Shown: piece after piece, positions 1 through 64,000 of the stretch
How positions within the stretch are numbered: position 1 is the stretch's first letter
How the letters are laid out: every line of letters begins with the position of its first letter
Assembly (NCBI GenBank): GCA_016935695.1
Contig: JAFGQL010000158.1
Location: forward strand, 18,423-82,422
Origin: Spirochaetales bacterium
GTDB lineage: Bacteria; Spirochaetota; Spirochaetia; JC444; Marispirochaetaceae
Length of the DNA stretch: 64,000 nucleotides
Reading direction: 5' to 3'
Notes under the pieces: generated by a model
The model's input: the letters and a program-made list of their open reading frames with translations, nothing else
What the model was told of the DNA's origin: nothing
The model's database searches: none
Made by a program: the position numbers and the translations under genes

Positions 1-579
1 TTCTTTAAGTTGCGATTCAAGGACATTCTGGGAACTGAATACAAGGCGGTCGGTAAAACCGGTGGTACCCAGGAAACAGGTCTCAAGCTGATACTGTTTG
101 AGGACCTCTACGGCCATAGGCCCGAGAAAAGACCCTGCGGAACTTCGGTAATTACCACCCACGGATACAAGCTGTATATCCGGAAGGTCGGCAAGACGGG
201 TCATCACATCAATGGAATTGGTTACGACTCTCAGGGAAAGAGGGGCAAGAAAGGAACACATAAGCATGCAGGTGCTTCCGGAATCCATAAAAACCGTGTC
301 GCCGTCCCGCAGGAGGGTACATGCCTTCTTTGCTATTTCGGTTTTCTCCTGAAGGCGCTCATTACGCCTGACGGTGATTGTTTTTAAAAACCGTGAATCC
401 TGGGCAAGCTCTGCACCGCCCCTGGTCCTTATCACAAGTCCCATTTCTTCCAACACGCTTAAGTCTTTACGGATGGTAACCTCTGATACGTTCAACCGCT
501 CAGTCAGTTCCTGAACGCTTATATACCTGAGCCTGCCGAGGAGTTTTAGGATATCGTCGGTTCGTGCTGAATATGTCAT
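1..579 (-). CDS. DeoR-family transcriptional regulator, partial (runs off left edge)
   Basis: Reverse-strand translation from ATG at 579 gives MTYSARTDDILKLLGRLRYISVQELTERLNVSEVTIRKDLSVLEEMGLVIRTRGGAEL..., a DeoR-type HTH, followed by a sugar-isomerase-like effector domain (DGDTVFMDSGSTCMLM, LVSVGGNYR). Not in the ORF track because it is truncated. Confidence 0.88.
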   Translation of the reverse strand, partial: MTYSARTDDILKLLGRLRYISVQELTERLNVSEVTIRKDLSVLEEMGLVIRTRGGAELAQDSRFLKTITVRRNERLQEKTEIAKKACTLLRDGDTVFMDSGSTCMLMCSFLAPLSLRVVTNSIDVMTRLADLPDIQLVSVGGNYRSSAGSFLGPMAVEVLKQYQLETCFLGTTGFTDRLVFSSQNVLESQLKE

Positions 580-615
580 TACGTTTACTTACGTTATTTA
601 CCTTATAACGTAAAC
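580..615. promoter_or_regulatory. Candidate operator: inverted repeat TTACGTTAT-N7-ATAACGTAA plus extra half-site TTACGTTTAC
   Basis: Perfect 9-bp inverted repeat at 589-597 / 605-613 with an adjacent similar half-site at 579-588, immediately upstream of the DeoR-like start codon. Confidence 0.6.
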
Positions 616-711
616 ATCCCATTGTCAATTGTTGTGTATACCGCGGGAGTGGAACCAAAGCTCGAGGGTAAATAATGGTATACTCTGGATTTTGTTTGGT
701 CTTTACCATAC

Positions 712-740
712 TTGACAGTTTTTTTGATGCAATAGATAAT
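712..740 (+). promoter_or_regulatory. Sigma70-like promoter for the HAD/LarA-like/gnd genes
   Basis: TTGACA (712-717), 17-bp spacer, GATAAT (735-740), upstream of the CDS at 786. Confidence 0.6.
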
Positions 741-785
741 TTCGGTATTATCTTTATACCGTAAGTCTTTGAAAGTGAGGCATTC

Positions 786-1667
786 ATGAAAGATCCTGTT
801 GCTGAATTACATAATATGGAAAAACACCATGATTTTTTCGTCGGTATTGATTCCGACGGCTGCGCATTCGACACCATGGAGATAAAACACAAGGAATGTT
901 TCTGTCCTAATTTCATTTCTTATTTTGATCTGCAGCCCGTTTCAAAGTATGCCAGGGAAGCCTGGGACTTCGTGAACCTCTATTCCCAGACAAGGGGGTG
1001 CAACCGGTTTCTGGCCCTCACTCTGGCACTTGACCTTTTGCGGGCAAGAAAAGAAGTGGTAAAGCGGGGAGCGCTTATTCCCGAACTCAAACTCCTGAAG
1101 GGCTGGGTCCAGGCTGAAACAAAACTGGGCAATCCAGCCTTGGAAAAAGAAGTGAAGCGCAACCCGTCTCCTGAGATGGAAAATATCCTTAGGTGGTCCC
1201 TCGCAGTGAATGAAACAGTGGCCCGCATCGTACATCATGTGCCGCCTTTCCCCTATGTCCGTGACTGTCTTGAAAAAATGCAGCAAAAAGCGGATGCTAT
1301 AGTTGTAAGCCAGACCCCGCTGGAGGCTCTTGTCCGTGAATGGAATGAGCATGAAATTGACGGGTACATCCGGCTCATTGCCGGACAGGAAATGGGAACC
1401 AAAACTGAACATATTTCATACGCAGCAAAAGGCAAGTACAACCCGGACAATATACTGATGATCGGCGACGCCCCCGGGGATTACAAGGCAGCCCTAGAAA
1501 ACGGAGCCCGTTTTTACCCGATAGTACCCGGGAAGGAAGAAGAATCCTGGGAACGATTGAACAATGAAGCACTGGACAGGTTTTTCGGCGGCACCTATAA
1601 AGGAGATTATGAAAATGAGCTTATTGCTTCTTTTACCGCATCACTCCCGTCGCATCCGTCCTGGTAA
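786..1667 (+). CDS. HAD-family hydrolase
   Basis: FVGIDSDGCAFDT (motif I-like) and ILMIGDAPGDYKAALENGARFYPI (motif IV) HAD signatures. Confidence 0.75.
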   Translation: MKDPVAELHNMEKHHDFFVGIDSDGCAFDTMEIKHKECFCPNFISYFDLQPVSKYAREAWDFVNLYSQTRGCNRFLALTLALDLLRARKEVVKRGALIPELKLLKGWVQAETKLGNPALEKEVKRNPSPEMENILRWSLAVNETVARIVHHVPPFPYVRDCLEKMQQKADAIVVSQTPLEALVREWNEHEIDGYIRLIAGQEMGTKTEHISYAAKGKYNPDNILMIGDAPGDYKAALENGARFYPIVPGKEEESWERLNNEALDRFFGGTYKGDYENELIASFTASLPSHPSW

Positions 1668-1679
1668 CGGAAGTGCATT

Positions 1680-2954
1680 ATGATGTTATTTGAACGAGGC
1701 GGCGAACACATATGCCTGGAACCCGAAGAACTCAAGGACGGTCTGTTTGAAGCGCTGGACGCCCTGGGTCCCCGGAAAAAAGTCCTTGCCATTCCGCCTG
1801 ACATAACCCGTATTCACAGCGGCACCGGGGCACTTACCCGTTATGCCTGGGAGTATTACGGGCCGGTTCTTAATGATGTGCTTCCTGCCCTTGGCACTCA
1901 CACCCCAATGACCGGCGATGAATTGACCACCATGTTCGGCCCAATGCCCCGCACCCTCTTTCATGAGCACCGGTGGCGTACAGACATTGAAACTCTCGGT
2001 ACTGTACCCGGTGAGTATATTGCATCAATTACCGAGGGGAAAATTCTTTATGACTGGCCCGCCCAGGTGAACACCCTTCTCTCCAGGGGAGGACACGATC
2101 TGATCCTTTCCCTCGGACAGGTTGTACCCCACGAAGTCATCGGCATGGCCAACCACAATAAAAACATTTTCGTCGGGACCGGCGGCAGCGAAGGAATACA
2201 CAAAAGTCATTTCATAGGGGCGGTCCATGGAATGGAACGGATAATGGGCCGGATCGACACACCGGTCCGGGCGGTCCTTGATTACGCGGAAACCCGTTTC
2301 GCTAATCACCTTCCCATTGTGTATGTCCTCACCGTTGTGTCTCCCCGGGAAGACGGCTCCCTGGCCACACGTGGGCTCTTCATCGGATCAGGCCGGGAAT
2401 GCTTCGAAAAGGCAGCGGCACTTTCCCTCAAAGTGAATTTCAAGATGCTCGACAGGCCCGTTTCTAAAGCAGTGGTATACCTCGATCCCGGAGAATTCAG
2501 AAGTACCTGGCTTGGCAATAAAGCCATTTACCGTACCAGGATGGCTCTGGCAGATGACGCCCAGCTGATCATCCTTGCCCCCGGGGTAAAGGAATTCGGC
2601 GAAGACCCGGACATAGACCAGCTTATCCGTAAATACGGCTACCGGGGAAGTGAAAACATACTCCATCTCACCAATCAGCACGAGGACCTTCAGGGCAATC
2701 TCTGCGCCTCGGCCCATCTGATTCACGGCTCCAGCGAGGGCCGGTTCTCCATCACCTATGCCCCCGGCCATCTTACCAGAAAGGAAGTGGAAAGCGTGGG
2801 TTACCGTTATGGAGACCTGGGCGAACTCACAGGGCAGTATAATCCCGAATCACTGAAAGACGGATACAATCATGTCGGCGGTGAGGACGTGTTTTTTATC
2901 AGCAATCCGGCCCTCGGCCTTTGGGCCTGGAAAGACAGGTTTCTGGCCGTCTGA
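1680..2954 (+). CDS. LarA-superfamily (nickel-pincer racemase/epimerase-like) protein
   Basis: IPPDITRIHSGTGALT, LGTHTPMT and PHEVIGMANHNKNIFVGTGGSEGIHKSHF match LarA/DUF2088 signatures. Confidence 0.8.
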   Translation: MMLFERGGEHICLEPEELKDGLFEALDALGPRKKVLAIPPDITRIHSGTGALTRYAWEYYGPVLNDVLPALGTHTPMTGDELTTMFGPMPRTLFHEHRWRTDIETLGTVPGEYIASITEGKILYDWPAQVNTLLSRGGHDLILSLGQVVPHEVIGMANHNKNIFVGTGGSEGIHKSHFIGAVHGMERIMGRIDTPVRAVLDYAETRFANHLPIVYVLTVVSPREDGSLATRGLFIGSGRECFEKAAALSLKVNFKMLDRPVSKAVVYLDPGEFRSTWLGNKAIYRTRMALADDAQLIILAPGVKEFGEDPDIDQLIRKYGYRGSENILHLTNQHEDLQGNLCASAHLIHGSSEGRFSITYAPGHLTRKEVESVGYRYGDLGELTGQYNPESLKDGYNHVGGEDVFFISNPALGLWAWKDRFLAV

Positions 2955-3010
2955 CGACAAGGTATATTTTTTCTATTGCAGCAGGAGCTGCGAACAACAA
3001 GGAGTAATAA

Positions 3011-4465
3011 ATGGAAAAAGCGGACATTGGCCTGATCGGCCTCGCAGTCATGGGACAGAACCTGGTCCTTAACATGAATGACAAGGGCTACAGCGTCGCG
3101 GTGTTTAACAGAACAGTCTCAAAGGTGGATGACTTTCTGAATGGACCGGCACAGGGGCGCAGTACCATAATCGGCGCCCATTCCATGGAGGAATTTGCCA
3201 CTGCCCTCTCCCGACCCAGAAAAGTCATGCTCATGGTAAAGGCAGGAGAAGTTGTTGATCAGTTCATCGACATGGTACTGCCCCATCTTGAAAAAGGTGA
3301 CTGTATCATAGACGGCGGCAACAGCCACTTTCCTGACACCATCCGCAGGACCAAATATCTCTCTGAAAAGGGCATCCTTTACATCGGTACCGGTGTTTCC
3401 GGAGGCGAGGAAGGCGCGCGCCGGGGGCCGTCAATCATGCCCGGGGGCAACCCGAAAGCCTGGCCTCTTGTCAAAGATATTTTCCAGTCCATCTCTGCCA
3501 AAACAGACACAGGCGAAGCCTGCTGTGACTGGGTAGGCGAAGACGGCGCCGGTCATTATGTGAAAATGGTCCATAACGGCATTGAATACGGGGATATGCA
3601 GCTGATCTGTGAAGCCTATCAGCTGATGAAAGAAGGGCTTGGACTTTCAGCCGACGAAATGCACGAGGTATTCGCAGAATGGAACAAGGGCGACCTCGAC
3701 AGTTATCTGGTGGAAATAACCAGGGATATTCTGGGTTTTAAAGATGCAGACGGTTCACCTTTGGTAGAACACATCCTGGATACCGCTGGGCAGAAAGGCA
3801 CCGGGAAATGGACCGGTATCAGCGCCCTCGATCTGGGCGTTCCGGTCACCCTGATAGGAGAAGCGGTTTTCGCCCGCTGTCTGTCGGCCCTGAAAGATGA
3901 ACGCGTCGCGGCATCCGGCATCCTTTCAGGTCCTGACAAAAACTTTGACGGCGATAAAAACAGTTTTGTCACCGACATACGTAACGCCCTCCTGGCCTCC
4001 AAGATTATATCTTACGCTCAGGGGTACATGCTGATGAGGGAAGCGGCTAAACTCTACGGCTGGAACCTCAATTACGGCGGCATCGCGCTCATGTGGCGCG
4101 GCGGTTGTATAATCCGCAGCGCATTCCTGGGCAAAATAAAAGACGCTTTTGATAAAAATCCAACATTGAACAATCTTTTGGTCGATGATTACTTCCGCGG
4201 TAAAATAGACGAATGTCAGGCATCATGGAGAAGGGTCGTATCAAAGGCTGTAGAGATGGGAATTCCTGTTCCCGCCTTCAGCACTGCCCTGTCATTTTAC
4301 GACGGTTACCGGTCCGGACGGCTCCCCGCGAATCTGCTTCAGGCCCAGCGGGATTATTTCGGTGCCCATACCTATGAACGCACCGACAAACCCAGAGGCG
4401 AATTCTTTCATACAAACTGGACCGGTACCGGCGGCGATATATCCGCATCCACCTATACGGTCTAG
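3011..4465 (+). CDS. gnd: 6-phosphogluconate dehydrogenase, decarboxylating
   Basis: [89 protein letters not shown]-terminal [18 protein letters not shown]. Confidence 0.97.
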
Positions 4466-4503
4466 TGGTTTCAGGGTATTAAATGGAAGACATGGCCTGT
4501 TGA

Positions 4504-5292
4504 TTACATGAACAATAGGCGCATAAACTCGTTCATGTACAGTATAAACAGTTCGCGGCGGCGTTCTTCATCCAAACGGTATTGTGAAGCCGGGAGTATT
4601 CCTTCCGGCTGCAGTGCCCCTTGTTCCCCCGGAACCGCAGGCTGTGTAATATCAGGTGTCTCGGAACCGGCGGCAGGAGAAGGTGCATCGACCGCCCCTT
4701 CTATCTGAGGGGTGCCGCTATCAGGAAGAGGTTCCTGTTCCATGACCTGGGGAAAGTCATCTCCGGTCAAGCGCTGTCCTGCCGGTGCAGCAATCGAAGT
4801 GAAAGACAAACGTGCGTTCAACACATTTGTCACAGGCAGTATTTCTCCTTTGGTGATGCCGGACAATTGGACACTTCCGGCCAACGAAATTGACTGGCGG
4901 CCGCCGTCTGCATCCATAATCCGTTCCCCAAAAATCTCCGCTATTCCGTTTTCATCGACCGAGATGATGCTCACAGGAAGAAGAGTATCCAGACGTACAT
5001 CTTCTTCCGCCTTAATGGTCCGTGACCGGTTTGTTTGACCTTGAGGCAGAAAACTGAGAAGGTCTGAACCTTCTCCACCATTGAGTTCAAAACTGACATA
5101 ATTTGACGAGGACCGGGCAGTGGTAATGGAAAACGTGAGGTCCTGGGTGATTTCCACAAGGAGAATTTCACCCTGGCCGATCGATCCTGAGGAGAGAATG
5201 TGCCCGGAAAACCCTGGAGGTACGACACTCTCGGCGCTGATGAACATGCATACCAGTCCTAAGATGATTATCGTCACCGTACATCGTTTCAT
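4504..5292 (-). CDS. Hypothetical secreted/envelope protein
   Basis: N-terminal signal peptide MKRCTVTIIILGLVCMFISAES, Pro-rich region; no family recognised. Confidence 0.6.
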   Translation of the reverse strand: MKRCTVTIIILGLVCMFISAESVVPPGFSGHILSSGSIGQGEILLVEITQDLTFSITTARSSSNYVSFELNGGEGSDLLSFLPQGQTNRSRTIKAEEDVRLDTLLPVSIISVDENGIAEIFGERIMDADGGRQSISLAGSVQLSGITKGEILPVTNVLNARLSFTSIAAPAGQRLTGDDFPQVMEQEPLPDSGTPQIEGAVDAPSPAAGSETPDITQPAVPGEQGALQPEGILPASQYRLDEERRRELFILYMNEFMRLLFM

Positions 5293-5379
5293 TGTTTACT
5301 CCATAACCGCGGCATTATCAGCCGCAGACCTTTTCCATAGTAGCACTGTTCCATACTAACAGATGAAGAGGGCACAAAA

Positions 5380-5406
5380 AAGGGGAATGGTCTCCCCACT
5401 CCCCTT
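5380..5406 (-). terminator. Rho-independent terminator downstream of the 29-aa basic protein gene
   Basis: Reverse strand AAGGGGA...TCCCCTTTTTTG: 7-bp stem followed by T run. Confidence 0.6.
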
Positions 5407-5471
5407 ATGCATACTTTCCGTCTGCTTGTTTAAACAATCGGCATGTTTCCGTATAGAATTAATACACGCGA

Positions 5472-5561
5472 TTATTTTTTCTTATGACGGTTCTTTCTGA
5501 GTTTCTTCTTTCGCTTGTGAGTAGCAATCTTATGCCGTTTTTTCTTTCGTCCGCAAGGCAC
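5472..5561 (-). CDS. 29-aa AURKAIP1/COX24-domain-type (small ribosomal-like) basic protein
   Basis: GTG start preceded by AAAGGAG; translation VPCGRKKKRHKIATHKRKKKLRKNRHKKK*. Very short and highly basic, resembling bacterial AURKAIP1/COX24 proteins. Too short for the supplied ORF track. Confidence 0.75.
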   Translation of the reverse strand: MPCGRKKKRHKIATHKRKKKLRKNRHKKK

Positions 5562-5790
5562 TTGAGGGCTCCTTTCTATTGGTAAAGTCTTAACAGCGTG
5601 AACAGTATCTTAGGAAAGCGCGTAACCATCCAGCTAATTTCCATTAAGTTAAAGGATTATGACAGTTTGGCTGTTTTCCGTCAAGGGGAAAAGAGGCACG
5701 AATTACCGGACAACTGCTGTTAGACTGCCTGCCTATGCAGGGTGTTTTACGATTGATTTATTACCATGGCCGCTATATTCTTGATACAGC

Positions 5791-6735
5791 ATGGAGTCAA
5801 TCACAAATAAAATCACCATTACCTACTCGGATGCGGCCGTAAATGAACTGCTGAGAGGAATTCCTCTGACCGAATGCGGTCAACGTCCTTCCTTCAATCA
5901 AAACGAAGAAATGTTCGTGAAGCTGCCGAACCCCGTCGAGATATGTTCTTTTCCGGTCCACCACGACATCAGGACCCCCCGCCCCGGAAAAGATTATATG
6001 AAAGCCATCCAGTCAATCATAACCGGGCTGTCACGGCAAGTTCCCGGTCTCCTTGCCGACCTTCAGTATTATTTTGATCCCGCAGAAGTCCTTCACCCCT
6101 GTTTTTTCAGGGTATTCCGCGTCAAGGAGTCCACCTACCTTTATCTTCTCCGCCTGGACCTTTCATTCAGGAATTACTACAGCACCATGCTGCGGGCCGG
6201 GAGCAACGATTCTACACCTGCATACCGTACCGGTTATGTCTTTTTTGAGGCCGACATTATACCTCTTTCAGAAGCACACAGCCAGGGAAACCGTTTCACC
6301 GACTTTTATGTGGACCAGATTGTCAGCCAGAACTGGATAGGAGAAACAGGCCGCGGCTATATGGTACAGGGTATCTGGATCGATCATGAACTTACAAAGT
6401 TCTTTTCAAAGCTGTTCACTCCCGAAAATCTGCGCATATACCCGTATTATCCTTTTTCCTGTAAGTACCGCACCTTGTGCCACTCTCTCCTGGACATTGG
6501 ACCGGAGGGCCGCAAAACCGGCGTCCCCCGGCTGCACCGGGCACTGGAAACAGTACGCCCCTGGATGGACTTCATACAGCGGTTGTTGAAAACAAGGCCC
6601 TTCGATCCTGATATGAAAGAGTTCAAAACCTTGAAATCATCGGTCCCTTTGTACTGGCAAAATATCTGGGATTCATTTACATTCAAGGCCTATCTTAACG
6701 AAGCGGACATGAAGGAGTTTTCCCTTGTCAATTAA
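5791..6735 (+). CDS. Conserved hypothetical protein, overlapping the murD start
   Basis: 314-aa ORF without obvious signal peptide; overlaps the murD start by about 11 nt. Confidence 0.6.
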   Translation: MESITNKITITYSDAAVNELLRGIPLTECGQRPSFNQNEEMFVKLPNPVEICSFPVHHDIRTPRPGKDYMKAIQSIITGLSRQVPGLLADLQYYFDPAEVLHPCFFRVFRVKESTYLYLLRLDLSFRNYYSTMLRAGSNDSTPAYRTGYVFFEADIIPLSEAHSQGNRFTDFYVDQIVSQNWIGETGRGYMVQGIWIDHELTKFFSKLFTPENLRIYPYYPFSCKYRTLCHSLLDIGPEGRKTGVPRLHRALETVRPWMDFIQRLLKTRPFDPDMKEFKTLKSSVPLYWQNIWDSFTFKAYLNEADMKEFSLVN

Positions 6736-8092
6736 CATGGAAGATATCCCGGGAATGCGGGTCACCGTCATGGGGCTGGGCTTAAACGGCGGCGGGTACG
6801 CAAGTGTCCGTTTTTTTGCATCCCATGGAGCAGTAGTAACCGCAACAGACATCCGGGATGAGAAAATCCTCGCCCCAACCATGGAAAAGCTTGCCGATGT
6901 GCCTGTCCGTTATGTCCTTGGCCGCCATGAACTTTCGGATTTCGAACAGGCGGATCTTGTCATAAAAAACCCCGCGGTAAAGTGGGACTCTCCCCATCTT
7001 TTGGCAAGCCGACGCATAGAGACCGACATTTCGGTTTTCCTGTCCCTCAACACACGGCCCGTACTGGGCGTTACCGGCAGCAAGGGCAAATCAACAACTG
7101 TATCAGCGCTGCACTACATTCTGCAGAAACAGTATCCGGATACCGACCTGGGCGGCAACATCACTGTCTCCCCCTTAAGTTTCATAGACAAAAAGACCGG
7201 CGATCCGGTAGTACTGGAACTCTCATCCTGGCAGCTCGCCGACCTTAAAGACCTTTCGATTCTGGACCCAGAAATTGCCCTCGTCACCAATCTGATGCAC
7301 GACCACATGAACCATTATGCATCCATGGAATCATATGCAGATGATAAGCGCAGACTGTTCCAGGGGCAGTCTCCCGGCCACTATACCTTCTGCAATTACG
7401 ATGAACCCTGGGGCCGTTCTTTTTACAATGAAACACCCGGCATACCCCTTTATTTTTCCCAGAATCGTCTGCCGTCGTCTGTAGAAGGCGCTTTTCTTGA
7501 CGGAGATGACGGTTATTTCCGTAAGGACGGCAGTGAATGCCATATAGTCCCCGAAACCCTCGCGATCCCGGGCCGCCATAACAGGACCAATATTCTCTGC
7601 GGTGCCGCCTGTGCGGCACTCTACGGAGTTGATCCTCATATTGTGACCAAGGGGGCGGCGGAATTCCGGGGCATACCCCACCGTATGGAAAAAGTAAGGG
7701 AAATTGCAGGAGTATGTTATTACAACGACAGCGCCGCCACCATTCCCCAGGCGGTAACACAGGCCCTTGAAAGTTTTTCCGGCCGCGTGCATGTCATCTG
7801 CGGCGGTACCGATAAGGAATGCGATTTCTCCGGATTCGCAGAATCGTTACGGGATGCTTCGGTCTATCTGCTTGCCGGATCGGCAACTGATATTCTTGTA
7901 AAAGACCTTGTCCGGTTAGGCATCCCCTACCACGGCCCCTACGATTCCCTCAAACCTGCTTTCGAGAAAGCCCGTTCATCGGCCCGCAAAGGAGACACTG
8001 TCATTCTTTCTCCAGGGGCTGCGTCGTTCGGTATGTTTCTGAATGAGTTTGACCGGGGCAACCAGTTCCGGAACCTGGTGCTGGAACTGTAA
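6725..8092 (+). CDS. murD: UDP-N-acetylmuramoyl-L-alanine--D-glutamate ligase
   Basis: GVTGSKGKSTTVSALHYIL P-loop, VTNLMHDHMNHYASMESYADDKRRLF, HRMEKVREIAGVCYYNDSAATIPQA, VICGGTDKECDF. TTG start with AAGGAG upstream. Confidence 0.93.
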   Translation: MSINMEDIPGMRVTVMGLGLNGGGYASVRFFASHGAVVTATDIRDEKILAPTMEKLADVPVRYVLGRHELSDFEQADLVIKNPAVKWDSPHLLASRRIETDISVFLSLNTRPVLGVTGSKGKSTTVSALHYILQKQYPDTDLGGNITVSPLSFIDKKTGDPVVLELSSWQLADLKDLSILDPEIALVTNLMHDHMNHYASMESYADDKRRLFQGQSPGHYTFCNYDEPWGRSFYNETPGIPLYFSQNRLPSSVEGAFLDGDDGYFRKDGSECHIVPETLAIPGRHNRTNILCGAACAALYGVDPHIVTKGAAEFRGIPHRMEKVREIAGVCYYNDSAATIPQAVTQALESFSGRVHVICGGTDKECDFSGFAESLRDASVYLLAGSATDILVKDLVRLGIPYHGPYDSLKPAFEKARSSARKGDTVILSPGAASFGMFLNEFDRGNQFRNLVLEL

Positions 8093-8123
8093 AGACGTAC
8101 GTTTCCCAGGTGCAGAAATACCA

Positions 8124-9104
8124 TCACTTCATTTTCTTGATTTTTTTATAATACAGGTTCCGCAGGATCTCCGCCCACCGGAACAGCCGGTAGGACAGGT
8201 GTTTGAACGGGTAATCCCAACATCCTTCCATATGATCAATCCTGCCGCCGAACCCTGTTTTGAACCTGTACAGGCCGTACATGGGGTGCCCGGGATCATC
8301 GGTAGGCGGAATTCCGAACATATCGTACTCAGTGCATCCGGATTCCCTTGCCAGGCGCAGTCCCTCCCACTGCAAGAGGTAGTTCGGCATTACGTCACGG
8401 TGCGCATCGGAAGAAGCACCGTATAAATAGGTGGCCCTATTCCCGTAAAATACTAAAAAAATACCCGATACAACGATGTCATTGAAATACGAAAGCAGCA
8501 GCACAGGGGTTGCCTCCGGGTCATTCTCGCAATGGGAGTACACCGTCAGGTAATAATCATAGCTGTGTATTTGTATATTGTCGCGGAGGGATGTTTCCTG
8601 GTACAGCTCATACCAGCAGGAAAGGCCTTCTATGCCTGTACGTTTGACCGTAACACCTTTTTTCTCTGCAAGACGTATGTTGTACCGTGTTTTTTTCTTC
8701 ATACCCGACAGCAGTTCTTCATCGCTTTTTGTGAGGTCTATAATAACCGTGTCCGGCGGCTGGATCTCCACTGGCGATTTACAGAAAGGTTTGCCTAAAA
8801 CCGGGGAGAGTTTCTTTTTCCATGGCAGGTCAAACCGCAAAAAGGTCACACCGGGGAGACTGCCGCGAAGACTTTCTGCGAATTTGGAAAAGAAAGGAAG
8901 ATCCATGGGTGTTACAGGCCCGTGGGGCACATATCCTATGGTAACGCCTCCGGGTAATTTTCTGACAAGGACCAAAAGAGGCACATTATTATACATGAAG
9001 GCATGGGGAGTCCAGGAATAATCAGCTTTTATTCGTCCCCACAACCCGGACTGCAGCAGAGTGGTAGTCTGTGCAAGTTCATCCAAGGAAACTGAACGTA
9101 CCAA
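8124..9104 (-). CDS. FemAB-family peptidoglycan bridge aminoacyltransferase-like protein
   Basis: KKKTRYNIRLAEKKGVTVKR, YLYGASSDAHRDVMPNYLLQWEGLRLARESGCTEYDMFGIPP and YRFKTGFGG are FemAB/FemX hallmarks. The track ORF extends to 9182 but overlaps metG; TTG at 9104 or ATG at 9155 are more likely starts. Confidence 0.85.
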   Translation of the reverse strand: MVRSVSLDELAQTTTLLQSGLWGRIKADYSWTPHAFMYNNVPLLVLVRKLPGGVTIGYVPHGPVTPMDLPFFSKFAESLRGSLPGVTFLRFDLPWKKKLSPVLGKPFCKSPVEIQPPDTVIIDLTKSDEELLSGMKKKTRYNIRLAEKKGVTVKRTGIEGLSCWYELYQETSLRDNIQIHSYDYYLTVYSHCENDPEATPVLLLSYFNDIVVSGIFLVFYGNRATYLYGASSDAHRDVMPNYLLQWEGLRLARESGCTEYDMFGIPPTDDPGHPMYGLYRFKTGFGGRIDHMEGCWDYPFKHLSYRLFRWAEILRNLYYKKIKKMK

Positions 9105-9105
9105 C

Positions 9106-11274
9106 CTAACCCACCTGCCCCTCTTTAATCCTTGAGGTCTGTATAGACCGTCCATCGGCAGTGAGGGCTGTAGAACCCACATTCAGTATGTTGTTTTGTA
9201 CACTCATGGGAATACTGAAGAATTCATCAATTTTGATGACCGGGGTTTCCTTATACACGGCGGGATCGGTATTCTCCAGAATGATCCGGGTTCCCGGCCT
9301 GGCATCCGGGACAAACAGGACCTCCACGTCCTTCTTGCCATCGGCCAAAATGCAGTCTGCTGCTATCAGCATGCCTTCGCTCACTACACCCCTGAGTTTT
9401 GCGGGTTTCAGATTTGCGGCAAGAATGATACGCTTTCCTAAAAGCTCATCTTCCCGGTAATAGGGAACAAGACCCGAGACAATCTGCCGGGTTTGACCGC
9501 CACCGATATCAAGGGTCTCGATATACAGGCTGTCTGCTTCAGGATGCCGTTCAATAGCCGTGATTTCCCCTACACGAAGGTCAATTTTTTCCTGAAACCG
9601 TCTTTCCGGCGAGTCCGCCATTACCCGTTCCTTCTGGGTGCCTGCATACCGGGCTTTTAATGTTTCAATGAGTTCGTCTTCGAGTTTCTCAAAAAGTATA
9701 TCGGGCTGCTGAATCACATCAAGACCGGTATCGTTGTTTACATCATCCCATGTGAGGCTCTTTACATTAAGCAGGCGAGCTATCCTGCTGGAGGCTTCGG
9801 GCATAACCGGCTGTATAAGCACACCAAGGGTACGGACAAGATACACAAGATCCCTTAACAGTACGGCGGCCTTTTCAGGATCTTCTTTTCTTGTCTTCCA
9901 TGGCTCGCCGCTCTGGAACGCCTTGTTGCCGAAATCCGACAAAGCGAATACCTGACGGAAAGCATCCCGCAGTTCAGCACGGTCATAATGGGCGGAGATT
10001 TTCTGTACATAGCTGTCTACCGTTTCGTAAAACCCCTTGTCCCCGGAAGCCTCGGGGACTTTTCCGTCAAAAAACCGCATGACAAACGTGAGAGTGCGGT
10101 TAATGAGGTTTCCCAGGTTTCCTATCAGTTCTCCGTTTACCTTTTCCTGAAAATCCTTCCAGGTGAAATCATAATCCGAGCTTTCCGGTCTGTTGTAAAA
10201 AATATAAAAGCGCCATACATCGGCCGGTATGCCCGTATCCCTGGCATCGGTGCCGAACACGCCGACTCCCTTGCTTTTGGAAAACTTGCCGCCTTCATAG
10301 TTCAGATACTCAGTCGACGACATATGGTGCAGCATGGTCCAGGTCTCTCCGGTACCCAGCAAGCTGGAAGGGAAAATGACCGTATGAAAGGGGATGTTGT
10401 CCTTTCCGATAAACTGGAAAAGCTCCACCTCATCCGGCTTTCTCCACCAGTTTTCCCATTCATCAGTCAAATTCATGGTGATGGAGATATACCCGATCGG
10501 AGCGTCGAACCACACGTAAAATACCTTGTTTTCAAACCCTTCCTTGGGAACAGGTATGCCCCATTTCAGGTCCCGGGTGATAGCCCGTTCCTTGAGGCCG
10601 TCACGTATCCAGCTCTTGGTCATCTGTATGGCGTTATAAGCCCAGAAACCTTTTACCGAAGCCTCCTGCATCCATGCTTCCAGTTTTGGCCGGATGGCGG
10701 GAAGGTTTATGTACAGATGGCGGGTTTCCCGTATATGGGGAGTCGCGGTACAGGTACCGCATGCGGGGTCCTTCAGCTCGGTGGGATCAAGGAGTTTTCC
10801 GCAGTGTTCACACTGGTCGCCTCTGGCATCGGCGTAACCGCAATGGGGGCAGGTACCGCGCACATACCTGTCAGCCAGAAAACGCTGGCAGGACTCGCAG
10901 TACAGCTGTTCTATGGTCTGCTCGCTAATGTAACCGTTCTCGTCGCATTTCTTGAAAATATGCTGGACGATCTGGGTCTGTTTCTCGGTGGAAGTCCTGC
11001 CGAAATGATCAAACTGTATGTTGAACCATTTGTATATTTCATCATGGACCGCGTAGAACCGGTCGCACAGTTCCTTGGGAGAAACACCTTCCTCCAGGGC
11101 CTTGGTTTCCGTGGCAGTACCGTATTCGTCGGTACCGCACACATAAAGTGTTTCATAGCCTTTCAGTCTGCAAAACCGGCTGAATACATCGGCAGACAGC
11201 ACCTGTATGAGATTACCCAGATGGGGAATGTTGTTCACGTAGGGCAGCGCAGAGGTCACTAATCGCTTTTTCAT
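9106..11274 (-). CDS. metG: Methionyl-tRNA synthetase with C-terminal tRNA-binding (EMAP/Trbp111) domain
   Basis: TSALPYVNNIPHLGNLIQVLSADVFSRF, two zinc knuckles (CPHCGY...CEHCGK), KFSKSKGVGV, C-terminal EKIDLRVGEITAIERHPEADSLYIETLDIG. Confidence 0.97.
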   Translation of the reverse strand: MKKRLVTSALPYVNNIPHLGNLIQVLSADVFSRFCRLKGYETLYVCGTDEYGTATETKALEEGVSPKELCDRFYAVHDEIYKWFNIQFDHFGRTSTEKQTQIVQHIFKKCDENGYISEQTIEQLYCESCQRFLADRYVRGTCPHCGYADARGDQCEHCGKLLDPTELKDPACGTCTATPHIRETRHLYINLPAIRPKLEAWMQEASVKGFWAYNAIQMTKSWIRDGLKERAITRDLKWGIPVPKEGFENKVFYVWFDAPIGYISITMNLTDEWENWWRKPDEVELFQFIGKDNIPFHTVIFPSSLLGTGETWTMLHHMSSTEYLNYEGGKFSKSKGVGVFGTDARDTGIPADVWRFYIFYNRPESSDYDFTWKDFQEKVNGELIGNLGNLINRTLTFVMRFFDGKVPEASGDKGFYETVDSYVQKISAHYDRAELRDAFRQVFALSDFGNKAFQSGEPWKTRKEDPEKAAVLLRDLVYLVRTLGVLIQPVMPEASSRIARLLNVKSLTWDDVNNDTGLDVIQQPDILFEKLEDELIETLKARYAGTQKERVMADSPERRFQEKIDLRVGEITAIERHPEADSLYIETLDIGGGQTRQIVSGLVPYYREDELLGKRIILAANLKPAKLRGVVSEGMLIAADCILADGKKDVEVLFVPDARPGTRIILENTDPAVYKETPVIKIDEFFSIPMSVQNNILNVGSTALTADGRSIQTSRIKEGQVG

Positions 11275-11385
11275 AGAAACTTACTATAGAGAGAAAAGGG
11301 TCTGATGACAAGGGTTTTACCTTGACGTGAATACACCCCCTTAGTACCCTGTATACTATAAGAGGAATAAATAACTGGAGGATCT

Positions 11386-12372
11386 ATGTCAGAAAGAGAT
11401 GTTTCTCCCGGCGGCCTGCCTTTCCCGGTCAAGCCAAGGATAATAATCATCGCCATCATTGTGATTGGCGTATTATCGTTGGCCATGAGTTCATTTTACA
11501 TTGTGGACCAGACTGAAGAAGCGGTAGTGCTGTTACTGGGACAATTCAAAACCATCAAGGGACCGGGGCTGCAGTTCAAGCTGCCCTTCGGAATAGAAAA
11601 AAACTACAATGTGCCTACCAAGGTTGTACAGAACGAGCTGTTCGGTTACCGAACTGACCAGCCCGGCATTACCACTGTCTACTCCAGGGCCGATTACCCG
11701 GAAGAATCCCTGATGCTCACCGGGGATCTGAACATTATTGATGTGGAATGGTCGATCCAGTACAAAATCGTGGACCCGAAGGCCTGGCTGTTCAAGGTCG
11801 AAAACCGGCACAAAACCATCCGGGACATTTCCCAGTCGGTGGTGAACAAACTGGTGGGAGACCGCACCATCTTTGACGTCATCGGCCCCAAACGGACCAA
11901 CATCATGGTCCAGGCCCAGGATGAGATGAACAAGATTTTCACTCAATACGAACTGGGGATCAATGTGGTAGCCGTTCAGCTGCGTAATATTGTCCCGCCG
12001 GAGGGAACGGTCCAGGACGCCTTCGAAGACGTAAACAAGGCCATCCAGGACATGGAACGGCTGATAAACGAGGGAAAAGAGGAATACAACAAGGAAATCC
12101 CCAAGGCCCGCGGCCAGGCGGAACGCTTGATCCAGGAAGCACAAGGGTATAAATCCGAGACCGTCAACGAAGCTAACGGTGATGTCGCCAGGTTCTTAAA
12201 GGTATATGATGAATACCGGAAAAACCCCGATGTGACAAAAGCCCGGCTGTATGTCGAAATGGTTGAAGACGTATTCGGCTCCGGCGAGAAAACAGAAGTT
12301 ATCGATAAAAACCTGGACAATTTTCTCCCCCTTAAAAACCTGAACGGCAGCACCCAGGGAGGTCAGCAATGA
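11386..12372 (+). CDS. hflK: FtsH protease modulator HflK (SPFH/band 7)
   Basis: Single N-terminal TM followed by SPFH domain (FYIVDQTEEAVVLLLGQFKTIKGPGLQFKLPF), adjacent to hflC. Confidence 0.9.
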   Translation: MSERDVSPGGLPFPVKPRIIIIAIIVIGVLSLAMSSFYIVDQTEEAVVLLLGQFKTIKGPGLQFKLPFGIEKNYNVPTKVVQNELFGYRTDQPGITTVYSRADYPEESLMLTGDLNIIDVEWSIQYKIVDPKAWLFKVENRHKTIRDISQSVVNKLVGDRTIFDVIGPKRTNIMVQAQDEMNKIFTQYELGINVVAVQLRNIVPPEGTVQDAFEDVNKAIQDMERLINEGKEEYNKEIPKARGQAERLIQEAQGYKSETVNEANGDVARFLKVYDEYRKNPDVTKARLYVEMVEDVFGSGEKTEVIDKNLDNFLPLKNLNGSTQGGQQ

Positions 12373-13364
12373 ACAAACTCATCGTAACCCTTGTAGTTAT
12401 CGCAATATTCGCCGTCATATTCATTGCCCTCGGCCCCTTCTTCATTCTGGAAGAAGGCGAACAGGCGGTGGTAACCCGTTTCGGCGCCATCGTAAGCACC
12501 CACACCGAGGCAGGGCTCAAGTTCAAACTTCCCGTGGTGGATACCGTTGTAAAATATCCCCGGCGTATCATGGCCTGGGACGGCGACCCCACCCGTGTGC
12601 CTACCTCAGAGAATCAGTTTATCTATATAGACGGAACAGCCAGATGGAAAATTGTGGATCCGTTACTCTTTTACGAAGCGGTTACCACCATTCCGCAGGC
12701 GTTTGCCCGTCTGGATGAAACCATCGATTCGTCCATTCGTACAGTGATCGCCGATAACCCCCTCTTTGAAGCAGTACGTAACACGAACATCATCAACGAA
12801 ATAGACAGGACAGAGATCCTTGCCGTTGAAGGGATGGGAGCAGACGTTGAAGAGGAAATCGCAAAGGCCCTTACGGCTACCGACGTACAGTCTCAGATCA
12901 TCTTCCCCTCAATCAAAAAAGGGCGGGTACGCCTGTCCGATGAAATGCTTATGGCCGCAAAACCCAAAATGGACCGCTATGGTATCGAGCTTATCGATAT
13001 CGTTATACGTCAGATCCGCTATTCAGAAGACCTTACCTCCAGCGTGTATAACCGCATGATCGTCGAGCGGAACCAGAAAGCCCAGGAATTCCGGTCCCGG
13101 GGCGAAGGTGCCAAGGCTGAATGGGCAGGTAAACTGGATAACGACCGCCGGACCATCCTGTCTGAAGCCTACAACAGGGCGGAAAGCTTAAAAGGTGACG
13201 CCGACGCGGAAGCGGCCCGGATATATTCCGACGCGTACAGAAGGGACGAAGAATTTGCAATCTTCTGGAGAACTATGGAATCATACAGGAAGACGTTAAG
13301 GAATTTTTCCAAAACCCTTACCACAGATCTGGACTACTTCAAGTATTTGTACGAAATGGATTGA
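12369..13364 (+). CDS. hflC: FtsH protease modulator HflC (SPFH/band 7)
   Basis: FFILEEGEQAVVTRFGAIVSTHTEAGLKFKLPVVDTVVKYPRRIMAWDGDP, ...EEFAIFWRTMESYRKTL; overlaps hflK stop. Confidence 0.92.
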   Translation: MNKLIVTLVVIAIFAVIFIALGPFFILEEGEQAVVTRFGAIVSTHTEAGLKFKLPVVDTVVKYPRRIMAWDGDPTRVPTSENQFIYIDGTARWKIVDPLLFYEAVTTIPQAFARLDETIDSSIRTVIADNPLFEAVRNTNIINEIDRTEILAVEGMGADVEEEIAKALTATDVQSQIIFPSIKKGRVRLSDEMLMAAKPKMDRYGIELIDIVIRQIRYSEDLTSSVYNRMIVERNQKAQEFRSRGEGAKAEWAGKLDNDRRTILSEAYNRAESLKGDADAEAARIYSDAYRRDEEFAIFWRTMESYRKTLRNFSKTLTTDLDYFKYLYEMD

Positions 13365-13393
13365 TACTTTTTCTTATCAAAAAAAAGAATACC

Positions 13394-13425
13394 GCCCCGG
13401 TGCTCACCTGTACCGGGGCTTTTTT
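13394..13425 (+). terminator. Rho-independent terminator after hflC
   Basis: GCCCCGGT (13394-13401) ... ACCGGGGC (13412-13419) followed by TTTTTT. Confidence 0.8.
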
Positions 13426-15103
13426 ATGATATCCGTTTTTTTGCAAGAGCTCCCAGCTCATGTATCTTTCGGTGATCCGTCTTTCGCAGCCATGGTGCGT
13501 CTTCCGCCAGGGCGGTCATTTTTTCATGCTGGTATTCAAAATCCTGCACGTATTTTTTATGGGCGAGTTTCCGCAGATTCTTTAATATACATTTAAACAA
13601 TTTCCGTTTTTCGCCAGGGGCATTACAAACCGAAAGAACCTGATGAAGGACATCAAGCTCTTCCACCCTGTCTTTCGTACAGGCCCTTTCAAGTTTTTCC
13701 TTAATTTCCATAAGGCTGCGGGAGCTTAAAGATAAAAGCTGACCTGTGTCGGGCTTTTGTGTAAACCAGAGACCGCGGTACATACTGCCGCTGAAGCTGT
13801 CATAAGAAACCGTGCGGAGTTTCTCCATGGCTGCTTTCGTTTGAATGAGCATGGTATGATCAATAAACTCCTGTTCTATCCTGTCAGGCACATAGGTCTG
13901 AAGTAAAAGCTCATGAACCCGGTAGGCATACAGGAACTTTTCATAGTCTGCCGTTCCCGGTACCGCCGGCCGCCTCCGGTTTATAACCAGCTGAAACTCG
14001 ATGTTTTTGGAAATACGGTTCAGACTCTGGCGGCCGCCGCGGTAGGTGGTATATTCCTGAACCTCCAGTTCAAGCCCTCCCTGTTCCGCCGCGATGTCGG
14101 TCAGTTCTTCAAAGGGGATAATGCCATCGGTATTGTAACTGAGAACAATGATTGTCGCGTCTACTGCCTCCAGCAGTTTTCTCATTGCCGCGGCCGCCTT
14201 GGGCCGGGAACAGAAATCCGATCTGGTTGTCTGCCAATCCGGGCGAATCCCCGCTTTTGCTGCAAGGCGGCCCTGTTCATCAAGGGCTGAACCCACGGCG
14301 GGTTTGTCCCAACGGGCAATAGTATTCAGGAGGTGGTAATTACTGCCGTACTGATGCTGATTGTAGGGCGGATCCAGATAACAGATATCGCCGGAAACCC
14401 CCTGTAGAAAATCAGTCGCATCCATGTTCGCTACACTGCCGCCGCCCTTTTTAGCCGCAACAGGATACAAAAGTTCCATGTCTTTCATGATGCGTCCCAA
14501 AGCGTCGGCATTGTTACCGCCGAATCCCCGGTGATAGGCCTTGAATACCCCTGACGTATTCGCATGGGTGGCTGCCTGGTACAACAGGGGGGCGATGATC
14601 AGCGAACGTAATTCTTGAGGATATGCATTTTCCGGGTACCGCTCATCAATCCTGTCCCGCACCGTATCTATAAACCTGGCGTTGCGGGGAGTATAAAACA
14701 GACGCTGACCGGGATACCGGTTATCTTCGTGCAATTCTTCCGGCGCGTAATTGCCAGCCATATAGCCGCCTTCTTTCAGCGGCAGGCTGTTAAAATAGGA
14801 CAGCTCGTCATGCAGAGGCTTTTTCAGGCCAGGTCCGTGTTCAGTAATGGCGTCAGTTATGTGGCAAAGGTTTATAAGGTATGAATAGTATTCAATATCG
14901 TTGGCCAGAACCTTATAGTCCAGATACCGGCCCAGACGGGCGACGGAGCCGGACCCGCAGAAAGGGTCCAGGAACACGGTCCCTCCACTTTGCCGTTCAT
15001 GCCTGGAAAAAATACCGGCCAGGAACTTCAACAGCTTTCGTTTATTACCGATATAGGCAATGAGCTGGCTGCACAGGTAGGGATCGCTGAATGAATCGAT
15101 CAT
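13424..15103 (-). CDS. D12-class DNA adenine (N6) methyltransferase with long C-terminal extension
   Basis: YIGNKRKLLKFLAGIF, VFLDPFCGSGSVARLG and CYLDPPYNQHQYGSNYHLLNTI: alpha/D12 motif order. No recognisable endonuclease nearby. Confidence 0.88.
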   Translation of the reverse strand: MIDSFSDPYLCSQLIAYIGNKRKLLKFLAGIFSRHERQSGGTVFLDPFCGSGSVARLGRYLDYKVLANDIEYYSYLINLCHITDAITEHGPGLKKPLHDELSYFNSLPLKEGGYMAGNYAPEELHEDNRYPGQRLFYTPRNARFIDTVRDRIDERYPENAYPQELRSLIIAPLLYQAATHANTSGVFKAYHRGFGGNNADALGRIMKDMELLYPVAAKKGGGSVANMDATDFLQGVSGDICYLDPPYNQHQYGSNYHLLNTIARWDKPAVGSALDEQGRLAAKAGIRPDWQTTRSDFCSRPKAAAAMRKLLEAVDATIIVLSYNTDGIIPFEELTDIAAEQGGLELEVQEYTTYRGGRQSLNRISKNIEFQLVINRRRPAVPGTADYEKFLYAYRVHELLLQTYVPDRIEQEFIDHTMLIQTKAAMEKLRTVSYDSFSGSMYRGLWFTQKPDTGQLLSLSSRSLMEIKEKLERACTKDRVEELDVLHQVLSVCNAPGEKRKLFKCILKNLRKLAHKKYVQDFEYQHEKMTALAEDAPWLRKTDHRKIHELGALAKKRIS

Positions 15104-15468
15104 TATGATTTTGTGTAGGCCGCCATGTTTTTCTCGGTTTCGAAAACCTCTACCCGGTTGAGAGGAGCGGCGGGAAGCCGGGACTCAAGTTCAGCATATA
15201 TATACTCGGCAATGTGTTCAGCACTGGGATTCCCGTGGGTGAATGCCGGATGCTCGTTCAGATGGGTGTGGTCGATACCCGACAGGACCTCTTTCAGGGC
15301 TTTTTTCAGCACGCCAAAATCAATCAGCATGCCCCCTTCTGTAAGGGTGTCACCTGCCGCATGCACCCGTACACGGTAATTATGCCCGTGAAGGCGTTCG
15401 CATTTTCCATGATAATCGGAAATGAAATGGGCGGCGGCAAAGCTGTCTTCTACGCGGATATGATACAC
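15103..15468 (-). CDS. queD: 6-carboxy-5,6,7,8-tetrahydropterin synthase
   Basis: FAAAHFISDYHGKCERLHGHNYRVRV (CxxxHGH), GMLIDFGVLKKALKEVLSGIDHTHLNE, PSAEHIAEYIY. Stop overlaps the methyltransferase start (TAATG). Confidence 0.92.
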   Translation of the reverse strand: MYHIRVEDSFAAAHFISDYHGKCERLHGHNYRVRVHAAGDTLTEGGMLIDFGVLKKALKEVLSGIDHTHLNEHPAFTHGNPSAEHIAEYIYAELESRLPAAPLNRVEVFETEKNMAAYTKS

Positions 15469-15518
15469 ACACCACTCCTATTGAAGTATGGGTTTCTTGC
15501 TGATACAGTAAAAAACCG

Positions 15519-17045
15519 ATGAGCAAAAAAACATTATCAGCTTTGACCGGCAAAATCAACATACTCGAAACCCACGGGACCCTTGAAAGGGAGATCAGCG
15601 GCTTTTGTGTCGATTCCCGGGTATGGCAGCCAGGGGAAATGTATATCGCCCAGCCGGGGACCCACATAGACGGCCATGGGTATATTACCGAACTTGTGGA
15701 TCGCGGCTGCCCGGCCGTCCTTCATTCAAAAAGACTTGATACTTATGACTCCGGTGTCACCTACCTGCGGGTAAAGGACACCAGAAAAGCGCTTTCTCCC
15801 TTAGCCGATGCCTACTTCGGACATCCTTCGGGCAGACTTTCTGTCATAGGCATTACCGGTACCGACGGGAAAAGTTCCACAGTCTCATTTACCCATCAGC
15901 TGCTGGAGGCTCTGGGACTTGCTTCCGGTTTTACATCGACTGTTGAGTATAAAACAGAAGACACCATCAAAAAAAACCCCTACCGGATGAGTACTCCCGA
16001 GGCTTTTGAGATCCACAAACTCCTTGCCCAGATGGCGGAAAACGGAAAGCACTATGCGGTCATAGAATCAACCAGTCATGGTCTTTCGTACAGGTACTCC
16101 CGGTTGGCGGATGTGGAATACCACACTGCCGTCCTTACGAACATCACCCACGAGCATCTGGAATTTCACGGCACCATCGAAAGATACGCGGATGACAAGG
16201 CCAACCTCTTCCGACAGCTGAAAGCCAAAGAAGGCCTTCCCCCAGCGGCCATCATGAGGGCCGAGGAACCCTTCGCAGATGTGTTTACCTCGGCCTATCC
16301 CGGACCGTGGCTGACCTATTCATTGACCGACCCCGGGGCGGACGCCTTTGCGTACGACATACAGGAAACAGGCAGCGGCTTAACATTCACCCTGTCGCAT
16401 GGCGGAAATGAATACAAGTGCGGCGCCCCCCTCGCAGGCAGCTTTAATGTCGCGAATGTCCTTGCGGCTTTTCTGGCAGTAATCTCATCAACCGGTATAC
16501 CTGCCGCCCGGGTTACTAAGGCCATCTCTTCTCTCAAGGGAGTAAAGGGTCGCATGGAGACGATTATCTGCGGCCAGAAGTTCAAGGCAATTGTGGATTA
16601 TGCCCACAGTCCCGGTTCTTTTGAAAAAATCCTGCCTGTCATCAAAAGCGCTGCCAATGGTCGACTGATCATCCTGTTCGGCAGTGCCGGTGAGAGGGAC
16701 ACGGCAAAACGACAATTGCAGGGCCGTGTCGCCGACGCATACGCAGACATTATTGTGCTTTCCGATGAAGACCCCAGAGGCGAGGTTCCTATGGACATAC
16801 TCAATGAAATCGCCCTCGGCTGTACAGCCAAAAAGGCCGGGAGCAGTCTCTTTCTGATTCCGGACCGCGAAGCGGGTATTCGCCATGCCCTTTCCCTTGC
16901 GAAAGATACTGATACAGTTCTGTTCCTTGGAAAAGGACATGAGTCGACTATCCTCTATAAAGACGGCCCCATACCCTGGGATGAATCAGCGGCGGTACGG
17001 AAGGCCCTCCGGGATATGGGTTATACCGGTGACACAACCAGGTAA
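15519..17045 (+). CDS. murE: UDP-N-acetylmuramyl-tripeptide synthetase
   Basis: GITGTDGKSSTVSFTHQLLEALG, LTNITHEHLEFHGTIERYADDKANLF, GVKGRMETI, FGSAGERDTAKRQLQGRVADAYADIIVLSDEDPRGE. Confidence 0.93.
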   Translation: MSKKTLSALTGKINILETHGTLEREISGFCVDSRVWQPGEMYIAQPGTHIDGHGYITELVDRGCPAVLHSKRLDTYDSGVTYLRVKDTRKALSPLADAYFGHPSGRLSVIGITGTDGKSSTVSFTHQLLEALGLASGFTSTVEYKTEDTIKKNPYRMSTPEAFEIHKLLAQMAENGKHYAVIESTSHGLSYRYSRLADVEYHTAVLTNITHEHLEFHGTIERYADDKANLFRQLKAKEGLPPAAIMRAEEPFADVFTSAYPGPWLTYSLTDPGADAFAYDIQETGSGLTFTLSHGGNEYKCGAPLAGSFNVANVLAAFLAVISSTGIPAARVTKAISSLKGVKGRMETIICGQKFKAIVDYAHSPGSFEKILPVIKSAANGRLIILFGSAGERDTAKRQLQGRVADAYADIIVLSDEDPRGEVPMDILNEIALGCTAKKAGSSLFLIPDREAGIRHALSLAKDTDTVLFLGKGHESTILYKDGPIPWDESAAVRKALRDMGYTGDTTR

Positions 17046-17376
17046 TCCCCCCCTGTCTTTCGCCGGCAGAATCAGAGCCCTTCTAAAGGCGGTCCCCCGT
17101 GGCTGCGTTGCCACCTATGGACAGATAGCTCAGCTCGCCGGCAACCCGTCCGGTACAAGAGCGGTGGTATGGATCCTTTCATCATCCGGCACCAGCCATG
17201 TGCTTCCCTGGCACAGGATAATCAGCGCCCGGGGAGTCATCTCAACAAAAGGTGATACCCAGGCCCGCCTGTTACAGGAGGAGGGAGTGGCTGTTAAGGA
17301 TAACTGGGTAGACCTTTCCGTTTACCGTTGGCAGCCTCCGGCCGCACTGATAGACTTTATTTTCAGTGACGGCTAA
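17029..17376 (+). CDS. Alkyltransferase-like (ATL/Atl1-type) DNA-binding protein, MGMT fold
   Basis: IRALLKAVPRGCVATYGQIAQLAGNPSGTRAVVWILSSSGTSHVLPWHRIISARGVIS: MGMT C-terminal domain with Cys of PCHR replaced by Trp (PWHR). GTG at 17029 is in frame with the track ORF and overlaps murE. Confidence 0.87.
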   Translation: MTQPGNPPLSFAGRIRALLKAVPRGCVATYGQIAQLAGNPSGTRAVVWILSSSGTSHVLPWHRIISARGVISTKGDTQARLLQEEGVAVKDNWVDLSVYRWQPPAALIDFIFSDG

Positions 17377-17408
17377 AGCACCTCAGTACAAAAGGAAGGG
17401 GCGGGGTC

Positions 17409-18590
17409 TTAGATGTACATGCGGAGGGTTATCACGGTGAGATCATCGTGTCCGATGAAGCTGACATTGGATTCAAACCTCATATCAACCTTCCTGCAGG
17501 CTTCATCCAGATAAGATATGTAAAACAACCCGAGTTCATTCCCCGGCCCGTCCTGGGACTGGGTATAAAACTCGGTGAGGCTTTTTTCTTTAAGGTTCAG
17601 GTCCTTTTTCACGTCTATTTTTTCTTTCAATGCCCGGTATTTACTGTCCCGGTTATAGATGGTCACTTCCATTTGCTCAACACCCGAAGTCTGGTTAGTA
17701 TGAAAGCTTTTTATTTTCCACGAAACATACATGAAGTCATTCTTGGTTTTTACCAGCAGCATTTTCCGAATGGAATCATCTGCCAGAATCTGGTCCATGT
17801 TGTATGACTTCCCCAGCTCTTTTTGTGCGTAGGTTTTCAGTTTTGTATTTTCTGTCAAGGCCAGAAGTTCCATGAACATGAGTGCGAAATATTCTGGAAT
17901 ACTGTTTTTTTTGAGAAAAGAGGAAATTGCTTCACAGATATAATGTATGATCTTGAAGTAATCTTTCTGCTCATAAAACTGCAACAGTACAAACCATACA
18001 ATCGGATTCAGACTCGACAGGAGCTTTTCACTGAACAGAAGCTGGACATTCTTTTCACCGGGAAGAAGACCCGCATCGTTATTGATCATCTGTTTGAGAG
18101 GAGACATGATAATTGCCTTTATGGTTTTCATGTTCTCGGGACTGCCGTTTATGATCTTTTTGACTGCTTCTTCATTCAGCTGTCTGTCCTCGGCGATAAT
18201 ACTGGCCGGATTTGCCCTGTTCCAGGTACGGACCATTTCGCTTTTACACAACTCTACGTAAATGCTTTCATTGAACTTTTTGTAAAACCTTGAATACATT
18301 ACCAGTTTAGAAAAATCCAGGATTTCAGCCCGTGAATCTATATAATTAGCAGAAGCCATCTCTATACCGGCGATATAGTCCATCTGCAGCAACTTCTGTA
18401 TGGTGGGTGCCGTATATTCATCCATTGATATACCGTAGGCAGTGGAGCCGTCGGCCATTTTGAACCGGCTCATTTTTTTATTATTTTTCAGAAAAAAGTT
18501 TTCACCCTCTTCCGTCAAAATGAGCTTGATCGGTAATTGGAATGTGGTTTTCCTGTTCCCCGCCATATTACGTTGTGCCCTCGCTACCAA
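17409..18590 (-). CDS. Hypothetical protein
   Basis: 393-aa ORF on a strand with no competing gene; family not recognised. Confidence 0.6.
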   Translation of the reverse strand: MVARAQRNMAGNRKTTFQLPIKLILTEEGENFFLKNNKKMSRFKMADGSTAYGISMDEYTAPTIQKLLQMDYIAGIEMASANYIDSRAEILDFSKLVMYSRFYKKFNESIYVELCKSEMVRTWNRANPASIIAEDRQLNEEAVKKIINGSPENMKTIKAIIMSPLKQMINNDAGLLPGEKNVQLLFSEKLLSSLNPIVWFVLLQFYEQKDYFKIIHYICEAISSFLKKNSIPEYFALMFMELLALTENTKLKTYAQKELGKSYNMDQILADDSIRKMLLVKTKNDFMYVSWKIKSFHTNQTSGVEQMEVTIYNRDSKYRALKEKIDVKKDLNLKEKSLTEFYTQSQDGPGNELGLFYISYLDEACRKVDMRFESNVSFIGHDDLTVITLRMYI

Positions 18591-19129
18591 TGATTAAATG
18601 AAGATACTTCATGCAGACTTTTCTTTTCTTTCGGCAGTCCTCTGGAACCTGCCTTTCCTACCAGAAGGAGCATGACAACCTTCATGGAATAAGGAACAGA
18701 AACAATTTCCCGTACTTTTGTTTCGTCGTAGGTAGAAATATAACACGTGGCGTATCCCAGACTTTCAGCCTGAAGAAGCATGAATGCAGAGGCTATCGAA
18801 ATATCGATCGGGTAGGACAATTGCCCGTTCGGCATACGGTAATCGATATTTGTCGTGCACAGAGCAATGATAAGCGATGCGCTTCCCACATGCTCCTGGC
18901 CGAAGGCAGCATTCTGTATTCCTTTTTTTGTCTCGCTGTCATTGATCACAATGAACCGCCAGGCTTGTCTGTTCTTGGCAGAGGGGGCCCTTCTTCCTGC
19001 ATCCAGTATCAGAGTAATATCCTGATCACCGACCGGTTCATCTAAAAAATCAGTACAGCTGAATCTGCGTTCTATCTGTGGTAATAGCTTCACTGTCTGC
19101 CCCCTGTTATCGTACTGTCCTTCCACCAA
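18584..19129 (-). CDS. Nitroreductase family protein
   Basis: RRFSCTDFLDEPVGDQDITLILDAGRRAPSAKNRQAWRFIVI ... LLQAESLGYATCYIS. Likely true start is GTG at about 19093. Confidence 0.85.
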   Translation of the reverse strand: MVEGQYDNRGQTVKLLPQIERRFSCTDFLDEPVGDQDITLILDAGRRAPSAKNRQAWRFIVINDSETKKGIQNAAFGQEHVGSASLIIALCTTNIDYRMPNGQLSYPIDISIASAFMLLQAESLGYATCYISTYDETKVREIVSVPYSMKVVMLLLVGKAGSRGLPKEKKSLHEVSSFNHW

Positions 19130-19130
19130 C

Positions 19131-19159
19131 TTGACCGCCCATGTCTATTCATCTATTCT
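19131..19159 (+). promoter_or_regulatory. Sigma70-like promoter placed for a leaderless or near-leaderless mRNA
   Basis: TTGACC (19131-19136), 17-bp spacer, TATTCT (19154-19159). Expected start site falls at about the ATG at 19168. Confidence 0.5.
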
Positions 19160-19167
19160 GTTTCTCG

Positions 19168-21375
19168 ATGAAGAAAATTTCTGCAGCTATATTTCTGGTC
19201 CTATTATCGGCTGCAACCCTATATTCACAAAGCTTATTGCGAACATCCGTTGAAGAGATTTTAACATCCGTGACGAATATTACAAGTATGTATCCGCGCT
19301 TGGAGGGATCTGCGGCGGAAAACAGTACTGTTTCGTACATCATTGAAGAGCTTAAACCCTACAACATACATTTTCAGTCATCGAATTTCCTGAACATGCA
19401 GGACAATCATTCTTTCAGCCAAATTCTCGAAGCCTCTTTACCGGGTAAAAGCCCTCAGACATTGGTGATTGTTGTACCGCTAAACCACGGAGTCGATGTA
19501 TCGATTGAAAACGACGGAGCAATCAATATTGGTCTGGGCATAGCAATTCTAAAGGAATTCTCCAAGCGTGAACTGCCTATCAGTTTGAAAGTACTGTTCC
19601 TTGGAGCCGAATTCGGTGAAGGAAAGGAATACCCCCTCGGAAGCAGACAATATCTATCCGCCTTTTATCCGATAGAGAGCCATATCTTCATGTATTTGAA
19701 CCTGAAGCGTATTCCTTCCAGAATTCTTATCCGCTCGGGAGGCACCGGGGTAGTAAGTCCCTATTGGTTCATAGAGCGCATCCGCAAAGCACTCGATCAC
19801 AGCGGCCTTTTTTATCTGCTCAAGGGAAATGAAAATCAGCTATATCGTCTAAGTCTTTGGGATTCACAACCGGTCATAGATGAATACCTGCAACAGGGGT
19901 ATCCTGCAGTAAGCATAGAGGGTCTTTACACAGATGAACGGGTGAATGTGTCCGAATGGTATTACGGTTTTTTTTCATTCATGGATCGTTTTATACAAGA
20001 AAACCGGGACGGTTTCATTGAAGAATGGGACAAACATTATCTGTTTTTTCAGCTCAGGTCCTGGTCATTCATCATTACCGAAAAATTACTGGTTCTATTG
20101 TTCATTGCCAGCATCATCATTCCTCTCTCCTACCCTTTCATATTTACTAAAAGATTTAAACGCTACCTGAAGTCTCTGGCAAGGAACTTTTGGGATCTCC
20201 CTGTAATTTTTGCGGGAATCTTCCTGTTTTTTCTGGCAGGAACGATACTTGTCTATATGCTTTTATACCTGCGCGGCTCCGATGTGATCTGGCAAAAATT
20301 CCCGGTCCGCTTTTTCGTGATGAAAGTATCGATATCTTTAGTTTTGTTTTCATTTCTCTTCGGGGTACTCAAGAAAGTCCCGTTTTCTAAAAACTCCACA
20401 TTCTACACGTCTTCTGCCCTTCTGCTGATCACCATCAACATATTAGTCTTATCCGGCCGCAATATCTCATTGAGTTACTATCTTTTATGGGCCTTGTTTT
20501 TTTCCTTTCTCTTCACTCTTGCCCGAAGCAAATGGCTAAAACTCGGAAGCCTTGTTGTCAGCATGTTTTTCCTGGTTAAACTCCTTATAGATATATTCTC
20601 TGTGCCTGCCATGCAACTGATTGAATTCCTGCTTCTCTCTCCGGTAAAAGGCAATCTGATAATTTCATCCAACATCATGCCCTTCCTTCTCATGCTAATA
20701 CGTCTGGACTTCCTTTTCCGGCATCGGGCCCTCAAGCGCCAGAAAGTATTCATGCGCAGTTTCGGTGTCATACTGGGATGCGCGACCATAGGTATTCTGG
20801 TCTCTCTCATACTTGTAGATCCCTATTCACAAGCAGATCCGCAGCCGGTGCTCATACGTGAGTACCGTAACCTGAATACCGACGAGATGGAGATACACAT
20901 CTCGTCGGAAGCGCCGTTTCGTGACCTTCTTGTCGGGATAAAGGAACTTGGCTACCCGATCATTTCAGGATTCAAGGATTATTCGACGGTGGTTTACAAT
21001 TTTGACCAGCCCCTGGAAATAGATACCAGTAAAAACGTATTTTTAAGCAGAGAGAACATTACACTGCGGATCTCATCATCCAGAAAAGTAAAATCCCTAA
21101 CCCTGTCCTTTGATATTTCAGACCCCATAATATACGATGCAAATTTTCCTTACACCCTTTCCCCGTCAGACAATACCGCGGTTCTTCATATAGGCACATC
21201 ACCGCCGAACCCTCTCGTCATTGAATTGACAGTTCCGCAAAATGACATTCAGATACTTCGTTTGGAAGGAGAGCTCTACCCTGAGAAAGAAGACAGTCAA
21301 GTGATCTCCGGTAAGGATATACGTGTACACATCAAGAAAGAATTTTCATATACATTTGACGTACGCGGGCTCTGA
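19168..21375 (+). CDS. Polytopic membrane protein with N-terminal M28-peptidase-like domain
   Basis: Signal MKKISAAIFLVLLSAATLYSQ; NDGAINIGLGIAILKEF and VLFLGAEFGEGKEYPLGSRQYL resemble M28 motifs; multiple TM helices follow. The track ORF starts at 19141; 19168 fits the signal peptide better. Confidence 0.65.
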   Translation: MKKISAAIFLVLLSAATLYSQSLLRTSVEEILTSVTNITSMYPRLEGSAAENSTVSYIIEELKPYNIHFQSSNFLNMQDNHSFSQILEASLPGKSPQTLVIVVPLNHGVDVSIENDGAINIGLGIAILKEFSKRELPISLKVLFLGAEFGEGKEYPLGSRQYLSAFYPIESHIFMYLNLKRIPSRILIRSGGTGVVSPYWFIERIRKALDHSGLFYLLKGNENQLYRLSLWDSQPVIDEYLQQGYPAVSIEGLYTDERVNVSEWYYGFFSFMDRFIQENRDGFIEEWDKHYLFFQLRSWSFIITEKLLVLLFIASIIIPLSYPFIFTKRFKRYLKSLARNFWDLPVIFAGIFLFFLAGTILVYMLLYLRGSDVIWQKFPVRFFVMKVSISLVLFSFLFGVLKKVPFSKNSTFYTSSALLLITINILVLSGRNISLSYYLLWALFFSFLFTLARSKWLKLGSLVVSMFFLVKLLIDIFSVPAMQLIEFLLLSPVKGNLIISSNIMPFLLMLIRLDFLFRHRALKRQKVFMRSFGVILGCATIGILVSLILVDPYSQADPQPVLIREYRNLNTDEMEIHISSEAPFRDLLVGIKELGYPIISGFKDYSTVVYNFDQPLEIDTSKNVFLSRENITLRISSSRKVKSLTLSFDISDPIIYDANFPYTLSPSDNTAVLHIGTSPPNPLVIELTVPQNDIQILRLEGELYPEKEDSQVISGKDIRVHIKKEFSYTFDVRGL

Positions 21376-21384
21376 TAGTATACT
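21356..21384 (+). promoter_or_regulatory. Strong sigma70-like promoter inside the 3' end of the preceding CDS
   Basis: TTGACG (21356-21361), 17-bp spacer, TATACT (21379-21384). Confidence 0.65.
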
Positions 21385-21412
21385 TTAACCAGGACTACAT
21401 AACGGAGGGTAT

Positions 21413-21481
21413 ATGGAAAGCCCACCAAAAAATACAGGCCGGATTATTCCGGCAGCCTTACATGAACTACATATTTTCTGA
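21413..21481 (+). CDS. Possible 22-aa peptide within the candidate RNA
   Basis: ACGGAGGGTAT then ATG; MESPPKNTGRIIPAALHELHIF*. Good ribosome-binding site but no homology evidence. Confidence 0.3.
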   Translation: MESPPKNTGRIIPAALHELHIF

Positions 21482-21593
21482 TTTACATCTTTTATGATGT
21501 ACAGTGGTTAGATAAAAGGCGTATTGCACGCTTTAACAGTGAGTCAGATTTGGCGGCTTCAATGGTTTATCCATAGCAACGTCACTGATTCTT

Positions 21594-21621
21594 AAAGCCG
21601 GATGATTTCCGGCTTTTTTTT
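21594..21621 (+). terminator. Rho-independent terminator of the candidate RNA
   Basis: AAAGCCGGA-TGATT-TCCGGCTTT followed by an unbroken T run. Confidence 0.85.
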
Positions 21622-21868
21622 GTGCTCATTCTTTATTCATGAACACCCTTGTTTTTTGCCAATATCTCCATTATATTTATTATATGCAAATGCTTCCCTT
21701 CCTGGAGTACAGGATATTTTCATTTCTACGGCAATTCAAACTGCTGCCAGAAAATTTCCATCTAAAACCCGTAAAGAGAGTCTATCTCACGTTGGTAATG
21801 ACCGCAACGGAAGCGGAACACCTGCGGGTATACCTTCGAAATTAATAAAGGAAAAATCTTTTTGCGCA

Positions 21869-22504
21869 TCACCCCGCACAGACAGAAACAGCTGTTTCAG
21901 CAGCACTCGCCGCATCAGGAGCATAAAAATCGGCGCCGATGGTCTCACAGAATGACTGGGATACGGGGGCTCCTCCGACAAGAATTTTAACCGTGTCGCG
22001 TATGCCAGAATCATTTGCGGCTTTTATGACATTCGCCATTTCCGTCATGGTCGTGGTCAACAGCGCAGAACAGGCAATAATATCTGCTTTGGCTTCCTGA
22101 GCCTTTGTAATGAAATTCTGGGCCGGAACATCGACGCCGATGTCAATGACATTCAAACCCTTCCCTTCCATCATGATTTTCACCAGGTTTTTGCCAATAT
22201 CATGCAGATCGCCTTTGACGGTACCAAGGATTACCGTGCCCTTGGATTCAACCGATTCTCCCGCCAATGCAGGTTTCAACAATGCGATCCCGGCATTCAT
22301 TGCTCTTGCGGCAATCAGTACCTCCGGAATGAACACCTGGTTGTTCTTGAATTTTTCACCTATAACTCCCATCCCTGCAAGTAAGCCGTTTTCCAGTATT
22401 TCCTTTGCGCTTACTCCCTCATCCAGGGCGGCAGTCACAAGGTCGGACACTTCTTTTGCGCGTCCCTTTTGAAGTAATTCTGACATAGCTTGCAAATCAG
22501 CCAT
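21869..22504 (-). CDS. Methyltransferase cognate corrinoid (B12-binding) protein, MtbC/MttC-like
   Basis: KFKNNQVFIPEVLIAARAMNAGIALLKP helical domain; TVKGDLHDIGKNLVKIMMEGKGLNVIDIGVDVP (DxHxxG). Start at MADLQAMSEL preceded by AGGAG; the track ORF extends upstream to 22561. Confidence 0.9.
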   Translation of the reverse strand: MADLQAMSELLQKGRAKEVSDLVTAALDEGVSAKEILENGLLAGMGVIGEKFKNNQVFIPEVLIAARAMNAGIALLKPALAGESVESKGTVILGTVKGDLHDIGKNLVKIMMEGKGLNVIDIGVDVPAQNFITKAQEAKADIIACSALLTTTMTEMANVIKAANDSGIRDTVKILVGGAPVSQSFCETIGADFYAPDAASAAETAVSVCAG

Positions 22505-22612
22505 AGGTATAATCTCCTGTAATTGTACAGTTGTAGTATGTATACGCCGAAGTATGGACACAGTGTACTATAGATTCCCGGTAATTCAAGATTTATTAAC
22601 CATTTTTTCCTT

Positions 22613-24403
22613 TCAGGGAAACATCATGTGTTCCATGAAGTACTCATTGAAGGTGTGGTTCCCCGACAACTCTATATAATGTGCCCCCTGGGCGATACCC
22701 TGCGCTTTGCATAATGCTGACTCATCAAGAAGTACTTCCAGAGCTCCTTCTCCCGAACTGTTTCCGGAAAACTCAATTTTCCCTGCCCATGAAGGATTGA
22801 ACAAGCCGATTGCCATGGCATTTTCCACATCTATATAATTCCCGAACGCTCCCGCAACACATACGCGCGCAATCCGTTCCCGATCAATTCCAGAAGTATC
22901 GATCAGGGCTTCTATACCTGCGCGGACTGCGGCCTTTGCAAGTTGAACTTCCCGCAGGTCTTTCTGGGTAATACGGACTTTATCCGAAAGCTCTATGTAC
23001 AGCTCATTCTCCAGCTGCTTCACCTGAACGCCACAGGCTTCGGTACCTTCGGGTGCGAAGGCTCCGGTTTCATCGACTAAGTCTTTCCTCCGCAAAACCG
23101 CGACAAGGTCTATGATGCCGGATCCGCAGATTCCCACAGGTACTTTGTCATGAATAGTCTCATACCTGATTTTTTTGCCGTCTATGCGCACGGAAAATAC
23201 TGCACCTGCGATTCCGCCTGTCCCGCAGGAAAGATGGGCTCCTTCAAAAGCCGGGCCCGCCGCAGTGGCGCAGGTGTATAAAACCTCCCTGTTCCCCAAT
23301 GCAACTTCTCCGTTCGTACCCAGGTCTACAAAAAGAGTAATTTCCTGCAAGCGGTACATTCCCGAAGACAGGATGCCCGAGGTAATATCCCCTCCCACGA
23401 AAGCGGCAATGGATGGCATGAGTACGGTGAGCCCTTTTGGATGAACAGAAGCAAAGAGTTCGTCATTTCTTACGGTAAGGGATTCCAGAAAAGCCGGAGT
23501 GAACGGGCTTACACCGAGCTGCCGGACAGGTACTCCTGCAAGAAAGTGCAGCATTGCCGTATTACCTGAACAGACGATCATATGAATGTGCAACGGGTCT
23601 ACTCCACAGGAGCCGCAAACATTGCGGATCATACAATCCACCTCGTTCCGGACAGCTGTTGAAAGGACCTCCACACCTCTGGTATTTGCGTAGTGTATCC
23701 GGCTGATAACGTCGGCGCCGCAGCTGCGCTGAGGATTAAGAGATGAAGTGGTACCCGTTATGTTTCCTGTATGGAGGTCCACAAGATACAGGACCATGGT
23801 AGTAGTACCTATATCCACAGCCGCCCCGAAATGAACCGGCCCCCGGGCGCCCCCGAGAATACGGTTCTGCCACACAAGAAAATAATGTGGCTGATCGGGA
23901 GTATCCATACAGGCAGCCATATCCTGAACCACACTGACAGATTCCCCGGCAGAAACACTTCCTGATACACCCGCAAAACTCGAAAGGACCGCAGAAACAT
24001 GATCGCGGAAGACAGTATCAGGCCCTTTCGGCAGGTTCACGGGGACCAGTGTAACCGCAGGTTTCAGACTCCTCACCGCAAAGGAGGTATCCTCAAGTAT
24101 CTTTACCGCCCCCGCGTCCAGAATATAGATTTCGGCCTCTCCTGCGATCTTTGCTGCGCAACTTAGCCGGAAGCCTTCTTTTATCCGTTTTTCATCCAGC
24201 AGTCGCAGCTCTTCTTCACCTGGCTCGGAAACAGCCCCGTGTACCTTCACCAGGCATTTACCGCAGGTCCTTGCGCCGCCGCAGGGCGCATGAATACCGG
24301 AAATTCCTGCGTGTCTGAGGGCATCCAGAATTATCGTTTCATGTCGAACTCTTATCTTCTGTTTTTTGTTTCCCTGGTGTACGGTAACTGTATGGGTTTT
24401 CAT
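22613..24403 (-). CDS. ASKHA-domain corrinoid activation protein (RACo/RamA-like) with N-terminal 2Fe-2S ferredoxin domain
   Basis: GIHAPCGGARTCGKCLVKVHG plant-type ferredoxin motif; FGAAVDIGTTTMVLYLVDL, LFVDLGTNGEVALGN, CGSGIIDLVAVLRR, VCVAGAFGNYIDVENAMAIGLFN. Confidence 0.9.
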   Translation of the reverse strand: MKTHTVTVHQGNKKQKIRVRHETIILDALRHAGISGIHAPCGGARTCGKCLVKVHGAVSEPGEEELRLLDEKRIKEGFRLSCAAKIAGEAEIYILDAGAVKILEDTSFAVRSLKPAVTLVPVNLPKGPDTVFRDHVSAVLSSFAGVSGSVSAGESVSVVQDMAACMDTPDQPHYFLVWQNRILGGARGPVHFGAAVDIGTTTMVLYLVDLHTGNITGTTSSLNPQRSCGADVISRIHYANTRGVEVLSTAVRNEVDCMIRNVCGSCGVDPLHIHMIVCSGNTAMLHFLAGVPVRQLGVSPFTPAFLESLTVRNDELFASVHPKGLTVLMPSIAAFVGGDITSGILSSGMYRLQEITLFVDLGTNGEVALGNREVLYTCATAAGPAFEGAHLSCGTGGIAGAVFSVRIDGKKIRYETIHDKVPVGICGSGIIDLVAVLRRKDLVDETGAFAPEGTEACGVQVKQLENELYIELSDKVRITQKDLREVQLAKAAVRAGIEALIDTSGIDRERIARVCVAGAFGNYIDVENAMAIGLFNPSWAGKIEFSGNSSGEGALEVLLDESALCKAQGIAQGAHYIELSGNHTFNEYFMEHMMFP

Positions 24404-24596
24404 GGCTGCTCCCGTTCATCCCGTACCTGATTTACAGGCACATTGATCAAAATAATAGTATGCCGTTCATTCCGAGGCAAGGCGCGGATCACAGATACAA
24501 AACAATTGACTTGCACTGGTTAAAGGATGATACTATATGAAGAAAGCCGCAGTGCAGACAGGTATACTTTAAACATGCGGCCCAGGCAGAATAAAA

Positions 24597-24953
24597 ATGG
24601 AAGACCAGGAAAAACGAAAATTCAGCAGAGCCCATTTTCACGGTAACGGCGTTCTATTGAAAGGGAGCGTTCAGTACCCGGTACAGGTGGAAGATTTGTC
24701 CCTCCGGGGGGTGCTCATATCTTGTGACCAGCACCTTCAACTTCATGAAGAAGTACGTTTTCACCTGATACTGACACATTCGGATATAGTGATCGAAACT
24801 GAAGGCGTAGTTGTCCATAAACATGGCAGAGAATACGGAATCAAATTCACACTGGTTGATGCCGAGGGCATGATTCACCTGCGGAGCATCATGGAATACA
24901 ATACCGAAGATTTTTCGGGAATTGAAAACGAACTTTTTTTCCTGAAAAACTGA
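24597..24953 (+). CDS. PilZ domain protein (candidate c-di-GMP receptor)
   Basis: RKFSRA (RxxxR) and VEDLSLRGVLIS (DxSxxG). Confidence 0.85.
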   Translation: MEDQEKRKFSRAHFHGNGVLLKGSVQYPVQVEDLSLRGVLISCDQHLQLHEEVRFHLILTHSDIVIETEGVVVHKHGREYGIKFTLVDAEGMIHLRSIMEYNTEDFSGIENELFFLKN

Positions 24954-24960
24954 ACATTCC

Positions 24961-25716
24961 TCAATCTGCAGTTATTCCTTTCTGCCCCTCCATAGACCTT
25001 GCAGTGAACATGGAAAAATCTGCGGTCCAGGGGCCTTTTCGCGTGATACCCTCAAGACATTGATGCAGCCTGAAGAGGTATTCTTCCCGCCGGATCTCAC
25101 GGGCTCCGAACCGCTCAACATGATCAGTGCGTACCTGGCTGTCGATCAGTTCTATGCCCTGGGCTTGCATATAACGTACTCCCGTAACAAAGCCAGTCTT
25201 GCTGGCATCATTCATGCGGGAAAACATGGATTCTCCGAAGAAACAATCTCCCAGGGAAACGCCGTAAAGACCACCCGCGAGTTCGGCATGATGCCATACT
25301 TCAAAACTGTGGGCATATCCGAGTTCGTGAAGCTCAACGTATCCTTCAATCATTTCCTGGGTAATCCATGTCCCGTCCTGACCCGGCCGCGGAGCCTGCG
25401 CACAGCCTTGCACCACCTGGCTGAAGGCCGTGTCACAGGTCACGGTATACTGTCTTCTCCGCATGTACCGTTTCAAAGAAGATGGTATATGGAGATCCTG
25501 GGGATTGAGCACAAAACGAGGATCAGGTGACCACCACAAAATGGGCTCATGTTCTGAAAACCACGGAAAAATTCCCTGCTCGTAGGCACTCAAGAGCATT
25601 CCGGGAGAAAGATTCCCTCCGGTACACAGGATACCGTATTCATCTGCCTCACGGGGATGGGGAAACTGGATGCGTTCATGCTGGTTAAGGTAGGGAAAGC
25701 TCATCGCTTCCCGCAA
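24961..25716 (-). CDS. aat: Leucyl/phenylalanyl-tRNA--protein transferase
   Basis: FPHPREADEYGILCTGGNLSPGMLLSAYEQGIFPWF, WWSPDPRFVL, SFEVWHHAELAGGLYGVSLGDCFFGESMFSR. Probable start at MSFPYL (25704). Confidence 0.96.
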   Translation of the reverse strand: MREAMSFPYLNQHERIQFPHPREADEYGILCTGGNLSPGMLLSAYEQGIFPWFSEHEPILWWSPDPRFVLNPQDLHIPSSLKRYMRRRQYTVTCDTAFSQVVQGCAQAPRPGQDGTWITQEMIEGYVELHELGYAHSFEVWHHAELAGGLYGVSLGDCFFGESMFSRMNDASKTGFVTGVRYMQAQGIELIDSQVRTDHVERFGAREIRREEYLFRLHQCLEGITRKGPWTADFSMFTARSMEGQKGITAD

Positions 25717-28003
25717 TAGAATCTGGCAATAAGGTATCGGTAACCTTAATGCTGATATCCCCGTCGGCCATCCTCGCCTCTGCGTGCCCGCCGTTTATCA
25801 GCTTTCCAAAAAGAATTTCATCTACAAAAAAACTCTTAATTTTTTCATCTATCAGCCGTGCAATATTCCTGGCACCGTATTCAGGACTGAAACCCTTTTC
25901 TGCAATAAAACGCCGGCATGGATCTGTCACCTTCAGGCTTACATTCTTTTCACTGAGGGTGCGCCTGAAGTCGCTGATTTCCTTATCCACTATCCGCAGG
26001 ATATGATCAATGGACAGAGCATTGAAACTGACAATCTTATCCAGCCTGTTTCTGAACTCGGGATTGAAGGTTCCCTCGACTGCTTCGCCGATGGCTTCTG
26101 TGCTGACGATCCTGTCTCCGAAACCGATAATGGCTTTGCCCAGATTACGCGCCCCGGCGTTTGAGGTCATAATCAGGACCACGTTCCTGAAATCGGCCTT
26201 TCGGCCGCTGTTGTCCGTGAGTGTGGCATAGTCCATCACCTGCAGGAGTATATTGAAAATATCCGGATGGGCCTTCTCTATCTCATCCAAAAGTACAACC
26301 GCATGGGGGGTCTTTCGTACCGTGTCGGTAAGCAAACCGCCTTCATCGTAACCGACATACCCGGGGGGAGCACCGACCAGACGGGAAACGGTATGTTTTT
26401 CCTGATACTCGCTCATATCAAAGCGGTGGAGAGTTACACCCAGATACGCGGCAAGCTGTTTTGCCAGTTCGGTTTTCCCTACTCCGGTAGGTCCGACAAA
26501 CAAAAAGGAGGCAACAGGTTTATCCGGCCCCTTAAATCCGGCCCGCGATCTTTTTACCGCTTCTACAACAGAATGTATGGCATCATCCTGACCGTAAATA
26601 ACGGCTTTCAAGTCAGCTTCCATCTGCTGCAGTTTGGAAACCTCATTCACCGAAACAGTACGCTCAGGAATTTTTGCTATCTTAGATATGACCTTCTCAA
26701 TCATCTCCTCGTTTATAATGGCCGGTGTCTGCCTGGGTTCCGTCTTATCCTTGTAGGCGAGAATATGCATATATGCGCCAGCCTCATCGATAACATCTAT
26801 GGCTTTATCTGGGAGGTGTCTGTCGTTTATGAATTGATCAGACAACTCAACCGCTGATCTGAGGGCTTCCTCTGTGAATACCACCTGGTGATAGTCCTCA
26901 TAACGTTGTTTCAAGCCCTTCAGGATATCTATTGTTTCATCGACTGTGGTTTCTGTTATCTCAATTCTTTGAAAACGCCGGGATAACGCTCTGTCCTTGT
27001 CAAAAAACTTTTTGTACTCATCGTAGGTGGTGGACCCCATACACCGCAGTTTCCCGCCTGCGAGAGCAGGTTTGAGTATGTTGCTCGCGTCCATAGAACC
27101 GCCTGCAGTAGCCCCGGCGCCGACAATAGTATGTATTTCATCTATAAACAAAATTATCTTCTTTTGCTTTTCAAGTTCGCTGATAACCGCTTTCAGCCGT
27201 TCCTCGAAATCACCGCGAAACCGGGTTCCTGCAAGAAGGCCTCCCATGTCAAGGGAAAACACCCTGTAGTCCTTGAGAAGCTCAGGCACATCGCCGTCTG
27301 CAATGCGGGCGGCAAGCCCCTCTGCAATGGCTGTTTTCCCCACCCCTGGATCACCGACCAAAACCGGATTGTTTTTCATCCTGCGGCACAGAACCTGTAT
27401 GGTCCGTTCAACAATATCAGCCCTGCCGATTAATGGCTCGAGCTCTCCTTTCGATGCAGCAGCGGTCAATTCCCGGGTAAAGCTGGCCAGGGCGGTTTTC
27501 TTCCTTTTGCTTTTTCCTCCGGACAGCGGCTCCTCTTCTTCCTCTGTACTTCCTTCTGCCCCGTCTTCGTAGTCCTCATCCGAAACCTGGGCGCGGGATA
27601 TGCATTTCAAGAGCTTATACCGCGTCATTCCGGCTTTTCTGAGAAAATATGCGCCGAAAGATTCCTTTTCATCCATGATGGATACCAGTAAATCACCGAC
27701 TTCCAGGGACTGTGCGGAGGAGGTCTGGGTGTGGAACACTGCCCGTTCAATGACTCCCTGAAATCCAAGAGACTGCTCCGGGTCCTTACCTTTCACCACG
27801 GTCATTTTACTGTCGAAATACTCAACCAGGTCGTTCCTCACATGCTCCATATTACAACCGCAGGCTGCCATAATTTCAGCAGTTGAATCATAAAACAAAG
27901 ACGCGTACAGCACATGCTCAGGGGTCAGGAACTCATGGTTTCTGCTCTTTGCGTCAGCATAGGCTTCATTCAGAATGTTCTGTACTTCATTGCTTATTTT
28001 CAT
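25685..28003 (-). CDS. clpA: ATP-dependent Clp protease ATP-binding subunit ClpA
   Basis: Clp N-domain; [15 protein letters not shown] and [16 protein letters not shown] Walker A motifs; linked to clpS and aat. Confidence 0.96.
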
Positions 28004-28053
28004 TGGACTATATCACCTCGTTACATTGCCGGTCACGGCTATACATTGACATC

Positions 28054-28431
28054 TCAGGCTTCTTCTACTGTACACTGCAGGGGAAATTCTGCTTCTTTTG
28101 CCAAAAGCAGAACCTGCTGTACCTTCGTTTGTGCAACATCGAAGGTAAATACACCTACTACCCCTCGGCCTTTTTTATGAACATCCAGCATGATCTGGGT
28201 TGCCTCCTGCATTCCCTTCCGAAACACCTTCTGCAGAACAAACACGACAAACTCCATTGTCGTATAATGATCATTGTAAAGAACCACCTTATACATTGAT
28301 GGTTTTTTCACCTTCTGATGAGTATCTTCCTGTATTCCTGTTCCGGTTCCTGTTGTAAATGGCTGCGACAATCTTACGACTCCGTTCCTGGCAAGTGCTG
28401 TACTGAATTTACTAAAAACATGGCAGTTCAA
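28054..28431 (-). CDS. clpS: ClpS N-degron adaptor
   Basis: MYKVVLYNDHYTTMEFVVFVLQKVFRKGMQEATQIMLDVHKKGRGVVGVFTFDVAQTKV. N-terminus uncertain. Confidence 0.93.
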   Translation of the reverse strand: MNCHVFSKFSTALARNGVVRLSQPFTTGTGTGIQEDTHQKVKKPSMYKVVLYNDHYTTMEFVVFVLQKVFRKGMQEATQIMLDVHKKGRGVVGVFTFDVAQTKVQQVLLLAKEAEFPLQCTVEEA

Positions 28432-28589
28432 TCAATGGTAATCGTCTTTCAATTTGGCCATCTTCCGTTTTTTACGCATCACATGGAACTGTTCCCATGC
28501 TCTGCAAAAAACCCTCTGAACCCCAATGATGATTTCAAAATATCCTGTTGACATTTATGCCCAGTAAGGTTATAAATGTGCCTGCAATC

Positions 28590-28662
<73 letters not shown>

Positions 28663-28670
28663 TTGTATCT

Positions 28671-28702
28671 GCCTCCGGTCTTTTTGACCGGAGGCTTTTT
28701 TT
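28671..28702 (+). terminator. Rho-independent terminator after tRNA-Phe
   Basis: GCCTCCGGTC-TTTTT-GACCGGAGGC followed by TTTTTTT. Confidence 0.88.
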
Positions 28703-29438
28703 ATGCTTCCGGCTCTTGTTTCATCAAGGTGTCGAAAATATTGCGTTCTATAGACAATATGCCGTCATGGTACAGGTGCCGCTCGGACTTTTTTACTTGG
28801 TTTTCTATAGTAGACAGCACCGTCATGGGGTTTTTACCCAGAATATGAATAACATCTCCCATGAGGGCCGCTTCCTGAATGTCGTGGGTAACAAAAACGA
28901 CAGTCACGGGTTTGTGTTCCCATATGGTAAAAAACGAGTTAACAAGGGAGATCTTCATTGCCCAATCGACGGCCTGTAGAGGCTCATCCAGCAATACAAG
29001 TCCCGAATCGGGAACAAACCCTCTGGCCAGGGCCGCCCGTTTCCGCATTCCTCCCGACAGCTGGTAAGGGTATTTATACCTGTCTTCGTATAAGCCGGTC
29101 ATGACTAACAGATCCCGGATCATGCCCTGGGTCGCCGGCTTCCTTCTGAGATCACGTGGACATGCAAGAAGCAGATTCTCCTCTACCCTGGCCCAGGGAA
29201 TGAGCCGCGCTTCCTGGAACACCATGGATACTGTTTTGGGAATGTTGGAAACGGTGCCTGCATCGGGTTTCGCGATACCTGACAGTATTCGTAACAGTGT
29301 TGTTTTTCCGCACCCCGACGGCCCCACGAGAACATTTATTTTATCCTTCTCAAACGAAAGGGAAAAATCCGCCAACACATGCTCTGCATTGAATTGCTTT
29401 GACACCCCGTTCAGGCTGATCATTCCGGTGCCGTCCAT
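28701..29438 (-). CDS. ABC transporter ATP-binding protein (SsuB/TauB-like)
   Basis: VGPSGCGKTTLLRILSGI, YPYQLSGGMRKRAALARGFV, LLDEPLQAVDWAMK. Confidence 0.92.
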   Translation of the reverse strand: MDGTGMISLNGVSKQFNAEHVLADFSLSFEKDKINVLVGPSGCGKTTLLRILSGIAKPDAGTVSNIPKTVSMVFQEARLIPWARVEENLLLACPRDLRRKPATQGMIRDLLVMTGLYEDRYKYPYQLSGGMRKRAALARGFVPDSGLVLLDEPLQAVDWAMKISLVNSFFTIWEHKPVTVVFVTHDIQEAALMGDVIHILGKNPMTVLSTIENQVKKSERHLYHDGILSIERNIFDTLMKQEPEA

Positions 29439-30208
29439 CCGGTATCTGAACCAGCAGCAGGAATAACCCGGCGAAAAACAAACCTGACAGCCATGGTAAA
29501 CAGGGCGCTTATCACAAGAGCAGAGATTGTCCAGGCAAACAGACGGGCGGTTTCCAGGTACATCCGCGCTTCCTGCATTTTGGTTCCCATTCCGGAAACC
29601 GGCCTGCTCAGAACCTCTGCCGCTATAACCAGCTTCCAGGCAAGTCCGGAAGCCGTTTCAAGCCCCGGGAAAACATAGGATGCTACAGAGGGGACATACA
29701 TCCAGCGAATGACAGTACGCCGATCCATGCCGTACACTTCGGCCATTTCCAGGAGTTCCTGATCGACATGTGAGATCCCTTCGCTTACACCGGATGTAAT
29801 GATCGGAAATATCATCAAAAAAGCTACAAACACAGGTACTGTACCGCTGGAAAACCAAATCAGGGCAAGGAGAATCACGCTGATCAAGGGTGTTGAACGA
29901 ACCACCACAAGAAGCGGTTCTATACCGGACCTGAAAGAAGGGTACATCCCTGCGGGGACTCCAAGAGCAAGGCCGGTAGCCACAGCTAAAAGGAATCCCG
30001 CAGCTCCACGCAGGAGGGTTGAAGCCAGAGCCCCCATTGTATCCTCTTCTGTGATGATGGCAATAAGGGCGCTTACACTTTCCTTTGGCGACGGCAGTAT
30101 AATGGATGAGCCGGCATACACCGATGCGGCCTTCCACAGAATGATCAAACAGATTACTCCCAACAGAAAGCTGTATGATGTGTTGTTCTTACGGGTATAT
30201 AGCCTCAT
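29420..30208 (-). CDS. ABC transporter permease (SsuC/TauC-like)
   Basis: Six-TM permease with VPSVASYVFPGLETASGLAWKLVIAAEVLSRPVSGMGTKMQEARMYLE (EAA-like loop). Confidence 0.92.
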   Translation of the reverse strand: MRLYTRKNNTSYSFLLGVICLIILWKAASVYAGSSIILPSPKESVSALIAIITEEDTMGALASTLLRGAAGFLLAVATGLALGVPAGMYPSFRSGIEPLLVVVRSTPLISVILLALIWFSSGTVPVFVAFLMIFPIITSGVSEGISHVDQELLEMAEVYGMDRRTVIRWMYVPSVASYVFPGLETASGLAWKLVIAAEVLSRPVSGMGTKMQEARMYLETARLFAWTISALVISALFTMAVRFVFRRVIPAAGSDTGWTAPE

Positions 30209-31154
30209 CGGGGACCTTTCCGCCTATGGATGCGGGGTTATAGGCGTAGAGTATTTCATAAAAGCGTCTCAGATCATCCTTACGTTCCGTTGCCGGAGTA
30301 AACTCCAGATTTAGCCGGGGAAGAGCTTCAGCCACCAGGGCTGCTGGTAGACCGATATACTGCAGGGCTAACTCCCCTGTTTTTTCCGGATCCGCAAAAA
30401 CCCGGGGCAGGGTTTCCCGGTAGTCATCAAGGAATTTCCCGACAAGACCGGGATTACGTTCATAGACACCGGCCCTTACCACTAAGGCTGTGGCCGGATA
30501 TGGCCGGGAAAGGCCACTTGCCTTCCCAAATGCTTCCTGCAGGTCAACGACTGCTTTGACCTCGGGATTTTTTTTTCTGACGACAGTGACAAACGGCTCC
30601 GGAAGAACTCCAATCTGTACCTTCCCGGCTGCCAACTGGGCTGCCAGTTCGTTATGTCCGAAAGTGAAATCAAGCTCTACATCTTTATCCGGCTCGATGC
30701 CTGAGTGCTCAAGCACATATTTCATGATGTATTCGGGATTGGACCCCTGGGCAATACAGTAGATACGCCGGCCGCGGACATCCTGAAGACTTTTGACCTC
30801 CGGGTCGTTGCTTACCAGATGGATTACACCGTTACCGATAATGGCGGCAATTTTTATTCCCGCGCCCTTGTTGTACAACACGGCAGCAAGGTTAACCGGA
30901 ACAGCGGCGATATCAACCTCACCCGATAAAATACGCGCGGTCATGATCTGCGGCTCATCCACTACGCTGAATTCTGCTCTGCCGGACCAGCCGTAATCCG
31001 GCGGATCTGCAAACATCGGAAGCATGCCTATAGAACTCGGCCCTTTCAGACCTGCAACATAAAGCACTTTCTCCCTGTCTTCCGTTGCCCCCCCGGCAAA
31101 AACAAAAGAAGCAGCCATAAACAAAATGAATAAAATACCTGTAGTTTTCGTCAT
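30189..31154 (-). CDS. ABC transporter substrate-binding protein (SsuA/NMT1-like)
   Basis: Signal peptide; LQDVRGRRIYCIAQGSNPEYIMKYVLEHSGIEPDKDVEL; AAGKVQIGVLPEPFVTVV. Confidence 0.9.
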   Translation of the reverse strand: MTKTTGILFILFMAASFVFAGGATEDREKVLYVAGLKGPSSIGMLPMFADPPDYGWSGRAEFSVVDEPQIMTARILSGEVDIAAVPVNLAAVLYNKGAGIKIAAIIGNGVIHLVSNDPEVKSLQDVRGRRIYCIAQGSNPEYIMKYVLEHSGIEPDKDVELDFTFGHNELAAQLAAGKVQIGVLPEPFVTVVRKKNPEVKAVVDLQEAFGKASGLSRPYPATALVVRAGVYERNPGLVGKFLDDYRETLPRVFADPEKTGELALQYIGLPAALVAEALPRLNLEFTPATERKDDLRRFYEILYAYNPASIGGKVPDEAIYP

Positions 31155-31251
31155 AATTATAAACTCAGAGTATGAGGCTTTCGCCCCTTAGTCAATAGAG
31201 AGGATGTTTCACTTGAACCCGGGCGCCTTGTATTGATACAGTCTGTCTGTC

Positions 31252-32130
31252 ATGAAAGAACATCAACCCGATTTACCCGTTGGCAACTTCCATTCACACC
31301 CTACTCCCTCTGACATTGAATTATTCCAGTCGATGGTTCTGGATTTCTACCATGATTACGGCCGGGACCTGCCGTGGCGGCATACGGTAAACCCTTATCA
31401 TATTCTTGTTTCCGAGATCATGCTGCAACAGACCCAGGTACAGCGGGTCCTCCTGAAATACGAATCGTTCATCAAAGCTGTACCGGACTTTGACGCCCTG
31501 GCCCGGCTGCCCTTTCCCCGTCTTTTGGAACTATGGCAAGGCCTGGGGTATAACAGAAGGGCATTGGCATTGAAAGAAGCCGCCGTCCGGGTAGTCGGTG
31601 ACCACGGAGGTGTCCTCCCGGACAACCCCGACCTGCTGAAGGGTTTCAAAGGTATAGGACCGAACACCGCTGCCTCGGTCTGTGTATTTGCCTATAACAA
31701 ACCCCTTGTTTTTATAGAGACGAATATCAGGCGGGTTTTCACCCACTATTTTTTCAGTACCGGCACAGCAGTAGATGACCGTCAGCTTTTACCCATCATA
31801 GAAAAAGCCCTTTACGCATTTTCTCCCCGCGACTGGTATAATGCCTTGATGGACCTCGGTTCACTCATCCCGAAACACACGGAAAACCCCAACCGCAGGA
31901 ATCCGGCTTACCGGACCCAGAGTCCTTTCGAAGGATCTCTTCGTCAGATCCGGGGCGAAATCCTGAGGGTCCTTGCCAAAAACCCTGTCTTTCCTGACGA
32001 ACTGGGGGATAAGAGCCCGTTGCTGGCCCGGACCGACCGGAAGAACATAAAAAAAGCCGTCTCCGCCCTTGAATCCGAAGGATTCGTGGTTAAGGAAGAC
32101 GGCTCGTACCGTATACGTGATGACCGCTGA
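31252..32130 (+). CDS. MutY-like HhH-GPD adenine glycosylase lacking the Fe-S cluster cysteines
   Basis: GRDLPWRHTVNPYHILVSEIMLQQTQVQRVLLKYESFI; LLKGFKGIGPNTAASVCVFAYN; no CX6CX2CX5C after ALMDLGSLI. Confidence 0.85.
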   Translation: MKEHQPDLPVGNFHSHPTPSDIELFQSMVLDFYHDYGRDLPWRHTVNPYHILVSEIMLQQTQVQRVLLKYESFIKAVPDFDALARLPFPRLLELWQGLGYNRRALALKEAAVRVVGDHGGVLPDNPDLLKGFKGIGPNTAASVCVFAYNKPLVFIETNIRRVFTHYFFSTGTAVDDRQLLPIIEKALYAFSPRDWYNALMDLGSLIPKHTENPNRRNPAYRTQSPFEGSLRQIRGEILRVLAKNPVFPDELGDKSPLLARTDRKNIKKAVSALESEGFVVKEDGSYRIRDDR

Positions 32131-33357
32131 TTACCCCACGTCCACCCGCATATGCTTTTTCTTGCCTGCTTTCAGCATGATGATGTTGTCATTCACGTCT
32201 GCATGTCCAATGACATGATCGATAGAGGTGATCTGTGCATCGTTCACCCTGGCGCCGCCCTGCTCAATGAGTCTGCGGGCTTCGCTTTTCGACGGGGTCA
32301 GCCCAGTACGGCAAAAAAGGTCAATTATGTTTATACCCTTATCCAGTTCCGCCGAAGCCAGGTCATAACCGGGAATGGAAGATGTGTCTCCACCTGCACC
32401 GAATGCAGCCCGCGCCCCTTCCCGGGCTTCCCCGGCCTTTTCTTCTCCATGGACCAGCCGGGTATATTCGAAAGCAAGGGTTTCCTTTGCCTGGTTCAAC
32501 GCTGCGCCTCCCGCGCTGCACATTGACCGTATTTCCTGTACAGGCAGGAAGGTAAATAACAAAAGGAATTTCTCCACGTCCTGGTCATGGACATTTCGCC
32601 AGTACTGGTAAAAATCGTACACGGAACACATTGATGCGTCTAAAAAGATGGCGCCTTTTTCCGTTTTACCCATTTTTTTTCCGTCTGCCCTGGTGACAAG
32701 GGGAAAGGTGAGACCGTAGGTTTCCCCTCCTTCCATTCGGCGGATAAGATCTATACCCGCAACAATATTACCCCACTGGTCTTCTCCGCCCACCTGCAGT
32801 ACACAGCCTTTCCGGCGGAACAGTTCCAGAAAATCGTAGGACTGAAGCAGCTGGTAATTGAATTCTATGAATGACAGCCCTGTCTCCAGCCGTTGTCTGT
32901 AAGCCTCGAAGGTAAGCATGCGGTTTACAGAGAAATGCTTCCCGATGTCCCGTAAGAAATCTATATAGTTCAGATTATTGAGCCAGTCTCCGTTTTTCAC
33001 CAGACCGGCCTTCCCTTCGCCAAGAGCGACGATACTGCCCATCTGACGCCCCATTCTTTCCGCGTTCGCGTCAATTTCTTCGTAGGAAAGCATCTTCCGC
33101 ATTTCCGTCTTCCCCGACGGATCGCCTATGCGGGCGGTGCCGGTTCCCAGGAGAAGCACCGCATCATGTCCGGCACGTTGTAAATGTGCAGCTGCAAACA
33201 CCGGTACCATGTGGCCTACATGAAGAGAGGGCCCTGTGGGATCGAAGCCGACATAAAACGATAAAGGCCCCTCGTCCATTCTTTTACTCAAACCGTCCAG
33301 GTCCGTACATTGCTGAAGGAATCCGCGCTCTTTCAGCACTTCTAAAGCAGGGTTCAT
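32131..33357 (-). CDS. tyrS: Tyrosyl-tRNA synthetase
   Basis: [55 protein letters not shown]-terminal S4 domain. Confidence 0.97.
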
Positions 33358-34688
33358 GACCTTGTCCTTGTGTAATTCTTTATTTCACTGCGGATTCTGG
33401 CCGAAAGTTCGGCTATGGGCACCCGCACCTGTTCCATGGAATCCCGGTACCGCAGGGTGACCGCCTTGTCCTCTTTCGTGTCATAATCAACGGTGACACA
33501 AAAGGGTGTACCAATTTCATCCATCCGGCGGTAGCGGCGGCCGATAGCCCCCGACTGGTCGTAGAATACCGCGTAATCTTCCATTAATTCCTTTTGTATG
33601 TCTTTTGCAATTTCAGGAAGGCCGTCTTTCTTCACCAGGGGCATGATACCCACTGTAACCGGTGCTACTTTCGGATGAAAACGCAGAACATTGCGGACCT
33701 CGCCGTCGGCAAGGGTTTCCTCGTCATACGCGTCTGAAAGTACCATAAGGACCGAACGGGTGAGTCCGGCGGACGTCTCTATAACATAGGGAACATAGCG
33801 GGAGTTATCACTGTCATCAAGATATGTCTGTTCCTTTCCGGAATACTCCTGGTGCCGGCCCAAGTCAAAATCCGTCCTGGAGTGAATCCCCTCCAGCTCC
33901 TGCCATCCCATGGGAAACAAAAACTCTATATCGAAAGCCGCTTTCGCGTAATGGGCAAGCTCATCCGGCCCGTGCTGTTTGAACCTCAGTTTTTCCGGAT
34001 TAATGCCCATTTTCTCGTAATAGGAAATACGTTCCTTCTTCCAGTATTCAAACCATTCGTCGTCGCTCCCGGGTTTTACAAAAAACTGCATTTCCATCTG
34101 TTCGAATTCACAGGTACGGAATATGAAATTCTTGGTGACAATCTCATTCCGGAAGGCTTTTCCGACCTGGGCAATACCAAAGGGGATCTTTACCCTGCTC
34201 GACTGTACAACGTTCTTGAAGTTCACGAAAATGCCCTGTGCTGTCTCGGGACGCAGGTACACAACAGAGCCGGAGTCCTTCGTAGGCCCGAGGTGGGTGG
34301 AAAACATCAGGTTAAAATCCCTGGGTTCGGTGAAGGTTCCCGAATTCCCGCAGGTCGGACAGGGTTTTGCAAGGTCAATATGGTCGGCCCTGAACCGGCT
34401 TTTGCATTCTTTGCAGTCCACCAGGGGATCAGAAAAATTTTCCACGTGTCCCGAAGCTTCCCAGGTTTTTGGATGCATCATGATGGCGGCATCCAGGCCT
34501 ACGATGTTATCGTGAAGCTGGGTCATTTCCCTCCACCAGAATTTCTGAATGTTGTTTTTAAGCTCGACTCCCAGGGGACCGTAATCCCAGGCAGACGAAA
34601 GCCCGCCGTATATTTCCGAAGACTGGAATACGAATCCCCTTCTTTTGCACAAAGATACCAGTTTGTCCATCGTCACTTCTGCTGCCAT
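33354..34688 (-). CDS. glyS: Glycyl-tRNA synthetase (single-chain, class II)
   Basis: [80 protein letters not shown]. Confidence 0.97.
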
Positions 34689-34789
34689 TGTACTCTCCTT
34701 ACTGAGTGCTTCGCCTTATCTGTATAAAAAAGCAGACTGCCGGTAATGCGTCACGGCTGCTGCCTTGTGTAGATTGCTGTGCCTGAAAA

Positions 34790-36280
34790 TTACAGGCTTT
34801 GTTTCACCAGTTCGATACTCCTGTCCACCCGCCGCAAGGCCTCGCCAATCCCCATCAGCTTTACCGACTCAAACAAAGGCGGCGACATGGTGCTGCCGGT
34901 TATACTTACCCGCAGGGGCATCATCAGATTACCTGTTTTCGTATCCATGGCCTGTGCGGCTTTCTCAAACTCCTGCTCCAGCTCCTCCACAGATGACTGG
35001 GAACCAGCTGCCAGAAGGTCCCTCCCCTTTTGAAGCCAGGGAATGACATCTGTCATAGTACAGTTTTTTGGCACCAGCAGCGCCGGATCGGTAACCGGCA
35101 CATCCTGGAACAGAAACCGTACCAGACCGGGCACATCGGACAGCACCTTGAGCCGCGGCTGTACAAGGGGGATCATTGCGGCGATTATCCGTTCTTCCTG
35201 GGCAGATGGAGGGTCCGCTACAAGGGCATGATCAATCAGATAGGGCATGATAAGAGTCTTCAGTTCCCCTTCGCTCTTCTGCCGGATATAGTGCCCGTTG
35301 TACCAGTCAAGCTTCTTGTAGTCAAAGACCCCCGGAGCCTTGTTGAGTTTCTCCATGGAAAAACATTCCTCCAGCTCTTTCAGGGTGAAGAATTCCCGTT
35401 TGTCGTCATAAGACCAGCCTACTTGTGAAATGTAATTCACGATTGCCTCGGGAAGATATCCGGCTTTGCGAAAATCACGTACTGCCGTGTCGCCGTGGCG
35501 TTTGGAGAGCTTCTGACCGTCTTTGCCCATCACCATGGGCAGATGAACGTATACCGGGGCCTGGTACCCCAGGGCTTTGAATAAAAGCACATGGAGAGGC
35601 GCCGAGGGCAGCCATTCCTGTCCACGGATGACATGAGTGGTTTTCATGAGAGTATCGTCAATGGCATGGGCCAGATGATAGGTGGGAAATCCGTCGCTCT
35701 TTATAATGACCGGATCAGGATTAATGTCCTTCACCTTCCTCTTAACCTCACCCAACAGCACGTCCTCTATAACTATCCGTTCGCTGTCGTTTTCGGGGAG
35801 GGCAAACCGGATTACCGGTTTCCGGCCTTCCTTGGCCAGCACTTCTTCCGCTTTTTCCCGTTCCTCCCGGCTTAAATACCGGCAGTGACGGTCATACCCT
35901 ATAGACTGCTTGTTTTTTTCCTGCAAGCTGCGCAGGTCGTTCAGCCTGGCCTCGCTGCAATAACAGTAATACGCCTTGCCTTCCTCAATGAGCCGCCTGG
36001 CATGCTGCTGGTAAATTTCGAACCGTTCGCTCTGTATATACGGTCCGTAGGGTCCGCCGATATCCGGCCCTTCATCCCATGTAATGCCCAGCCAGCGGAG
36101 TGTTTCATACAGATCGTTTATGGACTCTGCGGAGCTGCGGGCCTGATCGGTGTCTTCTATCCGCAGGTAAAAAACACCTTTGCCGGCTTTCGCGGCCAGG
36201 TATTCAAATAAAGCGGTCCTTACACCGCCTATATGCTGAAGCCCCGTAGGCGACGGGGCGTAACGTATGCGAACACTCAT
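34790..36280 (-). CDS. gltX: Glutamyl-tRNA synthetase
   Basis: VRIRYAPSPTGLQHIGGVRTALFEYLAAK; GQEWLPSAPLHVLLF; GKDGQKLSKRHGDTAV. Confidence 0.97.
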   Translation of the reverse strand: MSVRIRYAPSPTGLQHIGGVRTALFEYLAAKAGKGVFYLRIEDTDQARSSAESINDLYETLRWLGITWDEGPDIGGPYGPYIQSERFEIYQQHARRLIEEGKAYYCYCSEARLNDLRSLQEKNKQSIGYDRHCRYLSREEREKAEEVLAKEGRKPVIRFALPENDSERIVIEDVLLGEVKRKVKDINPDPVIIKSDGFPTYHLAHAIDDTLMKTTHVIRGQEWLPSAPLHVLLFKALGYQAPVYVHLPMVMGKDGQKLSKRHGDTAVRDFRKAGYLPEAIVNYISQVGWSYDDKREFFTLKELEECFSMEKLNKAPGVFDYKKLDWYNGHYIRQKSEGELKTLIMPYLIDHALVADPPSAQEERIIAAMIPLVQPRLKVLSDVPGLVRFLFQDVPVTDPALLVPKNCTMTDVIPWLQKGRDLLAAGSQSSVEELEQEFEKAAQAMDTKTGNLMMPLRVSITGSTMSPPLFESVKLMGIGEALRRVDRSIELVKQSL

Positions 36281-36374
36281 GATAAATAACTTCCTTAAGG
36301 TCCTGGATTAGCCCATTACCGACTTAAGGTGTGATTATACTTGCGACGTGGTTGATCGTCAACGTAAAGCATTT

Positions 36375-37922
36375 TCAAAGGGAATATTCAAAAAACATAC
36401 CCCACTGCCAGCGTAGGGGAGAAAACTCCTGCAATTCGTTGTCTTCAAAATTCGCTTCCCGGACACCTGAATAGCTCAATCCCCAGGTAAACGGCCCGGG
36501 AACACGGATCCCCGCGGCCAGGCGTATACCCTGCTGTATAGACAGATGGGTAAGACCATCTGGACTATTGCGGTCAGTAAGTACCGGCACTATACGGTTT
36601 TGAGGACTCGACCAGATTTCCATCTCGGCCTTCATGATGTCATCGCCGCGGACTAACAGTTTTAACCGGCCATTGAGAAGAATTGCGGGCTCTGAATGCA
36701 GGAAGGATGTGGGAATGCCATAGGAATATTCAGCCAACATGGATGGCCGACGCCGTTTGGTATCGACCTTTCCCCAGAACGCCGAGGCATAAAAAACCGG
36801 CTCCTGCGGATGATGGTCGGTACCCCAAAGGTCCTCACTGACGAACGAATTATCCCACTGCCAGCCGATACCCAGTCCCTTCAGGAAGTCAGTGTAAAAA
36901 CCCAGAGCCACCTGGGAGGACACGACTTCCCTGCGGGCTGGTGTCGGGTCGTTAAACAGCACAGGGGTGTCGAAGAACCATCTTTTGCGTGATGAATAGG
37001 AAAAAGACGCACGGCCCCAAATTCCTCCGTCAAAGGCCTTCTCTGCACTTACATCCAGCTGTAAACCGGGATGCACCCACTCGCCGCCGGAAAATGCCGC
37101 GTTTGGGGTAAAACGCAGGACAAGCCGGTCACGTCCGGGATGGAACAATAGCCATTTACCGGTGGCTGCCATCCTGCTGTCCGCTTTCCTGTCATCAGGA
37201 CCCATCCCTGTCTGCCCTGCCACAGGCAGTTCGGTTTCTTTCCGGGCCGGGGCCTGTGCTTCACCTGGTTCCTGGGCAATCCTGTCCTGCCCGCCTTTAT
37301 CCGTATAACGCTTCAATCCGCTGTCTATGGTGGCGTTGAAACCCCGGATACGGGAGCGGAAATATTCGACGGAGTTCCCTTCGGTTGACAGAACACTCAT
37401 GTCGCCGATACCGCTGATAAGCGCTTTGAGCTCACCAAGAGTATCAGCGCTTTGTGAGTAAAGTATGCCGGCCCTTTCATGTTGAAAGCTGTCCTCCGCA
37501 CCCTGGGCATGTACCACAAGGCCCTCCAGTTTGACAACCATGAGTTCGGCTTCATTCAGGCGGGAGTGGACGGTATTCCGGTAATTCGGTTCAGCCAGGA
37601 TAATGGCCTGACCGTCGATCTTCACCGTCACCAGGGCTCGGAACCCTCCGTTTTCTGCAGGGCTTACGGTAAACCTGTCACGGGTGACTGCCTCGGGCCA
37701 GGAAGATAAAAACATATCCCTGAAAAGCTGGTCTTTGCGCAGAAAACGGAAAATGCGGTTTATTCCGTAGTACACAGCCGCTTCGAGGGCTTCGTCTTCT
37801 GTTGCACCCTCTGAGGAAGTCTCAACAGTATAAAACCCGAGCTCGGAGGTGACTGTCTGTGGAAATAATGTAAGCGGCAGAAAAAAACAACACAGGGCTG
37901 CGCACATAACTTTAGTTTTCAT
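36375..37922 (-). CDS. Hypothetical envelope protein
   Basis: Signal peptide MKTKVMCAALCCFFLPLTLFPQ; amphipathic C-terminal half ending in aromatic-rich FFEYSL, suggestive of an outer-membrane barrel. Confidence 0.55.
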   Translation of the reverse strand: MKTKVMCAALCCFFLPLTLFPQTVTSELGFYTVETSSEGATEDEALEAAVYYGINRIFRFLRKDQLFRDMFLSSWPEAVTRDRFTVSPAENGGFRALVTVKIDGQAIILAEPNYRNTVHSRLNEAELMVVKLEGLVVHAQGAEDSFQHERAGILYSQSADTLGELKALISGIGDMSVLSTEGNSVEYFRSRIRGFNATIDSGLKRYTDKGGQDRIAQEPGEAQAPARKETELPVAGQTGMGPDDRKADSRMAATGKWLLFHPGRDRLVLRFTPNAAFSGGEWVHPGLQLDVSAEKAFDGGIWGRASFSYSSRKRWFFDTPVLFNDPTPARREVVSSQVALGFYTDFLKGLGIGWQWDNSFVSEDLWGTDHHPQEPVFYASAFWGKVDTKRRRPSMLAEYSYGIPTSFLHSEPAILLNGRLKLLVRGDDIMKAEMEIWSSPQNRIVPVLTDRNSPDGLTHLSIQQGIRLAAGIRVPGPFTWGLSYSGVREANFEDNELQEFSPLRWQWGMFFEYSL

Positions 37923-37966
37923 GGATATCCCCTATTTTGTTACAACACCACTCCACTGGCATCCTG

Positions 37967-39178
37967 TCACTCCTGGCGGTAATCAACAAGAAAATCTTTC
38001 AATCCTTCCAGCGCCGATGTCAGCTGTTCCACACCAGGTAAAAATACAATCCGGAAGTGATCGGGTGCGTCCCAGTTAAATCCGGTACCCTGTACCAGCA
38101 AAACGTGTTTCTTACGAAGAAAATCCAGGATGAACCGCGTATCGCTTGTGATATTGAAGCGTTTGGTGTCAATTTTCGGAAACAGATATAAAGCTCCCAT
38201 GGGTTTCACACAGGAAAGACCCGGAATAGCCGATAGCATTTCATAACAAAGATCTCGCTGTTTTCTCAGACGGCCATCAGGGGCTACGAGATCCTGTATG
38301 CTTTGGTACCCTCCTAATGCGGTCTGTATTGCATACTGACTGGGGACATTGCTGCATAATCGCATGCTTGACAGGATTGACAGACCTTCCAGATAATCCC
38401 CGGCGTGGTCCTTTCTCCCGCTGATGACCATCCAGCCGGCCCGGAAACCCGCAGCCCGGTAGGCTTTAGAGAGACCGTTGAAAGTAATGCACAGTATGTC
38501 GTCTGCAAGGGATGCGGACGCTACATGAACGGCGTCTTCATACAGAATTTTGTCATAGATTTCATCGGAATACAGGATGAGATCATGTTCTCTGGCAACC
38601 TGTACGATCTGCATCAGGAGATCCCGGGAATATACGGCCCCGGTCGGGTTGTTGGGATTTATCACAACAATGGCTTTTGTACGCTCACTCACCTTTTTCT
38701 TTATATCGTCAATGTCAGGAAACCATCCAGCGGTTTCATCACAGCGGTAATGGACCGCCTTTCCTCCCGACAGATGGACCGCGGCGGTCCAGAGGGGGTA
38801 ATCAGGTGCAGGAACAAGGACTTCGTCGCCGTTATTCAGTAATCCCTGCATGCTCATGACAATCAGTTCACTCGCTCCGTTGCCGATGTACACATCCTCG
38901 ATGCCGACACCGGGAATGGACAGCTTCTGACAGTACTGCATAACCGCCTTGCGGGCGGCAAACAAACCCTTGGAATCGCAATACCCCTGGGCGTCCTTGA
39001 GGTTGAGTATCATGTCATGGAGAATTTCATCAGGAGCATGAAAACCGAAGGGAGCCGGATTTCCGATGTTCAGTTTAAGAATACTGTACCCCTCCTCTTC
39101 CAGGCGGGTAGCTTCTTCCAGGACCGGGCCGCGGATGTCATAACAGACATCCGCAAGTTTATTGGACTTCCTTACCAT
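37967..39178 (-). CDS. PLP-dependent aminotransferase class I/II (AlaA-like)
   Basis: ILKLNIGNPAPFGFHAPDEI, AIVVINPNNPTGAVYSRDLL, FNGLSKAYRAAGFRAGWMVISG. Start placed at MVRKSNK; the track ORF extends to 39223. Confidence 0.92.
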   Translation of the reverse strand: MVRKSNKLADVCYDIRGPVLEEATRLEEEGYSILKLNIGNPAPFGFHAPDEILHDMILNLKDAQGYCDSKGLFAARKAVMQYCQKLSIPGVGIEDVYIGNGASELIVMSMQGLLNNGDEVLVPAPDYPLWTAAVHLSGGKAVHYRCDETAGWFPDIDDIKKKVSERTKAIVVINPNNPTGAVYSRDLLMQIVQVAREHDLILYSDEIYDKILYEDAVHVASASLADDILCITFNGLSKAYRAAGFRAGWMVISGRKDHAGDYLEGLSILSSMRLCSNVPSQYAIQTALGGYQSIQDLVAPDGRLRKQRDLCYEMLSAIPGLSCVKPMGALYLFPKIDTKRFNITSDTRFILDFLRKKHVLLVQGTGFNWDAPDHFRIVFLPGVEQLTSALEGLKDFLVDYRQE

Positions 39179-39989
39179 CGCTGTACGAATCTCCTTTACT
39201 GAACAGCCATGCTTCCGCGTCATTAATCAGCTGTGACAGGACTGCCGCCTGTACATTTTCCTTTGCTTTTGCAAGGGCCGAGTCCCATTTCGGCCGCGGA
39301 TACTCGGCAACAAGCCTTTCCTTGACAGATTTCTCCAGATCCCGCATCTGTTCATCCCCTGCAGCAAAACCGTGGGCCAGATACCCTGTCAGGGCTCTTA
39401 CCACCGGGTTATCCGCAGAATCTTTCAGGGCGGCAAGCTGCACCTTCGCCTCGTCAAATTGTCGGTTCATCATAAGGGCAAAGGCAAAATTCCACAGTAC
39501 CCATTGCCGATCCCTGGTCGTTATTTCCAGGAATTCACGGAAATACTCAAGCATATGGGGAGGATCGTTTCCTAAAAGATAGGGAATCCCGAAATAAAGT
39601 ACGAACTCATCTTTCCATCCGGGCTTCTGCACCCAGATAACCTTCTGGGCTTCCCTTATCTTATCCAGATCAGAATTAACTAACGCAGCGTTTATAAATA
39701 TCTTTATCTGTTGTTTTGTAAAGGAACCCGAATTTATTTTCCGGAAGGTATACTCAAGGATCTGTTTCCAGTCCTCGTTTTCTAAAAGGTTGAACAGTTT
39801 CCAGTTTGAAATAAAATAGCCGTTCAACAAGGTCATGATGACAATAAAGATGATGGGTAAATACCAATTGGATACCCAGAATTCCTTTGTATAGTCCCAT
39901 CCGAGCATGAAAAAAGGCATAAAAAATATAATGATGAAGGAAATAAGGATTACAATATTAAATAAGGTAAAAATTATCTTAAATTTCAC
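39159..39989 (-). CDS. Hypothetical membrane protein with two N-terminal TM helices
   Basis: VKFKIIFTLFNIVILISFIIIFFMPFF; GTG start at 39989 has GGAG upstream; the track start at 40082 overlaps the divergent gene. Confidence 0.6.
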   Translation of the reverse strand: MKFKIIFTLFNIVILISFIIIFFMPFFMLGWDYTKEFWVSNWYLPIIFIVIMTLLNGYFISNWKLFNLLENEDWKQILEYTFRKINSGSFTKQQIKIFINAALVNSDLDKIREAQKVIWVQKPGWKDEFVLYFGIPYLLGNDPPHMLEYFREFLEITTRDRQWVLWNFAFALMMNRQFDEAKVQLAALKDSADNPVVRALTGYLAHGFAAGDEQMRDLEKSVKERLVAEYPRPKWDSALAKAKENVQAAVLSQLINDAEAWLFSKGDSYSDGKEVQ

Positions 39990-40056
39990 TGAACATACTC
40001 CTATAATGTATAATAGGAGTGTATGCGTAAAGCATTGAGGGGTCAACGGGAGTTTT

Positions 40057-41220
40057 ATGAAATCATTGAGTGTTGCAAACATACCTGATTCGGCATATAT
40101 CGATATGCCTGTGTTTCTGGATCAGGGATACATACTGCTGTCTCCGGATATACCCTTTACAAGCGGGTTAAGGGAACGTCTTGAGCACTGGAAATTCGGG
40201 GAAGTCTTTACCGAAGGTACTACCGGGGACGCTCCGCCCCAGGAGCTTGAAACCCAGCCCCGGTTCGGAACTATGGAAGAAGATCTCAACGAAGTTGAGC
40301 AGATCGAAGACACCCGGAAGTTTTATGCCAAAGCCGTGAATAACCTTGATGATGTTTTTACCCGGTTCTTAAACAGGTCGGAGCTGCGCATTGCCGAATT
40401 AAGCGAAATCGTCAAGGAACTGATTACCTACCTGCGCAGCCATAAACGCTTTATCCTGAGTCTTCCGTTTACCGAGGAAACCGGCTCTGACTATCTTCCG
40501 AGCACCTGCGTTAAGACCGCGCTGTTATCCCTGGCTATCGGTGATTTCCTGAAGCTGCCTCCCCATAAGCTTATTGAACTCGGCCTTGCAGGTATTCTTC
40601 ATAAGGTCGGTATGCTCAAAATTCCCAAGAATATCTGGATGAGCGAAGCCAACCTTACCGACCACGAGAAAAAAACCATTTTTGCCCACCCGGTCATCGG
40701 GTTCAAAGTGCTCAGGACCTATTCCTTCCCCATGCCGGTGTGCCTTGCTGTCCTGGAACATGCCGAAAAAATTGACGGTTCCGGATATCCGAGAAAACTG
40801 ACAGGGGACAAAATCTCTCTGTACGGCAAAATAGTCGCAGTGGCCTGCGCTTACAACGGAGCGGTGTCAAAGCGTCCATGGAAATCGGAACTGGACGGAC
40901 ATTCAGGCATTATGGATATGCTGAAAGAGATCGGTAAGCATTATGACGAACGGATACTCAGGGCGCTTGTATATACCCTTTCCATTTATCCCCTTGGTAC
41001 CTATGTAGAGCTTTCCAACGGAGCAATGGGCGTGGTAGTCCGCAATGACAGCGAAAATCCCAAGTATCCTACTATCAGGCTCCTTGTAAATGAAACAGGC
41101 GTACCCTACGCCGAGACGCCCCTGCTTCAGACCAAGGAAGGGGATGAAATCACAATTGCCAAGGCATTAACCAAATCTGAAGTAGAAAAACTGAAAGCGA
41201 CAATCGGCAGAACACGTTGA
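40057..41220 (+). CDS. HD-GYP-like protein with altered catalytic motifs
   Basis: GLAGILHKVGMLKIPKNIW ... HPVIGFKVLRTY ... EHAEKIDGSGYPRKLTGDKI: HD-GYP layout with HD to HK and HHE to HAE changes. Confidence 0.8.
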   Translation: MKSLSVANIPDSAYIDMPVFLDQGYILLSPDIPFTSGLRERLEHWKFGEVFTEGTTGDAPPQELETQPRFGTMEEDLNEVEQIEDTRKFYAKAVNNLDDVFTRFLNRSELRIAELSEIVKELITYLRSHKRFILSLPFTEETGSDYLPSTCVKTALLSLAIGDFLKLPPHKLIELGLAGILHKVGMLKIPKNIWMSEANLTDHEKKTIFAHPVIGFKVLRTYSFPMPVCLAVLEHAEKIDGSGYPRKLTGDKISLYGKIVAVACAYNGAVSKRPWKSELDGHSGIMDMLKEIGKHYDERILRALVYTLSIYPLGTYVELSNGAMGVVVRNDSENPKYPTIRLLVNETGVPYAETPLLQTKEGDEITIAKALTKSEVEKLKATIGRTR

Positions 41221-41294
41221 CAACCGCCATACCGTTTTGTTAATGTTTCCGACCGTACAACCGGTTCTCGAACTCACAACAGGCACGGCACACT

Positions 41295-42401
41295 ATGAAA
41301 AAGAATGACGTTGTAAAGCATATCCACCGGGTTATCGGGCGGATGGTAACCGCCGATACCCCCAACATCAGGGATGAGGCCGTTCTGGAGCTTAAACGCT
41401 CCCTTTCCTTCCCGCCGGCGGTCTTAAGCTGCCATTATGTTACCGAAACCCATTGGCTCAAGCGCGAAGCGCTGATCATAGTTGACGCCTTTGAATCTGT
41501 CACAAACGGTATGGAAAATCCCGCAATCCTTGATCAGCTGAAGGACATACATCCCGATTCTCCTTTTCATCCATGGACGCTTCTTATAAAGGCCCTTTCA
41601 TATCTGTATCATGGAAACTACCGCGATGCTTTTGAAACAGCCTGTACATTCCCCCAGGATACACCGGTACATGGCTTGTTGCCGTTTTTCCAATCAGCCC
41701 AGAAATCCTCCGGCTGTGATGACCCCGTCATTAAAAAAATAGAAGAGGCCCTGTGGGACAACAACACCTTTGAAACAAGCGCCGTGCAGCAGTTGAGAGA
41801 AGCTCTGGACAATGATCTTGAAGATGTGTTCGTTGAAACAGGATTACTTCTGTTCAAACACATAATAAATGACTATCCCGAGACCGCCCGGCGTCTGGGT
41901 TTATGGCTCCTTCAAAACTGCGCTGAAGCAGGTTATGACATAAGTGATATTTTGAGCGTTCTTCAGGCCTGCCTGGGCATACAGGAAGGCTGCCGGATCA
42001 TTGCCCTTGGGCTCCTTGATACCGATCCGGATGTGGCGCTGTTTTTTTTCCTGAAGTCACTGACTCACGCCGTTCATGATCAGTCTGTTTCCGATGCGTA
42101 CATCAGGGAATACCTTGCTGTATTGAGTGAACTGCTGGAAAAGGTGGAAACCCTGGAAGAAGATCTTGGCTTAGGGCATCAATACTGGAACAGCATTGCT
42201 GAACTTGCCGGTTCATTGACGGTAGAGCTGGAACGTCAGCGGAATATCCTCATTCGGTATAATCCCGGGGAGCCCAAAACCCATTGGCTATTGACCCTAG
42301 AGAACTCAAATATATCGAACACTCGGCAGCCTGCCCTTACCGCGCGTCAACGACGGAAAGAAACACCCGGCCACAAAGCCGTTCAACTGGAGCTTTTCTG
42401 A
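41295..42401 (+). CDS. Hypothetical protein
   Basis: 368-aa ORF, co-directional with the HD-GYP-like gene; alpha-helical composition. Confidence 0.6.
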   Translation: MKKNDVVKHIHRVIGRMVTADTPNIRDEAVLELKRSLSFPPAVLSCHYVTETHWLKREALIIVDAFESVTNGMENPAILDQLKDIHPDSPFHPWTLLIKALSYLYHGNYRDAFETACTFPQDTPVHGLLPFFQSAQKSSGCDDPVIKKIEEALWDNNTFETSAVQQLREALDNDLEDVFVETGLLLFKHIINDYPETARRLGLWLLQNCAEAGYDISDILSVLQACLGIQEGCRIIALGLLDTDPDVALFFFLKSLTHAVHDQSVSDAYIREYLAVLSELLEKVETLEEDLGLGHQYWNSIAELAGSLTVELERQRNILIRYNPGEPKTHWLLTLENSNISNTRQPALTARQRRKETPGHKAVQLELF

Positions 42402-42403
42402 AA

Positions 42404-42604
42404 ATGAAAGAATCAATTTCACATGCCCCGCGAACCACAGTCACTATACGCAAGGAAATCCTGTCTCCGGAACCGTTACGGGACATTGAGGATCTATGCA
42501 GCGAAATAAAACCCCGGCCTAAATACCTCGGCCCCGGGTACTGGTACCGCATGTTAACAATGATGGACGGTCCCAGGAAAAAGCATACCCCTGAACCATT
42601 GTAA
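42404..42604 (+). CDS. Hypothetical 66-aa protein
   Basis: ATG at 42404 just after the preceding stop; MKESISHAPRTTVTIRKEILSPEPLRDIEDLCSEIKPRPKYLGPGYWYRMLTMMDGPRKKHTPEPL. Confidence 0.5.
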   Translation: MKESISHAPRTTVTIRKEILSPEPLRDIEDLCSEIKPRPKYLGPGYWYRMLTMMDGPRKKHTPEPL

Positions 42605-42657
42605 AGGTATTTGCATTTTGCCTCTTCCTCACATAAAATGAGGAAGCGGAGGATTGT

Positions 42658-44322
42658 ATGCATGAACTGACCGTAACCCTGCCTTCAAAAAAACGTATTC
42701 AGACCAGCTACGGCACGAGGGTTTACGAGCTTATAAAACAGGAAGACGAACTCAAGCAATCCGATTTTCCTTTTGTCGCCGCAATGGTGAATAATGAGCT
42801 TGTATCCCTGAGTTTCAAGATAGAGATCAACTCTAATCTTAACCTGGTTACCCTGGATATGCCCCAAGGTATCCGTATATACCGCAACTCCCTCATATTT
42901 CTGCTTGCCTACGCCGCTCAAACCCTGTACCCGGATGTACGCCTGTGCATAGGCCATTCCCTGGGTGACGGGTATTTCTGTTATCTGGAAAATGCAGAAG
43001 GCATAGAAGATGACTACGTCCGCCAGATAGAACATAAGATGTTCGATATCGCCGCAGAAGATCTCCCGATAGTCCGCAAAGTCATGTCCTACACAGAAAT
43101 TGTCAATCATTATCATAAGCGGAACGAGAAGACCCGGGTATTGCGGCTCCGCTACCGCAATGAGCAGAAAATCCCTGTATACAGCTGTAATGATTATATT
43201 GAACTTGGGTATCAGCCTCTTGCCCCATCCACCGGGTTTCTGACGGACTTCGGTCTTCTGCCCTATGAAAACGGGTTCATCCTCCAATATCCGCCCAGTT
43301 CCAATCCTCTTTCATTAGGCAAATTCGAGAAAAACCCCATTCTCTTTTCCATCTACCAGGAATACAAGTCCTGGGGAAAGATTCTCGGTGTTACCTGTGT
43401 CGGACAATTGAACGAGCTCACCCACAAAGGAGATATAGAAAATTTCATTCAGGTAGCCGAAGCTCTTCATGACAAGAAAATAGCAAGCATAGCCGACAGC
43501 ATCCATCACCGTAAAGGAGAGGTCAAGGTCGTTCTTATTGCAGGCCCGTCATCGTCGGGCAAAACAACCTTTACCAAGAAACTCGCCATTCAGTTGAAGG
43601 TCCTCGGCTTCAACCCTGTCATGATCTCCCTGGACGATTATTTTGTTCCCCGGGAGCAGACACCTCGGGCAGCCGACGGCAGTTACGACTTCGAAGACCT
43701 CCAGGCAATTGACATTGAACTTCTGAACAGCCATCTTGTTTCCCTTTTTTCCGGTAAGGAGATTGAACTGCCCCTTTTTGATTTCAAGACCGGTACCCGA
43801 AAAAAATCCGGCTGTGTACTCAGACTGGAAGACAGGAACATTCTCCTTATGGAAGGCATTCACGGTCTGAACGACCAACTCACACCGCTTGTACCTCATC
43901 ATCAGAAGTTCAAGATCTATATTTCCGCCCTCACCCAGCTGAATCTGGACAGCCAGACGCGCATCCCTACCACAGACAACCGCTTAATCCGGCGCATGGT
44001 TCGGGATTTCCAGTTCCGCGGCCACAGCGCACTGGATACCCTCAAGATGTGGTCCAACGTCCGCAGGGGCGAAGAACGAAACATCTTCCCTTTCCAGAAT
44101 AACGCTGATGCAGCCTTTAACAGTGCCCTTGACTATGAGCTTGCGATCCTGAAACATTACGCTGAACCCATTCTTAAAACGGTCAAGCCTTATCACGAGG
44201 AATATGCCGAAGCAATACGCCTTGCTGACTTCCTGAGTAACTTCATGGGCATACCCGAACGCCATATTCCCCGGATGTCAATACTCCGGGAGTTTATCGG
44301 GGAAAGCGGTTTCAAGTATTAA
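42658..44322 (+). CDS. Nucleoside (uridine-type) kinase with N-terminal TGS/ThrRS-like domains
   Basis: N-terminal TGS-like HELTVTLPSKKRIQTSYGTRVYEL; ThrRS-like second domain; VVLIAGPSSSGKTTFTKKLAIQL Walker A; MISLDDYFVPREQTP. Confidence 0.85.
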   Translation: MHELTVTLPSKKRIQTSYGTRVYELIKQEDELKQSDFPFVAAMVNNELVSLSFKIEINSNLNLVTLDMPQGIRIYRNSLIFLLAYAAQTLYPDVRLCIGHSLGDGYFCYLENAEGIEDDYVRQIEHKMFDIAAEDLPIVRKVMSYTEIVNHYHKRNEKTRVLRLRYRNEQKIPVYSCNDYIELGYQPLAPSTGFLTDFGLLPYENGFILQYPPSSNPLSLGKFEKNPILFSIYQEYKSWGKILGVTCVGQLNELTHKGDIENFIQVAEALHDKKIASIADSIHHRKGEVKVVLIAGPSSSGKTTFTKKLAIQLKVLGFNPVMISLDDYFVPREQTPRAADGSYDFEDLQAIDIELLNSHLVSLFSGKEIELPLFDFKTGTRKKSGCVLRLEDRNILLMEGIHGLNDQLTPLVPHHQKFKIYISALTQLNLDSQTRIPTTDNRLIRRMVRDFQFRGHSALDTLKMWSNVRRGEERNIFPFQNNADAAFNSALDYELAILKHYAEPILKTVKPYHEEYAEAIRLADFLSNFMGIPERHIPRMSILREFIGESGFKY

Positions 44323-44334
44323 GATTTCAGGAAA

Positions 44335-45312
44335 TTATTCTTCTTCGTACAGCGGATCCTCATCCCTGAGATACCCGTAGAATTCCGTGACCAGGGTGAT
44401 TTCCGATCCTGCCTCATTGTATATTTCCGCGCTGCCCCCTCCTGATTGCTCCACCAGGCAGAGAAGGTATACCGACGGCATAAACCAGGAATCATACAAC
44501 CGGTGATGATAGGCAAACATGTCGGAAAAAAGTGTGCTTACATCCACCGTGACAGAGGACGCCCCGGCTGGGGAATACCCTTCTGCGCTGCTGTACATAT
44601 TGTTTACCAGTTCCTGGTAATCCCAGGCCCTTCCTTCGAACATGCGTTCATCTACGGCGAAAACCCGAAAATACAGATCCGAAGATGCGGAGATGTATAC
44701 AACGAGCTCGGCCTGTGCCATCGTACCGAATCCGCAGTCCTCCAATCCGAAATCCATTCGTAATATCTGCCCCTCGGACATGACGTTGACCGCCGAAGAA
44801 ACCTGTGAAAAAGAATTGTCAGAAGAAAAGACATCTGTAACCGGTAAAGAGAAATAATGATGTTTCAAACCGAACTGCGGTGTTGCACCTTGCAGGTAAT
44901 TCCTTTGGGTTACTCCCGCCTCGTCATATTCAACATACGCGGAATAAAACATTCCCGGTTGAGGGACAACCCCGTCATCCAGCACATAATAACCGCTGTC
45001 GTTGCTGTGTACCGTTGCGACATGCGCGGACTCCACCAGGGCTCCCGTTGTGTCTGCGTAATTCCGGAAAAAGAGAAGAGAACCGTCCAGATTGTTCCTG
45101 TGCCAGGCAAGAACCACCTGGTTTGTATCCAGGGCAACAGCTTTGAAACCGTAAAACGACGAACCAGCATCCTGGGTGTTAATCCTCAGGGGACTGGGAA
45201 CCACAAAATAACTGCACGACTGAATGAGTAACAAAACAGCACAAACTCCCAGGCTGTCCAAGAGCCGTAAAAAGGTATGCCGTGCCCGCTTGTTCATAAC
45301 GTAAACCTCCAT
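44335..45312 (-). CDS. Putative lipoprotein, unknown function
   Basis: VCAVLLLIQSCSYFVVPSPL spirochaetal-style lipobox; coupled to the upstream gene. Confidence 0.6.
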   Translation of the reverse strand: MEVYVMNKRARHTFLRLLDSLGVCAVLLLIQSCSYFVVPSPLRINTQDAGSSFYGFKAVALDTNQVVLAWHRNNLDGSLLFFRNYADTTGALVESAHVATVHSNDSGYYVLDDGVVPQPGMFYSAYVEYDEAGVTQRNYLQGATPQFGLKHHYFSLPVTDVFSSDNSFSQVSSAVNVMSEGQILRMDFGLEDCGFGTMAQAELVVYISASSDLYFRVFAVDERMFEGRAWDYQELVNNMYSSAEGYSPAGASSVTVDVSTLFSDMFAYHHRLYDSWFMPSVYLLCLVEQSGGGSAEIYNEAGSEITLVTEFYGYLRDEDPLYEEE

Positions 45313-46949
45313 ACAAGGACAGGACCGCAGGCCCCAGGCCCGATGGAAAAAGACATGAGAGGACTGTCAGCCTTTGTGTCATCTTCAGGATCCGCAGTTT
45401 TGCTGAAAGGATCATTCAGGTCAAGGATAGCTGCCGTCAAAAACATCAGCGCCCCGCCTCCCCATAAACTGCCGGTAACAATACAACCGGTACGGTAGCT
45501 GTCCCGTGCCGCATCCTCGTCACGGAGGTAGGCAAGCTGTACCGCAGGAGAATCTTCATGCAAGGCCGCATTATACCGGGCGAATATCATGTCTCTCTGC
45601 CGGTCCAGCGCATACATACACGCAATATTACCGCCGTTCCACAACAGCATACCCGCTGACATAAATACCCTGTCCCAAAAACCACTGATACGGTCTTTCT
45701 TGCCTCCGATGAGAAAACCGCCAACCGTACCCGCTGCTCCTCCGGTACGAAGAAGAAGTGAGAAACCGGACATCAGCTTGTAGTTGTCTTCATACGTAAC
45801 CGTATCATTCCACAATCTGTCAAAATCCGCATCTGTGTGCAGGTATAAAAGGTGGGAGGTCAGTGATCTGCCGTAGTTCTCCAATGCGTACAGGTCAAGA
45901 ACGCCAGCAGACATCTGCATGAATAAACCGGCGGTGAACAGACTGTAACCAAGGGTCGACATGGGTAAAAATGATTCCCCGCCTGCCCATAACGCGGTTC
46001 CGGCAGCCCCTATGCCGCATGCAGAAGCACCCAGTGACACCGCGCCCAGCGTATCGGCCCTGTCACCTGCGGCGCCCGACCTCCTCTGTGCTTCCAGACT
46101 TTCAAACAAGGGAACATCACTTTCCGCGTATGCCTGTTCCCGGTCGGACAGGTAATTCTGTACAGCGGCACTGGTCAGTAAACCGGAAGAAACGCCAGTC
46201 AGGAGCATACCCGACAGCAGTGCCGTACTGTGCAGGGTCACACCCGGCTTTTTACCGGGGACTATCCGTATTGTAGTATCACCGATTTTTACCCGCGTTT
46301 TTTCCGGAGGTTTTTCACTTCCACTGTCTTCATCTACAGGATCTACCGGTGTTGAAGGCAGGATATCCGTGTCCATATTGGGCAGCCCCAGTTCCTGTGC
46401 GTACGAAGGAAAGAGGGTGCGTCCGATCTGCCGTGCAATTATCGCCGCGCTTATATCCATATCGTGAATGTCGTAAACTCTTTTCTCCAGGGCATACACA
46501 AATTCCTGCGTATCTACCCGGTACAGCCACCCTTCTATATCGATGGTATTCGCCTCAACCGATACCGTTCCCAGGAGAGCATAATCGGCATGTATGGTGC
46601 GTGCCACCTCAAGAGCGCAGGAGACATCATTGCATCGTTCAACAGTCAGCATGGATGAACCTTCGGCTAACAGCTGATTGATGCTCATATGCGGTATAAA
46701 GGGAAAAGGACCCTGATCGCTGTATTTCTTTTCCAGCAGACCTGTAAGAAGGGCAGCAACATGGGCCGGCCCCTTTTTTTGTTTGAAGGGAAGAAACACC
46801 ATAACAGGCATATCGGTAACAGCAGCCTGAGGAATGTCCTTTTGAGTGTCTTCCTGAGCATACACCGGCCGGGCTGTACAGCAAAGGATGAGAAATACAC
46901 CCAGAAAGAGGTAAGCGTTTCTATGTACCATAGGAAAAATTAATGTCAT
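45294..46949 (-). CDS. Hypothetical envelope protein (N-terminal periplasmic domain plus Gly/Ala-rich hydrophobic segments)
   Basis: N-terminal signal; PVMVFLPFKQKKGPAHVAALLTGLLEKKYSD resembles TolB-N/CsgG-like domains; repeated hydrophobic segments. Confidence 0.6.
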   Translation of the reverse strand: MTLIFPMVHRNAYLFLGVFLILCCTARPVYAQEDTQKDIPQAAVTDMPVMVFLPFKQKKGPAHVAALLTGLLEKKYSDQGPFPFIPHMSINQLLAEGSSMLTVERCNDVSCALEVARTIHADYALLGTVSVEANTIDIEGWLYRVDTQEFVYALEKRVYDIHDMDISAAIIARQIGRTLFPSYAQELGLPNMDTDILPSTPVDPVDEDSGSEKPPEKTRVKIGDTTIRIVPGKKPGVTLHSTALLSGMLLTGVSSGLLTSAAVQNYLSDREQAYAESDVPLFESLEAQRRSGAAGDRADTLGAVSLGASACGIGAAGTALWAGGESFLPMSTLGYSLFTAGLFMQMSAGVLDLYALENYGRSLTSHLLYLHTDADFDRLWNDTVTYEDNYKLMSGFSLLLRTGGAAGTVGGFLIGGKKDRISGFWDRVFMSAGMLLWNGGNIACMYALDRQRDMIFARYNAALHEDSPAVQLAYLRDEDAARDSYRTGCIVTGSLWGGGALMFLTAAILDLNDPFSKTADPEDDTKADSPLMSFSIGPGACGPVLVWRFTL

Positions 46950-47000
46950 AACTCTGCTCTAAGTCTATTCCATCAAAGGCGGGGCAGCAAGCAGAGAAAA

Positions 47001-47029
47001 TTGAAGCATACAAAAAAAACTGCTATAGT
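47001..47029 (+). promoter_or_regulatory. Sigma70-like promoter for the SPL-like gene
   Basis: TTGAAG (47001-47006), 17-bp spacer, TATAGT (47024-47029); SD GAAGG upstream of ATG 47058. Confidence 0.5.
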
Positions 47030-47057
47030 CCTTGTACAGGATATGAAGGAAAATTCG

Positions 47058-48332
47058 ATGCCAGACGACACATTGGACTCTGCACTTGCCCAAAACCTCC
47101 TCTATGTGAATTTAGATCCTTCAGACAAGGACTTTATCCGGAAGATAGCGGCTGCATACCGTTTGACCCGCATGGACCTGCAGAACATCATCACCGCCTG
47201 CTGTGATCTGGAAATGTGGGAACAAGGCTCTCTATCTTCCTTCTGGCCGGAAGAGCCGCCGGAAGAATCCCGGGGACCGGTACACAAAAAAAAGATTCTG
47301 GCATTATTTTATGAGAAATATAACAGGAAGAAAAAAGGACCCAAGTCTTATGACGGAATGGTGAAGGAATTTCCGGCTCCTGCATACCGCATACAAACAG
47401 TCTCCGGAAAACCGACTATCCTGGGCACATGCCCAGTAGCCTCGGAAAAAACACGCTGCTGCAATCTGCAGACCCTGGATGCGGTCATCAATTGCGGATT
47501 CAATTGCAGTTACTGCACCATAGCCCCGTTTTACGGTTCCACGGATGTCTATTTTCATGATGATTTACAGACCCAGCTGGACCGGATTCCCATTGACAGC
47601 AGCAAGCTGTACCACATCGGTACAGGTCAATCCTCAGATTCACTGCTATGGGGTAACAGCCATGGACTTCTTGATATCCTTTTTGACTTCGCGGAACGCC
47701 ATCCCAACGTCATCCTGGAATTGAAAACAAAAGCCGCGTTGCCCGATTACATGAAAAACACGGAAATCCCTCCCAATGTGCTGACTACCTGGACACTGAA
47801 CACCCCTAAAGTCATCCTCAACGAAGAAAAAGGCACCGCGTCTTTGGAAAAACGAATAGAAGGGGCCTGTGAAACAGCGGCAAAAGGAAATCTTACGGGA
47901 TTTCATTTCCACCCCATGGTGTACTACGACGGATGGGAAGATGAATACGCGGCTATTGCCCGAAAGCTAACCGCTTCCATAGATCCTGTTCATGTAGCCA
48001 TGGTATCCATTGGAACTCTCACTTTCATAAAACCGGTTATACGGAAAATACGTGAACGGAAACTTCCCACATCCATACTTCAAATGGAACTGGAGGAAAC
48101 AGCCGGGAAATACTCTTACCCCCTCAACGTTAAACAGTCGATGTTTTCACATCTATATTCCTGTTTCACTCCCTGGCATGACCGTGTATTCTTTTACCTG
48201 TGCATGGAACCGCCGTCCCTCTGGAAACCCGTTTTTGGTTTTGAGTTTGACAACAACGCCGAATTCGAGTCGGCCATGAAAGAAAGTTATATACGCTCAA
48301 TACAGGCGGTCAGAAAGCAAGCCGCACAATAA
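47058..48332 (+). CDS. Radical SAM protein, spore photoproduct lyase (SPL)-like family
   Basis: AVINCGFNCSYCTIAPFYGSTDVYFHDDL (CxxxCxxC); IGTGQSSDSLLWGNSHGLLDILFDFAERHPNVILELKTKA resembles SPL family proteins. Confidence 0.78.
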   Translation: MPDDTLDSALAQNLLYVNLDPSDKDFIRKIAAAYRLTRMDLQNIITACCDLEMWEQGSLSSFWPEEPPEESRGPVHKKKILALFYEKYNRKKKGPKSYDGMVKEFPAPAYRIQTVSGKPTILGTCPVASEKTRCCNLQTLDAVINCGFNCSYCTIAPFYGSTDVYFHDDLQTQLDRIPIDSSKLYHIGTGQSSDSLLWGNSHGLLDILFDFAERHPNVILELKTKAALPDYMKNTEIPPNVLTTWTLNTPKVILNEEKGTASLEKRIEGACETAAKGNLTGFHFHPMVYYDGWEDEYAAIARKLTASIDPVHVAMVSIGTLTFIKPVIRKIRERKLPTSILQMELEETAGKYSYPLNVKQSMFSHLYSCFTPWHDRVFFYLCMEPPSLWKPVFGFEFDNNAEFESAMKESYIRSIQAVRKQAAQ

Positions 48333-49830
48333 TCCCCGACGGGACCGGTGTAATTCGTACCATAGGCTGGGGATCTGCTTCTGCATCATCATTCTGCCCT
48401 GTCGCTTTATTCTCGGGAATAAACAGACCGGCGATTTTCAGTCCTGCTCCTGCCGCAGCCATGGTATAAAGGCCTATCCGTGCCATGTCATATCGCCGGG
48501 AAAGATCGTCCAGCTTATCCGCTGCCCGGGTTATGCTTGCCGCATCTGCACGCTCATATTCAATAAACGCCCTCTCTTTTTCCTTGATAAGCTCGTTCGT
48601 CAAACCGCCCCACACCATTGCCCCTGCCAGGAAACAGTCACCCGCGCTCATGAGAATTTTCCCTGTTGTTGACCGTACCAGAGGATCGGTCTGATCACCG
48701 GGATCCCTGATAACAGACGCTTTAACCACTCCTGATGCGGCCGCCAGGCCTAATCCCGTCAGGGCGAATATTTTCGATTGATTCAGATAATCGGTGTAGT
48801 CCCGGTACAGCCCGTCCAGATTCGTTTGAGCGGCCGCCAGATACCGGTCGTAGGCGCGTTCCGCCTGTATATAAAGATCCAGGGCCAATCGGGCAGAAAC
48901 GAATGATGCTGCGTCTGCTGACAGGGCAGCTCCATAGGCAAACCGGCCTTTTGCGGTAAGCTCGGGTGCTGCGGCCCAGACATCCACAGAAGACAAGCCC
49001 AGGGCCAGCCCCGAGAGGCTGTATCCCAGGATATCATTTACCGTGGTAACCCCGTTCCCGCCGGTATTGTACGAAAACTGATCCTGCACCCCCTTCACCA
49101 CGGCCTCATAATTGGTTTCATCCCGCAGCCAGCTGCGGTACAAAACAGCGGAACGAGTATACAACAGAAAACCGGCCCCTCCATAAGCGGCCGATGCCAA
49201 AAACCGTGAAACCCCACATAATACTTGAACAGGAGCGGGCCGGCTGAATGTATCATCATCCGGATCTTCCTGGGGTTCCCCTGTCTGATCTTTCTCTGAT
49301 TCAAGGGCTGCCAGATACCATGCAGGGGCTTCGGGCAGAACCAGTTCCATCATTGCTTGCTCAATTACCGCGTCAAGATCGCCGAAAGTCCAGGCAGTAG
49401 TCGTCACGCTATGCAGAAGTGTCCCCCGAGGAATGTCATAGAGATTTGCATGAATTTGGTACAGACTGTTGTTGAATTCCAGTACCACATGACACGCGTA
49501 AAGTATCCCCGTATCCCGGCCGTATTTCAGTGCATCATGAAAATCGATGGAAAAAAGATCTGTGACTGGATACATCATGGCAGCGGCCTCTGCGAGTTCA
49601 CCGTGGCTGACCACCGAAAGAAATCCCGTATCGGCTGCATATTTCTCAAAGAGCTTTGTACTGACTCTCAGAGCATACACAGGAACCCCTTCCCCTTCGG
49701 CCGGCCATACGACAATGCTGCTCCTTTCCGTATCCGTTACGCCGGTATCGGGAAGGGCCACGAGGGGCGCGGCGCAAAAAACCAGCGCGAAACTACAACT
49801 GTATATGGTCTGAAAGATCCCTTTCTTCAT
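48310..49830 (-). CDS. Hypothetical envelope protein, similar architecture to 45294-46949
   Basis: Signal MKKGIFQTIYSCSFALVFCAAPLVA (start at 49830, SD-like AGAGGG); N-terminal domain then Gly/Ala-rich hydrophobic segments. Confidence 0.6.
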   Translation of the reverse strand: MKKGIFQTIYSCSFALVFCAAPLVALPDTGVTDTERSSIVVWPAEGEGVPVYALRVSTKLFEKYAADTGFLSVVSHGELAEAAAMMYPVTDLFSIDFHDALKYGRDTGILYACHVVLEFNNSLYQIHANLYDIPRGTLLHSVTTTAWTFGDLDAVIEQAMMELVLPEAPAWYLAALESEKDQTGEPQEDPDDDTFSRPAPVQVLCGVSRFLASAAYGGAGFLLYTRSAVLYRSWLRDETNYEAVVKGVQDQFSYNTGGNGVTTVNDILGYSLSGLALGLSSVDVWAAAPELTAKGRFAYGAALSADAASFVSARLALDLYIQAERAYDRYLAAAQTNLDGLYRDYTDYLNQSKIFALTGLGLAAASGVVKASVIRDPGDQTDPLVRSTTGKILMSAGDCFLAGAMVWGGLTNELIKEKERAFIEYERADAASITRAADKLDDLSRRYDMARIGLYTMAAAGAGLKIAGLFIPENKATGQNDDAEADPQPMVRITPVPSGIIVRLAF

Positions 49831-49901
49831 GTGAACGCCCTCTTGATATATATTCGGGTGCATTACACTATTAATCAAGGCGACTTTGTATCGCAAAGTT
49901 A

Positions 49902-49929
49902 TTGACAAACAATACCGGCGGGGTATACT
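49902..49929 (+). promoter_or_regulatory. Sigma70-like promoter of the Lol-like operon
   Basis: TTGACA (49902-49907), 16-bp spacer, TATACT (49924-49929). Confidence 0.55.
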
Positions 49930-49987
49930 TTGTACTATAAAGCAGCTTTGTTATAAAAAGCTGATACCTGAGGAAGGAGCCAGACAC

Positions 49988-50602
49988 ATGATGGACAGTA
50001 ACCGTACCGACCTGGACAAATACCTGAACGATATCTCCACCATAAAAAAACTCATGACCAAATACGATGAACAGCCTGTCGTGGAATACTGGGCTTTTTT
50101 CACCTGGGGTTTCCTTATCGCCCTTTCAAGTCTCCTGCATTTCTTTGTCGCTTCACCGCCGGATATGCCGGCCCGTTTTCATTACCTGTATATCTGGATT
50201 CCCTGCCTCCTTACAGGGGGCGCTCTGGAGACCATTGCATGGCTGCGGCAGACTGCCCGTACAGACGCCCTGCTGGGATCCCGAAAACTGATTAAGACCT
50301 ACATATCCATGATCATCAACCTTGTTGCCGTCATCTTCATTTTCATCTACAGTCTCACCCTTCCCAGCCACAATCCTGGTGTCATCATCCTGTGTTTTTC
50401 CTGCGCCATGACCTTTGTCGCTCATGCATCCTACGGTGCCATTTTTGTTGAAGCCGCCCTCACCATGGTCATCGGCATCATTCTCATCATGGTTCACGCA
50501 ACAGGCTGGCTCCCCAATGTCTTTGCCGGTCTGTATATAGCCGCAATGATGGTAACCATGGGTATTCATTCCCGGGTTTTGGAATACCGGAACCGGGAAT
50601 AG
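49988..50602 (+). CDS. Multi-TM hypothetical membrane protein
   Basis: MMDSNRTDLDKYLNDIST... with several predicted TM segments; SD GAGGAAGGAG upstream. Confidence 0.7.
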   Translation: MMDSNRTDLDKYLNDISTIKKLMTKYDEQPVVEYWAFFTWGFLIALSSLLHFFVASPPDMPARFHYLYIWIPCLLTGGALETIAWLRQTARTDALLGSRKLIKTYISMIINLVAVIFIFIYSLTLPSHNPGVIILCFSCAMTFVAHASYGAIFVEAALTMVIGIILIMVHATGWLPNVFAGLYIAAMMVTMGIHSRVLEYRNRE

Positions 50603-50607
50603 ACAGC

Positions 50608-50928
50608 ATGGATTCCCTCTACACCAGATTTGACAGTATATTTTTTGAAAAAACACGGCTTTCCCTGTTAACGATTATCTACCAGGAGGAAGGTATCACC
50701 TATAACGAGCTGAAACGGCGCCTGGGTGCCAGTGACGGTGCCGTCTACACTCATATAGAGAAACTCATTAGCGGCGGTTATGTAGAAAAAAAGAAAGAAA
50801 TCGCCGGCACTAATGTGCAAACCATTTACCGGCTTACGAAAGCGGGTATTACCGCGTTTCAGGAATACCTTGGATTTCTGGAACACATTGTACGCAGTTA
50901 TGAAAAAGAAACAAAGGAGCCGTCATGA
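50608..50928 (+). CDS. Winged-helix transcriptional regulator (MarR/PadR-like)
   Basis: FEKTRLSLLTIIYQEEGITYNELKRRLGASDGAVYTHIEKLISGGYVEKKKEIAGTNVQTIYRLTKAG. Confidence 0.85.
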   Translation: MDSLYTRFDSIFFEKTRLSLLTIIYQEEGITYNELKRRLGASDGAVYTHIEKLISGGYVEKKKEIAGTNVQTIYRLTKAGITAFQEYLGFLEHIVRSYEKETKEPS

Positions 50929-51740
50929 AAGCACCATACGTCCCATTCGTCTTTTTTACCATAATAATGCTGTTGCCCGTCTTCCTTACCGGTGAAACCC
51001 CTCCGGCTGAAAAAGAAATTCTCGCCTTTCTGAACGGCCACGGATTCGCTTCGCCAGACGGGGTTTTTACCAGGGTAGAGGAAATAATCTTTCCCAGGAA
51101 TTACCACGCGGTCATGGAAATGGAAACCATAGAGCCCGGTAAACGGGACCGCTCAATCACCATGGAGAGCTGGTATGCAAAGGGTAAAGGCACATTTATG
51201 GAGTTTTTATCACCGGTGCGCCAAAGAGGAATACGCATTCTGCAGAAAGAAGGCTCCCTGTGGCTGTATAACCCCAAATCTAACTCCCCCCGTCCCGTTC
51301 GTCTTGCGCCTGAAGATTCCTTCCAGGGGAGCGTTTTTTCCAATAACGACATCGGCGACCCCCAGTACTCCGACGATTACCGCGCTGCGGTTGTTTCCAT
51401 CCAGGAAGTAGACCATCCGGAACTGGGCGCCATCCGTTTAGTCGGGGTAGAAGGAACGGCTACCCATCCAAAAGCGCCCTACGGAAGGATTGTCATGTAT
51501 CTGGAAGCCGAATCTCTTCTTCCGGTCAAGGCTGAATACTACGCAAAATCCGGCCTATTATTCAAACGCATGGAGTTCAGCGACTTTCGCATACTTGCCG
51601 GTACACGGCGGCCGGGATTTTTCCGTATGAACAGTCTGGAAATCGACGGTTATTTCTCCAGCGTACGCTTTATTGAACTGGAGTCTCTGAACAGTGTAGA
51701 AGACTGGCGGTTCAATGAATCCGCGTTGACAAGGCGGTGA
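50925..51740 (+). CDS. LolA-like outer membrane lipoprotein-sorting protein
   Basis: Signal peptide; MEMETIEPGKRDRSITMESWYAKGKGTFMEFLSPVRQRGIRILQKEGSLWLYNPKSN resembles LolA-like family; SQYSDDYRAAVV region. Confidence 0.82.
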   Translation: MKAPYVPFVFFTIIMLLPVFLTGETPPAEKEILAFLNGHGFASPDGVFTRVEEIIFPRNYHAVMEMETIEPGKRDRSITMESWYAKGKGTFMEFLSPVRQRGIRILQKEGSLWLYNPKSNSPRPVRLAPEDSFQGSVFSNNDIGDPQYSDDYRAAVVSIQEVDHPELGAIRLVGVEGTATHPKAPYGRIVMYLEAESLLPVKAEYYAKSGLLFKRMEFSDFRILAGTRRPGFFRMNSLEIDGYFSSVRFIELESLNSVEDWRFNESALTRR

Positions 51741-52906
51741 TCATGCCCAGGGTTATGTTTATTCTTTCTTTCCTCCTTTTTTGCCTGCCTGGCGTGTATG
51801 TGTCTTCCGCCGACTTTACCACCATGGGGAACATGGAAACTGGCATAAGTGCTGAACCTGACAGCATAGATGGTCATACAGCCGGATACTTTGACCACAG
51901 CCTTGCCTACCATGACGGCAAGTTTGTTCTGATACACAGTCTGGGCTACTTGCCTTCCTCGGAAACCTCCCAGGCTCAGCCGTTGGCTGACCTGGTTGGC
52001 TACCGGCTGTACCAGGCTTATTTTACCCTGTCCCTTACACAGGAACTCCTTTTCACCGCGGGTAAGTTCAGGCTGCCTCTTACAAGAAGCGTGTTTTTTG
52101 CGCCCCTGGACACCATAAACCCGGGTCTGGACGGTCTTGACACTGAAAGCCCACGGGGAGGTTTCTGGGGAGCCTCCGCAGGGTGGACTGTAAACATGGA
52201 TATCCTTACCGGTGTTTTTGTGGACTTAAGCGATACCCTCCGCGATTCTGATGGCGGCTCTTTACCGGGTGTGGGCGGGTATGTTTCCTGGTTTACCGGT
52301 AACCTGGATATTCTTGCATTAAGTGTATACAAACCCGGCGCGTACGGTCTTTCCGGACTGGCAGCATCCTTTCAGGCGCTGGATACCATCTGGTATGCGG
52401 AAGCCGGTATACAATGGCTGACTGATTACCGTTACCCCTCCGACGCTTCTTTCAGCAAGACGAGGGAAGACATTTATCTTCTTGAAGACGTCCCCTTTAC
52501 CCTGGTGGCAGGCGCACAGAAGATATTCTATTTTACAGCTTTCAGTTTTTCATTTGTGGCGGAATACAAGTTCACCGAAGCCGGCTACCGCAGAAATGAA
52601 GTAAAGAACACCTTGAGCCTTTTGGCTCAGGGAATCGAACCCGAAGGTGAACTGCCTGATTTCGGCAGACATCATTGCTTTGTCTCGATCGGTATGGAAA
52701 TGAGCGAGCTTCTCTCTTACCGCAGTTCTCTGGTCGTGAATCTGCAGGATACAAGTCTTCTGCAGCTTCACTCCCTTACATTTCTTTTTTTTACAGATAT
52801 AGACCTGAACGCTTCTGTCCAGCTCATGCATGGAGATCCTGACACTGAGTTCGGTCACACCGCATCTGATTACCGTCTCGATCTCAGCGCGGTATTTCAT
52901 TTTTAA
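51737..52906 (+). CDS. Putative outer-membrane barrel-like protein
   Basis: Signal FILSFLLFCLPGVYVSS; aromatic/alternating pattern; C-terminal YRLDLSAVFHF; within the Lol-like operon. ATG at 51743 is an alternative start. Confidence 0.6.
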   Translation: MIMPRVMFILSFLLFCLPGVYVSSADFTTMGNMETGISAEPDSIDGHTAGYFDHSLAYHDGKFVLIHSLGYLPSSETSQAQPLADLVGYRLYQAYFTLSLTQELLFTAGKFRLPLTRSVFFAPLDTINPGLDGLDTESPRGGFWGASAGWTVNMDILTGVFVDLSDTLRDSDGGSLPGVGGYVSWFTGNLDILALSVYKPGAYGLSGLAASFQALDTIWYAEAGIQWLTDYRYPSDASFSKTREDIYLLEDVPFTLVAGAQKIFYFTAFSFSFVAEYKFTEAGYRRNEVKNTLSLLAQGIEPEGELPDFGRHHCFVSIGMEMSELLSYRSSLVVNLQDTSLLQLHSLTFLFFTDIDLNASVQLMHGDPDTEFGHTASDYRLDLSAVFHF

Positions 52907-52917
52907 GGAGGACCCCT

Positions 52918-53589
52918 ATGGCGTTAATCAAAATTACAGACTTACACAAACAATACCACCTGGGAAGAACCACCATCGCTGCCCTTAAAGGTATAAGCTT
53001 TGACATAGAGGCCGGTGATTTCATTACCATTCTCGGACCCTCGGGCTGCGGAAAGACCACCCTGCTGAACCTCATAGGCAGCATTGATGACCCGTCCTCC
53101 GGCAGCATCCTGTTTGAGGACCAGAATATCTGCGGCCTTTCTGATAACCGGAAATCAGAAATACGTTTAACGAAAATCGGTTTCATCTTCCAGTCATTCA
53201 ACCTGATTCCCGTTCTGAATGTCCGTGAAAATATAGAGTTTCCCATGATTCTGGCGAACGCTCCTCCCCGCACACGCACCGCCCGTATAGACGAACTGGT
53301 TGAAACGGTAGGGCTTAAGGATTTTGAACTGCACAAACCCGATGAACTGTCCGGCGGCCAGCGGCAGCGGGTGGCAATTGCACGGGCCCTGGTAAACAGA
53401 CCCAAACTGGTCATCGCAGATGAACCTACCGCGAATCTGGACAGCGTAACGGGCACCATGATCATAGAGGAAATGAAGGCCCTGAATGAACAGGAAAAGG
53501 TCACCTTTGTATTCTCTACCCATAATCAGGATGTCATGAAATATGCCAAACGCATAATACGTCTGAAAGACGGGGCTATCGTATCATGA
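52918..53589 (+). CDS. ABC transporter ATP-binding protein (LolD/MacB-like)
   Basis: LGPSGCGKTTLLNLIGSID, HKPDELSGGQRQRVAIARALVNRPKLVIADEPTANLD. Confidence 0.93.
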   Translation: MALIKITDLHKQYHLGRTTIAALKGISFDIEAGDFITILGPSGCGKTTLLNLIGSIDDPSSGSILFEDQNICGLSDNRKSEIRLTKIGFIFQSFNLIPVLNVRENIEFPMILANAPPRTRTARIDELVETVGLKDFELHKPDELSGGQRQRVAIARALVNRPKLVIADEPTANLDSVTGTMIIEEMKALNEQEKVTFVFSTHNQDVMKYAKRIIRLKDGAIVS

Positions 53590-54797
53590 TATTCCTGAAA
53601 ATTGCGTTGTTGAATCTTCGTTCACATCCCAGAAGAACAGCCGTTATTATAACGGCAATAGCACTGGCTGTCGGCATTATGGAAACCGTTGCGGGAATGG
53701 TCGACGGCATGCGCAATAACTTTTTCACCAATATGCTCGAAGAAAGCGGCCACATACAGGTGATAGCTGCCGGTAAAGAAGACAGTCTGGACCCTTTCAG
53801 CATTGAGCACACCCTGGATGAATACACGGATATTATCGACACCGCGCGCTCTTTACCCGGGGTAGAAGACGCCAGTCCCTTTCTTACCTTTGGCGCACTT
53901 TTAATCACCGAAGAAAAAAACATTTTCATGGCAGGCAACGGTATCTCTTCTGCGTCCGGCTTTAATAAATCGCTGGACGAATCAATAGTAAAAGGTTCTC
54001 TGAACGGCATAGAGGACGGTGTCCTCATATCCAGAGAAACAGCCCGGCTCATGAAACTGGATTACGGTGACACAGTCATCATCCTGGTAGAAGACAGCGA
54101 GGGGGCCCCATACTATCTCTCGTTTCCTGTACGGGGTATTTATCAAACCAAGAGCAGCGACTTTGACAATATGAATCTGTTTATGTCAATCGAACAGGCC
54201 CAGGAACTTCTGTATCTGCCCGGCAGGGCATCCACCGTAAAACTGAAACTCACCGACAAGGATCTGGCCCAGACCGCGGCAGAGCACCTGGCCCAGGCCT
54301 ATGCCGGCATGCCGGTTGTCATAAAAACCTGGCGGCAAATTCACGGTAATTTCATGCTCCTGATCGACCTCTTTGATCTCTTCATCTATATCATGAACCT
54401 CTTTACTGTCATTGTAGCCGCTGCTGTTATTACGAATTCGGTTCTAATGAACATGTTTGACCGAGCAAGAGAGTTCGGTACCATGAGAGCCGTCGGGCTA
54501 AAGAAATCTGGACTTTTTGCTCTGATCACCACCGAAGGCCTATCCTTGGGATTCCTCGGCAGCCTTGCAGGCCTGGCTCTCGGCATACCTGTGGTATTGT
54601 ATTTTCAGGAATACGGTCTTGACTTCGGAGCAATTTCTGAATCATTCGGTATGGGTTCGGCGTTTTATTTCCATCTTACCGCCAAATACATAATCTTGAA
54701 TTTCGCATCGGGAATACTGATAGCCCTTGCCGGGGCAGCCTATGCAGCGTGGGTAATAATCAGAAAATCAGTGATTGACACCTTGAGCTGGCGATAG
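53586..54797 (+). CDS. ABC transporter permease (FtsX/LolC-E-like)
   Basis: FLKIALLNLRSHPRRTAVIITAIALAVGIMETVAGM; C-terminal FtsX four-TM pattern with REFGTMRAVGLKKSGLFALI. Confidence 0.9.
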   Translation: MIFLKIALLNLRSHPRRTAVIITAIALAVGIMETVAGMVDGMRNNFFTNMLEESGHIQVIAAGKEDSLDPFSIEHTLDEYTDIIDTARSLPGVEDASPFLTFGALLITEEKNIFMAGNGISSASGFNKSLDESIVKGSLNGIEDGVLISRETARLMKLDYGDTVIILVEDSEGAPYYLSFPVRGIYQTKSSDFDNMNLFMSIEQAQELLYLPGRASTVKLKLTDKDLAQTAAEHLAQAYAGMPVVIKTWRQIHGNFMLLIDLFDLFIYIMNLFTVIVAAAVITNSVLMNMFDRAREFGTMRAVGLKKSGLFALITTEGLSLGFLGSLAGLALGIPVVLYFQEYGLDFGAISESFGMGSAFYFHLTAKYIILNFASGILIALAGAAYAAWVIIRKSVIDTLSWR

Positions 54798-54841
54798 CCT
54801 CATAAGTTGGAAATCCTGGTACATCGTATAAGGAGGACACC

Positions 54842-56077
54842 GTGAAATTATTCAAAGCCGGCATGAAAAACATCCTCAGAAACAGACGCAGAACAAGCCT
54901 GAATGTAATCTCCCTTGCCCTTGGCATATTCATGATGGTTTTTGGATTGAGCTGGGGTCAGGGTTATCATTCGTACGTGTACACAGCCATGAGGAATTTC
55001 GAAGCAGGCGATGCCCAGATTCTCAACCGGAATTACCTGAAAGAAGAGCGCCGGCTTCCTCTGGACTTGGCCGTATCTGATACCCGCCGTGTTGTAAAAA
55101 GCCTTACGGACACTAACATTGTAAAAACCGCGAGTCCGCGTATAGATTTCTCTGTAAAGGTATCCAATAGAATGGAAAGTACCAGACTGCTGGGACGGGG
55201 AGTCTCACAGGCAGAAGGTGAGGTAACTGTCATCCGGAACCAGATAACGGAGGGCAGATTTTTCACTGATACCGACAGGGGTGTCCTTTTGGGTGAAGAT
55301 CTTGCCCGTCGGATGAAGCTGAATATTGGCGATACCCTCTATCTTACCGCCATTGACCGCCACGGAACGGAAAACTTCATGAGCCTTAAACTGACGGGAA
55401 TATTTAAATTCGGATTTCCCCCCATCGACCGGCAGGTAATATTCGTAGACATCGAGTCTGCACGATCGCTTTTGGATATGCGCGCTTCATCTACCAGGAT
55501 TGTCGTTCGTTTTACCGAAGGAACCAGTATTACCGAAGGCCTTGAAATTCTCAATGAAAAATTAGCTAACACAGAACTTACCGCCTATTCCTGGGAACGC
55601 TTTGCCCAGGAAACTGTGTCCGCCGTACAGAGCGACATGGGATCTTTTTACGTGTTCATCCTCATTTTGTATATGATGATCATCATTGGTATGTATAACT
55701 CTATGTCAATGACGGTCCGGGAACGCACTGGAGAAATAGGAACCATGCGCGCTATCGGTGCCCGGCGTTCGGATATCATTGTTTTACTGCTTTTTGAGTC
55801 CATCGCCATATCCTGTATTGCCATTATTGCGGGATACCTGCTTGCCGCTCCTTTCATGTATTATTTGACAAACATCGGCATAGATATCTCCTCATCCCTG
55901 CCAGACTCTGTGCCTGTCCCTTTTGGGGAACGCTTTTACGCGGACATAGAGCCCCTCCAGTTTTTATTGGCATTTGCCATCGGTATAGCGTCGGGAATAA
56001 CAGGCACCCTCATACCGGCCGTCAGGGCCTCACGGCTTTCCATTACCGATTCCCTTGGGGCAAAAAAGCACGGATAA
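54842..56077 (+). CDS. ABC transporter permease (FtsX/LolC-E-like), second copy
   Basis: LFKAGMKNILRNRRRTSLNVISLALGIFMMVFGL; RTGEIGTMRAIGARRSDIIVLLLFES. GTG start with AAGGAGG. Confidence 0.9.
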   Translation: MKLFKAGMKNILRNRRRTSLNVISLALGIFMMVFGLSWGQGYHSYVYTAMRNFEAGDAQILNRNYLKEERRLPLDLAVSDTRRVVKSLTDTNIVKTASPRIDFSVKVSNRMESTRLLGRGVSQAEGEVTVIRNQITEGRFFTDTDRGVLLGEDLARRMKLNIGDTLYLTAIDRHGTENFMSLKLTGIFKFGFPPIDRQVIFVDIESARSLLDMRASSTRIVVRFTEGTSITEGLEILNEKLANTELTAYSWERFAQETVSAVQSDMGSFYVFILILYMMIIIGMYNSMSMTVRERTGEIGTMRAIGARRSDIIVLLLFESIAISCIAIIAGYLLAAPFMYYLTNIGIDISSSLPDSVPVPFGERFYADIEPLQFLLAFAIGIASGITGTLIPAVRASRLSITDSLGAKKHG

Positions 56078-56109
56078 CCCTCTATGTGGTAAAAAGCCTA
56101 AGAAAAATG

Positions 56110-57087
56110 TCAGTACCGGGTGACCATGTGCCCGGGATCAATCCGGCTTATAAATGATTGAACTTCTGTAAGCGCTGGGATGGAGGATGACCCACCTTGC
56201 TTTTTACAGGACAGTCCAGCCGCTGCATTTGCGTACACCAGCGCCTGGACAAAAGACAGGCCCTGGCCTGTGCAATAGGTAAAAGCGCCGTGAAAAATAT
56301 CCCCGGCTCCGGTAGTATCAACAGCCTCTATATCCAACCCGCGAACATGGCCATAGCCGTCCTCCGGGCCGTAAAACCAGGCACCCTGTGCGCCCCTTGT
56401 AATCACCACATGCTGCTGCTTTCCTCCCCCGAGTATATCCAGGGCATTTACCATTTCCTGTCGGTTCACGGTATTCCCGAAAGCCATACCGGCAACCGAT
56501 TCGGCGTAAGTTTCGCTTGCCGCCACATAATCAACCAAAGGATGCAGCTTCTTTGTGCCGGCATGGAGACTCCCTGCATCCAGAACAGAAGGGACACCCG
56601 GATGTTCAGAAATAAATTTCTCTGCCGCCATGGCGCAGTGGCCGTCACACAGTATTGCCAGCCACTGTCTGTCATAAGGAAATGATCCTTCATACAGATC
56701 ATCAAGAAGGCGGTGATTTACAATTGTACGCATGCCATTGTCCGTGCGCGAAAGAATGCAGGAAACCGGTGTGGGGTAATCCTCTTTTTGGCTGATATAA
56801 TCACAGACAACACCGGATTTTTTAAGCTGCTCAAGGGCAAAGTCGCCGAACATATCCCGGCCGATTACGGTACCAAGGACGCTTAAACCTTTGCCGCCCC
56901 ACAGTGCCATGAGAATGGACGCGTTTGTTGCCGGGCCGCCAATTTCACAGATCCTGGAGGCTGACCGGTATTTGCGGTTTTCTTCAATTGGACCGTCCAC
57001 CGCCATGTTTATATCCACAGCGCAATGACCTATTGCCAGGTATTTTCTACATAAATGTAATGAATTTCCGCTGATTTGTTCTGTCAT
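56110..57087 (-). CDS. PfkB-family carbohydrate kinase
   Basis: GGPATNASILMALWGGKGLSVLGTVIGRDMFGDFALEQLKKSGV; IEAVDTTGAGDIFHGAFTYC. Confidence 0.92.
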   Translation of the reverse strand: MTEQISGNSLHLCRKYLAIGHCAVDINMAVDGPIEENRKYRSASRICEIGGPATNASILMALWGGKGLSVLGTVIGRDMFGDFALEQLKKSGVVCDYISQKEDYPTPVSCILSRTDNGMRTIVNHRLLDDLYEGSFPYDRQWLAILCDGHCAMAAEKFISEHPGVPSVLDAGSLHAGTKKLHPLVDYVAASETYAESVAGMAFGNTVNRQEMVNALDILGGGKQQHVVITRGAQGAWFYGPEDGYGHVRGLDIEAVDTTGAGDIFHGAFTYCTGQGLSFVQALVYANAAAGLSCKKQGGSSSIPALTEVQSFISRIDPGHMVTRY

Positions 57088-57178
57088 AGATTTTTCCGGC
57101 GATTATTCTTGATTAATTGCACGTCTGACATCATTATATATTGAATTGACTATTTTTACACTGAAAAAGGAGTGTGAC

Positions 57179-58297
57179 ATGAAAAAGATCCTGTTTGTAT
57201 GCAGTCTTGTACTGCTGGTGTCGGTATTTTTCGTAGGATGCCAGAAAGACACGGGTGTGATCAAAATTGGTGTAGCCGGGCCACATACCGGCGACCTAGC
57301 TTCCTACGGTATCCCTACGGTAAAAGCTGCCGAACTGGTGGTTGCCGACTGGAATGCCAACGGCGGCGTACTGGGCAAGAAAATTGAGCTCGTTGTTGAG
57401 GACGATGTCTGCGACCCTAAAGTTGCTCCCGACGTGGCAACTAAATTAATCGGCGAAGGTGTTGTCGGCATCGTCGGCCATATCTGTTCCGGTGCCACCG
57501 AAGCCGCATTGGGAATTTATCTGGATTCGAGCATTCCCGTTATATCCCCGTCAGCAACCAATCCGCCCCTTACAAAAAGCGGAGCCTACCCCAACTTTTT
57601 CCGAACCATTGCCCCGGATGACGCCCAGGCGATCCTGGAAGTCGACTTTGTCCTGAACACCCTCGGGAAAACCCGTATAGCGGTACTTCATGACAAACAG
57701 TCCTACGGAAAAGGCCTGGCTGAATTTGCAAAGAGTTTCATTGAACAATCGTCAAACGGCGAGGTGGTCCTTTTTGAAGGAATCCAGGCAGACGCGGTCG
57801 ACTACTCAGCAGTTATCAACAAGGTTGAGAACGCCGGCGCCGATGCTATTATCTACGGCGGCTACCACCCCGAAGCTTCAAAACTCGTCAGCCAGATCAA
57901 GGAAAAAGGCATCAACATAGCCTTCATTTCCGATGACGGCGTAAAAGACGATACCTTTATCGAAGTCGCCGGCTCCGCGGCTGAAGGCGTATACGCGTCC
58001 GGTCCCAACGACACTACCCAGGACCCCATCGCGGTAAAAGCCAGAGAAAACCATGTGGCAAAATACTCGGAAGAACCCGGTGCCTTCTTTTATAATGCCT
58101 ACGCAGCTACCCAGGCTTTGCTCACTGCCATTGCCAATGCTGAATCTACCGACTATGAAGCGATAACCTCAGCTCTTACATCCAACTACGTGGACACGAC
58201 CCTTGGCAGCATCAGTTTCGATGAAAACGGTGACGCCATTGGTGTAGGCTTTTCCATGTTCCAGGTGCAAAACGGTGTATATGTAGAAATTAAATAA
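57179..58297 (+). CDS. livK: Branched-chain amino acid-type ABC transporter substrate-binding lipoprotein
   Basis: Lipobox VSVFFVGCQKD; IKIGVAGPHTGDLASYGIPTVKAAELVVADWNANGGVLGKKIELVVEDD; followed by livHMGF. Confidence 0.93.
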   Translation: MKKILFVCSLVLLVSVFFVGCQKDTGVIKIGVAGPHTGDLASYGIPTVKAAELVVADWNANGGVLGKKIELVVEDDVCDPKVAPDVATKLIGEGVVGIVGHICSGATEAALGIYLDSSIPVISPSATNPPLTKSGAYPNFFRTIAPDDAQAILEVDFVLNTLGKTRIAVLHDKQSYGKGLAEFAKSFIEQSSNGEVVLFEGIQADAVDYSAVINKVENAGADAIIYGGYHPEASKLVSQIKEKGINIAFISDDGVKDDTFIEVAGSAAEGVYASGPNDTTQDPIAVKARENHVAKYSEEPGAFFYNAYAATQALLTAIANAESTDYEAITSALTSNYVDTTLGSISFDENGDAIGVGFSMFQVQNGVYVEIK

Positions 58298-58324
58298 ACC
58301 GGCGTACACCGGTATTGTGTTTTC

Positions 58325-58360
58325 AACCCATGCCCGGTACAATACCGGGCTTTGGGTTTT
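58325..58360 (+). terminator. Hairpin with T-rich tail between livK and livH (partial terminator/attenuator)
   Basis: AACCCA-T-GCCCGGTA-CAA-TACCGGGC-TT-TGGGTT followed by TTATT. Confidence 0.7.
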
Positions 58361-58403
58361 ATTGACTCTTTCGAGAAATTACCAACATCGGATGTGAACT
58401 GAT

Positions 58404-59312
58404 ATGAATGTACAGTATCTTCTTAATCTGTTAATGAGCGGACTGACCAAGGGGAGCATTTACGCCCTCATAGCTCTTGGCTACACAATGGTTTACGGGA
58501 TCATTAAACTCATTAATTTTGCCCATGGTGAAATATACATGATCGGCGCGTTTACCGCCCTGATATTCGCAAGCCTCCTTCATTATATGGGTGTCAACAT
58601 GATTCTCATCCTTGTCATATCCATGGCGTTCGCGGTTGTTTTTGCTTCCGGTTACGGGATCATCATGGAGAAGATAGCCTACAAGCCTCTCCGTGACGCA
58701 CCCAGGCTTTCAGCACTTATCAGCGCAATCGGCATGTCGCTGTTTCTGCAAAATTACGTGCTCATCATTCAGACCGAACGCTTCCTGCCCTTCCCGCGGC
58801 TCATTCCCGATTTTCCCTTCCTGGCTCCCATACAGAGTTTCATAAGTTCCCGCCAGATAGTTATTCTCGCAGTCACCCTTGTGGTCATGGTTTTTCTTTC
58901 CATACTCATAAAGTTCACCAAAATCGGCAAAGCCATGAGGGCAACCAGCCAGGATAAGACAATGTCACTTCTTGTCGGCATCAATGTGAACAAAGTAGTG
59001 TCGGTCACCTTCCTTATCGGATCTGCCACAGCCGCCATCGGCGGCGTCCTGATCGCGACCTACATGGGTCAGATCAATTATAAAATAGGATTTCTTGCCG
59101 GTATAAAGGCATTTGTAGCCGCGGTCCTCGGGGGCATCGGAAGTATACCCGGAGCGGTACTCGGCAGCTTCATTCTGGGGCTGACCGAAAGCCTTGGAAC
59201 CGGATATATCTCCAGTGACTATGAGGATGTGTTCGCCTTTTTATTCCTTATTCTCATTTTGACATTCCGGCCGTCGGGCATACTCGGCAAACCGGAAACC
59301 CAGAAGGTGTGA
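58404..59312 (+). CDS. livH: Branched-chain amino acid-type ABC transporter permease
   Basis: LLMSGLTKGSIYALIALGYTMVYGIIKLINFAHGEIYMIGAF; AAVLGGIGSIPGAVLGSFILGLTESLG. Confidence 0.95.
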   Translation: MNVQYLLNLLMSGLTKGSIYALIALGYTMVYGIIKLINFAHGEIYMIGAFTALIFASLLHYMGVNMILILVISMAFAVVFASGYGIIMEKIAYKPLRDAPRLSALISAIGMSLFLQNYVLIIQTERFLPFPRLIPDFPFLAPIQSFISSRQIVILAVTLVVMVFLSILIKFTKIGKAMRATSQDKTMSLLVGINVNKVVSVTFLIGSATAAIGGVLIATYMGQINYKIGFLAGIKAFVAAVLGGIGSIPGAVLGSFILGLTESLGTGYISSDYEDVFAFLFLILILTFRPSGILGKPETQKV

Positions 59313-59315
59313 GCC

Positions 59316-60548
59316 ATGAAACCCTTGAACAAAGACCTTTTCAACATGAAGCGCCTGAAAGTATCTCTTGCAATGGCTTTCTGGCTTTCTGTTGTAACCT
59401 TCCCCATAATGGTAATAAAGATCAACACCATAAATGATACAGTGATCTGGCGCTGGGGGAATCTCGCGCTCATTGTAATCCTGGGACTTTTCGGCTCCTA
59501 TATCTGGAATTACGCCCTCGACAGAATGAAGGAACGTAAAGGCGAAAGCAACAGATTAAAGGAAACACTATCAGGGCTGTACCAACGCCTGAGAAGCAAC
59601 CCAAAAGTAAAGAAACCGGTCCTGGCAGCAGTGGTTTTGGTAATCGCGGCATTTCCGTTTATCACTTCCATGTACAGTACAAGTATCCTTACAACTGCAT
59701 TAATTTATGTAGTTCTTGGTCTCGGGTTGAATATCATCATTGGTCTTGGCGGCCTTCTGCATCTTGGATACGCCGCGTTCTTTGCAGTCGGCGCCTATAC
59801 CTATGCCCTCTTGTACCAGTACTTTCAGATTGACTTCTGGATTGCCCTTCCCTTAGGCGGACTTTTTGCCTTCCTTTTCGGCCTCCTGGTGGGCATTCCG
59901 GTCCTGCGCCTTCGTGGGGATTATCTTGCCATAGTTACCCTTGCTTTCGGAGAAATACTGCGGATCATATTGAACAACTGGGGACCTGTTACCGGCGGGC
60001 CCGACGGTATATCCAGAATTCCCCGCCCCTCCTTTTTCGGCATAGACCTAAAACTCCAGGGCTCGATAAACCTGACGTATTACATCATGGTACTAATGGT
60101 TGTCATCACCATCATTGTGGTACGCCGCCTGGAGGATTCCCGCATCGGCAGGGCTTTGGAAGCCATGAAGGAAGATGAAGTTGCCGCCGAGGCAATGGGC
60201 ATAGATATAATGAAATCAAAACTGACCGCTTTTGCCCTGGGCTCCATGTGGGCAGGGTTCGCCGGTGTCGTCATGGCGGCAAAAACAACAAAGGTCACTC
60301 CGGATTCGTTCGGCCTGATGGAATCGGTCATTGTTCTTTGTATTGTCGTGCTGGGCGGCATGGGGTCCATCCCCGGCATACTTCTCGGCGCTTTTATCTT
60401 CAAGATAGTTATGGAGTATTTCCGGGTATTCGCAATGTACCGTATGCTTATCTTCGGCGCGGTTTTGGTAATCATGATGGTGTTCAAACCCGACGGCCTC
60501 ATACCAAAAATTCGCAGGAAATACACGGTCGAAAAGGAAGGAGCGTAA
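59316..60548 (+). CDS. livM: Branched-chain amino acid-type ABC transporter permease
   Basis: GLGLNIIIGLGGLLHLGYAAFFAVGAYTYALL; VLGGMGSIPGILLGAFIFKI. Confidence 0.95.
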   Translation: MKPLNKDLFNMKRLKVSLAMAFWLSVVTFPIMVIKINTINDTVIWRWGNLALIVILGLFGSYIWNYALDRMKERKGESNRLKETLSGLYQRLRSNPKVKKPVLAAVVLVIAAFPFITSMYSTSILTTALIYVVLGLGLNIIIGLGGLLHLGYAAFFAVGAYTYALLYQYFQIDFWIALPLGGLFAFLFGLLVGIPVLRLRGDYLAIVTLAFGEILRIILNNWGPVTGGPDGISRIPRPSFFGIDLKLQGSINLTYYIMVLMVVITIIVVRRLEDSRIGRALEAMKEDEVAAEAMGIDIMKSKLTAFALGSMWAGFAGVVMAAKTTKVTPDSFGLMESVIVLCIVVLGGMGSIPGILLGAFIFKIVMEYFRVFAMYRMLIFGAVLVIMMVFKPDGLIPKIRRKYTVEKEGA

Positions 60549-60549
60549 C

Positions 60550-61338
60550 ATGGCTGCCGTACTGGATGTACAGAATCTCACCATGGATTTCGGCGGTCTG
60601 CGTGCCGTCAACGATGTGTCCTTGTCTGTCCAGGAAGGACAGATTGTCTCCCTCATCGGTCCTAACGGTGCCGGAAAAACCACCTTTTTCAACTGCGTGA
60701 CAGGTGTGTATAATCCTACCAGGGGCGCTATTCACATCTGCCCCCCCGGTAAAAAACAACAGAAAATCAACGGAATGAAACCGAACAGGATTACCGAACG
60801 CGGTCTGGGCAGGACATTCCAGAATATACGTCTGTTTCAGAACATGACTGTGTTAGAAAACGTTATGATCGGACGTCATTCACGTCTGAACGCAGGTATC
60901 CTGGGCGCTATTCTCCGCGGTCCTTCCACAAAGAAAGAAGAATACCAGGTTAAGGAAGACAGTTACCGCATTCTAGAAAAAATCGGACTTACCGTATTTG
61001 CCAACGAACTGGCAAAAAATCTCCCTTACGGGGCACAGCGTCGCCTGGAAATCGCCCGGGCCCTGGCAACAGATCCCTTTCTTCTCCTTCTCGATGAGCC
61101 TGCCGCGGGAATGAATCCCCAGGAAACTCAGGATCTCATCAGGCTCATTCTTACCCTTCGCGACACAGAACAGCTTACCGTTTTTTTGATTGAGCATGAC
61201 ATGAGCCTGGTCATGAGCCTCTCTGAAAACATATTTGTTGTCGATTACGGGAGTCTTATTGCTCAGGGATCCCCCGATGAAATAAAGCAAAACCAAAGGG
61301 TGATCAAAGCCTATTTAGGAGAAGTAGTCGATGCTTAA
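60550..61338 (+). CDS. livG: Branched-chain amino acid-type ABC transporter ATP-binding protein
   Basis: LIGPNGAGKTTFFNCVTGVY; GLGRTFQNIRLFQNMTVLENVMIGRH; LLLDEPAAGMNPQET. Confidence 0.95.
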   Translation: MAAVLDVQNLTMDFGGLRAVNDVSLSVQEGQIVSLIGPNGAGKTTFFNCVTGVYNPTRGAIHICPPGKKQQKINGMKPNRITERGLGRTFQNIRLFQNMTVLENVMIGRHSRLNAGILGAILRGPSTKKEEYQVKEDSYRILEKIGLTVFANELAKNLPYGAQRRLEIARALATDPFLLLLDEPAAGMNPQETQDLIRLILTLRDTEQLTVFLIEHDMSLVMSLSENIFVVDYGSLIAQGSPDEIKQNQRVIKAYLGEVVDA

Positions 61339-62041
61339 GTTTGAAAACGTATCTACCTACTACGGTAATATCCAGGCATTGAAAAACCTTACTCTGGAAA
61401 TACAGAAAGGTGAGATAGTCACCCTCATAGGTGCGAACGGAGCAGGAAAATCCACTACCCTTATGACCCTTTCCGGTGTTGTCCCTCCCCGAAGCGGGCG
61501 CATTATTTACAAAGATGAAGACATAACACATTGCGATACCGATCTCATCGTACAAAAGGGAATCATTCAGGTACCGGAAGGCAGACATATATTCCCCTAC
61601 CTTAGTGTTCAGGAAAACCTCGACTTAGGGGCCTACCTCAGAAATGACAAACAGGAAATAAAAAATGATCTGGAATATGTTTTTTCCCTCTTTCCCCGTC
61701 TTGCGGAACGCAGACACCAGCAGGGAGGAACCTTAAGCGGCGGGGAGCAGCAGATGCTCGCCATATCCCGAGGCCTCATGGCCCGTCCGGAAGTATTGCT
61801 TCTTGATGAGCCGTCCCTGGGCCTTGCTCCAATTTTGGTACAGCAGATATTTGACACTATACGCCAGATTAATAAGGAAAACGGAACCACCATTTTTCTT
61901 GTGGAACAAAATGCAAATCAGGCCCTGAAAACGGCACATAAAGGCTATGTCATGGAAACAGGAAAAATAATACTTGCCGACACCGCGGAAAATTTACTCA
62001 CAAATGACGAAGTCATTTCCGCGTATCTTGGCGGAGCATAA
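61331..62041 (+). CDS. livF: Branched-chain amino acid-type ABC transporter ATP-binding protein
   Basis: LIGANGAGKSTTLMTLSGVV; VPEGRHIFPYLSVQENLDLGAY; LSGGEQQMLAISRGLMARPEVLLLDEPSLGLAP. Confidence 0.95.
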   Translation: MLKFENVSTYYGNIQALKNLTLEIQKGEIVTLIGANGAGKSTTLMTLSGVVPPRSGRIIYKDEDITHCDTDLIVQKGIIQVPEGRHIFPYLSVQENLDLGAYLRNDKQEIKNDLEYVFSLFPRLAERRHQQGGTLSGGEQQMLAISRGLMARPEVLLLDEPSLGLAPILVQQIFDTIRQINKENGTTIFLVEQNANQALKTAHKGYVMETGKIILADTAENLLTNDEVISAYLGGA

Positions 62042-62044
62042 CCC

Positions 62045-62758
62045 TTACCGGGACCACAGTTTCCTTATCATGTCGGTAAAGGTGTTCTTTTTCTGGACAA
62101 ACGTCACTCCCGAGAACTTACTGATAGCATCAAATGAGCCCGCAACTATCAACTGGTCCTTCGGCTGTAAGCGGTACTCCGGCGTAAAGAAGGAATAATC
62201 TGGACTATCTATCGACTTAATCGCAATAATGTTCAAGGAGCAGGTCTTGCGAAAATCCGCTTCTATAAGGGTTTTCCCGTAATATTTAGGAATGACTTCC
62301 ACCTCGGCGATAACAAGGGAATCGCTTATCGGCAGAAACTGGAAAACCTGAGATGACGTAATTATGGGAGCTATCCGTTTTGCAGCCTCTCTGTTTGGAA
62401 AAATAACATGTGTAGCACCAACTATCTTTAGAATTTCGCCGTGCTCGTCCGTCTCCGCTTTCGCCATGATAGTCTTTATGCCCATTTTCTTTACATAATT
62501 AGTTACAAGAATAGACACCTCGAAACTGTCACCCAGGTCTATGACAACACCATCTATGGTTTCAGGCACAATTTTTCTTATTGTTTCCTCATTTATGACA
62601 TCCGCCACATAGGCGCTGGAAACCTTGTCTTTTAACAGCTCTATTACTTCCTTCTTTTTATCTACTACTAAAAGTTCGCATCCCAGGCTGCTCAACTCTT
62701 CTATCATTCTTAAGCCGAATTTGCTGATACCAATTATGGCAAATTGTTTATTAACCAA
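62045..62758 (-). CDS. TrkA/KtrA-type RCK potassium channel regulatory subunit
   Basis: FAIIGISKFGLRMIEELSSLGCELLVVDKKKEVIELLKD; TVVIDLGDSFEVSILVTNYVKKMGIKTIMAKAETDEHGEIL; C-terminal TrkA-C-like domain. Confidence 0.92.
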   Translation of the reverse strand: MVNKQFAIIGISKFGLRMIEELSSLGCELLVVDKKKEVIELLKDKVSSAYVADVINEETIRKIVPETIDGVVIDLGDSFEVSILVTNYVKKMGIKTIMAKAETDEHGEILKIVGATHVIFPNREAAKRIAPIITSSQVFQFLPISDSLVIAEVEVIPKYYGKTLIEADFRKTCSLNIIAIKSIDSPDYSFFTPEYRLQPKDQLIVAGSFDAISKFSGVTFVQKKNTFTDMIRKLWSR

Positions 62759-64000
62759 TGAGAACCTCCTCTGTCGGTACGTCTATCATAGCTTCTTTTT
62801 TTTCTATAAATGAAATGGCCATTGTTATTAAGCCTACCCTCCCTGCAAACATGGTAAAAATTACAACCCCTTTCCCGGCAGAAGAAAGGACTTCGGTTAT
62901 ACCAAGAGACAGGCCGACCGTCCCGAAAGCGGAGGTGACTTCAAAGAAAAGCTCAAGAAACGAAAACCCTTTCGAGGCAGATGTTTCGGTAATAACCAGT
63001 AACAAAGTAGAAAAAAACAGCAGAAAGACGGCCTTTCCGAAAAATAAAAACGCGTGGGCAATTGTTCTGCGGTCGATCTTCCTTGTTCCTATTTTCAATT
63101 CCCCGTCATAGTCAATACCAAGAAAAATGACCGCCACAATGATAAAAAACGTGGAAACCTTTATACCCCCGGCAATTGAACCGGAACTTCCTCCGACCAC
63201 CATCAGGGGGATAGTGATGACCTTCGAGAAAAAGTGCATGCTTTTCTGTTCTATTGAGTTAAAACCTGCAGTCCTGGTCGTTACCGATTGGAACACAGCA
63301 TTTATAACCTTCTGAAACGGACTAAGGCCCTGCAAGGTCCTTTCACTTTCGTTCAGGTAATATAAAACAGCTCCGGAAACGATCAGTCCAATACTTGTTC
63401 CTATTACGATCTTTGAATACAACGTCAGTTTTTTGCCAAACAACAACTTTTTCCTGATGTCATCGAGTACGACAAACCCTATCCCTCCAAAAAAAATGAG
63501 AAAAGCAACCGCAGTAAGGACTTCAGGAGTTTTCTTAAAGTTCTCCAGACTGTTGGGGAAAGTACTGAAACCTGCATTGCAGAACGCTGAAACACTGTGA
63601 AACACCGCCGCGAAACCCGGTGATTCAACCCCGTAATTACGGAAAAATGTGTATATAAATATAAAACCGACAGTCTCCAGTAAAAATGTCATAATGAGGA
63701 CGCTTCGGATTATATGATGACTTTTGAACTCAACGGTATCAATATAGTATTTTTTTATCAGGCTTATGCTGTGAAAAGATATCTTGGAACGCGGGAGGGC
63801 GAGAAATACCGTAGTGAAGATGATTATTCCAAGCCCGCCTAACTGAATCAGGGCAAGTATTACCGACTGCCCAAACATGGAAAACTCAACAGTATTTTTT
63901 GTAATGAGCCCAGTCACACAAACCGCGGAGGTAGCGGTAAATAACGCGTCGACGTATCTCAATTCCTGACTTCCGCTCCAGGAGACAGGAAGTGAGAGAA
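62751..64000 (-). CDS. TrkH/KtrB-type potassium transporter, partial (runs off right edge)
   Basis: DALFTATSAVCVTGLI, FHSVSAFCNAGFSTF, FQSVTTRTAGFNSI, VGGSSGSIAGGIKVSTF selectivity-loop repeats. Frame stays open to 64000 (SLPVSWSGSQELRYVDALFTA). Confidence 0.92.
   Translation of the reverse strand, partial: LSLPVSWSGSQELRYVDALFTATSAVCVTGLITKNTVEFSMFGQSVILALIQLGGLGIIIFTTVFLALPRSKISFHSISLIKKYYIDTVEFKSHHIIRSVLIMTFLLETVGFIFIYTFFRNYGVESPGFAAVFHSVSAFCNAGFSTFPNSLENFKKTPEVLTAVAFLIFFGGIGFVVLDDIRKKLLFGKKLTLYSKIVIGTSIGLIVSGAVLYYLNESERTLQGLSPFQKVINAVFQSVTTRTAGFNSIEQKSMHFFSKVITIPLMVVGGSSGSIAGGIKVSTFFIIVAVIFLGIDYDGELKIGTRKIDRRTIAHAFLFFGKAVFLLFFSTLLLVITETSASKGFSFLELFFEVTSAFGTVGLSLGITEVLSSAGKGVVIFTMFAGRVGLITMAISFIEKKEAMIDVPTEEVLIG

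Follow-up and report, generated by a model that had tools for sequence, protein, structure and literature searches.

RESULTS

A promoter-like site and a terminator delimit a candidate unit between two converging genes

In an uncultured spirochaete (2.98-Mb draft genome, 182 contigs, 82% complete), two genes converge on a short gap. Does this gap encode a small RNA of its own? The initial annotation of the surrounding 64,000 nucleotides, hereafter the window, had proposed that a promoter in the last codons of one gene, a series of hairpins, and an intrinsic terminator together form a stand-alone unit for a structured RNA. The gap is 493 nt long and lies between a membrane-protein gene on the + strand and a corrinoid-protein gene on the - strand (Table 1). 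The membrane protein gave nothing above cut-off in a Pfam and NCBIfam scan; it has matches in 42 of the 60 genomes searched, its own genome counted, and shares 38 to 41% identity with its homologues in the same family.

Both ends of the proposed unit were confirmed. The promoter-like site agrees with the sigma-70 consensus at 10 of 12 positions and spans the last codons and the stop codon (TGA, 21373-21375) of the membrane-protein gene, and transcription from it would begin near position 21391. The terminator consists of the hairpin AAAGCCGGATGATTTCCGGCTTT (21594-21616) followed by TTTTTG. About 205 nt of hairpins separate the promoter from the terminator hairpin, no long open reading frame (ORF) intervenes, and the order and spacing of the elements are right. 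On its two strands the window contains 18 promoters that score at least as well, a density of roughly one in 7 kb of strand, and it has four other pairs of promoter and terminator within 500 nt; the pairing is therefore suggestive, not decisive.

Table 1. Features of the candidate small-RNA locus (window positions)
Feature	Position	Strand	Remarks
744-aa membrane-protein gene, upstream of candidate	19141-21375	+	widespread in class
Sigma-70-like promoter, TTGACG-17-TATACT	21356-21384	+	10/12 consensus matches
Predicted discrete transcript, ~230 nt	21391-21621	+	ends placed by promoter and terminator; z -4.2
Hairpin H0	21404-21426	+	GGAGGG, resembling a ribosome-binding site, paired with CCCACC; pair probabilities 0.86-0.89
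22-codon ORF, MESPPKNTGRIIPAALHELHIF	21413-21481	+	behind GGAGGG; coding status doubtful
Hairpin H1, GCCGGATTATTCCGGC	21438-21453	+	near-copy of the terminator stem-loop, GCCGGATGATTTCCGGC
Hairpin H2	21484-21501	+	pair probabilities 0.91-1.0; longer outer stem as alternative
Hairpin H3	21516-21534	+	pair probabilities 0.74-0.93
Hairpin H4, long interrupted stem	21541-21591	+	pair probabilities 0.79-1.0; z -3.2 alone
Intrinsic terminator	21594-21621	+	9-bp stem and T-run
53-aa ORF	21684-21845	+	starts ~60 nt past the terminator
B12-binding corrinoid protein, convergent gene	21869-22561	-	Pfam B12-binding
RACo (reductive activator of corrinoid proteins), behind corrinoid-protein gene	22613-24403	-	Pfam RACo domains

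The predicted fold exceeds chance, in part through the terminator

The initial annotation counted at least five hairpins in the body, and the five that we predict from pair probabilities, mostly above 0.8, lie where it had placed them. Scored against dinucleotide shuffles, the 230-nt body gave z values of -4.5 and -4.2 in two runs, with none of 200 shuffles as stable, and the + strand fold reached -68.9 kcal/mol versus -61.9 kcal/mol for the - strand. Much of this signal comes from the terminator, since z falls to -2.3 when it is left out (21391-21590); the corresponding value for 21437-21590 is -3.4. We also scanned the window in 230-nt stretches at 300-base steps on both strands (n = 428; mean z -0.4, standard deviation 1.15), and the candidate ranked third, behind a stretch opposite a long ORF and a second stretch that holds the tRNA. 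The strongest fold in the window, at 35701-35930 (+) with a z of -5.2, lies opposite the long - strand ORF at 34790-36280; as such a value can arise there, a strong z alone is no proof of an RNA gene.

Hairpin H1 can be read in both directions. On the - strand its stem is followed by the T-rich sequence CTGTATTTTTT, and for this reason H1 may end the corrinoid-protein/RACo operon; if it does, the 3' ends of the + and - transcripts would overlap. A quite possible alternative is that the locus is an ordinary 3' intergenic region in which the hairpin at 21594 ends the + strand gene, H1 ends the - strand genes, and the promoter match and the additional hairpins are due to chance. The convergence of the genes fits this explanation, as do the T-rich tail of H1 and its likeness to the + strand terminator stem, the frequency of similarly scoring promoters in the window, the z of -5.2 seen opposite a long ORF, and the lack of conservation described below. 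It accounts less well for the segment from H2 to H4, which, with both terminators excluded, is more stable than all 200 of its shuffles (21470-21590; z -2.7), for a promoter exactly at the gene end, and for the - strand T-run, which begins several bases past the stem and would make a poor terminator.

The candidate matches no known RNA family and lacks the hallmarks of 6S RNA

No Rfam family, including tmRNA, RNase P, SRP RNA, and the riboswitches, matched the candidate at the gathering threshold, and a permissive scan (E up to 10) returned chance matches only. Among these was RyhB, whose 20.7 bits fell short of the cut-off of 55. The initial annotation had likewise not recognized the architecture as any of these RNAs or as a familiar riboswitch. 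The tmRNA of the host was found elsewhere in its genome. A search of the host genome for class A RNase P RNA with RF00010 at E up to 0.001 found none; this RNA may simply be missing from the assembly, as the genome is 82% complete.

A 6S-like function, which the initial annotation had left possible, is now disfavored. The 6S model RF00013 did not match the candidate even at E up to 10. Among class genomes, 34 of 98 carry a match above cut-off, and none was found in the host genome or in three genomes of its family; these four have either lost their 6S RNA or carry one that has diverged too far. In spirochaete 6S RNAs, terminal arms, CCTGCGGTGT...GCACCGCGGG, close the molecule, and most members aligned also contain a TCTCTTG...CAAGAGA pair; this pair was found nowhere in the host genome or the three family members. 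That the candidate is a diverged 6S RNA is thus highly improbable, even though its size is about right and Rfam leaves the 6S RNA of the host and its family unaccounted for: its predicted fold strings individual hairpins together, leaves the 5' end open, and has no stable closing stem, unlike the single long rod of 6S RNA with its paired ends and central bubble.

No homologue was found in related genomes

A blastn search of 60 genomes found no homologue of the candidate; the best nonself match (E = 0.001) covers the terminator. We then used a covariance model built from two identical copies of the one sequence, so that its reach is limited. With strict filters it found no homologue in 297 class genomes; its only match there (E = 0.12) consists of intergenic, operator-like TAGTA...TACTA palindromes and was rejected. 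With laxer filters, it returned a single 17-bit match in the 40 nearest genomes, and it found no homologue in the fetched loci. Searches of plasmids and phages gave chance-level matches only, and viral contigs gave three 17-base matches, by our estimate about the number expected by chance for a collection of that size, and covariance scores of at most 13.5 bits.

Synteny led to the same result. Downstream of the homologues of the membrane-protein gene in same-family genomes, no comparable RNA was found. Homologues of this gene have other protein genes directly behind them, and visual inspection often pointed to a nitroreductase or DinB-like polymerase gene in that place. Around ClpA, whose nearest named records share at most 66% identity and come from uncultured Spirochaetia and Spirochaetales bins, only the neighboring Leu/Phe-tRNA transferase gene is kept in relatives.

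The proposal of a stand-alone structured RNA therefore stands in part: the sequence fits it and no Rfam family claims it, but the nucleotide search in related spirochaetes revealed no conserved relative. This counts as a weak refutation and not as disproof, because the genomes searched include three from the host family and no second member of the host genus. At 38 to 41% identity between the neighboring proteins, an RNA could be missed or lost, and the result is best read as "not conserved at family level," not as "nonfunctional."

Short ORFs within and behind the unit

The unit could instead be a tiny mRNA, in which the 22-aa peptide is translated from a ribosome-binding site masked by H0 and the remainder serves as a structured 3' part. 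The GGAGGG stretch (21404-21409) lies three bases ahead of an ATG in the loop of H0 and is paired with CCCACC, and another unit in the window appears to encode a small protein (see below). We nevertheless consider this reading unlikely: the peptide has no family match, and only chance matches in the fetched relatives; the spacing from ribosome-binding site to start is short; and GGAGG precedes short ORFs in the window about as often as it precedes long ones, for which reason this ORF counts for little.

The other unit runs on the - strand from approximately 5684 to 5379, from a promoter to a strong terminator upstream of a FlgH-like gene. It contains, at 5472-5561, AAAGGAG, a GTG start, and a very basic 29-residue ORF, MPCGRKKKRHKIATHKRKKKLRKNRHKKK, that ends in TAA. 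This ORF has no Pfam or NCBIfam match; it resembles the tiny basic ribosomal proteins of the AURKAIP1/COX24 type.

It had also been argued that the unit is unlikely to be a leader, as the next + strand gene starts about 3 kb away. This holds for the next substantial gene, which encodes a PilZ protein at 24597; the 53-aa ORF is nearer. A regulatory leader for that ORF, either a riboswitch or an attenuator, would have the usual layout of a structured RNA followed by a terminator, at a distance of about 60 nt. We judge it very unlikely all the same, for the ORF has no family match, 198 class genomes yielded no convincing relative of it, no known riboswitch matches the candidate, and the ORF has a promoter-like site of its own (TTGCCA-16-TATTAT, 21656-21683). 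The codon usage of the 53-aa ORF is mildly gene-like.

DISCUSSION

We tentatively prefer to read the candidate as a type I 3'UTR small RNA specific to its lineage, although the chances of this reading fall a little short of even. What defines this kind is a promoter that lies inside a coding sequence or immediately after it (PMC7821165). At this locus, the stop codon of the upstream gene falls inside a promoter-like site that agrees with the consensus at 10 of 12 positions, and the 3' end carries an intrinsic terminator (21594-21621); against this assignment, no homologue by sequence or by structure was found in any of the genomes searched. RNA polymerase would start at the sigma-70-like promoter and stop at the intrinsic terminator, and the product would be a structured RNA some 230 nt long. 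Its most likely action would be base pairing of unpaired stretches, such as the A/U-rich segment at 21454-21477, with mRNAs encoded elsewhere or with the transcript of the convergent corrinoid-protein and RACo genes, at its 3' end. What the sequence shows directly are promoter-like and terminator elements, an unusual fold, and the lack of a known family; that the unit is transcribed, its length, the way it pairs, and its target, if any, are inferred.

Such pairing would work without canonical Hfq. Pfam model PF17209 detected no Hfq in the host genome or in 40 class relatives (41 genomes), and this model could miss an unusual Hfq like that of Borrelia (PMC5216591). In Borrelia burgdorferi, RNA sequencing led to the calling of 156 intergenic small RNAs (PMC5216591). 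Should the transcript prove real, it would offer one candidate for Hfq-independent regulation.

A more elaborate proposal, which we regard as improbable, is a new structured RNA confined to one uncultured spirochaete genus that either has a dual function, combining a regulated 22-aa peptide with a regulatory RNA, or is tied to the corrinoid/RACo genes through overlapping 3' ends. To our knowledge, most small RNAs of spirochaetes from the environment have yet to be mapped. The observation made here is sound, and a small RNA gene without known relatives is plausible but unproven. As no relative was found in any genome searched, the most that it can be is a further small RNA particular to its lineage, with a function that is a guess; as the evidence stands, it is a candidate from a single genome and settles no open question.

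Set beside known systems, the candidate resembles 6S RNA (RF00013) in its length and in being a stand-alone unit, and it differs from 6S RNA in having neither a closing terminal stem nor the TCTCTTG/CAAGAGA pair. With the RsmW-type RNAs, which sequester RsmA/CsrA, it shares several GGA motifs in its 5' half, one of them in the H0 loop (AUGGA), and, if the preferred reading holds, a type I 3'UTR origin; it differs from them in that there are only five GGA motifs in about 230 nt, of which most lie outside loops, while H2 to H4 contain none. The type I examples MicL, DapZ, and MicX, and ArgX in Lactococcus, are discrete structured RNAs, whereas the candidate is a predicted one; those described in PMC7821165 have identified targets, whereas the candidate is described here from its sequence, in a genome where no Pfam-type Hfq was found. 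What it has in common with MicL, DapZ, MicX, and ArgX is the arrangement itself, a promoter (in the candidate, a predicted one) inside or just after the 3' end of a coding sequence and an intrinsic terminator behind it.
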